Assembly: GCA_003231975.1 (NCBI GenBank)
Contig: QIKW01000166.1
Coordinates: 1-39,318, forward strand
From: Acidimicrobiia bacterium
Lineage (GTDB): Bacteria > Actinomycetota > Acidimicrobiia > Acidimicrobiales > SZUA-35
Length of the DNA stretch: 39,318 bases
Direction of reading: 5' to 3'
Position numbers and translations under genes: made by a program. Of the stretch, positions 1 through 39,318 are shown piece by piece; positions within the stretch are counted from its first letter, which is position 1; the number at the start of each line of letters is the position of its first letter. The notes beneath the pieces are model-generated. The model saw only the letters and a program-made list of their open reading frames with translations. It did not search any database and had not been told where the DNA came from.

Positions 1-227
1 CGATCCAAGTGCTCTTTCCCCGTCCGCTTTAGGGATTGTGGCTGGTCGAGTCTTCGCTCGACTAAGCGTAACGACGGCCTATGACAACCTCGAAACCGGC
101 CCGACGGCCACGCAAAGCAGCCAAACAGTCACCCACAGTCACGCTGACGCGCCCGCGGACGCGTCCCGGCCACCCAACGCAGCCGTCAATCACTCAAAGC
201 GAGATCCATCTGAGGTCAATTACCCGA

Positions 228-311
228 GGGCCCGTGCTTCACCTCGACAAAGACTTCGAGCTGATCTCACAAATCACCGGCCAGCCAGTCGAGCGCCTCG
301 ACATCAATTGA
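228..311 (+). pseudogene. VapC-type PIN toxin, C-terminal fragment
   Basis: The last 27 codons before the stop at 309-311 read GPVLHLDKDFELISQITGQP and onward. This is the usual last strand and helix of VapC PIN-domain toxins, with the acidic residues of the DKDF motif. The frame upstream (from 81) is low-complexity, basic and unlike a PIN domain, and it has a stop at 69-71, so the N-terminal catalytic residues are absent. I read it as the residue of a decayed toxin gene. It lies about 80 bp before an intact antitoxin-toxin pair, which fits repeated gain and loss of toxin-antitoxin modules here. The match rests on motif recognition only. Confidence 0.55.
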
Positions 312-328
312 ACCCCCGCGAATGACGC

Positions 329-354
329 CATCGCCCTGCCAGTTCATGGCGATG
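329..354. promoter_or_regulatory. Inverted repeat upstream of the vapB-type gene
   Basis: CATCGCC at 329-335 and GGCGATG at 348-354 form a perfect 7-bp inverted repeat with a 12-nt spacer. It sits 38 bp before the antitoxin start and roughly where a -35 region or operator would lie. VapBC complexes usually repress their own promoter, so an operator role is plausible but not shown. No T-run follows, so a terminator is less likely. Confidence 0.35.
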
Positions 355-379
355 ACCGTATGCAACAAGACCGATCCTG

Positions 380-394
380 ATATGCTTTTCATAT
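380..394 (+). promoter_or_regulatory. -10 element of vapB-type gene, leaderless, with small inverted repeat
   Basis: TATGCT at 381-386 ends 6 nt before the ATG at 393, the spacing expected for a transcript starting at the start codon. ATATG (380-384) and CATAT (390-394) form an inverted repeat overlapping both the -10 and the start codon, a possible autoregulatory operator. No Shine-Dalgarno sequence is present. Confidence 0.4.
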
Positions 395-671
395 GCAGAA
401 GCGACGCGTTACTGTAACAGTAGACCAGGACCTAGTTGACGAAGCGGCCGCGGCGGTGGCCTCGGGGCAAGCCGAATCGGTCAGCGCGTGGGTATCTGGA
501 GCGATGGCTCAACGACGAGAACGTGACCGCCGACTGGGCGAGCTAGCCGCCCTCGTTAGCGCCTATGAGGCTGAGCACGGCGTGATCAGCGATGAGGAAC
601 TTGCCGCCCAAGCTCAGGCCGATCGAGACTCTGCTGCATCAATCCGGGCCAGTCAACAACTTGCCGGATGA
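393..671 (+). CDS. VapB-type antitoxin
   Basis: A 92-residue protein. Residues 3-12 (KRRVTVTVDQ) read as a ribbon strand, followed by a helix-turn-helix-like stretch (DLVDEAAAAVASGQAESVSA), as in ribbon-helix-helix antitoxins. The acidic C-terminal half (YEAEHGVISDEELAAQA) is the expected toxin-binding tail. Its TGA overlaps the ATG of the downstream PIN toxin (ATGA at 668-671), so the two are translationally coupled in the standard antitoxin-first order. Predicted role: neutralise the toxin and repress the shared promoter. The ATG follows a -10-like hexamer by 6 nt, so it is probably leaderless. The exact antitoxin subfamily is uncertain. Confidence 0.8.
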   Translation: MQKRRVTVTVDQDLVDEAAAAVASGQAESVSAWVSGAMAQRRERDRRLGELAALVSAYEAEHGVISDEELAAQAQADRDSAASIRASQQLAG

Positions 672-1045
672 CCCTGATCTTCGACTCTGGCGCCTTCATT
701 GCGCTCGAACGCAACGACCGGGCAATGTGGCGGCGGGTGAAAGCAGCCGAACGAGCCAGCGACGTGCCAGTTACCCACGGAGGTGTGGTGGCCCAAGTAT
801 GGCGAGGCGGCGGCCGCCAAGCCCTTCTCGCCCGCGCCCTTCAAGCAGTTGAGGTTGTTGGGCTTGATGAAGACCTCGGCCGCCGCGCAGGGACACTGGC
901 GGCCAAAGCAGGCTCGGTTGATGTGATCGACGCAGCCTTGGCGGCAATGGCCCGACACGGCGACCAATTGCTGACCTCTGACCCCCACGATCTAGCCGCA
1001 CTCATTGATGTTGGCAGACAACGGGTCGACATAATCAAGACCTGA
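668..1045 (+). CDS. vapC: VapC-type PIN-domain ribonuclease toxin
   Basis: A 125-residue PIN domain of typical VapC length. The first catalytic aspartate is in IFDSGAFIALER (D6). The later acidic residues are in GLDEDLGRRAG, in the conserved GSVDVIDAALAAMA block, and in LLTSDPHDLAAL near the end. These acidic positions bind Mg2+ or Mn2+ and cleave RNA in the family. All appear present, so the toxin is probably active. The start overlaps the antitoxin stop by 4 bp. The RNA target cannot be deduced; VapC enzymes generally cut specific tRNAs or rRNA. Confidence 0.87.
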   Translation: MTLIFDSGAFIALERNDRAMWRRVKAAERASDVPVTHGGVVAQVWRGGGRQALLARALQAVEVVGLDEDLGRRAGTLAAKAGSVDVIDAALAAMARHGDQLLTSDPHDLAALIDVGRQRVDIIKT

Positions 1046-1114
1046 GAGCTATGTGGCTGGATTATCCGGTTGGTATCCTCCGGCCGTTACAAGCGCCTCG
1101 AGATCGGAGCCGTT

Positions 1115-1816
1115 ATGGCAGATGAAACTGGGCTGATCGGGCTCAACCCTTATGATCTTCAAGACATCGAATGCCGGCGACTGGCCGATCACTTTAGCGC
1201 TTTGAGCAATGATGATTGGGGTTTGGCATCGGGGTGTGAAGGCTGGAGTCGCCACGACGTTCTGTCTCACCTTGTTGCCATAGAGCAGTACTTTTCGGCC
1301 TGTCTCAGCTTCGGGGTGAAAGCGCTGATACAGCAGCACCTCGACAGTGGGTCCAGGTCTTTGGACGACTTCAACGCAGCTGGAGTTTCGGCGGGCTCAG
1401 CCATCGCGTCGAATGACCTTCTGGCTGGGTGGCGTTCACACAACGAGGAAAACCGCGCCGGGTTCAGGGCCGCCGACGGCACCGACATTGACACCTCGGT
1501 TGGTGCCTATCCGGCCAGATTCCAGGCATTCCACGCCGCGTTTGAGTATGCAATCCACGCCAACGACGTTGCCGCGGCGGTAAGCCCCGAAGAACTCGAC
1601 ACCCGTCAAAACTGGCTGGCAGGCGTCGCCCGCTTCGCTCTGACCGAGATCAAGCCAACAGCGGTGATCGAGGAAGTTGGCGGCCGATACGAAGTCACAA
1701 CAGATCACGGATCGGCAGCATTTGACCGAGACACCTTCGTCTCTGGCGTTGCCGGCCGGGCCAAACCGGATGCGGCCAGCCAAGCCGACCTGGAGCTGCT
1801 GTCGCTCGGCTACTGA
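1115..1816 (+). CDS. Maleylpyruvate isomerase family mycothiol-dependent enzyme
   Basis: A 233-residue protein of the actinobacterial mycothiol-dependent maleylpyruvate isomerase/DinB-like family. The N-terminal helix bundle includes GCEGWSRHDVLSHLVAIEQY. The H-x3-H pattern (RHDVLSHL) and the later FEYAIHANDVAAA histidine are where this superfamily binds its metal. Members transfer or isomerise small substrates using mycothiol; the substrate here is unknown. The ATG at 1115 is preferred over a TTG at 1070 because GGAG (1106-1109) lies 5 nt upstream. It is followed by an orphan antitoxin-like ORF and shows no clear operon partner. Confidence 0.75.
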   Translation: MADETGLIGLNPYDLQDIECRRLADHFSALSNDDWGLASGCEGWSRHDVLSHLVAIEQYFSACLSFGVKALIQQHLDSGSRSLDDFNAAGVSAGSAIASNDLLAGWRSHNEENRAGFRAADGTDIDTSVGAYPARFQAFHAAFEYAIHANDVAAAVSPEELDTRQNWLAGVARFALTEIKPTAVIEEVGGRYEVTTDHGSAAFDRDTFVSGVAGRAKPDAASQADLELLSLGY

Positions 1817-1904
1817 ACCAGTCTGGGCCAATATCGATGGCGGGCAACCGTCACAGTCTCGAGTAAGACAGATCTAACGCGGGCGGGTATTCACTGTCAC
1901 AAGG

Positions 1905-2195
1905 GTGGAGGTGGGAGCTGGCAGCTCATCAAAGACCCGGATCGCTGAACTGCGAGGTACGACCATGCTTGAGGTAGTGACCGACGCAGTCCATCGGCTT
2001 AGTAGTGAGGAGTGGTGGTTGTCGGTTCGAGATGCGTTAGATGGGCTGAACCCGTCAGAAGTTGCCACCTACCAGCAGGCACGCGATCGACGAGATCCTG
2101 CGAAATGCGCTCAATCTGTAGTCGTAGACCCGGGCAAACGATGGGACGGCCCGATCACAACAGATTGCGAATGCGCAGACCCGGTATTTGTTTGA
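1905..2195 (+). CDS. Orphan ribbon-helix-helix antitoxin-like protein, possibly frameshifted
   Basis: The core of this 96-residue ORF (SKTRIAELRGTTMLEVVTDA, then VHRLSSEEWWLSVRDAL) resembles small antitoxins with a ribbon-helix-helix fold. No toxin gene follows. A GTG start at 1905 is supported by CACTGT (1892-1897) 7 nt upstream. From about 2073 the encoded tail is cysteine-rich and unlike an antitoxin. Shifting one base after the YQQ codons gives a short acidic ending (HAIDEILRNALNL, stop at once), which looks more natural, so a single-base frameshift is possible. The alternative is a divergent intact small regulator. Confidence 0.45.
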   Translation: MEVGAGSSSKTRIAELRGTTMLEVVTDAVHRLSSEEWWLSVRDALDGLNPSEVATYQQARDRRDPAKCAQSVVVDPGKRWDGPITTDCECADPVFV

Positions 2196-2243
2196 AGTCA
2201 GCCAAGTTGGCCAATGACCGCCGCCCCTTAGGGTGACAGAACA

Positions 2244-2648
2244 ATGTCGACAGATGATGCCCCCGAAGCAGCCCCCCAGAGTGCCGCAACCAACGTGATC
2301 GGCGGAGAACTCCAAGAGTGCTCCAGTGATCCACTTACCGGCTGGTTTCGCGACGGCTGCTGCAACACCGGGCCTGGAGACATGGGAATACACACGGTGT
2401 GCGCAATCGTTACCGATGACTTCTTGGAGTTCTCAAGGGCTGCTGGTAACGACTTGTCTACACCGCACCCAGAGGCCGGGTTCGCTGGGCTTAGCGACGG
2501 CGACGGCTGGTGTATCTGTGCACCACGATGGCAGGAAGCATTCGATGCTGGCCATGCGCCTCCGGTTCGGTTGAAGGCCACCCACCTTTCAACATTGGAG
2601 TGGTGCTCGCTCGACGCCATGAAAAGTGTTGCGCTCGACCTTGACTGA
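2244..2648 (+). CDS. DUF2237 family protein
   Basis: A 134-residue protein matching the DUF2237 family over nearly its whole length. Signature stretches are the NVIGGELQECSSDPLTGWFR opening, then DGCCNTGPGDMGIHTVCAIV, the FLEFSRAAGNDLSTPHPEAG block and GDGWCICAPRWQEAF. The conserved cysteines (CCNTG, CIC) suggest metal or redox chemistry, but no function is established. The ATG lies 9 nt after TAGGGT (2229-2234), consistent with a very short or absent leader. It is followed 53 bp later by the MFS gene, which has its own promoter-like hexamer, so the two may be transcribed separately. Confidence 0.85.
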   Translation: MSTDDAPEAAPQSAATNVIGGELQECSSDPLTGWFRDGCCNTGPGDMGIHTVCAIVTDDFLEFSRAAGNDLSTPHPEAGFAGLSDGDGWCICAPRWQEAFDAGHAPPVRLKATHLSTLEWCSLDAMKSVALDLD

Positions 2649-2688
2649 TTGCTGCGCCACTGATTAATGCGCAATGACCACTCCCGCT

Positions 2689-2694
2689 TAGTGT
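2689..2694 (+). promoter_or_regulatory. -10 element of the MFS gene
   Basis: TAGTGT ends 7 nt before the GTG at 2702. With no Shine-Dalgarno sequence this supports a leaderless transcript and fixes the GTG start. Confidence 0.4.
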
Positions 2695-2701
2695 CTCGGG
2701 G

Positions 2702-3889
2702 GTGACTGCTTTGGACCTCGACCCCCGGCTTGACTCGCGTCGAAGTTGGGCCATTGCGTTTGCCGGCATGCTCTCGATGTTCACCGTGTTCGGAGTGGCA
2801 TACAGCTTCGGGGCGTTCTTCAACTCGATGAGCGAAGAGTTCGGCGCCAGCAGTGGTGCCACTGCCCTGGTGTTCTCAATCACTATCAGCCTCTCATTCA
2901 TCTTCGGAATGATCACCGGCAGATGGGCTGACCGGGTTGGGCCCCGCCCGGTTCTGATTGCTGGCGCAGCATCACTGACCGGTGGCCTGCTTTTGACCGC
3001 GGCAGTGCCCAATCTCTGGCTTGGCTACCTCACATACGGAGTTGGGCTGGGTTTTGCCATCGCCTGTGGTTATGTGCCGATGGTCGCAACCGTTAGCGGA
3101 TGGTTCCACCATCGTCGGGCCAGCGCAATCGGCATGGCCGTTGCTGGCATCGGGCTTGGCACACTGGTCGGTTCACCTCTAGCGGCCAGACTCATCGCCG
3201 CCACATCGTGGCGCACCACATATGTGATCTTCGGTGTGGTCGGCGGGGCGCTTCTTCTTGTAACAGCCGCCATTGCCCGGCCCGGCCCCGCCGCAACCGC
3301 TACCGAAAGGCCGCAAGCCCTGCGCGAGCTGCTGAGAATCGCCGACTTCGCCATTCTGTATGTAGCGATCGTGCTTGTTTCAATGAGCCTCTTCGTGCCG
3401 TTTGTCTACCTCGGCAGTTTCGCCGAGCAACAGGGAACAAGCGAAGTGCCAGCCGCAGCACTGATCGGCATCATCGGCGGGTCAAGCATTATTGGCCGCC
3501 TCGGCCTTGGCGCACTTGCCGACCGCGTCGGGCCCATCCTGTTGCTTCGCGTCTCGTTCGCGGTAATGGCAGCCAGCCATGTGCTGTGGTTGGGTGCAGG
3601 CGACCGATACACGGTTCTGGTTCTCTATTCGGTTGTGTTCGGGCTGGGCTACGGCGGCTTCATTGCGCTGTCTCCACCTGTTACCGCGCTCCGCTTCGGC
3701 GTGGAAGGGCTCGGCGGGCTGCTTGGCACCCTGTACACCAGCGCCGCCATTGGAGGCCTGACCGGGCCACCGCTGGCCGGGGTATTGATCGACGTGTGGG
3801 GTTTCAACGCCGCCATCGGATTCGCCGCGGTGATCGGTGCCGCAGCGTTCATGGTCTTCACCAGATTCAACAAAAGTGGTGACACCTAG
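2702..3889 (+). CDS. MFS transporter (monocarboxylate/oxalate-formate antiporter type)
   Basis: A 395-residue polytopic protein with about 12 hydrophobic segments and the MFS loop motif GRWADRVGPRPVL between helices 2 and 3, with a second copy GALADRVGPILLL between helices 8 and 9. The layout (SFGAFFNSMSEEFGAS in helix 1, GWFHHRRASAIGMAVAG after helix 4) resembles the monocarboxylate porter and oxalate/formate antiporter branch. The substrate is probably a small organic acid, but this is not determined. The GTG start follows a -10-like hexamer by 7 nt. It converges on the minus-strand FtsK-like gene with a 22-bp gap. Confidence 0.83.
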   Translation: MTALDLDPRLDSRRSWAIAFAGMLSMFTVFGVAYSFGAFFNSMSEEFGASSGATALVFSITISLSFIFGMITGRWADRVGPRPVLIAGAASLTGGLLLTAAVPNLWLGYLTYGVGLGFAIACGYVPMVATVSGWFHHRRASAIGMAVAGIGLGTLVGSPLAARLIAATSWRTTYVIFGVVGGALLLVTAAIARPGPAATATERPQALRELLRIADFAILYVAIVLVSMSLFVPFVYLGSFAEQQGTSEVPAAALIGIIGGSSIIGRLGLGALADRVGPILLLRVSFAVMAASHVLWLGAGDRYTVLVLYSVVFGLGYGGFIALSPPVTALRFGVEGLGGLLGTLYTSAAIGGLTGPPLAGVLIDVWGFNAAIGFAAVIGAAAFMVFTRFNKSGDT

Positions 3890-3894
3890 GCACA

Positions 3895-3918
3895 AGCCTG
3901 TGGACCACAACTCAGGCT
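3895..3918. terminator. Possible bidirectional terminator hairpin between convergent genes
   Basis: AGCCTG at 3895-3900 pairs with CAGGCT at 3913-3918 around a 12-nt loop. It lies in the 22-bp gap between the convergent MFS and FtsK-like genes and overlaps the stop codon of the latter. There is no U-tract on either strand, so the call is weak. Confidence 0.25.
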
Positions 3919-6900
3919 GCGATTTGGAGGACGGTAACTCTGCCTCTGTCCACCAAAGCCGCTCGGCCCACTGGGGCGTTGCTTAGGTCTGGCACCAGCA
4001 CCCGGCAGAGCTCTCCGTCGGCCCGGCTGGGGTTCAGCAGCACCACTTGGGCCGTTGGTAGGAGGCCAGTGACCCAGCCCCCAAATCCTCGGGCGGCGGC
4101 AGGGGTGCAGCCAACAACAAGCCCAAGGTTCTCAGAAGCGGCACGATCCAACAGGGGCTGCACGGCCTCTTCGGTTTTGGCCTCGGCGTCGTCTATCTCA
4201 ATCACTTCAGCCTCAGCGCCCATGGCTGCCCTGATGGTTGCAAGCGTGGTGGATCGACCCGAGCCTGGTTGGCCAAGAACAAGCACCGTGCTGCGTGGGC
4301 CAAGCCTGACGGGACGGGCCTGAAGGTCGAGGTCTAGCCCGATTGGAACGACCAACTGGTCTCCGTCAACCTCGGCTGACGGAAGCTGGCTTCTGGCTAC
4401 GCGGTTTCCAAGAATGCGAACGGGCTCTGGCCAGGCTGTGGTGCCGGCAGCGGCGTTTAGCAGATCCACCAGCTGGGGAATTGCTGCTTCGTCCAGGCGC
4501 ACAACGGCCCCAGACAGGCCGGAGGTCGGATCAACACAACGAGAGTCTGCCAGTTCTGGAACATCCTTTGACCGGAGCCCGAAGGTGAGGAAACCAGCCG
4601 GGTCGCTTAAGTTGTGGAGGATTCGCAGGCCCAGGTGGCTGGTGACCCTGCTGGGAACGTCTCGATCCGAGGAGCCGCTGACAATCACGCTGAGGTGGCG
4701 GTTGCCAGCACGTCGAACCAGGCGGGTGAGGGCGCCGACCGCGTCGAGGCCTGCCTCATCCTCAAGCGCTTCTGCCACAGCAGCCCAAGAGTTCACAACA
4801 AGAATCGTTGGGTCAGAACTCTGGGAGGCGGCGCCCACCATCTCAACAGCCTTCAGCATCCTTGCCGGTTCGCGGGCTGGAACCACGTCGCCAACGCAGG
4901 GCAAGGCGGCCAGTGCTGCGAGGCCACCGCTGGCACCATCAAGAACATAGACCGACGGGACGGGCAAGCCCTGTTCAAGCTGGGTGCGAACAGCCGAGAT
5001 CACGGCGCTGCACACAGAGTGTTCAACCTCTGCGGCGTTACTGCCCAGGATCAACACACCAGTCTCTTCGCTGTCCCAAGAAAGAACCACTCGCCGCCTC
5101 TGATCGGGATCGTCAAGCAGCCCAAGCGGAACTGACCCACCTTGGCTGCTGGTGTTGGCGCCAGACTGATCACCCGACGGAGCGTTCCGGGTGGTGCTTA
5201 GCAGCGCCTCGGTTACCGCAGTTAGGGGGGCCAGCCATGGCGGGGCAGGCAGGCGAAGCTGAAGCTCTTCGGCCAGCCGAGTGGTCACGGCCGGGATCTC
5301 AGTTGTGGGGTCCAGCGGTTCGGGCTGACTTTGGCCAACGCCGCCTCTCAGCGCCTCTCCGGCCAGGGCAACCAGCCGCAGCCGGTCTGCTCCGCCGAAA
5401 CGGCTTTCCAGCAAGCTGGGGTGAAGAACGAATGGCTCAACGTCTCCCCCTCTGGCTTCGGCTGCAAGCCTGGCAACCTGGATCACTTTGGGAGGGCCAG
5501 ACCCCTGCCTCAGAACGGCCCTTCCCGGGATTTCGGGAAGATTGGCCGCTTCAGGGCCGTCAATCACATCAATGCTGTCGCCCCGATCTTGCACTCTCAG
5601 GCACAACCTCAGGTTCGTGTTTGCCCTGATTTGGCCGGTGACCACACCGGCTGGCCGCTGGGTAGCGAGGACAAGATGGACTCCGAGGGAACGGCCTCGT
5701 CTGGCAACGTCTACCAACCCGTCCAGGAAGTCGGGCAGCTCATCGGCAAGGGCAGCGAACTCATCAACCACCACAACGAGCCTAGGAAACCCCAACGGGT
5801 GGTCGAGCGGAATGTCGCCGATGTCGTTTACCCCTATGTCTCGCAGCAACTGTTCGCGGTCAAGCATTTCGGCTCTAAGGCTGCGCAACGCCCGGGCCGC
5901 TTCGTGCGCATCGAGGTCTGTTACGAGGGCGGCAACATGGGGCAACCCCGCCACAACATCAAACGCTCCCCCACCCTTGAAGTCGATCAGCACAAACGAA
6001 ACCAGGTCGGGCGGTTGGTTGGCTGCGGCGGCCGCCACCAAGGTGCGCAGCGCCTCGCTCTTGCCTGAGCCGGTGGTGCCGGCAACGAGGGCGTGAGGGC
6101 CGTCGGCGACAAGATCCAACTGCACGGGGCCGCTTTCATCGAAGCCGATTGGAGCCAACAGACACTGACGGTTGGCGCGGTCCCAGGACCGCCGCACAGA
6201 CTGTTCGATATCGGCCTCCAAACCGGCAGCCGACGCCAGCCCAATGGCGTGCGGGAGGCGAGCCGAAGGTTCCTCTCGTTCCGGGTCATCAAAAGGGGCC
6301 AGCCAGCGAGCCACGACGGTTGCTTCGGTCTCGGTGAGCTGGCGGACAATCCCCTGCCCGCCAAACTCAGGCGAACCCAGCGAGGGGTTCGTTAGGTCAA
6401 CCAGGTGAAAAACTTCGTCTGGCGAGACAGCAAGTCTTTGGCTGCACGCGGCGGGCACCTCGTTGTCTGCGCCCAGCCAGACAATGTGCGCAACCTCCAA
6501 CCTTCCGGCGAACAGCTTGGCCAGCCCACCCGGGCCCTTGGGTTCGGGCCCGTCTACCACCACGAGGGCCGCTCGTTGGGGGGCCTCATTCGGATCGAGG
6601 CTCTTCTTCCTGGTCAGACCGGCAAGCGCTTGGTCGATCTGTTCTTCGGTTACCGCAACCATTCCAAGGGAAGGGAGCCACTTCAGCCAGTCCCATTCGG
6701 TCAACCGATCAGGGGTGGTAATCAAAACCAGATCCAGATCGGCTGGTCCGAAACGGGTAGCCATATCGGTAACCAACCAGCGAACCGCAGCCAGCGATGG
6801 CCCCCGATCGCCGACAACGCCAAGCCCTCTTCCGGGCTGGATTTCAACTCTGATCGGCACCGAGCGCAGCAAACCGCCCGGCGAGCGGTCGATGCTTTCT

Positions 6901-7622
6901 GGATCCACCAAACCGGGGATAGGGGTAACCACGTCCCCGTCGCCAACCGAGACCGTCAGAGGTTCCCCGGGAAGGTGGCGTTCCTGCCAAGGGGTGCTGC
7001 CGTCTTCGCGCAGGCCGAGCAGTTGGGCCTCGTTTCGATTTGCTGTTCTGCGCCTGTCAGCTTCTGCGTTCAGCCAGGCTGGAACCACCAGGTCATACTC
7101 TGCACCTGAGGCCTCCAACGCCGTTTCTCTTCTGCGCTTGGCCTTCCTGTTCGAGAGCCGACCGGCAAACCAGCGACCAAGCAGGGCCGCAGCGGAGGCC
7201 GCGGCCAGCAGCGCGAAAAGCGGCGAGAACACGAATGCGGCAACAGCGCCGGTTAGAACCGACGGAACAATTGCGGCCCACGGGATTCCGGCCGCCTCCC
7301 CTGGGGAGTCTGGGATCTCAACCGTCAAGGCCGGCGGGTCAACAGGGCCTGCACTGCCAAGGGGAGACCGCAGGGCGGTTAGCCGACCCGAGTGGTCGGG
7401 CCGTCTCAGTCTTGACTGCGACCTTGATGGCGAGCTTGATTGCGACCCCGCCCCCTTTGCGCCCTTGACCTTTGGCTCGATCAGGTCACCCCGGGCTGGG
7501 GCTACCGGCGGGAAGCTACCGCTGGCGGAATCAATGGCTCGCCACCGAACGTCTACTTCTGCTTGGTTCCCGCTCTCGGGGTCGGCAACCCTCACGCACC
7601 ATTCGATCCCACTGTTCTGCAT
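3912..7622 (-). CDS. FtsK/SpoIIIE-type ATPase, EccC-like (orphan type VII secretion-type motor)
   Basis: A 1236-residue multidomain ATPase. Two hydrophobic helices at about residues 113-150 anchor it. The first FtsK domain has an intact Walker A (GTTGSGKSEALR, Lys near residue 521), LIDFKGGGAF, Walker B (RLVVVVDEFAAL) and LATQRPAGVVTGQIRANTN. A second module keeps only the fold (LILGSNAAEVEHS, no P-loop). The third has GQPGSGRSTT, with Arg for the catalytic Lys. This active-first, degenerate-later order is that of EccC/EssC motors of type VII secretion. No esx substrate, EccB/D/E or FHA domain is nearby. The start at 7622 is chosen over a GTG at 7670 because TATATA lies 10 nt upstream. Confidence 0.82.
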   Translation of the reverse strand: MQNSGIEWCVRVADPESGNQAEVDVRWRAIDSASGSFPPVAPARGDLIEPKVKGAKGAGSQSSSPSRSQSRLRRPDHSGRLTALRSPLGSAGPVDPPALTVEIPDSPGEAAGIPWAAIVPSVLTGAVAAFVFSPLFALLAAASAAALLGRWFAGRLSNRKAKRRRETALEASGAEYDLVVPAWLNAEADRRRTANRNEAQLLGLREDGSTPWQERHLPGEPLTVSVGDGDVVTPIPGLVDPESIDRSPGGLLRSVPIRVEIQPGRGLGVVGDRGPSLAAVRWLVTDMATRFGPADLDLVLITTPDRLTEWDWLKWLPSLGMVAVTEEQIDQALAGLTRKKSLDPNEAPQRAALVVVDGPEPKGPGGLAKLFAGRLEVAHIVWLGADNEVPAACSQRLAVSPDEVFHLVDLTNPSLGSPEFGGQGIVRQLTETEATVVARWLAPFDDPEREEPSARLPHAIGLASAAGLEADIEQSVRRSWDRANRQCLLAPIGFDESGPVQLDLVADGPHALVAGTTGSGKSEALRTLVAAAAANQPPDLVSFVLIDFKGGGAFDVVAGLPHVAALVTDLDAHEAARALRSLRAEMLDREQLLRDIGVNDIGDIPLDHPLGFPRLVVVVDEFAALADELPDFLDGLVDVARRGRSLGVHLVLATQRPAGVVTGQIRANTNLRLCLRVQDRGDSIDVIDGPEAANLPEIPGRAVLRQGSGPPKVIQVARLAAEARGGDVEPFVLHPSLLESRFGGADRLRLVALAGEALRGGVGQSQPEPLDPTTEIPAVTTRLAEELQLRLPAPPWLAPLTAVTEALLSTTRNAPSGDQSGANTSSQGGSVPLGLLDDPDQRRRVVLSWDSEETGVLILGSNAAEVEHSVCSAVISAVRTQLEQGLPVPSVYVLDGASGGLAALAALPCVGDVVPAREPARMLKAVEMVGAASQSSDPTILVVNSWAAVAEALEDEAGLDAVGALTRLVRRAGNRHLSVIVSGSSDRDVPSRVTSHLGLRILHNLSDPAGFLTFGLRSKDVPELADSRCVDPTSGLSGAVVRLDEAAIPQLVDLLNAAAGTTAWPEPVRILGNRVARSQLPSAEVDGDQLVVPIGLDLDLQARPVRLGPRSTVLVLGQPGSGRSTTLATIRAAMGAEAEVIEIDDAEAKTEEAVQPLLDRAASENLGLVVGCTPAAARGFGGWVTGLLPTAQVVLLNPSRADGELCRVLVPDLSNAPVGRAALVDRGRVTVLQIAA

Positions 7623-7632
7623 CAATTGAGTG

Positions 7633-7638
7633 TATATA
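7633..7638 (-). promoter_or_regulatory. -10 element of the FtsK/EccC-like gene
   Basis: On the minus strand TATATA ends 10 nt before the ATG at 7622, within an AT-rich patch (7621-7670) that contrasts with the GC-rich surroundings. No Shine-Dalgarno sequence is visible. Confidence 0.4.
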
Positions 7639-7692
7639 AACGTAGTTAATGCTGTATTTAGGCAATACACCTTGGCGCTGAAGGCTGAGCGC

Positions 7693-7717
7693 TGGCAGGG
7701 CTAGTTGGCAGGGCTAG
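7693..7717. repeat. 12-bp tandem duplication at an aminotransferase stop codon
   Basis: TGGCAGGGCTAG occurs at 7693-7704 and again at 7706-7717, separated by one base. The second copy contains the stop codon of the minus-strand aminotransferase. It looks like a local duplication; no function is evident. Confidence 0.6.
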
Positions 7718-8895
7718 GCAGTTAGGGCTTGCACCAGCCGGTCTACTATCTCATCAAGCAACCCGCGACTGGTGGCCAGATTCAGTCTGGCGAAGCCATC
7801 CCCCAACGAGCCAAAATCAGGCCCGGGAGACATTGCAACCGCAGCGCGCCCCAACAGTTCCTTGGACGGGTTCGGGCCCAACTGGTAGGCCCGAAAGTCC
7901 AGCCAGGCCAGATACGTGGCTTCGGGCAATTGAAAACCAACCTCTGGAAGCTCCTCGCCAAGGCGCCGATGAAGGTGATCCCGCTGAGCGGTGAGGTGGG
8001 CTCGGACCGTGTCGAGGTAGGCCCGACCTTCGGTCCAGCAAGCCAGCGTTGCCTCGGCGCCCAAGGTGTTCACGGCGCCCCGAAGATGCATGGAATGATT
8101 CTGAAACTGGCGCCTCAACTCTGGATGACCAAGGTGGGCCTCAGCGCAACGCATTCCGGCCAAATTGAATGACTTGCTGGCAGAAGACAGGGTCACCGTG
8201 CGCTGGGCCAGCTCGGGCGAGACCATTGCGGCAGGCAAATGAGTGGTGCCCGGATGCAGCAGGTCGCCCCAGACCTCGTCGGAAATCAGGAGAAGGTCGT
8301 GCTCGACCACAACCTCGGCCATAGCCCGAAGCTCGGCCTCGTCAAACACACGACCGGTTGGGTTGTGCGGGTTGCACATCAGGATCACCTTGGTGTTGTC
8401 ATCAATCACCTCGCGTAACCGGTTCACATCGAAACGCCATCCGTCGCTATCAAGAGGGCAGCCAACGATTCGCCTGCCGGTTGATTCAACCGCTTTGATG
8501 AACGGCGGGTAAATCGGGGTTTGCAACACGACGCCGTCGCCGGGTTCGGTCCAGTGCCAGATTGTGTACTCGATCCCGTGAAGGACATCGTTGAACAGCA
8601 TCACCTCTTCGGGGTCAAGCTCCCAGCCATGCGAGTCGATCTGCCATTTGGCGAACGCCTCGGGCAAGGCCTTACTGGCAGCAAGGTTGTAACCAAGATC
8701 GCCCCTATCCAGTACCCGCTGCATTGCCTCAATGGCCATCGGGGCAGGAGCCAAATCCATGTCGGCCACCCAAGCCGGAATCACGTCGGCGTCATGATTT
8801 GCATACCGCGACCATTTGACGCCATCAAGGCTTCGCAGGCGATCAAGGTCGACGCCGAACGGGTCCGAGTTTGGCAGCACAACAGCTTCAGACAT
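7714..8895 (-). CDS. MalY/PatB-type PLP-dependent aminotransferase (cystathionine beta-lyase type)
   Basis: A 393-residue fold-type I PLP enzyme. The opening (PFGVDLDRLRSLDGVKWSRY, then WVADMDLAPAPMAIEAM) is characteristic of MalY/PatB proteins. The PLP-binding motifs are NPHNPTGRVF, ISDEVWGDL and SSASKSFNLAGMR, with the Schiff-base lysine at about 241. Members cleave cystathionine or other C-S bonds or act as aminotransferases, so methionine/cysteine metabolism is likely but the substrate is not certain. The ATG at 8895 is used because the longer frame to 9090 is tryptophan-rich antisense-like sequence lying inside the ABC-F gene. It lies 25 bp downstream of that gene and probably shares its transcript. 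Confidence 0.85.
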   Translation of the reverse strand: MSEAVVLPNSDPFGVDLDRLRSLDGVKWSRYANHDADVIPAWVADMDLAPAPMAIEAMQRVLDRGDLGYNLAASKALPEAFAKWQIDSHGWELDPEEVMLFNDVLHGIEYTIWHWTEPGDGVVLQTPIYPPFIKAVESTGRRIVGCPLDSDGWRFDVNRLREVIDDNTKVILMCNPHNPTGRVFDEAELRAMAEVVVEHDLLLISDEVWGDLLHPGTTHLPAAMVSPELAQRTVTLSSASKSFNLAGMRCAEAHLGHPELRRQFQNHSMHLRGAVNTLGAEATLACWTEGRAYLDTVRAHLTAQRDHLHRRLGEELPEVGFQLPEATYLAWLDFRAYQLGPNPSKELLGRAAVAMSPGPDFGSLGDGFARLNLATSRGLLDEIVDRLVQALTA

Positions 8896-8920
8896 CGTGA
8901 GATCTTGCCACAGGGCCTTG

Positions 8921-10693
8921 CTAGCCCTCCAGTTCTTGTGACAAATCCAGCCAGCGCTGTTCTGCGACGGCCACCGCCTCTTCCACTTCGGCCACCTCGG
9001 TGCCAACGCGGCCCAGTTCGGATGGATTCGAAGCTGCGGTTGCCAGTTCTTCCAGCAGCGCAGCCTTTCTTCTTTCCAGCCTTGCCACATCCTTCTCGCT
9101 TTGGCGGATCAGCCGGTTCAGGGTGCTTGGCGACCGGCCGCCGGGCTTTGTGCGGCTGTCACCCTTGCCTGAGCGCTTCTTGGCGCCAAGCGGGGTTGCC
9201 GAGCGGGCCGCCCGCGTCGACAGCCGGTGCTGGTCCCATGCGTCGAAGCCTCCAGGCCACCGAGTTGCGCTCCCCTGGCCATCCAGAACCAGGGCATCGG
9301 CCGACACTCTTCCCATGAACGCCCGATCGTGGCTGACCACAATCAGCGCCCCCGGCCAGTCCTCCAAGAAGTCCTCGAGAGCTCGCAGGGTTTCCAAGTC
9401 CAGATCGTTGGTCGGCTCATCAAGCAACAGCACATTCGGTTTGGAGGCCAAGAGCTGCATCAGCTGCAACCTTCTCCGCTCCCCTCCCGACAGCGTTCGC
9501 ACCTCGGCCCACTGCGCGTCGGAGTCAAACCAGAAAGACTCGAGCAACCTGGCGTCTGTCCAATCCGGCGGGCGATCGGGGCCGGCAACAACCTCCCGGA
9601 CTCTGGCGTTCGGATCCATGGCCGAGGGGTATTGGGCGTAGTAACCAAGCTTCACGGTTGTTCCCCAGCGAACTGTTCCCGCTGTTGGTTCGGTCAGTTT
9701 GGCCATGAGGTTCAGCAGCGTTGTCTTGCCAGAACCATTCGGTCCAACAACTCCCAAGCGCTCTCGTTGGTCCAACTTGAGGTTCAGGTCAGAGAACAGC
9801 GTCCGGCCGTCGGGGGCAACGGCCGAAACCTGGTCAAGCTCGATAACAACGTCGCCAAGACGCGGGGTTTCATAACCAAGATGCAGCTCTGCCGGGCGGG
9901 CCGGGCCCTGCGAGCGTTCGGCAACCAACGCTTTTGCGGCATCAACCCGAGCCTTTGGTTTGGATGAGCGAGCCTTGGCCCCCCGCCGCAACCAAGCCAA
10001 CTCGGATTTCGCCAGGTTTCTGCGGATTGCGTCTGCCGCCTCGGCTGCCTCGGCCCTATTACCCTTGGCTTCCAGGTAGTCGGCGTATGACCCGTCGTGA
10101 AGGAAGGCTCCGCCACGATCAAGCTCTAGCATCCTGGTGACCAGGCGGTCCAAAACGTGGCGGTCGTGGGTTACCAGCAGAAGACCACCTCGGTATTCGA
10201 AGAGCCGCTCTTCCAGCCACGTAATGCCGTCGAGGTCCAGATGGTTCGTCGGCTCGTCAAGTATCAGCAGGTCACTTGGCACAACCAGAGCTCTGGCCAG
10301 CGCCACCCGCTTTGCCTCGCCGCCGGAGAGTTCGGTGGTCTGTTTATCCAGGTGCTCACCCATTCCAAGCCGGAAGAGAACCGCTTCGGCCTCCCAAGTT
10401 TCTGCTAGGGGCTCACCAGGCAGGCTTTCGCCGATAACTGCCTCACGAACGGTTCCAACAGGAAGGGACGCTTCCTGATCAAGCATCGCAACTCGTACCT
10501 CGCGGCCGGCCCGAACATTGCCAGATTCCGGAGCCTGCTTTCCAGCCAGAACCCGCAGCAGCGTGGACTTGCCGGTGCCGTTGATGCCAACAACGGCCAG
10601 GCGGTCCCCAGACTCGATGGTCAACGAAATTCCGTCGAACAAGGGCCGGTCTGGCCGGCTAACGCTCACGTCGGTGGCATCGATCAAGATCAA
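8921..10693 (-). CDS. ABC-F family ATP-binding protein
   Basis: A 590-residue soluble protein with two ABC ATPase domains and no membrane segments. Domain 1 has GINGTGKST, LSGGEAKRVALARAL and LLILDEPTNHLDL. Domain 2 has GPNGSGKTT, LSGGERRRLQLMQLL and LLLDEPTNDLDLETL. The C-terminus (about the last 70 residues) is a charged coiled coil as in Uup-type proteins. ABC-F proteins bind the ribosomal E site and act in translation or antibiotic protection; the role here is not determined. The start is a TTG at 10693, chosen because TAGCAT (10701-10706) ends 7 nt upstream and the predicted protein then begins at the first beta strand. It is divergent from DUF3097 and upstream of the MalY-type gene. Confidence 0.85.
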   Translation of the reverse strand: MILIDATDVSVSRPDRPLFDGISLTIESGDRLAVVGINGTGKSTLLRVLAGKQAPESGNVRAGREVRVAMLDQEASLPVGTVREAVIGESLPGEPLAETWEAEAVLFRLGMGEHLDKQTTELSGGEAKRVALARALVVPSDLLILDEPTNHLDLDGITWLEERLFEYRGGLLLVTHDRHVLDRLVTRMLELDRGGAFLHDGSYADYLEAKGNRAEAAEAADAIRRNLAKSELAWLRRGAKARSSKPKARVDAAKALVAERSQGPARPAELHLGYETPRLGDVVIELDQVSAVAPDGRTLFSDLNLKLDQRERLGVVGPNGSGKTTLLNLMAKLTEPTAGTVRWGTTVKLGYYAQYPSAMDPNARVREVVAGPDRPPDWTDARLLESFWFDSDAQWAEVRTLSGGERRRLQLMQLLASKPNVLLLDEPTNDLDLETLRALEDFLEDWPGALIVVSHDRAFMGRVSADALVLDGQGSATRWPGGFDAWDQHRLSTRAARSATPLGAKKRSGKGDSRTKPGGRSPSTLNRLIRQSEKDVARLERRKAALLEELATAASNPSELGRVGTEVAEVEEAVAVAEQRWLDLSQELEG

Positions 10694-10770
10694 GGCGCAG
10701 ATGCTACGAGCCGTGAAGGCCCGCCAGCTCCCAATTCTCCTCGGTCTCCTTTGACCCAACAGAGCCGGAC

Positions 10771-10776
10771 TAGAGT
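10771..10776 (+). promoter_or_regulatory. -10 element of the DUF3097 gene
   Basis: TAGAGT ends 6 nt before the GTG at 10783. TTGACC at 10751-10756 could be a -35 but the spacer is only 14 nt. The spacing to GTG supports a leaderless mRNA. Confidence 0.45.
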
Positions 10777-10782
10777 TTTCGG

Positions 10783-11604
10783 GTGCCCGGAATTTTGAGT
10801 GACCTGGATATGAACGCCCCGCGACGGCGCAAACCGACCTGGCCGTCGGTTCCCGGCACGAAGGGTTTGCTGGTGCGCCACCGCTCAACTGGATACGTCG
10901 GCGCGGTCACAAAGTGCAACGACGAGTGGGTAACGATTCACTCCCAGTCCGGGCGTTCACAGACACTGCGAAACGAAAGAGGGGCGTTCTCAATCGACGG
11001 CCAATCGGTCACGCTCGTGCCACCACCAGCGACCCCGGAAACTGCCCCCACTTCGCTAACGGCGTCTGGCAGCGTTGCTGTGCGTAACTCAGGGGCTCGG
11101 GTTGCTCTCCCAAGCCGAATCCTGGTTGAGGGCATCCACGATGCTGAGCTTGTTGAAAAAGTGTGGGGCGACGATTTGCGTATCGAGGGCGTTGTGGTTG
11201 AACCCCTTCATGGCGCAGACGATCTGGCGGCTGTGGTTCGCGAGTTCAATCCGAATCCTTCGCGCCGACTTGGGATACTGCTTGATCATCTGATCGACGG
11301 CACCAAAGAGACTCACATTGCGAGAACGATCCGGCACCCAGACGTGCTGATCACCGGCCACCCGTACGTCGACATTTGGCAAGCGGTCAAACCGGCGGCC
11401 CTTGGAATCGACGCATGGCCCGTCATCCCGAAAGGGACCGATTGGAAGACTGGCGTGTGCGACGCTTTCGGATTTCGAGGTTCGCCTGGTGAGCTTTGGA
11501 GGAAGGTTTTGGGCCGGGCCAACTCTTACCGAGATCTGGAGCCGGGGCTTGTGGGAGCTGTTGAGGAACTGATCGACTTCGTGGCCCCGGCACCGAGCGA
11601 CTAG
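10783..11604 (+). CDS. DUF3097 family protein
   Basis: A 273-residue protein typical of the DUF3097 family of actinobacteria. The N-terminal part has KPTWPSVPGTKGLLVRHRST and GYVGAVTKCNDEWVTI. The C-terminal part has RILVEGIHDAELVEKVWGDD and GILLDHLIDGTKE, which look like the acidic strands of a Toprim-like fold. It continues with VLITGHPYVDIWQAVKP. No biochemical role is established; the Toprim-like motifs suggest nucleic-acid or nucleotide phosphoryl chemistry. The GTG start follows a -10 hexamer by 6 nt. It converges with the GGDEF-EAL gene, 17 bp apart. Confidence 0.85.
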   Translation: MPGILSDLDMNAPRRRKPTWPSVPGTKGLLVRHRSTGYVGAVTKCNDEWVTIHSQSGRSQTLRNERGAFSIDGQSVTLVPPPATPETAPTSLTASGSVAVRNSGARVALPSRILVEGIHDAELVEKVWGDDLRIEGVVVEPLHGADDLAAVVREFNPNPSRRLGILLDHLIDGTKETHIARTIRHPDVLITGHPYVDIWQAVKPAALGIDAWPVIPKGTDWKTGVCDAFGFRGSPGELWRKVLGRANSYRDLEPGLVGAVEELIDFVAPAPSD

Positions 11605-11605
11605 C

Positions 11606-11621
11606 CCAGCGAGGATGCTGG
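11606..11621. terminator. Possible bidirectional terminator hairpin
   Basis: CCAGC (11606-11610) and GCTGG (11617-11621) pair around a 6-nt loop and fill the 17-bp gap between the convergent DUF3097 and GGDEF-EAL genes. The stem is short and has no U-tract. Confidence 0.25.
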
Positions 11622-13259
11622 TCAGCCGCGGCGGGCTGGCCGGTTCTGAATCAGATCGGGACGCTTTTGGTCCACGTTGAGGGCGAGGCCACGGCTCACC
11701 TCAAGCTGTGAGAGGCCTTCCTGGCTGACGGCGGGAGCAGCCGATGGAACAAACCAGGCCGCCGGGTCGATGCCTGCCGCCGGTAGCGGAGCGTTAAACA
11801 GATACCCCTGCATAATCGAGATACCGAGACCTTGGAGGTACTCCACCTGCTCGATCGTTTCAACACCTTCGGCAACAACCTCCAAATTTAGCCCTTTGGA
11901 CATTGCCACAACTGCCTGGACGATCGCCTGATTCGAGCCCGAGGGATCGAGGTCTGTGAAGGTGCGGTCGATCTTCAGGGTGGAAACCATGTCGAACTGC
12001 TTGACGTAGCTGAGCGAGGAACGGCCAGTACCGAAGTCGTCAATCGCTAGGGAAACCCCGAGATCTCGTAGTCGATTCACAACCCCCATGCCGTCGAGGT
12101 GATCCGAAATCACGTCTTCGGTGATTTCCAAGACCAACTGCTCGGGGGGCAGCCCCGACCAGTGAAGAACGTCGTTGACCAGGTCGGGGAAATCTCCATC
12201 AATCAGCTGTTGCTCGGCCAGGTTCACGCTCATTTTCACCGAACGGGCATTGGGGTTGAGATGGTTCCAAACCGCGGCTTGGGCAGTTGCCTCTCGCAGC
12301 ACGGTCTCGCCAATCCGGGCCATCATTCCGGCCTCTTCCGCCACGTTCAGAAACTCAGCAGGCCCAATAAGGCCGCGGACCGGGTGATTCCAGCGAACCA
12401 AAGCCTCGAAACCGAACAACTGACGCTTCCCAACATCAACCAGGGGCTGATAGAACACGGTGAATTGTTCCTCATCAATGGCATCGATCAGGTCCCGCTC
12501 TATGTCCAGCCGGTCGATCACGTGAAGGCGCTGCATCTCGTCAAAAACGGCATACCCCGATCTGGCTCGTTTGGCTTTGTACATCGCAACGTCTGCGTCG
12601 CGAACCAAATCAACGGGTCTGCGGTCATCGCCCGGCCTGGCGATTGCAACTCCAATGCTTGCCGCGATGACATGCGAGCCGCCGAAGAGCGAAAACTTCT
12701 GCTCGAACGATCGCAGGATTTGCTCGGCGACCGCAAGCACCGATCTCTCGTTAAGTAGCTCGCGAACCACAACCACAAACTCATCACCACCAAAGCGGGC
12801 AACAATGTCTGACCCTCTTACTGCTGATGTTAGACGCCCGGCAACTATGCGAAGCAGTTCGTCTCCTGCCTCGTGCCCCATGGAGTCGTTGATGACTTTG
12901 AACCGGTCGAGATCAAGAAACAGAACGCCAACAACTGTGTCGTTCTCCGCTGCTGCTACCAGAGACTCCTCCAGCCGGTCAAACATGGCGCTGCGGTTCG
13001 GCAAATCGGTGAGCGAGTCGTGGGTTGCCTCGTGTTCGGCCCGAGCCAGAACGCCAGCGGTTGCCCTGGCCCGATGGGACTGAACCAATGCACCGCAGGT
13101 TGAGGCGACGGCACCAAAAACGGCGGCGCTTGACACGAGCACGGTGTCGCGAGTGGTAAGGCCGACGAACGACGCCAAACCGACCAACCAGACAAAGGCC
13201 CCGAGGAGCCCCGCTGATAGGACAAGACCGGGCGACAACGCCAGACGTGTGAGCTTCAC
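11622..13259 (-). CDS. Membrane-anchored GGDEF-EAL dual-domain protein
   Basis: About 545 residues from the GTG at 13259. Two hydrophobic helices lie at about 10-32 and 38-60, then a diguanylate cyclase domain (HDSLTDLPNR, LFLDLDRFKVIND, GGDEF at 157-161, inhibitory site R148-x-x-D151). A phosphodiesterase domain follows (EAL at 285-287, MSVNLAEQQL, LEITED, AIDDFGTGRSSL, LKIDRTF, AEGVET). All metal and catalytic residues I can place in both domains are present, so it could make and degrade cyclic di-GMP. Its N-terminus has only membrane helices and no known sensor domain. The start is uncertain: the frame stays open to 13514, but the upstream part looks like a structured leader. ATG at 13430 is an alternative. 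Confidence 0.87.
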   Translation of the reverse strand: MKLTRLALSPGLVLSAGLLGAFVWLVGLASFVGLTTRDTVLVSSAAVFGAVASTCGALVQSHRARATAGVLARAEHEATHDSLTDLPNRSAMFDRLEESLVAAAENDTVVGVLFLDLDRFKVINDSMGHEAGDELLRIVAGRLTSAVRGSDIVARFGGDEFVVVVRELLNERSVLAVAEQILRSFEQKFSLFGGSHVIAASIGVAIARPGDDRRPVDLVRDADVAMYKAKRARSGYAVFDEMQRLHVIDRLDIERDLIDAIDEEQFTVFYQPLVDVGKRQLFGFEALVRWNHPVRGLIGPAEFLNVAEEAGMMARIGETVLREATAQAAVWNHLNPNARSVKMSVNLAEQQLIDGDFPDLVNDVLHWSGLPPEQLVLEITEDVISDHLDGMGVVNRLRDLGVSLAIDDFGTGRSSLSYVKQFDMVSTLKIDRTFTDLDPSGSNQAIVQAVVAMSKGLNLEVVAEGVETIEQVEYLQGLGISIMQGYLFNAPLPAAGIDPAAWFVPSAAPAVSQEGLSQLEVSRGLALNVDQKRPDLIQNRPARRG

Positions 13260-13269
13260 GATGTTTACA

Positions 13270-13382
13270 AACGGCCGCTGGGGCCAAGACTTGAGCCCAA
13301 CGGGCCGCGAAGGCGAGATGCTTAGGTAAAGGCCTCTACAGCCGATAGGCGCAATGGCCCGTTCCGCAAGCTGGCGGCCGTT
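13270..13382 (-). promoter_or_regulatory. Structured leader region upstream of the GGDEF-EAL gene
   Basis: Nested inverted repeats frame this stretch. AACGGCCGC (13270-13278) pairs with GCGGCCGTT (13374-13382). Inside it, AACGGGCC (about 13299-13306) pairs with GGCCCGTT (about 13356-13363). Between the left arms is a local GGGC...GCCC hairpin. Transcribed on the minus strand it would fold just before the GTG at 13259. I cannot match it to a known riboswitch class; the standard c-di-GMP-I conserved bases were not found. The open frame through it leaves coding as the alternative. Confidence 0.35.
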
Positions 13383-13466
13383 GCTCACCTTCAGCGCGTG
13401 CCCCACATTGGGACACTGCTGTAGGTTCATGTCCAACTGAACTCCACGTACTGACAACCTGCATCT

Positions 13467-14237
13467 ATGTCCCAACCAACACCCCGAACCCCCGATCTCA
13501 GCGTCAGCCGGCACGGCCAGATGGCCGAGGCTTTCGAGATCTTCGCGGGGGGAATGGGCCCGTTCGTCGACGAGCGAATGAAGGACTATTTTGCTGACGA
13601 GATCTCATGGACCGAAACAGCTGCCAACAGAATGGGGCGTCCCACCGAACACGGAGCCACTGACCCTCTGTTCCAACTGTTGGTTCTGAGGCGGTTCTGG
13701 GGGCCGGTATTCGGTGACTTCTTTGGCTCAGAAGTACGGAAACTGGTTGATCAACTGATTGAGGCACGCAATCTTTGGGCCCACTTGAACCTGCCAGACG
13801 AAACGGCCTACCTGGATCGAATCCTGCTGTCCATCGAGCGCATTCTGGCGCCGGTAAGCCCTGAGGACACATCGGCGTTGCGGCGAATCCGGGTTCGGTT
13901 GAAGAACCCGATAGAGGGCGACACCGCGGACGGGAACGAAGCCTCCATTGACTCGCTGGGGCTGCGCAACCAATTGAACGAGTCTGAGGCCGCCTTTCAG
14001 GCACTACAGGACGAACAGGCCAGCCTGGAAGGGCAGTTGGATCTGGCCAAACGAGCCAGTGCGGGCCGCCAGCTGCAACTAAGCGAGGTGGAACGTCAAC
14101 TCTTGGAAGCCAGCGGCAGAAGCGAAGTGCTGGAGAGTTTCCTTCAAGCCGAGCGCCACAGCCGCAATAGGCTGGAATGGCTCTTCGTTGGATTCATCGC
14201 TGTGATGCTTCTGGTAATGGTCATCCTTGCGAGCTAA
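13467..14237 (+). CDS. Swt1-type HEPN domain protein with coiled coil and C-terminal membrane anchor
   Basis: A 256-residue protein. Residues 20-130 resemble the Swt1-type HEPN domain: an amphipathic start (FEIFAGGMGPFVDERMKDYF), the core helix FWGPVFGDFFGSEVRKLVDQ and then RNLWAH (101-106), which fits the R-x4-H ribonuclease motif of HEPN proteins. Residues 160-235 are heptad-like and charged, a probable coiled coil. Residues 238-255 (WLFVGFIAVMLLVMVILA) form a single C-terminal helix, so the HEPN domain would face the cytoplasm as a tail-anchored protein. HEPN proteins commonly act in defence or RNA processing; no partner is adjacent. CAACCT ends 6 nt before the ATG. The 3' end overlaps the convergent hydrolase gene by 17 bp. 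Confidence 0.65.
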   Translation: MSQPTPRTPDLSVSRHGQMAEAFEIFAGGMGPFVDERMKDYFADEISWTETAANRMGRPTEHGATDPLFQLLVLRRFWGPVFGDFFGSEVRKLVDQLIEARNLWAHLNLPDETAYLDRILLSIERILAPVSPEDTSALRRIRVRLKNPIEGDTADGNEASIDSLGLRNQLNESEAAFQALQDEQASLEGQLDLAKRASAGRQLQLSEVERQLLEASGRSEVLESFLQAERHSRNRLEWLFVGFIAVMLLVMVILAS

Positions 14238-15072
14238 GAATCGACCGAACAACGCCTGCCACCGCATCGGCCCCGCCTTGGGTGAGAACCGCTGACATCA
14301 GCGAGTGACCCGGCAGGAAAATTGAGGAACCGGCCTGGCCCGAGGGCGCAGCAGCAGAACCCGACTCCACCAGGATGCGGCGCACTATCGCTGAGTTCTG
14401 TGGTGTTGGGACGGACGCAGAACAATCAACGATGTCGGCCCGAACCGCATCGGGATTGGCCCGACTGGTAGGGCGGGGCGCATTGTGGGCGCCATGGTTC
14501 AAGTAGCTCACAACAGACTCAGGCCAGGCGTGATTGGTTTCTGCTCTGTGCTCCAACTGACCGTGCTCCAACTGACCGTGCTCCAACTGACTGAGCTTCC
14601 ACTGACTGTGCATTTGCGCAAGATCATCGAAGCTCTCACTCAACTCGGCCAGAACCGATTCAGCCGGATCTGCCTCAGACGTTGAAGCCTGCTCAATTGT
14701 GACAACGGCTGCCACCTGTTCTTGGTTGGCGGCAGCCAATTCGAGCCCCAACACCGCCCCGAACCCTTGGCCAACAACCCCAACTTCATGTACCCCGAAG
14801 TGGTCAAGCACAGAGCTCACATCGGCCAGATGAGCGCTGATCCCCCACGGGCCCGGAAGCCGAGAACTGGCCCCCCTGCCTCGCAGGTCGGGGGCGACCG
14901 CCGCAACGTTCCTTGGCAAGCGGTCCATCACCAGATCCCAGACCCGCGAGTTGGCCACCAAATCGTGCAGCAACAAAAGCACCGCGTCGGCCCGATCGAT
15001 GTTGCCGTGTTGCCAGACGGCCAGCTCCCCGCCGCGAACACTGACGTCCTCGAAGCGGCGGGGGCGTTGCAC
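14221..15072 (-). CDS. Alpha/beta hydrolase-fold protein, probably catalytically inactive
   Basis: A 283-residue protein with the alpha/beta hydrolase layout: VLLLLHDLVANSRVWD (oxyanion strand), VAAVAPDLRGRGAS, and the elbow VVGQGFGAVLGLELA. The nucleophile position of G-x-S-x-G is glycine (G103), so the usual serine is missing. The acidic residue region is also not recognisable, although PGHSLM near the end could hold the histidine. The cap region carries a five-residue tandem repeat (SQLEH/GQLEH). A role in binding rather than hydrolysis, or decay, is likely. The GTG at 15072 is chosen because TATTCT ends 6 nt upstream and longer starts run into the divergent SDR gene. Confidence 0.72.
   Translation of the reverse strand: MQRPRRFEDVSVRGGELAVWQHGNIDRADAVLLLLHDLVANSRVWDLVMDRLPRNVAAVAPDLRGRGASSRLPGPWGISAHLADVSSVLDHFGVHEVGVVGQGFGAVLGLELAAANQEQVAAVVTIEQASTSEADPAESVLAELSESFDDLAQMHSQWKLSQLEHGQLEHGQLEHRAETNHAWPESVVSYLNHGAHNAPRPTSRANPDAVRADIVDCSASVPTPQNSAIVRRILVESGSAAAPSGQAGSSIFLPGHSLMSAVLTQGGADAVAGVVRSILSSQG
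14548..14607. repeat. 15-bp tandem repeat (three exact-type units plus one degenerate)
   Basis: Units at 14548-14562, 14563-14577 and 14578-14592 are GTGCTCCAACTGACC, the third ending in T; a fourth, diverged unit spans 14593-14607. The period is a multiple of three, so the minus-strand hydrolase keeps its frame and gains QLEHG repeats in its cap region. Copy number may vary between strains. Confidence 0.9.
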
Positions 15073-15078
15073 CGGCTG

Positions 15079-15084
15079 AGAATA
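15079..15084 (-). promoter_or_regulatory. -10 element of the alpha/beta hydrolase gene
   Basis: On the minus strand TATTCT ends 6 nt before the GTG at 15072, supporting a leaderless transcript and this start. Confidence 0.45.
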
Positions 15085-15155
15085 CCGACTCCAGGCTGTT
15101 CCGAGGTATCTTCGCCACCTGCGATCCACGCCCGACCAAGAGAAGATGAGGACAC

Positions 15156-15929
15156 ATGGAACTGAGGCTCGACGAAAGAACGGCACTGATAACCGGAGGC
15201 TCCCGGGGAATCGGAAAGCAGATCGCAACTACTTTCGCCGAGGCCGGAGCCCAGGTCATGATTGTGTCCCGCAAGGCCGAGGTCCTAGAGCAGGCCGCGG
15301 CCGAAATCGATGCGGCGTCTGGCACAAAGGGCTGCCAGTGGATGGTTGGCAACACCGGCCATCCCGAGTCAGCCGAGCTGGTGGTAGCAGAAACCATCGA
15401 GCGGCTCGGAGCAGTTGACGTGCTTGTCAACAACGCCGCCACCAACCCGTACGCGGGCCCGATGATCGACGTTGACCTCCCGCGCTGGGACAAAACCATT
15501 GCAGTCAACCTCACCGGCCCGCTTCTCCTCACCCAGGCAGCTTGGCGAAGCTGGATGAAAGACAACGGCGGGGTTGTTCTGAACATCTCCTCTGTCGGTG
15601 GTTTGTCCACCAACGCCGTCCTCGGCGTTTATGACCTCACAAAGTCCGCTCTTATTCACATGACCCAGCAGCTTGGCGCCGAGCTTGGGCCGGGAGTGCG
15701 GGTCAACGCTATTTGCCCAGGCCTCGTCAAAACCGATTTCGCCCGCCTGCTGTGGGAGGGAGACCGGGGCGCCGAGGTTGCCGACGGATACCCACTGAAA
15801 CGCCTCGGCGAGGTGACAGACATTGCAAACGCTGCCCTTTACCTGGCTTCCGAAGCCGGCAGCTGGATCACAGGCCAGCATCTGGTGCTTGACGGCGGGG
15901 GGCTGGTTGCGTTCAACTCCCTTGGCTGA
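15156..15929 (+). CDS. SDR family oxidoreductase
   Basis: A 257-residue classical short-chain dehydrogenase. TGGSRGIG (13-20) binds the cofactor, NNAATNPYAG holds the NNAG-like motif, ISSVGG carries the catalytic serine, YDLTK the catalytic tyrosine and lysine, and NAICPGLVKTDFA follows as usual. The end (YLASEAGSWITGQHLVLDGG) is typical of FabG-like enzymes. The cofactor is probably NADP(H), given SRGIG and the following basic residue, but the substrate is unknown. GAGG at 15148-15151 precedes the ATG. It is divergent from the hydrolase gene, and repeat copy A lies 43 bp downstream. Confidence 0.87.
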   Translation: MELRLDERTALITGGSRGIGKQIATTFAEAGAQVMIVSRKAEVLEQAAAEIDAASGTKGCQWMVGNTGHPESAELVVAETIERLGAVDVLVNNAATNPYAGPMIDVDLPRWDKTIAVNLTGPLLLTQAAWRSWMKDNGGVVLNISSVGGLSTNAVLGVYDLTKSALIHMTQQLGAELGPGVRVNAICPGLVKTDFARLLWEGDRGAEVADGYPLKRLGEVTDIANAALYLASEAGSWITGQHLVLDGGGLVAFNSLG

Positions 15930-15971
15930 GCAGCTGCTGACCGACTGGGTCCGACCCGCGAATGCTGCCAA

Positions 15972-16084
15972 CCTAAGGAGCCTCGCGAATAGGAGGAGGA
16001 CTCGATTGGCTGATTCGCCTCGCTGACTCGGCGAACAACGAACTATCACATTGGTCGGTGCGCCTATCGGCGCTCCTCGTAAGG
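15972..16084 (+). repeat. Structured dispersed repeat, copy A (candidate ncRNA, 3' UTR element or MITE)
   Basis: This stretch is nearly the same as the minus strand of 34050-33941: about 85-90% identical by eye with one or two short gaps. Conserved hairpins are TTCGCC/GGCGAA (16014-16019 with 16030-16035) and GCGCC/GGCGC (16060-16064 with 16069-16073). A long-range stem pairs AGGAGGAG (15991-15998) with the segment at 16073-16080. One pair in it is G-C in copy B but A-T here, a compensating change. The 3' segment can instead pair with GGAGC at 15977-15981, also compensated. It lies after the SDR stop and ends 13 bp before the site-2 protease start. Confidence 0.7.
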
Positions 16085-16097
16085 CACACTGAACCGC

Positions 16098-17321
16098 GTG
16101 CGCGACTCACTTAGGCTCGGCCGGATCAGCGGCATCCCCATTGGGGTCAACTGGAGCATCATCGCCGTGGCGCTCTACCTGATGGGCTCGCTGGCCTACG
16201 TTGCGCTCCCCCGCTGGTTTCCAAGCGCGGAACTGAACGCCAGGCTGATCGTAAGCGCCGCGGCCACGCTCTTGTTCTTCGTTTCGATCCTGGGCCACGA
16301 ACTCGGCCACGCTTTCCTGGCTCGGCGTCACGGGGTCGGGGTTGACGGCATCACGCTGTGGCTGTTGGGAGGGATCGCCCGGCTCCGCAGCCAGGCTCCA
16401 ACCCCAGCAGCCGAATTCCAGATCGCCATCGCCGGGCCCGCGGTGAGCCTCCTTCTTGTGTTCGCCTTCGCCGGATCGTCATTGCTTTTCGACCGGTACA
16501 GCGCCTGGCCTCTGGCGGCGGCAGCTTTCGGATGGCTGGCGCTGGTGAACCTGTTGCTGGCGGTCAGCAACCTGGTGCCTGCTGCCCCGCTTGATGGGGG
16601 CCGAGTGTTGACGGCCATCCTCTGGAAGCGCAATGGGGACCCAGACCGATCGCGAGTTCTTTCAGCAAGGGCTGGCTTGATTTTGGGCGCCGCTCTCTTC
16701 TTCGGATTCATCGCCGGTTTCTTTCTCTCATCTCGGATTGCCATTTGGTGGGCGGTGCTAGGGGCAGGAACCGGCATTTTCCTGGCCCACGCTGCGGTCG
16801 GTGAGATCCGGAACGCCGTTGTGCGGGGCCGCCTCCGAGCCGCGTTGGCAGGCTCGGTGATGGCCAAGCATCCACCGCCGGTGCCAGACTCGCTAACCGC
16901 CCAGCAATTCTTGGATTGGACAGGCTCGAATGGGGGCCAGGTTGCCTGCCCGGTTGTGCGCTGGGATCAAGAACCGATCGGCTACATCGCACCCGCTCCA
17001 TTGAGAGCCCTCTCCGATTCCCAGCGGAGCTGGACCACAGTTACCGAGTTGATGACCCCCGCGCCAATGGTTGACCGGGCTTGGGTGAATGAGTCGGTGC
17101 AAGAGGTGCTTCAGCGGCTCGAGGTTGGCCGTCAAGAATTGGTTGTGCTTCACGACCCGACCAATGGGTCTCCGGTTGGCACAATAACCCGCTCTCAGAT
17201 TGAGCACTTGTTTGTGCCGCCAACCGTGTGGGGCACCGAGCGCAAGGCCCCACCAACGGCGGAAGTCGAAGGTCACCCAGCCGACCTTCGGGGACCAAGA
17301 GCGCTGAAACCGCTTGGCTAG
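16098..17321 (+). CDS. M50 site-2 protease family zinc metalloprotease with C-terminal CBS-like region
   Basis: A 407-residue intramembrane protease. HELGH (67-71) lies in a membrane segment with the zinc histidines and catalytic glutamate. NLVPAAPLDGGRVL (D166) supplies the third ligand. About six hydrophobic segments cover residues 18-235. The C-terminus (about 300-375) resembles a CBS domain (TELMTPAPMVDRAWVNESVQ, then TNGSPVGTITRSQIEHLF), as in Rip3-like actinobacterial enzymes. Members cut membrane-bound anti-sigma factors or similar regulators; no obvious substrate is adjacent. The GTG start follows CACACT by 7 nt. The AI-2E-type permease gene follows 18 bp later. Confidence 0.87.
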   Translation: MRDSLRLGRISGIPIGVNWSIIAVALYLMGSLAYVALPRWFPSAELNARLIVSAAATLLFFVSILGHELGHAFLARRHGVGVDGITLWLLGGIARLRSQAPTPAAEFQIAIAGPAVSLLLVFAFAGSSLLFDRYSAWPLAAAAFGWLALVNLLLAVSNLVPAAPLDGGRVLTAILWKRNGDPDRSRVLSARAGLILGAALFFGFIAGFFLSSRIAIWWAVLGAGTGIFLAHAAVGEIRNAVVRGRLRAALAGSVMAKHPPPVPDSLTAQQFLDWTGSNGGQVACPVVRWDQEPIGYIAPAPLRALSDSQRSWTTVTELMTPAPMVDRAWVNESVQEVLQRLEVGRQELVVLHDPTNGSPVGTITRSQIEHLFVPPTVWGTERKAPPTAEVEGHPADLRGPRALKPLG

Positions 17322-17325
17322 CGCT

Positions 17326-17331
17326 TATTGT
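17326..17331 (+). promoter_or_regulatory. -10 element of the AI-2E-type permease gene
   Basis: TATTGT ends 8 nt before the GTG at 17340, in the gap after the protease stop. This favours GTG 17340 over a TTG at 17328, which would overlap the hexamer. Confidence 0.4.
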
Positions 17332-17339
17332 TCGGTCTG

Positions 17340-18491
17340 GTGACCGACCAAGCTCCAAGTCAGGCCGCTCCGGCCATCAGCGAGGACGAACCTCCTGAGA
17401 AGTCTGCGGTGGTTCCGCCGTGGGTGAGGAAGTCCATTTATCTGTGGTGGGGTGTGTTCGTTGGACTGTGGGCGGCGTTGATCGTTGTCCGCCAACTGCG
17501 TGGCCTTCTGGTTCAGCTCACGCTCGCGCTGTTCTTGTCCTTCGCCCTCGAACCGCTGGTAAACCGGCTTCAGCGCCGCGGCCTGAAGCGGGGCGCAGCC
17601 ACAGGCATCAGCCTCCTGGGGCTGATTGGTTCCGCCGCAGTCTTCGTCGGCCTCATGGGCCAATTGGTGGCAACGCAATTGACCGAACTGGTTGACGCCC
17701 TACCTGGCCACATTCGCACCGGCCAGACATGGCTGAACGACAGGCTCGGTCTGAACATCGAGGCCAATGACCTAATAGCTCAGGTCGAAGGGGGTCAACT
17801 CACCTCATATGCCAATGATCTTTCCCGCTATCTCCTCTCAATCGGATCTACAGTCGCTAGTCTCTTGTTCCAAACACTTACGGTTGGTCTTTTCACTTAT
17901 TACTTAACCGCCGATGGGCCAAGACTCAGAAGAATGATCTGCTCGCTTCTGCCCCCTGCCCGACAGGTTGAAGTGCTTCGAGTTTGGGAGCTGGCAATTG
18001 ACAAGACCGGTGCCTACATCTCCTCCCGAATGATCCTTGGTGTGATGTCTGCGGTTTTCCACTGGATTGTGTTTCTGGTGCTTGGCTTGCCGTCGCCGGT
18101 TGCCCTTGCGATCTGGGTTGGGGTCATCTCGCAGTTCATCCCAACCCTTGGCACCTACCTTGCCGGAATACTTCCCGCCATCGTTGCCATCGGGATTAGC
18201 CCGATCACGATGATGTGGGTTCTCATTGCCGTGATCGCCTACCAGCAGGTCGAAAACTACCTGTTGCAGCCACGAATCACGGCCCAAACACTTGACCTCC
18301 ACCCGGCCGTTGCCATCGGGGCGGTTCTCGCAGGGACCAGTCTTTTCGGCGCCCCTGGCGCCCTGCTTGCCCTTCCCGTTGTTGCAACCGCCGGTGGCTT
18401 TGTTTCGGCCTACGTGGAACGACATCCCTTGGTTGAGAGTCGTTTGGTTGATGACCCCCAGATTGGCGCGAAAGACGAGCAGACAGACTAG
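17340..18491 (+). CDS. AI-2E family transporter/permease
   Basis: A 383-residue integral membrane protein of the AI-2E transporter (TqsA/YdiK-like) family. Helices flank a central soluble segment (residues about 110-155, QLTELVDALPGHIRTGQTWL). The conserved SVMSA-like helix SRMILGVMSAVFHWIVFLVL, the IWVGVISQFIPTLGTYLAGI segment and YQQVENYLLQPRI are diagnostic. The family name reflects a proposed role in AI-2 export; other members move ions or small molecules, so the substrate is unknown. GTG 17340 is preferred over TTG 17328. A 28-bp perfect palindrome starts 18 nt after its stop. Confidence 0.87.
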   Translation: MTDQAPSQAAPAISEDEPPEKSAVVPPWVRKSIYLWWGVFVGLWAALIVVRQLRGLLVQLTLALFLSFALEPLVNRLQRRGLKRGAATGISLLGLIGSAAVFVGLMGQLVATQLTELVDALPGHIRTGQTWLNDRLGLNIEANDLIAQVEGGQLTSYANDLSRYLLSIGSTVASLLFQTLTVGLFTYYLTADGPRLRRMICSLLPPARQVEVLRVWELAIDKTGAYISSRMILGVMSAVFHWIVFLVLGLPSPVALAIWVGVISQFIPTLGTYLAGILPAIVAIGISPITMMWVLIAVIAYQQVENYLLQPRITAQTLDLHPAVAIGAVLAGTSLFGAPGALLALPVVATAGGFVSAYVERHPLVESRLVDDPQIGAKDEQTD

Positions 18492-18508
18492 TGCTGCCTG
18501 CGATGGCC

Positions 18509-18536
18509 AACTATCAACCGAATTCGGTTGATAGTT
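18509..18536. terminator. 28-bp perfect palindrome downstream of the permease gene
   Basis: The 28 bases are exactly self-complementary, with arms beginning AACTATCAACCG and a central GAATTC. It would form a long hairpin 18 nt after the permease stop. No U-tract follows, so it may be a hairpin-only terminator as described for some actinobacteria, or an operator for a dimeric regulator ahead of the glutaredoxin gene. Confidence 0.55.
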
Positions 18537-18607
18537 CAAGAAAAGCTCAAGAAGATCTTGCACCAACCAACAAAACGCTGAAATGCAATATAGGGAAACA
18601 TACCCAC

Positions 18608-18637
18608 ATGGAAGATCGCACGCCGTTTGCGGGTTGA
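18608..18637 (+). CDS. Possible 9-residue leader peptide upstream of the glutaredoxin-like gene
   Basis: An ATG at 18608 opens a nine-codon frame (MEDRTPFAG, stop at 18635-18637) ending 7 nt before the glutaredoxin ATG at 18645. AAACAT ends 6 nt before this ATG, so it could be translated as a leaderless upstream ORF. It contains no cysteine or obvious stall codons. It may be chance. Confidence 0.2.
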   Translation: MEDRTPFAG

Positions 18638-18644
18638 CCAGAGC

Positions 18645-19013
18645 ATGACGGCACCACAAGATCCTTCCAATGACATCAACAACGATGTCATTGGAGGCAT
18701 CATAGAGTTCTACTGGAGGCCTGGATGCCCGTTCTGCATGAGGCTCGAACGTGGTCTCAAGCGGGCCGGGATCCCTCTGGTGAAGCGAAACATTTGGGCC
18801 GAACCCGAGGCAGCGGCGTTCGTTCGCTCGGTGGCCGGAGGCAACGAAACCGTGCCGACGGTTAAGATAGGATCAACGTCGCTGGTTAATCCTTCTGTAA
18901 CCAAGGTTACAGAAACAATCGCTCATGAACTGCCAACTCTTGCCGACGCTATGACAGAGGATGCACAACCAGTTACTATCGGCAAGTTGCTGAAGCGCCT
19001 GTTAGCTGGTTGA
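18645..19013 (+). CDS. Glutaredoxin-like (mycoredoxin-type) thiol-disulfide protein
   Basis: About 122 residues. The thioredoxin-fold start IIEFYWRPGCPFCMRLERGL has a CPFC active site. GNETVPTVKIG contains the cis-proline TVP motif that follows in glutaredoxins. In actinobacteria such proteins usually reduce mycothiol mixed disulfides, which fits the mycothiol-dependent enzyme at 1115, but this is inference. The C-terminal part (about 85-122) is an extra helix pair not needed for the fold. A TTG at 18627 would add six residues and has no better signal. A terminator hairpin follows directly. Confidence 0.8.
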   Translation: MTAPQDPSNDINNDVIGGIIEFYWRPGCPFCMRLERGLKRAGIPLVKRNIWAEPEAAAFVRSVAGGNETVPTVKIGSTSLVNPSVTKVTETIAHELPTLADAMTEDAQPVTIGKLLKRLLAG

Positions 19014-19022
19014 ATCAGCCTC

Positions 19023-19044
19023 ACGGATCTGTGATCCGTATTTT
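19023..19044 (+). terminator. Rho-independent terminator after the glutaredoxin-like gene
   Basis: ACGGATC (19023-19029) pairs perfectly with GATCCGT (19033-19039) around a TGT loop and is followed by ATTTT. It lies 9 nt after the stop codon. Confidence 0.75.
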
Positions 19045-19112
19045 CAGTCCCTGCCGGCTCGAAAGAGTTGAAAGGGGTACCGCCGCAATTTGAGAAGAGA
19101 GTGAGACGACCG

Positions 19113-19352
19113 ATGTCTGAAGACGCCGGACGTAAGGCATTGCATGCCTATGTCAGTGATGATGCCCACGAGCAGTGGCACGGGTTCGCCGCAGAGCAAG
19201 GAGTCAGCGTTAGCGCTGTTCTTGAAGCTCTGGCTCCCGAGCTTGACCTCGACGGGCAGCCCGACACTACGGACCTCCACGAGAGGCTGACCGCAGTGGT
19301 CAAGGCTGCTCGGCGAATCGACGCCCAACGGCGCCGTCGTAGGGGCCGCTAG
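19113..19352 (+). CDS. Small ribbon-helix-helix-like protein of unknown role
   Basis: A 79-residue protein from the ATG at 19113. The segment ALHAYVSDDAHEQWHGFAAE followed by QGVSVSAVLEALAPEL has the strand-helix-helix spacing of Arc/CopG-like DNA-binding proteins, and the end is strongly basic (AARRIDAQRRRRRGR). It may bind DNA; no target or partner is visible and no toxin gene is next to it. An alternative start at 19068 adds 15 residues. A strong hairpin follows about 57 bp downstream and parC lies beyond it. Confidence 0.6.
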   Translation: MSEDAGRKALHAYVSDDAHEQWHGFAAEQGVSVSAVLEALAPELDLDGQPDTTDLHERLTAVVKAARRIDAQRRRRRGR

Positions 19353-19409
19353 CCACAAACGTAAGTCAAACGCATCGACGCAACGCAGCGTCAAAATGTG
19401 AAGGCCACC

Positions 19410-19450
19410 GGCCGAGCGAAGCGGAACTTGAGGGGTTCTGTCGCTCGGCC
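19410..19450 (+). terminator. Long two-part hairpin between the small protein gene and parC
   Basis: GGCCGAGCG (19410-19418) pairs with CGCTCGGCC (19442-19450). Inside, CGGAAC pairs with GTTCTG with one G-U pair, around a 7-nt loop. No U-tract follows. It may end the upstream transcript or lie in a longer parC leader; a smaller GACGC/GCGTC hairpin is just upstream at 19377-19392. Confidence 0.45.
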
Positions 19451-19507
19451 GAGCCGCGCCAGGGGCCATCTGGCTGAGCCCTCCCCGCTCTGTCACACCA
19501 GCCTCAG

Positions 19508-19513
19508 TAGAAT
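19508..19513 (+). promoter_or_regulatory. Probable -10 element of the parC-parE operon
   Basis: TAGAAT lies 32 nt before the TTG start at 19546, and AAGGGAGAA (19532-19540) is a good Shine-Dalgarno sequence in between. This gene therefore looks leadered, unlike many neighbours. Confidence 0.45.
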
Positions 19514-19545
19514 GGCGGGCATCGCTGAGCTAAGGGAGAATCGTT

Positions 19546-21960
19546 TTGGCGTCACAGGGTGAGCTGTTGCCGTTTGCTCGCGAGGTAATCGATGTCCCGG
19601 TCTCTGAAGAGCTCGGCGAGTCTTTCCTTGCCTACTCGCTCTCGGTCATTCAGTCCAGGGCCATCCCTGATGTTCGGGACGGGTTGAAGCCGGTGCAGCG
19701 CCGCATTCTCCACGCAATGCGCGAGATGCGCCTGTTCCCAGACCGACCCCACCGCAAGTGTGCAGGCGTTGTCGGCGAAGTGATGGGCAAATACCACCCT
19801 CACGGAGACGGAGCCATATACGACGCACTAGTTCGCCTCGGCCAAGACTTCTCAAAGCCGGTGAAACTGATCCACCCGCAGGGCAACTTCGGCAGCCTCG
19901 ACGACCCACCGGCAGCCATGCGCTACACCGAGGCAAGGCTCAGTGACGCCGCCATCGATCTCCTGGCCGAAATAGACGAAGAGACAGTTCAATTCCGGCC
20001 AACTTATGACGGCCAGAACACCGAGCCCGAATGCCTGCCAGCTCTGTTGCCAAACCTCCTGGTGAACGGCACCACCGGAATTGCGGTTGGGATGGCAACC
20101 AACATGCCAACCCACAACCTGGCCGAGGTGTATGAGGCCATCAAACTGGTCATGACCAAGCGGCGACCAAAACCAACCCTTGATGAGCTACGACAGGTAT
20201 TGCCAGGGCCCGATTTCCCCAGTGGGGGCATCCTGATCGACGACGGCATCCAGGACGCCTACGAATCGGGGCGGGGAGCCGTGAGGGTGCGAGCCAGCGC
20301 CGAGATCGTCGACATCACCCGGGCCCGAAAAGGCATTGTCGTCACCGAGCTGCCTTACATGGTTGGCGTTGAGCGGGTAGTGGCAAAGATCAAAGAACTG
20401 GTTCAAAACGGCAGGCTCACCGGTGTTGCCGATGTCAAGAACCTCAGCGACCACGCCTCGGGAATGCGGCTGGTGATCGAGTGCAAGGCGGGAATCGATC
20501 CAAACCTGCTACTGCAAAAGCTCTACCGGCTAACCCCGCTGGAGGAGACATTCGGCATCAACAACGTGGTGTTGGTTGACGGAGTGCCAACCTCACTTGG
20601 TTTGTACGACCTGTGCCTTCACTACATAACTCACCGGCTCGACATGGTGGTCAAGCGATCTCAGTTTCGCCTCCGACAAAGAACCGAACGGCTGCACAAG
20701 GTTGAGGGCTACATCATCTCGATCGACAACATCGACTTGGTCGTTCGAATCATTCGGAGCGCCCCTGATTCTGGAGCGGCGAGGTCTGGGTTGATGGAAC
20801 AACTCAACCTCACCGAGGTGCAGGCCGAGGCCATTCTGGAGCTTCGGCTTCGCAGGCTCACCGCGCTGGCATACGACGAGTTGGTTGCCGAGCGGGTCAC
20901 CCTGCTGGAAGAGATCGCCGACCTCCAGAAGATCCTGGCCTCAGAACAGCGGCAGCGCACCATTGTGATCAGGGAACTAGGTGAACTGGTCGAGCGCTAT
21001 GGGGTGCCACGTCGCACCCGCATTGTTGCCCCCTCCGAAATTCAGGTTCTGTCAGAGGCCGAAGACGCCGCTGCCGCTGAGTTGCCAGATGACCCTTGCC
21101 TGGTCAGCCTGTCGGCATCGGGCGTTGTTGGCAGGGAACCTCTTGGCACGTCACGGTCATACGCCGCTGGTCGCCACGACGTGATCGAAGCAGTGATGGT
21201 TGGCACCCTCAAGTCACACGTGCTGGCCATCACAACTTCGGGCAGGCTTTTGAAGGCAGCGGCGGCAGACCTGCCAGAAGTGGGTGGGCGCAGCAGAGGC
21301 AAGGACGCAGGCGAGGTGTTCGGGGCAGCCAGGGGCGAGTCGATCCTCACCATCCTGGCCGCTGACGGCCCAGAGCATCTGTTGGTTGTGTCTTCAGCCG
21401 GTGCCGCCAAACGAATTGAGCGTTCGGTTCTGGCTGAGCTAAGCGCTGGCAGGGCGGTGATGAAACTAGCCGACCGCCACAAGCTGGTTGCGGCCCGGCT
21501 GGTATCGGAAAACGACAACGTTGTCATCGTTACTTCCGATGCCCAAGCGTTGCGCACCCCGGTGAACGGCATCAGTGTGCAAGGCGCCGGTGCTCAAGGG
21601 GTGGCCGGAATGGCGCCGCGGGGTACCGCGAAAGTGCTTGCCGCCGGCCTTGCGCAGGAAGGTGGGGTGATCCTCACCGTCACCGACCTTGGCACGGTCA
21701 AGTCAACGGTGGTTGAAGAGGTGCCCGTTAAGGGCCGGGGAACCGGCGGGGTTCGACTCACCAAGTTCAAAGACGAAACCCGGCTTGACTACGCCTGGGT
21801 TGGCCTGCCAGAGCGAATCGTTGCCATCGTTGGCCAGCCGGGGGCTCCAACCAAGCCAGACAACACCCCCGAGCCGGTTGCTATAAAGCCAAGTCGCCGC
21901 GATGGCCCAAGTGTCTCAACCGCTCGCCGTATCCTCTCTGTTGGTTCGCTCCGCTGGTAA
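19546..21960 (+). CDS. parC: DNA topoisomerase IV subunit A-like protein (type IIA)
   Basis: An 804-residue type IIA topoisomerase A subunit. The catalytic region is present: GLKPVQRRILHAMREM, VVGEVMGKYHPHGDGAIYDA, and AMRYTEARL with the DNA-cleaving Tyr127. A beta-pinwheel-like C-terminal domain follows (VMVGTLKSHVLAITTSGRLL). No canonical QRRGGKG gyrase box is visible, which favours a decatenating ParC-type enzyme, as in the second type IIA enzyme of some actinobacteria. Position 89, equivalent to E. coli GyrA Ser83, is glycine, while the Asp87 equivalent (D93) is kept. The TTG start has a strong Shine-Dalgarno sequence. It is followed 26 bp later by the B subunit. Confidence 0.87.
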   Translation: MASQGELLPFAREVIDVPVSEELGESFLAYSLSVIQSRAIPDVRDGLKPVQRRILHAMREMRLFPDRPHRKCAGVVGEVMGKYHPHGDGAIYDALVRLGQDFSKPVKLIHPQGNFGSLDDPPAAMRYTEARLSDAAIDLLAEIDEETVQFRPTYDGQNTEPECLPALLPNLLVNGTTGIAVGMATNMPTHNLAEVYEAIKLVMTKRRPKPTLDELRQVLPGPDFPSGGILIDDGIQDAYESGRGAVRVRASAEIVDITRARKGIVVTELPYMVGVERVVAKIKELVQNGRLTGVADVKNLSDHASGMRLVIECKAGIDPNLLLQKLYRLTPLEETFGINNVVLVDGVPTSLGLYDLCLHYITHRLDMVVKRSQFRLRQRTERLHKVEGYIISIDNIDLVVRIIRSAPDSGAARSGLMEQLNLTEVQAEAILELRLRRLTALAYDELVAERVTLLEEIADLQKILASEQRQRTIVIRELGELVERYGVPRRTRIVAPSEIQVLSEAEDAAAAELPDDPCLVSLSASGVVGREPLGTSRSYAAGRHDVIEAVMVGTLKSHVLAITTSGRLLKAAAADLPEVGGRSRGKDAGEVFGAARGESILTILAADGPEHLLVVSSAGAAKRIERSVLAELSAGRAVMKLADRHKLVAARLVSENDNVVIVTSDAQALRTPVNGISVQGAGAQGVAGMAPRGTAKVLAAGLAQEGGVILTVTDLGTVKSTVVEEVPVKGRGTGGVRLTKFKDETRLDYAWVGLPERIVAIVGQPGAPTKPDNTPEPVAIKPSRRDGPSVSTARRILSVGSLRW

Positions 21961-21986
21961 CCCAGCGCCTACAAGACCTCCGGTAA

Positions 21987-24020
21987 ATGGCAAAGAAGAA
22001 AATCTCAGACAACTACGACGCATCGAAGATCCAGGTCCTGGAAGGGCTCGACGCGGTTCGCAAACGGCCCGGCATGTACATCGGCGGCACCGGCACTGAT
22101 GGCCTCCACCATCTTGTGTGGGAGATCATCGACAACTCGGTAGACGAGGCCGCGGCGGGGTTTGCCTCTCACATCGAAGTGGTGCTTCATCGCGACGGCT
22201 CGGTTGAGGTGTCAGACGACGGGCGCGGCATCCCGGTAGACAAAAAGCCAGATGGCCGCACCGCACTTGAGGTTGTGTTCACCGAGCTTCACGCTGGTGG
22301 CAAGTTTGGGTCTGGGGCATACAGCGCGTCTGGTGGCCTTCACGGCGTTGGCGCATCAGTTGTCAACGCGCTGGCTTCCAAGCTGGTTGCCGAGGTTGAC
22401 CGAGACGGAGCCACCTGGAGGTTGTGCTTCAGTGAGCGAGTTGCAGGCAACTATTTGAAGTCTGGGGCGTTCAAAGCAGGGGCGAAATTGCAAAAGGTCA
22501 AGCAGGTTCCTGCCTCTCGCACCGGCACCAGAATTCGCTACTGGCCCGATCTTGACGTGTTCGACAGCGAAGCCAGAATTGAGTACGACCGCATCAGAGA
22601 CCACGTGGCCCGTGTCTGCTTCCTGGTGCCTGGCCTCCACGTAAAATTGATTGACCGCCGCGGCCAGGGGCGCGAACCAGAAGAGTTCGTAGCCGCCGGG
22701 GGCCTGGCCGACTACGTCGACTATCTGTCAATTGGCGAGAACGTTACCGACATTGTTGTGATCCACGAGCAGGCAACCTTTGAAGAGAAGGTGCCAGTTG
22801 ACGGCAAGATGCAAACCGTCACCAGGGAATGCACCATCGATATTGCCTGCCGTTGGGTAAAGGGCTACGACACCACGGTTGTCAGCTTTGTGAACACCAT
22901 CCCAACTTCTGATGGCGGCACCCACGTGCAGGGTTTCGAGCGGGCGCTCACAAAGGTAGCCAACGAGCGCCTCCTGGCCGACACCAAGAAGCTTCGCAAG
23001 CTGGCAAAGGGCGGCAACGACAAGGCAACTCCGGTCGATGTTCAAGAGGGCTTGGTTGCCGCGGTGAAAGTCACCGTTCCCGAGCCCCAGTTCAAAGGCC
23101 AAACCAAGCAGGAGCTTGGCACGCCCGCGGTGCAGAAACTGGTGAACGAGGCAACGAGGACCGGGCTGGCCAACTGGGTAGACGGGGGCGGCCGCAAGGT
23201 CCAGATCAATGCCCTTCGAGAGAAGGTAATCCAGGCCATTCTGAACCGTGTTCTCTCAAAACAACAGCTCGAGGCCAGGCGCAAGGTTTCCAGCCTGTCT
23301 TCCAACGGCATGCCAGACAAGCTGGCAGACAGCCGCCTTCACGGCCCAGACAGCGAGCTCTTGATAGTTGAGGGAAATTCCGCCGCCGGACCGGCCAAGC
23401 AGGGCAGGAACTCTGAAACCATGGCCGTGTTGCCGCTGCGGGGCAAAGTAGTCAACGCGGGCAAGGCCAGCCTCAAACAAGTCGTTGATAACGCCGAGGC
23501 GCAAGCCCTGATCACCTCCATCGGAGCAGGCTCTGGCCGTGACTTCGATCTCAGCGCCTGCCGGTACGGCCGCATCATTATTCTGTGCGACGCCGACGTT
23601 GACGGCAGCCACATCCGCTGCCTGCTACTCACTTTGTTCTACCACCACATGAGGCCGCTGCTTGAGGCTGGGATGATCTACGCGGCCCAGCCGCCGCTGT
23701 TCGCGGTGAAACACAAAGGTGAGCTGGTCTATGCCTACTCCGACCCGGAACGAGCCCAGCTTCATGAGTCACTTGGGCTGTCGCCAGACAAAAGGTGGCA
23801 GCGATTCAAGGGCCTCGGTGAAATGAACGTGAACGAGCTGCGAGACTCCACCCTCGATCCCTCAACTCGGGTGCTCAAGCGGATGACAATGGCCGACGCC
23901 CACCAAGCGATGGAGGCGGCAAAACTGTTCGACATCCTCATGGGCAACGACGTTGCCACCCGCAAGAGCTACATCGTTGAGAACTCCACGCTGCTTAGCC
24001 CAGACCGGTTGGACGTCTAA
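21987..24020 (+). CDS. parE: DNA topoisomerase IV subunit B-like protein (type IIA)
   Basis: A 677-residue ATPase subunit. The GHKL ATPase motifs are WEIIDNSVDEA, SDDGRGIPV and GGLHGVGASVVNAL. A transducer region follows, then the Toprim domain (LLIVEGNSAAGPAKQGR, catalytic E462) with the metal-binding LCDADVDGSHI. The usual EGDSAGG is EGNSAAG: residue 464, equivalent to E. coli GyrB Asp426, is asparagine. The C-terminal QRFKGLGEMN is typical. Length fits GyrB/ParE without the E. coli GyrB insert. It forms an A-then-B operon with parC, opposite to the usual gyrB-gyrA order by dnaA. Confidence 0.88.
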   Translation: MAKKKISDNYDASKIQVLEGLDAVRKRPGMYIGGTGTDGLHHLVWEIIDNSVDEAAAGFASHIEVVLHRDGSVEVSDDGRGIPVDKKPDGRTALEVVFTELHAGGKFGSGAYSASGGLHGVGASVVNALASKLVAEVDRDGATWRLCFSERVAGNYLKSGAFKAGAKLQKVKQVPASRTGTRIRYWPDLDVFDSEARIEYDRIRDHVARVCFLVPGLHVKLIDRRGQGREPEEFVAAGGLADYVDYLSIGENVTDIVVIHEQATFEEKVPVDGKMQTVTRECTIDIACRWVKGYDTTVVSFVNTIPTSDGGTHVQGFERALTKVANERLLADTKKLRKLAKGGNDKATPVDVQEGLVAAVKVTVPEPQFKGQTKQELGTPAVQKLVNEATRTGLANWVDGGGRKVQINALREKVIQAILNRVLSKQQLEARRKVSSLSSNGMPDKLADSRLHGPDSELLIVEGNSAAGPAKQGRNSETMAVLPLRGKVVNAGKASLKQVVDNAEAQALITSIGAGSGRDFDLSACRYGRIIILCDADVDGSHIRCLLLTLFYHHMRPLLEAGMIYAAQPPLFAVKHKGELVYAYSDPERAQLHESLGLSPDKRWQRFKGLGEMNVNELRDSTLDPSTRVLKRMTMADAHQAMEAAKLFDILMGNDVATRKSYIVENSTLLSPDRLDV

Positions 24021-24083
24021 GCGATCACATTGGGTCGGCTACCGCCTCCCGGGCTCCGCCCATCCAACTCACCCGCAACTCGC

Positions 24084-26165
24084 TCACAGGGTGGCTGTCG
24101 CGGGGCCGGGTTTTCCAACCAGGATCAGCTGCTGCACGGCACGAGTCATCGCCACATACAGAAGACGCAGCCCGTTTGCTTCGCTGGCAATGCCCTCTGG
24201 ATCAACCACCACAACGGCATCGAACTCCAACCCTTTGGCCTCAGCTGGCCCCAGCAACGCAACCGCTTTGGCACCCGGCAACAGCCCGCCGCTGTTACCA
24301 ACGAGGGTCAGCTCAAACCCTGCTTCGCCAAGGCCATCAAACAACAGAGCCTGGTGTTGCTTCATTGCGATCACCGCAGTTGAGCGGGCAGACCGGGCAA
24401 ACATCCCAAGTGCGGTGGCAACCGCGGCCACCATCAGATCGGCATCGGCTCCCAAGCCGTCGGGCCAGACCCACTCGGGCGGCACTCCGCCCGGTCGCAC
24501 TGAAACCGCGGGAGTCACAGATGGGGCGGCCTCGGGCAGCAGCCGGTTGGCAACATCCAGAATCGCAGCGGGCACTCGGTAGCCAACAGTTAGCTCGGTC
24601 AGGCTTGCCTGCTGCTCTCCTGCAAGATGGCGGCCTGCCTCGGCCCAGGTGGTCATTGCGCCAGGGGCGGTTGCCTGGGCCAGGTCGCCAAGCACGGTCA
24701 TGCTGTGGCGCACAGAGCGCCTGCCCAACATTCGCAGGGCCATGGCGGTGTGATCCTGCGCCTCATCAACCACCACATGGCCATAGGTGGCCTTCACTCC
24801 GCCTGCCAGGCTGGTTGCCTCGTCGATAAGTGGTAGATCTGCGGCCGACCACTGCTGGTCTCCCGCTTTCTTTGCGTTCTTCTGGTGCAGTAGGGCCTGC
24901 TCGCCCTCGGTCAGAAGGCCCTGGGCGGCGCCTGCTCGCCGAGAGCGGGAGCCAAGCAACTCACGTATCACCACCGGAGGCGAGAAGAGAGGCCACATCC
25001 GGTCGAAGTCTTTCTTGAAGGCCGGGTCGGATCGAATGGCAGCAACAAAGGCAGGCTGGTTGCCGGGGTCGACCCCGGGCCTTGACTGATAGGCCAGCCA
25101 AGCCTCTCGCAACAGAATCGTGCGAAACACTTCGCGGCCAGCGTTAAACGGAACCGACCTTTCCAAGGCCCTCGCCTGGAACGCGGCCACTTCAGCAGCC
25201 GAAAAACGCACAACGCTGAGTCCGGAACGAAGCTCTAGGCCGTCGGGCAGCGGCCGAATTCGCCCGGTCATCAGATTCCGAATCACTTGGGCCATCCTGG
25301 CGTCGCCCTTCAGCGCAACAAGTTCGACAAGCTCATCTTTGCGAACCGGGTAGCGAGCAGACAGCAAACCAACGAGGGTTGTCTGGATCACAGACGTTTC
25401 ACCAAGCGATGGCAGCACCTCGCTGACATATCGCAAGAACACCGGGTTCGGGCCAACAACCAAAACCTTGCTCTCGAAGAAGTAGTCGCGATGCTGAAAC
25501 AGCAGGAAGGCAGCCCGGTGAAGGCCAACGGCGGTCTTGCCGGTGCCTGGCCCGCCCTGCACAACAAGAAGCTCCTCTAGCGGAGCGCGAATTATCAGGT
25601 CCTGCTCTGTCGCAATGGTGGAAACAATGTCTCGCATCGTGCCGGTGCGAGAGCGGTCGAGCTCGGCCAGCAGGGGATCTGGCAGGCCTCCCGCTCCCCC
25701 GGCTTCGGGATCGGTGAGATCTTCGTCGAATACCGCTTCAAGCTGTGGGCCCTCACTGCTGAAGCGACGTCGCCGTTCCAACCCACAGGGGTCAACCGCC
25801 GTTGCCCGATAGAACGCGGCAGACACCGGTGCCCGCCAGTCAACAACAACCGGGTCTCCCTTGGCGTCTTCAACGTGACGCCTGCCTACATACCACTGTT
25901 GGCCGCTGTCGCTCGGTCGTGTGGGTTCCTCGTCGATACGTCCGAAACACAACGGCCCGCTCCCAACATCAAGCAGCGCCCGCCGTTGTGACAACTTCGC
26001 CTCTACCACTCTGGCATCGGCGGTGTTCTCGTCTCGGACAGCCCTGGCGGCAACCTCCTGTACCGACTCGGTGCGCTCTTTCATCTGTTCAAGGCAGGTA
26101 TGGGCGCGGTCCAGTTGCTGCTGGTCTCGACGAAATTCGTCATCAGCTAACTCGGTGCCCGACAT
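24084..26165 (-). CDS. HelD-like superfamily 1 helicase/ATPase
   Basis: About 693 residues. The N-terminal 60 residues form a charged antiparallel coiled coil, as in the arm that HelD pushes into the RNA polymerase secondary channel. WYVGRRHVEDAKGDPVVVDW followed by RAPVSAAFYRAT is a HelD hallmark. The UvrD-like motifs are VQGGPGTGKTAVGLHRAAF (Walker A), VVVDEAQDHTAM (Walker B), GDLAQATAPGAM and VAMTRAVQQL. HelD proteins remove stalled RNA polymerase from DNA, and some actinobacterial ones protect against rifampicin. That role here is inference. ATG 26165 follows TAGGGT by 10 nt. It converges with parE. Confidence 0.83.
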   Translation of the reverse strand: MSGTELADDEFRRDQQQLDRAHTCLEQMKERTESVQEVAARAVRDENTADARVVEAKLSQRRALLDVGSGPLCFGRIDEEPTRPSDSGQQWYVGRRHVEDAKGDPVVVDWRAPVSAAFYRATAVDPCGLERRRRFSSEGPQLEAVFDEDLTDPEAGGAGGLPDPLLAELDRSRTGTMRDIVSTIATEQDLIIRAPLEELLVVQGGPGTGKTAVGLHRAAFLLFQHRDYFFESKVLVVGPNPVFLRYVSEVLPSLGETSVIQTTLVGLLSARYPVRKDELVELVALKGDARMAQVIRNLMTGRIRPLPDGLELRSGLSVVRFSAAEVAAFQARALERSVPFNAGREVFRTILLREAWLAYQSRPGVDPGNQPAFVAAIRSDPAFKKDFDRMWPLFSPPVVIRELLGSRSRRAGAAQGLLTEGEQALLHQKNAKKAGDQQWSAADLPLIDEATSLAGGVKATYGHVVVDEAQDHTAMALRMLGRRSVRHSMTVLGDLAQATAPGAMTTWAEAGRHLAGEQQASLTELTVGYRVPAAILDVANRLLPEAAPSVTPAVSVRPGGVPPEWVWPDGLGADADLMVAAVATALGMFARSARSTAVIAMKQHQALLFDGLGEAGFELTLVGNSGGLLPGAKAVALLGPAEAKGLEFDAVVVVDPEGIASEANGLRLLYVAMTRAVQQLILVGKPGPATATL

Positions 26166-26209
26166 AGGGCGCAACACCCTACAGACTCAGCCGCTGGGCC
26201 AGGCTGGAA

Positions 26210-27244
26210 TCAGTTAGGGGCCCAGTCAACTCGCGGCTGCGAGGTTGAGCGCCGGACCATCAGCATCGCCGAGGCCCACAGCGCGAACCCCAGGCTGTTC
26301 GCCAACCCAGCAACCACCTGTTTGGCGTAGAAGGCGCCTGCGTTTCTGCCAAGGAGATCGGGTGCCGCTATGTCTCCCGTTCCAGAAATCTGGGGGGTTC
26401 CGGCGGCCCAATCAAACGGGGCGGCAAGGATGGCGGCCACAAACTGCATGGCAGCAACCAACGTTATGAGCAGGATCATGCGGCCAAACAGCGCCCAGAA
26501 CAGCCCCTTTGTGAGGCGCACGCTGACCCGTGCGCTGTTGCCCGGCTGAGCCAGCGCAGCATGGGAGGCAGCCAGGGAACATCTAACCCACATCAGAACG
26601 AAGAACCCAATGAGGCCAAGCAGGAACAGCGGCCCGGCGACAGGGACAGCCAAGCTGAGCGCCGACGTAAGGAATATGGCAACAAACGCAACGCCAAGAA
26701 GAAACAGCGTGACACCAACAAGGCGTGGTGCTCTGGCCAACCCGACGCGAAGCGACTGACTCCACGTTGCAGGCTCTTCTGCCAATCCCGCGGCAACGTG
26801 GTTGGTTGCTGCCGCGAACACCAGAATCTGAGCCAAGACCGAAACCAACACCGCCAGCCCAAGTTGCCAACCGGCTGCCGGAGTGAAACCTTCAATTCCG
26901 GTGAACAGGCCTTGGCTGTTCCTTTGCAGCACCAGGTCCTGCACCGCCGAGCGCAGAAGCGTTGCGCTAACGGCCGCCGCAGGCAGGCTGATCACAACTA
27001 TCACCGCAAAGATCTCGCCGAAACCAGCGGTGAGAGCCCGGATGGACTGACCAATCCAATCTCCAACCGAGCCAAGCCCTCCGACAACGGGAGGCGGGGC
27101 GCTGCCAGGGGGTGGGGGCACACCGGGCGGTGGCGGAGATCCGTCGAACGTTGGCGGCCCGGGCATTGGCGGCCCAGACGTTGGCGGGCCGCCAAACGGG
27201 GCTGGGCCTGGTCTGGGAGGTGGTGGCGGGGGGACGTCGGTCAC
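26210..27244 (-). CDS. Proline-rich N-terminal, polytopic membrane protein
   Basis: A 344-residue protein. The first 55 residues are mostly proline and glycine (PPPPPPRPGPAPFGG and similar). The remainder has about six hydrophobic helices (for example FAVIVVISLPAAAVSATLL, LGLAVLVSVLAQILVFAAAT and AGPLFLLGLIGFFVLMWVRC). The layout resembles the membrane domain of glycerophosphodiester phosphodiesterase-like or YciC-like proteins, with no catalytic domain. Its function is unknown. The GTG start at 27244 follows CATGAT by 6 nt. It sits 19 bp after the EEP-family gene and 44 bp before helD, so the three are probably co-expressed. Confidence 0.7.
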   Translation of the reverse strand: MTDVPPPPPPRPGPAPFGGPPTSGPPMPGPPTFDGSPPPPGVPPPPGSAPPPVVGGLGSVGDWIGQSIRALTAGFGEIFAVIVVISLPAAAVSATLLRSAVQDLVLQRNSQGLFTGIEGFTPAAGWQLGLAVLVSVLAQILVFAAATNHVAAGLAEEPATWSQSLRVGLARAPRLVGVTLFLLGVAFVAIFLTSALSLAVPVAGPLFLLGLIGFFVLMWVRCSLAASHAALAQPGNSARVSVRLTKGLFWALFGRMILLITLVAAMQFVAAILAAPFDWAAGTPQISGTGDIAAPDLLGRNAGAFYAKQVVAGLANSLGFALWASAMLMVRRSTSQPRVDWAPN

Positions 27245-27263
27245 GTTGGGATCATGTGCACGG

Positions 27264-28124
27264 TCAGCTTGAGGGGCGTCGCTGGTCTAACAGAACAACA
27301 ACGCCGTAGTGATCTGAGGGTACGACAGAATCGCCAGAACTAGTGGCGCGGGGTTCGGTCCCGAACAGCCGGGCCTCAAGCGCGTTTCCTGTTGGCTTGA
27401 CCCTGGGCCACGCAACCAGAACGTGGTCCAGCCTGCGGCGGGGCCATTCAGCGTCTGGGCTGTTGGGGTTTGAACGCGTCCACGTGTGCCCGGGGCCCTC
27501 CCCAACTGCCGCCCAGGAATCGGTGAACACCAGACCTGGCACATATGGGTCGGCCAACCCGGTGAGCCGCCGGATCTCATCAGTCTCTGCTGTGGCGTTG
27601 AGATCTCCGGCCAGAACCACTGGCACCATGCCATTAGGGAGGTCGGCCGCCGCCTGAGCTCTCAGTTCAGCCGCCTTCTTCACGATGGCTTCCAGCTGCT
27701 CTTCTCGCAGCGCGCTGGCGGTGTACCTCCAGTCCAGATGAGTGGATATCACCCACCACGGCTGGGCCGACTGCGACACGTCGATCTTGGCAAACAGGGC
27801 AGACCTGAAGCCAGTGTCTGCTCCTCCAGTAGGCAGATCAAGGGTGAATGATTCGAGGATGGGCCAGCGAGACAGCAGGGCGTTGCCAAAACGATGAGCG
27901 GACCCGTCAGAGGATCGGGTGCGGGCCATGTGGAAGCCGGTGGCCGCCGCCAGGTTCTCGGCTTGGTCCTGGCCGTCGGGCTCAGACCAGACTTCCTGGA
28001 GGCAGCAAACGTCTGAGTCAACGGCCAACAGCTCGGCGATAACTGGCCCTTGCCTGGCTTCCCACGGCCCGAACTGCCACCAGAGATTCCACGTCGAGAT
28101 GCGCACAGACACCGATGGTCCCAC
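27264..28124 (-). CDS. Endonuclease/exonuclease/phosphatase (EEP) family hydrolase
   Basis: About 286 residues. The Mg-dependent phosphoesterase motifs are STWNLWW (Asn), CCLQEVW (Glu), STHLDW (His), VLAGDLNATAETDE (Asp and Asn) and PSDHYGVVVLL (Asp-His), in the usual order. The family includes DNA repair nucleases and lipid phosphatases; the motifs do not separate them, and no signal peptide is seen. Three in-frame GTG codons (28124, 28112, 28106) are candidate starts; 28124 follows CATTGT by 9 nt. It is divergent from the ferrochelatase gene, with only 22 bp between starts. Confidence 0.8.
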   Translation of the reverse strand: MGPSVSVRISTWNLWWQFGPWEARQGPVIAELLAVDSDVCCLQEVWSEPDGQDQAENLAAATGFHMARTRSSDGSAHRFGNALLSRWPILESFTLDLPTGGADTGFRSALFAKIDVSQSAQPWWVISTHLDWRYTASALREEQLEAIVKKAAELRAQAAADLPNGMVPVVLAGDLNATAETDEIRRLTGLADPYVPGLVFTDSWAAVGEGPGHTWTRSNPNSPDAEWPRRRLDHVLVAWPRVKPTGNALEARLFGTEPRATSSGDSVVPSDHYGVVVLLDQRRPSS

Positions 28125-28132
28125 AAGTTGGG

Positions 28133-28138
28133 CACAAT
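28133..28138 (+). promoter_or_regulatory. -10 element of the ferrochelatase gene; same bases serve the divergent gene
   Basis: CACAAT ends 8 nt before the ATG at 28147. Its complement is part of the CATTGT hexamer upstream of the divergent EEP gene, so the two leaderless promoters share nearly the same base pairs. Confidence 0.4.
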
Positions 28139-28146
28139 GCGAGTCG

Positions 28147-29178
28147 ATGACCGAATTCGATGCGGTGCTCGTGCTCTCCTTCGGCGGTCCTGAAGGCCCA
28201 GACGACGTGCTTCCGTTCCTGCACAATGTGGTTCGGGGCCGCAACGTTCCGCCGGAACGTCTAGCTCAGGTGGCAAGTCAGTATGAGCTGTTTGACGGCG
28301 TGTCTCCCATTAACCAGCAGAATCGGGACCTGATCCAGGCGTTGATCGAAGAGTTGCGGGGGGCCTCAATTGAGCTGCCGGTCTATTGGGGCAACAGGAA
28401 CTGGCATCCGTTTCTAAGTGCCACGGTTCAGCAGATGACAAACGACGGTGTTCGGTCGGCCCTGGTGTTTGTTACATCCGCTTTCGGTTCATACTCAGGC
28501 TGCGGCCAGTATCTGGACGACCTTGAGGCAGCTTCGGTCAAGGCAATCGGCGACCCGCCCAGTTTCCAGAAGCTGCGGCTCTTCTACAACCACCCGGGGT
28601 TCATCGAGCCAACCGCGGCCAACGTTCGCTCGGCTGTGGCCGAGCACCTGACCGAGAATGGCACTGACCGAGGCAAGGCCCGTTCGCTACGCGTGGTCTT
28701 TACCGCCCATTCGATCCCAATCTCTATGGCGGGCAACTGCCAGTATCAGCAACAGTTGGAAGAGGCTGCCCGGTTGGTGGCCAGCGGCGCAGGCATTGAC
28801 GACAGCTGGGATTTGGTGTTTCAGAGCCGCAGCGGCCCCCCAGGGGTTGCCTGGCTGGAGCCAGACATATCAGACCATCTCAGAGCCTTGGCCGCCGACG
28901 GGCTTACCGGCGTTGTTGTGGCCCCGCTTGGCTTCATCAGCGATCACATGGAGGTAATTTTCGACCTGGACACCGTGGCGGCCCGAACCGCAAGCGAGGT
29001 GGGGCTTCGAATGACCAGAGCGCGGACCGTCGGCACTGATCCCAGATTTGTGGCGATGATCCGAGAATTGATCGAGGAGCAGCTGCTGGCCGCCCCGAAA
29101 CTTTGGCTGGGCCCCGACGGGCCCTGGCCCGACCGCTGCCCCGAAGGTCACTGTCGACCAACCAGAAGGCAGCCCTAA
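28147..29178 (+). CDS. cpfC: Coproporphyrin/protoporphyrin ferrochelatase
   Basis: A 343-residue ferrochelatase inserting Fe(II) into a porphyrin late in haem synthesis. Catalytic His188 is in FTAHSIP and Glu269 in PLGFISDHMEV. Other typical motifs are LVLSFGGPEGPDDVLPFL and YWGNRNWHPF. Actinobacteria use the coproporphyrin-dependent pathway, so coproporphyrin III is the likely substrate. Cys119 (SGCGQY), Cys331 and Cys336 sit where mycobacterial enzymes bind a [2Fe-2S] cluster; a fourth ligand is not certain. The start at 28147 is preferred because the longer frame to 27919 runs antisense through the EEP gene. The stop overlaps the convergent kinase gene. Confidence 0.9.
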   Translation: MTEFDAVLVLSFGGPEGPDDVLPFLHNVVRGRNVPPERLAQVASQYELFDGVSPINQQNRDLIQALIEELRGASIELPVYWGNRNWHPFLSATVQQMTNDGVRSALVFVTSAFGSYSGCGQYLDDLEAASVKAIGDPPSFQKLRLFYNHPGFIEPTAANVRSAVAEHLTENGTDRGKARSLRVVFTAHSIPISMAGNCQYQQQLEEAARLVASGAGIDDSWDLVFQSRSGPPGVAWLEPDISDHLRALAADGLTGVVVAPLGFISDHMEVIFDLDTVAARTASEVGLRMTRARTVGTDPRFVAMIRELIEEQLLAAPKLWLGPDGPWPDRCPEGHCRPTRRQP

Positions 29179-30734
29179 AGGCCGAAACGAGATTGACCCT
29201 GCTTGGCCCGCCAGGCTTCTATTTCTTCGCCCATCGCGGTTGACGGGGGGCCGGAAACGAACGGCCAAAGCTCTTCGGCGATTCGGCGCCAGTTGGCGCT
29301 TGTTTCCAGCTGGGCGAACAGGCCGACAAGGCCGAGGGTGATCCGCTGGAGCACCACAAACGACGGCGGCACATTCAGCATCTTCATCAACTCTCCGTGC
29401 TGGCCGCTGCTGTTGAACAGCTGGGCCACCCCCATTGCCGCATACTCGTGGTCGATGGTTATTAGCTCGTCTTTGAGGACGTAACGATAGAAGAAGTTGA
29501 AGTACTGCTCTATCTGATGATCGGTGAACGGAGCGCCCTGTGGCAGAATCCCAGCTTCTTCCACCACCCGGCGAAACGCTCCGTTGTCTCGCTTGATGAC
29601 CATTGCCACCATGAGGTCTTCAAAGAGTTTGGTTTCAGCCTGATTGAACCGCTTGACCAGACCGAAATCCAGGAAGGTGACTTTGCCGCCCGGATTGAAA
29701 AGGTAGTTGCCAGGATGGGGGTCGCCGTTGAACGCATGCAGCCGGTAGATGGAGCCGAACGAAAAACGGAAGAGGGTTTCGGCGGCAAGGTCTCGCTCGG
29801 CCTGCTCCCACTTCAAAACCTCGCTGAAGCGGGCCCCAGTTGCTAGTTCGGTGGTGAGGACTCGCCCGGTTGAAAATTGGTCAACCACATCTGGCACGGT
29901 GATGAACGGGTGGCGGTGAAAGAAACGGGAGAAGTAACGCTGGCTGCGGGCCTCGGCCACATAGTCCAGTTCTTCGGCCAGGCGCTGCTTGACTTCGGCA
30001 ACCACAGGCTCGGCTTCCAGGCCGGGAAAGCGCGAGGCAAGCATTCCGAACAGCCAGTCTGCGTTGCGCAGATCGGCCCCAACTGCCTCGCCAACTCCGG
30101 GATACTGAACCTTCACCGCAACCGCCCGGTCATCAAAGGTGATGGCCCGATGCACCTGGCCAATTGAGGCCGACGCAATTGGCACAGGGTCCCACTGGGC
30201 GAACAGTGCGTCTGGGGGTTTGCCAAGCTCTCGCTCGATCTGTTCGCCAGCCAGACTGGCACTCATTGGCGGCGCATCCTGTTGCAGGGTTGCCAGGGTG
30301 GCTCGGACATGGTCTGGCAGGCCGGTGTCTACGTAGCTGGCCATCTGGCCAATCTTCATCAACGCGCCCTTCATGTTGCCAAGCTCTTTGACCACGTCTT
30401 CCGCAGTGCGGATCTGGAATTCGGTGTCGAGGCTCTCACGACGCTGGGCCGACGCAAAGGTGCGGCGGGCCTGGTGGATTGTGTAGCGGCCGCCGCTTTT
30501 GGCCCCCAGCTTCGCCAGGCGAAGGTTGCGAACAGCTTGGCTGCCGCCGGCAACGGGCTTGTTGCCGTCGTTCTTGGAGAACCGGCGCGAAAGGGCAGAG
30601 ACCAGCCCGCCAAGCACTGTTGCTCCTAGGAGGCCGGAGAGGAATTTGGATCCGCTATGAGGCACCTTCAGAATGCTACGAGCGGCCGATGACAATGCAA
30701 GACGGTTAAGGGTCACTTCCGCCGCGGCCTGCAC
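29175..30734 (-). CDS. ABC1/UbiB-like (ADCK) atypical kinase
   Basis: A 519-residue protein of the ABC1 family. MKIGQMASYVDTGLPDHV has the KxGQ motif that replaces the usual kinase elements. IASASIGQVHRA is the alanine-rich nucleotide loop, AVKVQYPG holds the ATP-binding lysine, FNGDPHPGNYLF is the catalytic loop and LDFGLVKRF the metal-binding motif. A hydrophobic stretch lies at about 32-50. Family members support quinone or lipid metabolism through ATPase activity; the target here is unknown. It begins 5 bp after the aminotransferase gene and shares its transcript. Its stop overlaps the ferrochelatase stop by 4 bp. Confidence 0.87.
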   Translation of the reverse strand: MQAAAEVTLNRLALSSAARSILKVPHSGSKFLSGLLGATVLGGLVSALSRRFSKNDGNKPVAGGSQAVRNLRLAKLGAKSGGRYTIHQARRTFASAQRRESLDTEFQIRTAEDVVKELGNMKGALMKIGQMASYVDTGLPDHVRATLATLQQDAPPMSASLAGEQIERELGKPPDALFAQWDPVPIASASIGQVHRAITFDDRAVAVKVQYPGVGEAVGADLRNADWLFGMLASRFPGLEAEPVVAEVKQRLAEELDYVAEARSQRYFSRFFHRHPFITVPDVVDQFSTGRVLTTELATGARFSEVLKWEQAERDLAAETLFRFSFGSIYRLHAFNGDPHPGNYLFNPGGKVTFLDFGLVKRFNQAETKLFEDLMVAMVIKRDNGAFRRVVEEAGILPQGAPFTDHQIEQYFNFFYRYVLKDELITIDHEYAAMGVAQLFNSSGQHGELMKMLNVPPSFVVLQRITLGLVGLFAQLETSANWRRIAEELWPFVSGPPSTAMGEEIEAWRAKQGQSRFGL

Positions 30735-30739
30735 TGCAC

Positions 30740-31879
30740 TTAGGCTTCGGCGAGCACATCCTTGAGAGCGCCAACGCAGTACTCAACGTTCTTGGCCGAT
30801 GACGTGTGGCCCATCAAGCCGATTCGCCACACCTTGCCTGCCAGGGCGCCGAGGCCGGATCCAATCTCGAGGTTGAACTGTTCAAGCAGTTTGGACCGGA
30901 CCGCGGCCTCGTCAACTCCGTCGGGAACAGTTACCGAGTTGAGCTGAGGCAGGCGGGCGGCCTCTGGCACGACGAAGCCAAGCCCAAGCTCGTTCATTCC
31001 TTCCGCCAGCGCCTCGTGATTTGTTTGGTGGCGGGCCCAAGCGCTCTGAAGGCCCTCTTCGGCCAGGATCACCAGCGCTTCGTGAAGGCCATAAAGAGCG
31101 TTGATTGGAGCTGTGTGATGGTAGGACCGGACGCCGTCGCCACCCCAATATCCCATCACCAGATTCAGATCCATGAACCAGCTCTGCACATCTGTTTCTC
31201 TTGATTTGATCCGCTCAACCGCAGCGTCGCTAAAACTGACCGGTGAGAGGCCGGGGGGTGCCGACAGGCATTTCTGAGAGCCGGAATAGACGGCGTCGAT
31301 TTCCCATTCGTCAACCAACAGCGGCGTTCCCCCAAGCGAAGTGACGGCGTCGACAATTGCCAGGCAGCCGTGCTGGTGAGCCAGGGCCACCAACGCCTGC
31401 GCGTCGGACTGGGCCCCCGTTGAGGTTTCGGCGTGCACAAATGCCACTGTCGTGGCCTGCGGGTTCGCCACAAGGGCGGCTTCCAGCTTGTTTGGGTCAA
31501 CCGGCTGGCCCCATTCGTCTTCAATCAGAACAGCGGTGGCCCCGCAGCGTTCAACGTTGGCCTTCATCCGGCCGCCGAACACGCCGTTCTGGCAAACAAC
31601 GACGGTGTCTCCTGGCTGCACCAGATTCACAAAACAGGTTTCCATGCCTGCTGATCCGGGGCCCGAAACTGGGATGGTCAGGTTGTTCTCGGTCTGGAAG
31701 GCGTACTGCAAAAGCCCCTTGATCTCGTCCATCAACACAACGAACTGAGGGTCAAGATGGCCAATGGTTGGCCGACCGATGGCGTCAAGCACTCGTTGGG
31801 AAACGTTCGACGGCCCGGGGCCCATCAACGTGCGGAGGGGCGGGGCGAACGACTGAGCCTGCGGAGGGTCGACCTTCAT
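30740..31879 (-). CDS. Alanine-glyoxylate/serine-pyruvate-type aminotransferase
   Basis: A 379-residue class V PLP enzyme. MGPGPSNVSQRVLDAI and IGHLDPQF are the opening motifs, VSGPGSAGMETCFVNL binds the phosphate, AIVDAVTSLGG provides Asp177 and SGSQKCLSAPPGLSP carries the Schiff-base Lys203. WRIGLMGHTS near the end is also characteristic. It transfers amino groups to glyoxylate or pyruvate and probably links serine, glycine and glyoxylate metabolism. TAGCCT ends 7 nt before the ATG. It follows the oxygenase gene by 24 bp and precedes the ABC1 kinase gene by 5 bp. Confidence 0.87.
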   Translation of the reverse strand: MKVDPPQAQSFAPPLRTLMGPGPSNVSQRVLDAIGRPTIGHLDPQFVVLMDEIKGLLQYAFQTENNLTIPVSGPGSAGMETCFVNLVQPGDTVVVCQNGVFGGRMKANVERCGATAVLIEDEWGQPVDPNKLEAALVANPQATTVAFVHAETSTGAQSDAQALVALAHQHGCLAIVDAVTSLGGTPLLVDEWEIDAVYSGSQKCLSAPPGLSPVSFSDAAVERIKSRETDVQSWFMDLNLVMGYWGGDGVRSYHHTAPINALYGLHEALVILAEEGLQSAWARHQTNHEALAEGMNELGLGFVVPEAARLPQLNSVTVPDGVDEAAVRSKLLEQFNLEIGSGLGALAGKVWRIGLMGHTSSAKNVEYCVGALKDVLAEA

Positions 31880-31903
31880 AGCGACGAGGCTAAGGGGCGC
31901 TGG

Positions 31904-32566
31904 TCAGTTTGGAATGACCGCCACGATGTGGACCCGGTGATCGAACCCGCCGTTCATTGCCATGTGATAGCCGCGGGTGTCGGTGAAGTAGACCGACCCG
32001 TCGGCGGGCAGGTGGGTTACGTGGTGGTTGATCACAAACAGGGAGCCTGGGTTGGAAACGATCGGCACGTGGATGCGGGGCTCTGGATCCCGGTGCCAAG
32101 AGTTGCAGTTGTAAAGACTCTTTGACGACAAGCGCATCCGACCAATGGGAACACGCTTGGTCAACTCGTTGTGGACGTGGGCAAAGTAGGTGTCGGCATA
32201 GTCGGGGATGAACTCGGTAAACGACGCCTCGTCGACTAAGTCTTCCCGCGGCTCTTCCACGTAACGCTCATCGGCCCGCAGCCAGTGACGGCCAGACAGG
32301 TCGTTGTCGGTCGCCCCTTCTGTGCCGGGCCGTCGGGTCAGTGGGATCACTCCAAAACCGGCTTCGATGTCGCCAGCCATATCGGTGCGTTCCATCACGT
32401 CGTTAAGAGCCAGCCGAAGCTCGTCGCTGTCGAACCGGAGGCCCAACTTCTTGAGGCCGGGGCCCTCAACGAAGGTGGCGACGGAGTCTGTGACGACGTC
32501 TTCGGCTAGCCATTTAGACAGATTGGCCTGGTCTGACTGGAACAGTACTTCGCTGGTATCGATCAT
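31904..32566 (-). CDS. Aspartyl/asparaginyl beta-hydroxylase-like 2-oxoglutarate oxygenase
   Basis: A 220-residue protein. The Fe(II) site reads H158-x-D160 in NSWHRDPEPRIHVPI and H201 in DTRGYHMAMNGG, with R211 (DHRVHIVAV) as the likely 2-oxoglutarate anchor, in the order seen in aspartyl/asparaginyl beta-hydroxylases. The first 140 residues are unlike other families I recognise and may bind the substrate. A strong Shine-Dalgarno sequence (GAGGTGA) precedes the ATG, and CATAAT (32609-32614) is a plausible -10. Substrate unknown: a protein side chain or a small amino acid, perhaps linked to the downstream aminotransferase. Confidence 0.75.
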   Translation of the reverse strand: MIDTSEVLFQSDQANLSKWLAEDVVTDSVATFVEGPGLKKLGLRFDSDELRLALNDVMERTDMAGDIEAGFGVIPLTRRPGTEGATDNDLSGRHWLRADERYVEEPREDLVDEASFTEFIPDYADTYFAHVHNELTKRVPIGRMRLSSKSLYNCNSWHRDPEPRIHVPIVSNPGSLFVINHHVTHLPADGSVYFTDTRGYHMAMNGGFDHRVHIVAVIPN

Positions 32567-32653
32567 GATTCACCTCACAAGTTGGCTTCACCTTTTGTTT
32601 GCGTCAGCATTATGGACGATCCGGGCGGGGAATGGGAGTCGAATTGACAGCGC

Positions 32654-32659
32654 TACCGT
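32654..32659 (+). promoter_or_regulatory. -10 element of the HELVH metalloprotein-gpgS operon
   Basis: TACCGT ends 7 nt before the GTG at 32667, in the region divergent from the oxygenase gene. It supports a leaderless start at GTG rather than the ATG three bases later. Confidence 0.4.
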
Positions 32660-32666
32660 TCAGCCG

Positions 32667-33041
32667 GTGATGGGGCGCAGGCTCAACAACGAAGAGTTGG
32701 CCGCATATGGCCACATCCCGCGGGCTCTCGCTCAGCGAGTTCGGGTGATTGAGATCCCGGCTCTGCCCGGCCAATACGTTGGGGTAACGCTCGGCCGCCA
32801 CATTCTGTTGGCCGAAGCGGTGTCTGATCGCGGCGACAGCGCGTTGCTGGCGCACGAGTTGGTTCACGTAAGGCAATGGAAGGAGCAGGGACCGTGGCGG
32901 TTTGCCTTCGCCTACTCTTCCAGCTTCGTGAAGGCACTCGTTCGCACCAGATCCTGGCAGCAGAGCTACAACCAGATCCCCGCCGAGGTTGAGGCCAGGC
33001 AAGAGGCCACCCGGTGGGCAACCTCACACCAAAGCCAATGA
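32667..33041 (+). CDS. DUF4157-like zinc metalloprotein (HELVH)
   Basis: A 124-residue protein with H63-E-L-V-H67 in LLAHELVHVRQWKEQG and a downstream EVEARQEA segment (E107 or E109) as a possible third ligand, as in small DUF4157-like peptidase-fold proteins. No signal peptide or membrane helix is seen, and it lacks the pro-region of a secreted protease. Whether it cleaves peptides is unknown. Its stop overlaps the gpgS ATG (ATGA at 33038-33041), so the two are coupled. The longer frame to 32304 is antisense to the oxygenase gene and is not used. Confidence 0.65.
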   Translation: MMGRRLNNEELAAYGHIPRALAQRVRVIEIPALPGQYVGVTLGRHILLAEAVSDRGDSALLAHELVHVRQWKEQGPWRFAFAYSSSFVKALVRTRSWQQSYNQIPAEVEARQEATRWATSHQSQ

Positions 33042-34051
33042 GTGAAACTCATCCCAGCTTCCACTTCGAGAAGTACCCGGCCCAGCGACTGGTGAAGGCC
33101 AAGGGCTCACGAACCGTTTCGGTTGTGTTGCCTGCCAGAAACGAGGCGCGAACCGTTGGCGCCATTGTGTCGGCTATCACCGATGAGCTGATGGGGGCTC
33201 AGCCAATTGTGGACGAGCTGATTGTGCTTGACGACAGCTCAACCGACGGCACGGCCGAGGTGGCAAGGAGAGCTGGCGCAACGGTGGTTGGCGCGGCCGA
33301 GGTTGCACCCGAACTGGAACTTGGCAACGGCAAGGGAGAAGCCTTGTGGAAGTCTCTGCTGGTCACCAAGGGAGACATCATCTGCTGGTGCGACGCCGAC
33401 GTAACAACGTTTTCACCCGGCTATGTGATGGGCCTGGTTGGGCCGCTTCTTGAAAACGAAGAGCTGGTGTTAACGAAGGGATGGTACGAACGCCCGGTCA
33501 GGGACGGGGCTGGAGGCCAGGCCGGACCGGCCGCTGTCAGCCGGGGCGGCCGGGTGACAGAACTCACAGCCCGGCCGCTGATTGCGTTGCTGGCTCCGCA
33601 CCTGGCCCACTTCGTTCAGCCGCTGTCTGGGGAGTTCGCGGCCGTTCGCCACGCAGTTGAGAACGTTCCCGTGCACCGGGCATACGCAGTTGACCTTGGC
33701 CTGCTGGTTGAGCTGTCGGAACGGTTTGGGGTTGACTCCATGGCCCAAGTTGACCTTGGTGTGCGCCGCCATTCCCGCCAGCAACTGCTGGCCCTGGGGA
33801 TCCAGGCCACAATGGTTGCTTCGATGATGCTGCGGACCGCCGGGATCAACCAGCCAGACCAGGTCAGCCTGCAACAACCGGGCGGCCTGGCAACCACCGT
33901 CAGTCTTGGCCAGCTTCCTTCTGTTGCCAGCTACCGGCTGCTAAGGAGGGGCGCCGACAGGCGCACCGACCAATGTGATAGTTTGTTGTTCGCCGAGCCA
34001 GCGAGGCGAACAAGCCAATCAAGTCCCCCTCCTAGTTCGCTAGGCCCCTAA
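33038..34051 (+). CDS. gpgS: Glucosyl-3-phosphoglycerate synthase-like GT-A glycosyltransferase
   Basis: A 337-residue GT-A enzyme resembling GpgS. SVVLPARNEARTVGAIVSAI and DELIVLDDSSTDGTAEVA bind the nucleotide sugar, GNGKGEALWKSL follows, and CDADVTTF supplies the metal-binding DxD. GGRVTELTARPLIALLAPHL and QPLSGEFAAVRHAVE match the acceptor region, and AQVDLGVRRHS ends the domain. GpgS makes glucosyl-3-phosphoglycerate, precursor of glucosylglycerate and methylglucose polysaccharides. Codons from about 302 lie inside repeat copy B, so the last 36 residues (RADRRTDQ-type, basic, unstructured) and the stop codon come from the repeat. The start overlaps the previous stop. Confidence 0.83.
   Translation: MSETHPSFHFEKYPAQRLVKAKGSRTVSVVLPARNEARTVGAIVSAITDELMGAQPIVDELIVLDDSSTDGTAEVARRAGATVVGAAEVAPELELGNGKGEALWKSLLVTKGDIICWCDADVTTFSPGYVMGLVGPLLENEELVLTKGWYERPVRDGAGGQAGPAAVSRGGRVTELTARPLIALLAPHLAHFVQPLSGEFAAVRHAVENVPVHRAYAVDLGLLVELSERFGVDSMAQVDLGVRRHSRQQLLALGIQATMVASMMLRTAGINQPDQVSLQQPGGLATTVSLGQLPSVASYRLLRRGADRRTDQCDSLLFAEPARRTSQSSPPPSSLGP
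33941..34050 (-). repeat. Structured dispersed repeat, copy B (opposite orientation to copy A)
   Basis: Read on the minus strand it matches copy A at about 85-90%. The hairpins are kept: TTCGCC/GGCGAA (33989-33994 with 34005-34010) and GCGCC/GGCGC (33951-33955 with 33960-33964). A CCTAG/CTAGG hairpin with a 4-nt loop (34031-34044) is clearer here than in copy A. The long stem is AGGAGGGG (33944-33951) with CCCCTCCT (34026-34033), a perfect 8 bp. GGGGC (33948-33952) can instead pair with GCCCC (34044-34048). On its own strand it begins at the stop codon of the acyl-CoA synthetase; on the other strand it forms the 3' end of gpgS. Confidence 0.7.
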
Positions 34052-35631
34052 GAGAATCGCTTTCGTAGATCCCGCTTCAGGATCTTGTTCGAGCCCGTCT
34101 TTGGGATCTCGTCGACAAACTCAACGCGGCGCGGCAGCTTGTATGAGGCTAGGTGCTCCCTGGCGTGAGCCTCCACCCCCGCCGCGTCAACCGAGGCTCC
34201 GTCTGCCACCACAACAACGGCCAGCACAGCCTCTCCCCACTGTTCGGAGGGAACACCAATAACTGCGGCTTCAAAGATGGCTTCGTGGAGCTCCAACGCA
34301 GCCTCGATCTCGGCGGGATAGATGTTCATGCCGCCGGAAATGATCATGTCGGTTTTGCGGTCGCAGATGAACAGGAAGCCTTCGTCGTCTCGGTAGGCAA
34401 TGTCGCCAACCGTGTGCCAGCCGCCGTCTTTGTGGTCGGCGGCGTACTTCTCTTCGGCCTTGTAGTAGGTGTCGAACACCGAAGTTGCCCGAACAAACAG
34501 CTCGCCCTGAGCCCCGGGCTCTGTTACCTCGTTCCCGTCAGGATCGAAGAGCGCAATGTCAACAAGAGGGGCAGGCTTGCCACAGGATCCAGGCTTTCGG
34601 AGCTGATCCTCTGGAGCCAACAGCGTGTTCACTCCCATCTCAGTTGAGCCGTAAACCTCCCACAGAGACTGGGGCGGGAAGTCCTTCACGTAAGCCTCTT
34701 TCAAGGCGAAAGGCCACGGAGCCGCGTTGGCAACCATCACCCGCATGCTCTTTGTGCTGTACTTCGCCTTGATTTCGGCGGCCAGGTTCACAACCATGCG
34801 AATAGGGGTTGGAGCCGAAAAGGTAGACGTGCACCCGTAGGTGTCGATCAGCCGCAGCCAATCTTCAGCTTCGAACTTGTGCTGAAGCACAACGGTGTGG
34901 CCAAGGGTGTGGGCAATGGCGGCAAACCCGCCGGGGCCAGAGTGATACAGCGGCCCGCACGTGATGTAGACGTCGTCTGGGGTGTACTTGAAGGCACCAA
35001 CCAGGGCCCTCAACTGATCGACACTGCCGGTGCGATCGCGCACCGCCCCTTTCGGGTTTCCAGTGGTGCCAGAGGTGTAGATCATGGTTGCCGCGCCTGC
35101 CTGGCCCCTGGTTGGCTCGTCGCCAGAGCCAAGGAAGGAGTCAATTGATGTTTGGTCTGCAAGCGGGTCTCCACCGAAGATCACCACGTTGGCCACGTCT
35201 GGTGTTTCGGGCCGGATCCGCTCCAACAACTGGGCGAACTCGGCGTCTGCGAACACCAGCACCGAGTCTGAGTTGTTGATCACATAGATTGACTCGGTGT
35301 CGCTTAGTCGATAGTTCAGGGGCACCGACACGGTTCCGGCCTTGCGGGCCGCATGGACGAACGCCCAAACCTCGATCGAGTTCTGGCCTAGCCACATCAC
35401 CTTCTGGCCAGGGTTGATGCCGCTGTTGATCAGGCCGTTCGCCAACTGGTTCACACAGGCGTTGAACTCGGCAAACGTCTGTTGCCGTTGGGGCTGACCC
35501 GGTCGGTCATCTATCACAGCCAGCTTGTTCGGCGCGGCATCCGCGTGGGCCGCAAGATAATCTGCCACCGGTTCGGGGGCCGAGGGTTCGGATGCCGAGG
35601 TTGCAGTAGCCGATGTAGCCCTGGATGCCAT
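34048..35631 (-). CDS. Acyl-CoA synthetase (AMP-dependent, ANL superfamily)
   Basis: A 527-residue adenylating enzyme. MIYTSGTTGNPKGAVR binds ATP phosphates, YGSTEMGVNTL and GDIAYRDDEGFLFICDRKTD bind the adenylate, and PKTGSNKILKRDLRKRF carries the catalytic C-terminal lysine. It activates a carboxylic acid, probably a fatty acid, as acyl-AMP and then acyl-CoA; chain length cannot be read. Residues 1-20 are Ala/Ser/Thr-rich and disordered. GGAG 8 nt upstream supports the ATG at 35631. The stop codon is the first base pairs of repeat copy B, and the last 4 bp overlap the convergent gpgS frame. Confidence 0.85.
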   Translation of the reverse strand: MASRATSATATSASEPSAPEPVADYLAAHADAAPNKLAVIDDRPGQPQRQQTFAEFNACVNQLANGLINSGINPGQKVMWLGQNSIEVWAFVHAARKAGTVSVPLNYRLSDTESIYVINNSDSVLVFADAEFAQLLERIRPETPDVANVVIFGGDPLADQTSIDSFLGSGDEPTRGQAGAATMIYTSGTTGNPKGAVRDRTGSVDQLRALVGAFKYTPDDVYITCGPLYHSGPGGFAAIAHTLGHTVVLQHKFEAEDWLRLIDTYGCTSTFSAPTPIRMVVNLAAEIKAKYSTKSMRVMVANAAPWPFALKEAYVKDFPPQSLWEVYGSTEMGVNTLLAPEDQLRKPGSCGKPAPLVDIALFDPDGNEVTEPGAQGELFVRATSVFDTYYKAEEKYAADHKDGGWHTVGDIAYRDDEGFLFICDRKTDMIISGGMNIYPAEIEAALELHEAIFEAAVIGVPSEQWGEAVLAVVVVADGASVDAAGVEAHAREHLASYKLPRRVEFVDEIPKTGSNKILKRDLRKRFS

Positions 35632-35699
35632 AGCGCAGTCTCCGCCATTGCGGCCGCGCAAGCAAACCAGACCGGCGTTCGACGTGTCGACCCTGTGCT

Positions 35700-36893
35700 T
35701 TACTGCTTGAACGGCAGCGTGACCACAACTAACGCTCCGCCTGGCTCGCCGCTAGTGACGTCGACTGCTTGATTGTGGGCCTCGCATCGCCCGCCGTGCA
35801 TTTCAACAACCGTGCGGGCGATAGCCATCCCCAGGCCAACCGAGCCAGACCGGTCGCCCCGCCTGAACCGCTCAAAAACGTGGTCAATCACGCCAGGGTC
35901 AAAACCGGGGCCGTCGTCGGCAATCTCGATTCTTGCCTCGTGAGTGGACAGGTGGGTGGTAAGGGTGACCTTGTCTGCCCTAGCCGCGGCATTGCGGGCG
36001 ATGTTGTCAACCACCTGGCGGAGCAAGTTGAAATCGGCTTCGACAACTACAGCCTCGCCCGGCACTGCCTCAACGGTGACACCGTCAACCCTGATGCTGC
36101 TTGCCACCTCCTCAACCAACAGATCCAGCCGCAAGGGAGCGAACCGCAGCGTGGCCTGACCGGCCTCGAGCCTGGCGAACTCCAACAGTTCGCCAACACT
36201 GCCGCCGGCACGTTCGGTGGCAAGCAGAATCTCTTCAAGTGACTCTCGGTAAGCCTCGGGGGCCCGATCTCTCGCCAAGGCGTGGCCAGCTGAGGCCTGG
36301 ATGATGGCAAGCGGCGTGCGCAGCTCATGGGCCGCATCGGCTATGAAATCTCGATTCACCGCATGAGCTCTGGCCACCGGGGCAGACATTCGGCCAAGGC
36401 CATACCAAGCTGCGGCACCGGCCAACCCGGCCGCAGCCAGCGAACCAAGCGCCCACCACCATTGAGCCGAAGCTATGTCGGCGTCTTGATCTGCCCGGTC
36501 AACAACGGTGACGATGGCCTCGTCGCCCCCAAGCGTTTGGGCCATGGCAAACCACTGGCCGTTGAAGTCGAACTCCCTCTCGTTTGGCCGCGTGGCTGCC
36601 AGCTCGGCCAGGCTTTGCAGCGGTGGGGTGGTGTTGATTGGGCCAAGCTCGTAGGAGTAGTTGTCGACGCGGTTGACAACCCAGACGTTTCGAGGCTCTG
36701 GCGCATCTTCGGAGCGGAGGCTTACGAACGCGGCATTCAGCCGGGTTTCGGCCTCGGTGCGGGTGCGATCCCGGATCAGGTCGACCGACCGTTTGCTGCC
36801 AACAATGGCAAACGGCGAGACCAGCACCAACACAGCCAAGCCTGCCAGCGCGGCCAGTAGCAGCCGTCGCATGTGGTCTGACAGGGAGTTCAT
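35700..36893 (-). CDS. Two-component sensor histidine kinase
   Basis: A 397-residue kinase. Membrane helices lie at about 11-32 and 148-165, with a sensor region of about 115 residues outside the membrane (SELGPINTTPPLQ-type, no known domain). The H-box is DAAHELRTPLAIIQ with His189. The ATPase has DNIARNAAARADKV (N-box), IADDGPGFD (G1) and GLGMAIARTVVEMHGG (G2). It should phosphorylate the adjacent OmpR-type regulator. Its ATG overlaps the regulator's stop codon (ATGA at 36890-36893), so they are translationally coupled. The signal is unknown. A HAMP domain is not clear between helix 2 and the H-box. Confidence 0.87.
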   Translation of the reverse strand: MNSLSDHMRRLLLAALAGLAVLVLVSPFAIVGSKRSVDLIRDRTRTEAETRLNAAFVSLRSEDAPEPRNVWVVNRVDNYSYELGPINTTPPLQSLAELAATRPNEREFDFNGQWFAMAQTLGGDEAIVTVVDRADQDADIASAQWWWALGSLAAAGLAGAAAWYGLGRMSAPVARAHAVNRDFIADAAHELRTPLAIIQASAGHALARDRAPEAYRESLEEILLATERAGGSVGELLEFARLEAGQATLRFAPLRLDLLVEEVASSIRVDGVTVEAVPGEAVVVEADFNLLRQVVDNIARNAAARADKVTLTTHLSTHEARIEIADDGPGFDPGVIDHVFERFRRGDRSGSVGLGMAIARTVVEMHGGRCEAHNQAVDVTSGEPGGALVVVTLPFKQ

Positions 36894-37567
36894 GCTGCCG
36901 CCTCGGCAATTCGGTAGCCAACCCCACGAATTGTTTCGATGGCATCTGGCGCCCCAGGCTGTTCCAGTTTGCGGCGCAGGTTCGCAACATGCACGTCTAC
37001 CACATTGGACAAGCCGTCGTAGTGGGCATCCCACACGTGCTCAAGCAAGCTTTCCCTGGTACAAACCTGGCCTGTGTGACGGAGAAGGTACTCCAGCAAG
37101 CTGAACTCCCTTGGCGTTAACGGCACCATGATGGCGCCACGCCACACGGTGTGTGAGGCCGGGTCGAGGCGAAGGTCTCCACATTCCAAGATCGGTTTGG
37201 CGGTGCCTCGTGGCCTACGCAGTAGGGCCCGCACCCTGGCCGCCAGTTCGGGATAGGCAAACGGCTTTGTGAGGTAGTCGTCGGCCCCGGCATCCAGGCC
37301 CCGCACCCTGTCTGAGATTCCGTCCCTCGCGGTCAGCATCAGAATGGGAGTGCCAGAGCCAGAGTTGCGAACCTCTTCGCACAGCTCGGTGCCGTCGCCG
37401 TCTGGCAACCCAAGGTCTAGAACCAGAAGGTCGTACTCGTTGATCGAAACCGCTTCTGAGGCGTCAGCAACGGTGCTTGCATGATCAACCGCGTGGCCCT
37501 CTTCAACCAGCCCGCGCTGAATCACCTTCGCCAGAGATTGGTCGTCCTCAACCAGCAGCAGCCGCAT
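36890..37567 (-). CDS. OmpR/PhoB-family response regulator
   Basis: A 225-residue regulator. Receiver domain: LLVEDDQSL (acidic pocket), VLDLGLPDGDG with phospho-acceptor Asp51, MLTARD and LTKPFAYPEL (Lys). A winged-helix DNA-binding domain follows (LTPREFSLLEYLLRHTGQVC, then VDVHVANLRRKLE and RGVGYRI). It acts with the kinase encoded immediately downstream. GGGAG 9 nt before the ATG at 37567 favours this start over GTG 37573. It is divergent from the DUF1800 gene with 87 bp between starts, so the regulator might control both. Confidence 0.88.
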   Translation of the reverse strand: MRLLLVEDDQSLAKVIQRGLVEEGHAVDHASTVADASEAVSINEYDLLVLDLGLPDGDGTELCEEVRNSGSGTPILMLTARDGISDRVRGLDAGADDYLTKPFAYPELAARVRALLRRPRGTAKPILECGDLRLDPASHTVWRGAIMVPLTPREFSLLEYLLRHTGQVCTRESLLEHVWDAHYDGLSNVVDVHVANLRRKLEQPGAPDAIETIRGVGYRIAEAAA

Positions 37568-37654
37568 CAGCACAGTCTCCCACCTGTGGCATTAAGAAGC
37601 GATGAAGACGACCTTAATGATCGGTTCACCAGCGGTGGTTCATTGTGTGCAGCC

Positions 37655-38896
37655 ATGAAGCTTCGCGACAGAAACCCAGAACGAGCAGCCGCAGCAGCGC
37701 TGCTTAGGCGGTCCTGCTTGGCGGTGAACGCCGACCAGGTCACAGCGTTGGCTGGCCTGGCCTGGGACGACGCGGTAGACAAGCTGTTGGACCCCGCAGT
37801 GGTTTCTCGCCAATCCGCAGACCAACCCCCCAAGCCAGACCGCTGGCAGGATCTGGTGCTGTGGTGGGTGAAGGAAATGGCAGGGCCCGAAACCGGAATC
37901 GTCAACCGCCTCACCTGGTTCTGGCACGGCCTTCTCACCACGAACACCAACAAGGTCGGGCAGCCGGTGCTGCTGCAACGCCAGCTGGCATTGCTGCGTC
38001 AAGAGTCGCTTGGCAACTACCGCACGCTGCTCCAGCAGTTCGTTGTTGACGGGGCGTTGCTTCGTTATCTCGACGGCGACGGATCCGAGGCCTACAACCC
38101 GAACGAGAACCTTGGACGGGAGCTGATGGAGCTGTTCACGATGGGCATTGACAACTACACCCAGGACGACGTACGGGCAGCCGCAAGGGCATTGGCGGGC
38201 TGGGAGGTTGAGACCGAGAAAGACACCGAACCCCGAGTGGTGTTTCGAAGGGAGGCCGCCTTTGTGGCCCCAATGATCTTTCTTGGCGAACAAGCCGACT
38301 GGACCACCGAGAAAGTGGTGGATCGGCTATGTGACCATCCAGCAACCGCGGCTCGAATCAGCTCTTTGCTGTGGGTCGACCTTGTCGGCAGCCCCCTCAG
38401 TTCTGATCAGGCAGCAAGCCTTGGCCAATGGTGGCAGGAGCAGGATTTGGAGATTGCTCCTCTGGTAGGCCGAATCTTGCGCAGCGACGAGGCAAGGGCG
38501 GCTCGGTTCTCCAGGCCCCGCTCTGGCCTCGAATGGTTCAGCGCGGCCGCAGCCGCGGCCGGGTTCGAGGTGAAGGATCCGTGGGCTCTTGAGGCTCTCG
38601 GTCAGTTGCCATACCAGCCGCCGAACGTTGGCGGCTGGCCGAAAGGCGAACGGTGGCTTCAGCCCGGCTCGCTGCTGGCCAGAGGCAGCTTTGTTTACGA
38701 GATAGACCTCAGACCAACGGTGTCACGCCTCAACACAACCGACCAGGTACTTACCGCTTGCGGGATCGAATCGGTTTCTGCCCAAACCCAGGAGGCCCTG
38801 GATGCGGTGGCAAGCGAACCAGATCTGGACCTGGACGCCAAGGCAACCCTGCGTTGGCGACTCTGCCTTAACTCACCGGAGTTTCACCTGCTATGA
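37655..38896 (+). CDS. DUF1800 family protein
   Basis: A 413-residue protein of the DUF1800 family. The helical core contains NPNENLGRELMELFTMGIDN followed by YTQDDVRAAARALAGW, and PPNVGGWPKGERWL comes later; both are diagnostic. There is no signal peptide, unlike the partner gene. DUF1800 genes are usually followed by DUF1501 genes, as here, with an ATGA overlap at 38893-38896. The pair's function is unknown; extracellular or cell-surface polymer metabolism has been proposed for related planctomycete genes, which I cannot test. CATTGT ends 8 nt before the ATG. The longer frame to 37481 is antisense to the regulator. Confidence 0.87.
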   Translation: MKLRDRNPERAAAAALLRRSCLAVNADQVTALAGLAWDDAVDKLLDPAVVSRQSADQPPKPDRWQDLVLWWVKEMAGPETGIVNRLTWFWHGLLTTNTNKVGQPVLLQRQLALLRQESLGNYRTLLQQFVVDGALLRYLDGDGSEAYNPNENLGRELMELFTMGIDNYTQDDVRAAARALAGWEVETEKDTEPRVVFRREAAFVAPMIFLGEQADWTTEKVVDRLCDHPATAARISSLLWVDLVGSPLSSDQAASLGQWWQEQDLEIAPLVGRILRSDEARAARFSRPRSGLEWFSAAAAAAGFEVKDPWALEALGQLPYQPPNVGGWPKGERWLQPGSLLARGSFVYEIDLRPTVSRLNTTDQVLTACGIESVSAQTQEALDAVASEPDLDLDAKATLRWRLCLNSPEFHLL

Positions 38897-39318
38897 CACG
38901 TCGCCGAAAGCAGATCAGTCCGAGTCGAGCCGGGGGCGCCGTTCCGCCAGCAACCCGTCGTCAGTTCCTCCAGCGCCTAGCCGCGGTGGGGGCGGTCACG
39001 GCTGGGGCTTCAGTGCTGGCAGGCTGCGCCCGCAGCAACGAGGTGGCAGGAGGGGCGCCAAGCGGAGGCACAGCAAGCGCAGGCACAGTGGCGGGCAATG
39101 GATCGGGCGGGCCGACCCCGGGCGCTTCAGCCGATCAGTCGGCAGCGGGCAGGCTGCTGCCAGGAGCTGTTGACGGCCGGATTCTGGTGGTTGTGAACCT
39201 TGAGGGTGGCAACGACGGGCTGTCAACCGTGATTCCAGCGGCGGCCGCCTCGTACCACGACCTCCGCCCTCGGCTGGCCATTCCAGATGGCGAAGTGCTT
39301 GGGCTTGACGACAGGGTT
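38893..39318 (+). CDS. DUF1501 family protein, Tat-exported, N-terminal part only
   Basis: The frame opens at ATG 38893 and runs off the window after 142 codons with no stop. RRQFLQRLAAVGAVTAGASV is a twin-arginine signal, and LAGC just after it is a lipobox, so the product is probably a Tat-exported lipoprotein. A Gly/Ser/Ala-rich linker (residues about 46-88) leads into ILVVVNLEGGNDGLSTVIP, the usual DUF1501 opening (sulfatase-like fold). It is translationally coupled to the DUF1800 gene. The rest of the gene is outside the window. Confidence 0.85.
   Translation, partial: MTRRRKQISPSRAGGAVPPATRRQFLQRLAAVGAVTAGASVLAGCARSNEVAGGAPSGGTASAGTVAGNGSGGPTPGASADQSAAGRLLPGAVDGRILVVVNLEGGNDGLSTVIPAAAASYHDLRPRLAIPDGEVLGLDDRV

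Follow-up and report, generated by a model that had tools for sequence, protein, structure and literature searches.

The window, the whole stretch of 39,318 nucleotides that was analysed (positions 1–39318), contains two copies of a short element, each on the 3′ side of a gene. Copy A (15972–16084, + strand) is located between an SDR oxidoreductase gene (15156–15929, + strand; ORF with Pfam PF13561), whose 3′ end points toward it from 42 bp away, and a downstream M50 peptidase gene (16098–17321, + strand; PF02163). Copy B (approximately 34053–33940, − strand) lies directly 3′ of an AMP-binding (acyl-CoA synthetase) gene (34048–35661, − strand; PF00501/PF13193), the stop codon of which abuts it. 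The copies align nearly gap-free over about 110 bp, and their flanks were unalignable in pairwise comparison. A duplicated 110-bp element positioned 3′ of genes, as claimed in the first-pass annotation of this DNA, is thus real. In copy A, the body of 103 bp (15977–16079, + strand; from sequence, alignment, and assembly BLAST) is enclosed by the target-site duplication TAA, on the left within CTAAG (15974–15976, + strand; from sequence, its identity to the right-side TAA, and the central-base agreement test described below) and on the right within GTAAG (16080–16082, + strand; from sequence). Its left terminal inverted repeat is GGAGCCTCGCGAATAGG (15977–15993, + strand; copy alignment and inverted-repeat test), and its right terminal inverted repeat, with a degenerate tip, reads CGAGGAGCGCCGATAGG on the − strand (16063–16079; sequence, alignment, and inverted-repeat test). 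Copy A further has a central hairpin, TTCGCC...GGCGAA (16014–16035, + strand; copy alignment), and a right-end hairpin, GGTGCGCCTATCGGCGCTCC (16057–16076, + strand), which is the portion of the element that recurs in other genomes, as judged by pattern searches and pair counts. Copy B has a body of 104 bp (33945–34048, − strand; sequence, alignment, and assembly BLAST) between TTA duplications, the left one overlapping the acyl-CoA synthetase stop codon TAG at 34050–34048 (34049–34051, − strand; sequence and ORF) and the right one at 33942–33944 (− strand; sequence).

The first-pass annotation had called for a search for more copies, which returned at least 17 in the own genome and, in other Acidimicrobiia, relatives that agree in the ends and above all in the right one. 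In the own assembly (G000; 3.71 Mb, 275 contigs, 95.5% complete), BLAST identified 15 near-full and two internally deleted copies (C140 and C126) with unrelated flanks, and this number is a lower bound. The same whole-assembly search rules out a chance duplication of copies A and B. Identity between copies is 74–95% (median 86%), from which we infer that mobility may be past or currently low; the 17 aligned copies differ by up to 26%, and the family is therefore not very young. In nearly all copies the similarity is bounded by TNA within CTNAG. The element body of about 104 bp has the left end GGGGCCTAGCGAATAGG and the right end, read inward, GGAGGRGCGCCGATAGG; after TNA the tips read GGGG/CTCC in the G000 copies. 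Common to both ends are a GG tip and, about nine bases inward, the box GC.RATAGG, which together form imperfect repeats GGRG....GC.RATAGG. These terminal inverted repeats match at 11 of 20 positions in G000, which is weak (p = 0.036), and at 13–14 of 20 in G034, G168, and G033 (p from about 0.001 to 0.00025). The right end forms a local hairpin, GGTGCGCC-TATC-GGCGCNCC, and the mid-element hairpin TTCGCC...GGCGAA is precisely missing in C140, C126, and the G007 relative L022/L064. No conserved ORF was present in the element among the copies in G000. The right end (window positions 16070–16082 and equivalents) reads CACCTCC/CTCCTCC followed by TWAG, and the left part carries AGGAGG; we take the right end to resemble the anti-Shine-Dalgarno end of 16S rRNA, a likeness that is probably coincidental.

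Three lines of evidence indicate that the element has moved: a target duplication, orthologous sites that are unoccupied in relatives, and adjacent copies with a single TNA between them. The central base of CTNAG is equal at both ends in 18 of 27 copies versus 9.4 expected (permutation p = 0.0003), and in 11 of 14 versus 5.9 expected (p = 0.002) if only the own genome is considered; the 5-mers were picked out visually in the copy sequences, and the test left out copies without T at both first positions as well as L004, L014, and L017, which have unclear ends. About one third of the copies no longer have a matching TNA. Since the element starts with G and ends with C, the sequence is compatible with a duplication of either 3 or 5 bp. 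Adjacent head-to-tail copies have one TNA in common, as in an array of 83-bp units in G006 and on C11 of G168. The C35 copy is located where an aldehyde dehydrogenase gene, followed by a luciferase-like gene, has its stop codon, and the spacer between these two genes is continuous or unoccupied in G022, G001, G009, and G017 (site GTAAG or CTAAG); the relatives compared at this site and at that of copy A are of other genera or at best of the same genus (70–80% identity), so that loss at a single site is conceivable. In G022 one search alignment (78% over 552 bases) runs straight from one flank of the C35 copy into the other, and the flank ends are adjacent. The site reads CACTAAGGA in G022 and GCGTAAGT in G017, where the empty target is GTAAG, as opposed to CACGTAAG-element-CTCCTAAGC in G000. 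The SDR–M50 spacer that holds copy A is likewise conserved in G007, G016, G009, G015, and G022; in G007 and other relatives the insert is absent and the spacer length is otherwise similar, the matched flanks in G007 being about 82 bases apart, compared with 88 in G000 after subtraction of the element.

The location of the copies is biased. A gene 3′ end lies within 45 bp of 13 of the 16 assessable copies and within 20 bp of 12, as determined with Pfam-identified neighbours. At L003, L007, L010, and L013 the TAA duplication doubles as the stop codon, the stop TAG overlaps TTAG at L011 (copy B), and at L017 the element occupies the gap between two convergent stops. L004 and L016 are upstream of genes, in divergent promoter spacers, and both orientations relative to the neighbouring gene occur. 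Target preference and purifying selection, and not regulation, explain this bias. CTAAG and CTTAG often contain a TAA or TAG stop that the duplication rebuilds; copies that land at the 3′ end of a gene are thus neutral and persist, whereas insertion elsewhere in genes is harmful. Together, CTAAG and CTTAG occur 25 times in the window versus 54 expected from base composition, i.e., about half as often.

Relatives in other genomes have the ends in common and mostly not the middle. The right-end 23-mer, searched with up to three mismatches, matched in 10 of 39 family genomes and 17 of 397 order genomes, and the reversed pattern used as control gave counts of 0 or 1. Clear multi-copy families were present in G033 (20), G016 (8), G006 (5), and G007 (4), and about 28 right-end matches occurred in G168, which represents another family of the order; it is in these five genomes that the relatives agree in their ends and mostly not in between. 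In some genomes a lone right-end match looks coding and probably arose by chance. An exact 20-mer was recovered from GTDB contigs in one Acidimicrobiales MAG and, as a single match, in a Rhodobacteraceae MAG, the latter of which looks like chance, and searches of plasmid and phage collections gave no match. The left and right boxes vary jointly from genome to genome, with GATAGG in G168 and, at either end alike, GGTAGG in G033 and AGTAGG in G034; this joint change is the behaviour to be expected of putative cognate transposase ends.

At L116 (G033:C195:6584–6785), five or more right-end hairpins (GGTCGGTGAGCCTGACGGCGCACCTCC and TCATACCG) form a tandem array with a 35-bp unit just upstream of a panC-like ORF, where one end was amplified without the rest of the element. 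L160 (G006:C76:63224–63416) consists of three 83-bp relatives arranged head-to-tail with a single TTAG per junction. The G034 relatives (L155, L161, L171) have an almost perfect palindrome at the right end, TTAGGACGTGCGC...GCGCACGTCCTAA, with a second, internal CTTAG, and one G034 copy lies in the loop between the arms (acaacaagc/gcttgttg) of an inverted repeat that flanks it. L251 (G168:C257:1388–1431) is a minimal element of 44 bp with overlapping left and right ends and TTA on both sides.

Taken together, the element is very probably a MITE, a kind of non-autonomous DNA transposon, that is about 104 bp long and inserts into CTNAG with duplication of TNA. It lies below the limit of about 600 bp usual for MITEs, has no coding capacity, and occurs in several dispersed copies (at least 17); it has terminal inverted repeats, weak in G000, and a target-site duplication, and its C|TNA|G (or 3-bp) target with duplication is that of PHIS/IS5-like elements. 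Of the options raised in the first-pass annotation, a mobile MITE is therefore the one borne out, given the number of copies, the inverted repeats at their ends, the duplicated TNA, and the orthologous sites that are empty in relatives. The family is apparently undescribed in the class Acidimicrobiia, although the kind of element is ordinary; no published MITE in Acidimicrobiia was found in the open literature searched. We infer the class of the mobilizing enzyme: a DDE transposase whose gene lies elsewhere and which most likely belongs to the IS5/PIF-Harbinger (PHIS) type would act in trans, bind the GC.RATAGG boxes, excise or copy the element, and then join it at C|TNA|G, whereby the central TNA would be duplicated and the stop codon rebuilt. 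Pfam profile searches with DDE models of the IS4/IS5 type gave no match to PF01609 and PF13340 in the own MAG and none to PF13359 in the 39 family genomes. No transposase with the element's ends was found and no end pair flanked a transposase gene; two ends spaced 0.7–3 kb apart, as in an autonomous element, did not occur in G168, G022, G033, G034, and G006, and ORFs beside solitary ends were housekeeping genes or of unknown function. Metagenome assemblies often drop multi-copy insertion sequences, and the missing transposase is thus weak evidence. A Tn3-type TIME, suggested by the GGGG start and the possible 5-bp reading, was rejected, as the target is fixed as CTNAG and there is no 38-bp repeat. 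A wider version of the transposon reading is rather unlikely, namely that the copies belong to an Acidimicrobiia-wide MITE superfamily that is mobilized by an undescribed bacterial DDE transposase with NuwaII-like C|TNA|G specificity, in effect targets stop codons, and is retained at many genes as a 3′ UTR hairpin.

Location alone cannot identify the family, because REP repeats also sit at gene 3′ ends and can supply the stop codon (PMC3733652). One rival reading is a REP/REPIN-type repeat, in which a pair of inverted hairpin repeats encloses a spacer, found 3′ of genes and spread by a tyrosine transposase (RAYT). This stop-codon-adjacent location, the size of about 110 bp with hairpin ends, the stand-alone right-end copies and tandem arrays, and GTAGG at both ends in G033 would agree with such an origin, but Y1_Tnp (PF01797) is absent from the copy-bearing genomes G000, G006, G033, and G034, the G000 ends are ATAGG boxes inside the element and not a terminal GTAG tag, and the observed target is CTNAG with a duplicated TNA. 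G000 thus has neither the GTAG tip tag nor the RAYT gene, and we regard a REP/REPIN origin as improbable.

Still less probable is a regulatory RNA or switch that is transcribed within 3′ UTRs and was spread and retained for function as a terminator, stabiliser, or rival-pairing switch. Beyond the proximity of 13 of 16 assessable copies to gene 3′ ends, it could draw on conserved hairpins, two pairs in which both partners changed, and a covariation score higher than in shuffles. The first-pass annotation had described a paired change in an AGGAGG[A/G]G stem, and the A/G with T/C difference between copies A and B is real, but the pair is broken in five of the 17 copies (A-T 7, G-C 5) and other variable pairs of the stem break without compensation (e.g., A-T 12, T-T 5). 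Pair counts over the 17 copies gave one covarying pair for this stem versus 1.2 in shuffles; the covariation score was modestly high (reached by 17 of 500 shuffles), which subfamily structure alone can produce. Of two hairpins held to be invariant, both are strongly conserved, but TTCGCC/GGCGAA is the one cleanly missing from two copies. Across the local hairpins (TTCGCC/GGCGAA and GGTGCGCC/GGCGCNCC), 94% of cells are kept and the covariation score is above all 500 shuffles, but both partners changed in only three cells, and the shuffle control is inflated by related copies; hairpin DNA at transposon ends would be conserved too. Folding z-scores of three copies were −0.56 (copy A, no better than shuffles), −2.2, and −2.95. 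Rfam had no match in the window or in five relatives, and copies A and B have no intrinsic terminator with a U-tract and no terminator-like or promoter-like site. The presence of copies in either orientation to the neighbouring gene and in spacers with divergent promoters (L004, L016), together with the empty sites in relatives, also argues against a regulatory RNA, and the switch, terminator, and small-RNA options are unsupported. An integron attC-like or other site-specific recombination unit, brought to mind by imperfect palindromes of about 110 bp and head-to-tail arrays with a common junction, can be set aside with near certainty, given that attC sites carry a RYYYAAC/GTTRRRY core that the element ends lack and that the copies occur singly, scattered among unrelated housekeeping genes, and not in cassette arrays.

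The MITE reading gives ends, target, and distribution to a repeat family that appears not to have been described, from a class that has been little studied, and accounts for its 3′-end bias without invoking regulation. The logic of a stop codon within the target means that repeats can gather neutrally at gene ends, which is a caution against taking conserved 3′ hairpins for regulators. The 23-base right end is a ready tag for finding the missing transposase.

Among known systems, the enterobacterial small mobile sequences RU-1, RU-2, and RU-3 are dispersed intergenic repeats of 103–168 bp (PMC2759123); the likeness is one of size and intergenic dispersal, and the phylum differs. REP/REPIN are alike as hairpin repeats at gene 3′ ends, even to the supply of the stop codon (PMC3733652), but the present element has a TNA duplication and terminal inverted repeats, and it has no GTAG tip and no RAYT in G000. 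IS5-family insertion sequences (IS427/IS1031 groups) and their MITEs have comparable short inverted repeats (13–21 bp) and short duplications (2–4 bp; PMC3281130), with a 3-nt site in ISLxx6 (PMC2516522); they differ in that the own MAG has no IS5-type transposase, and the element's ends have here been assigned to no named IS. NuwaII elements of the PHIS (PIF/Harbinger, IS5-like) superfamily are eukaryotic and defined by their transposase, whereas the present element is bacterial and none was found for it, but the two agree in the C|TNA|G target, the TNA duplication with its ambiguity between 3 and 5 bp, and the terminal inverted repeats (PMC4482050).
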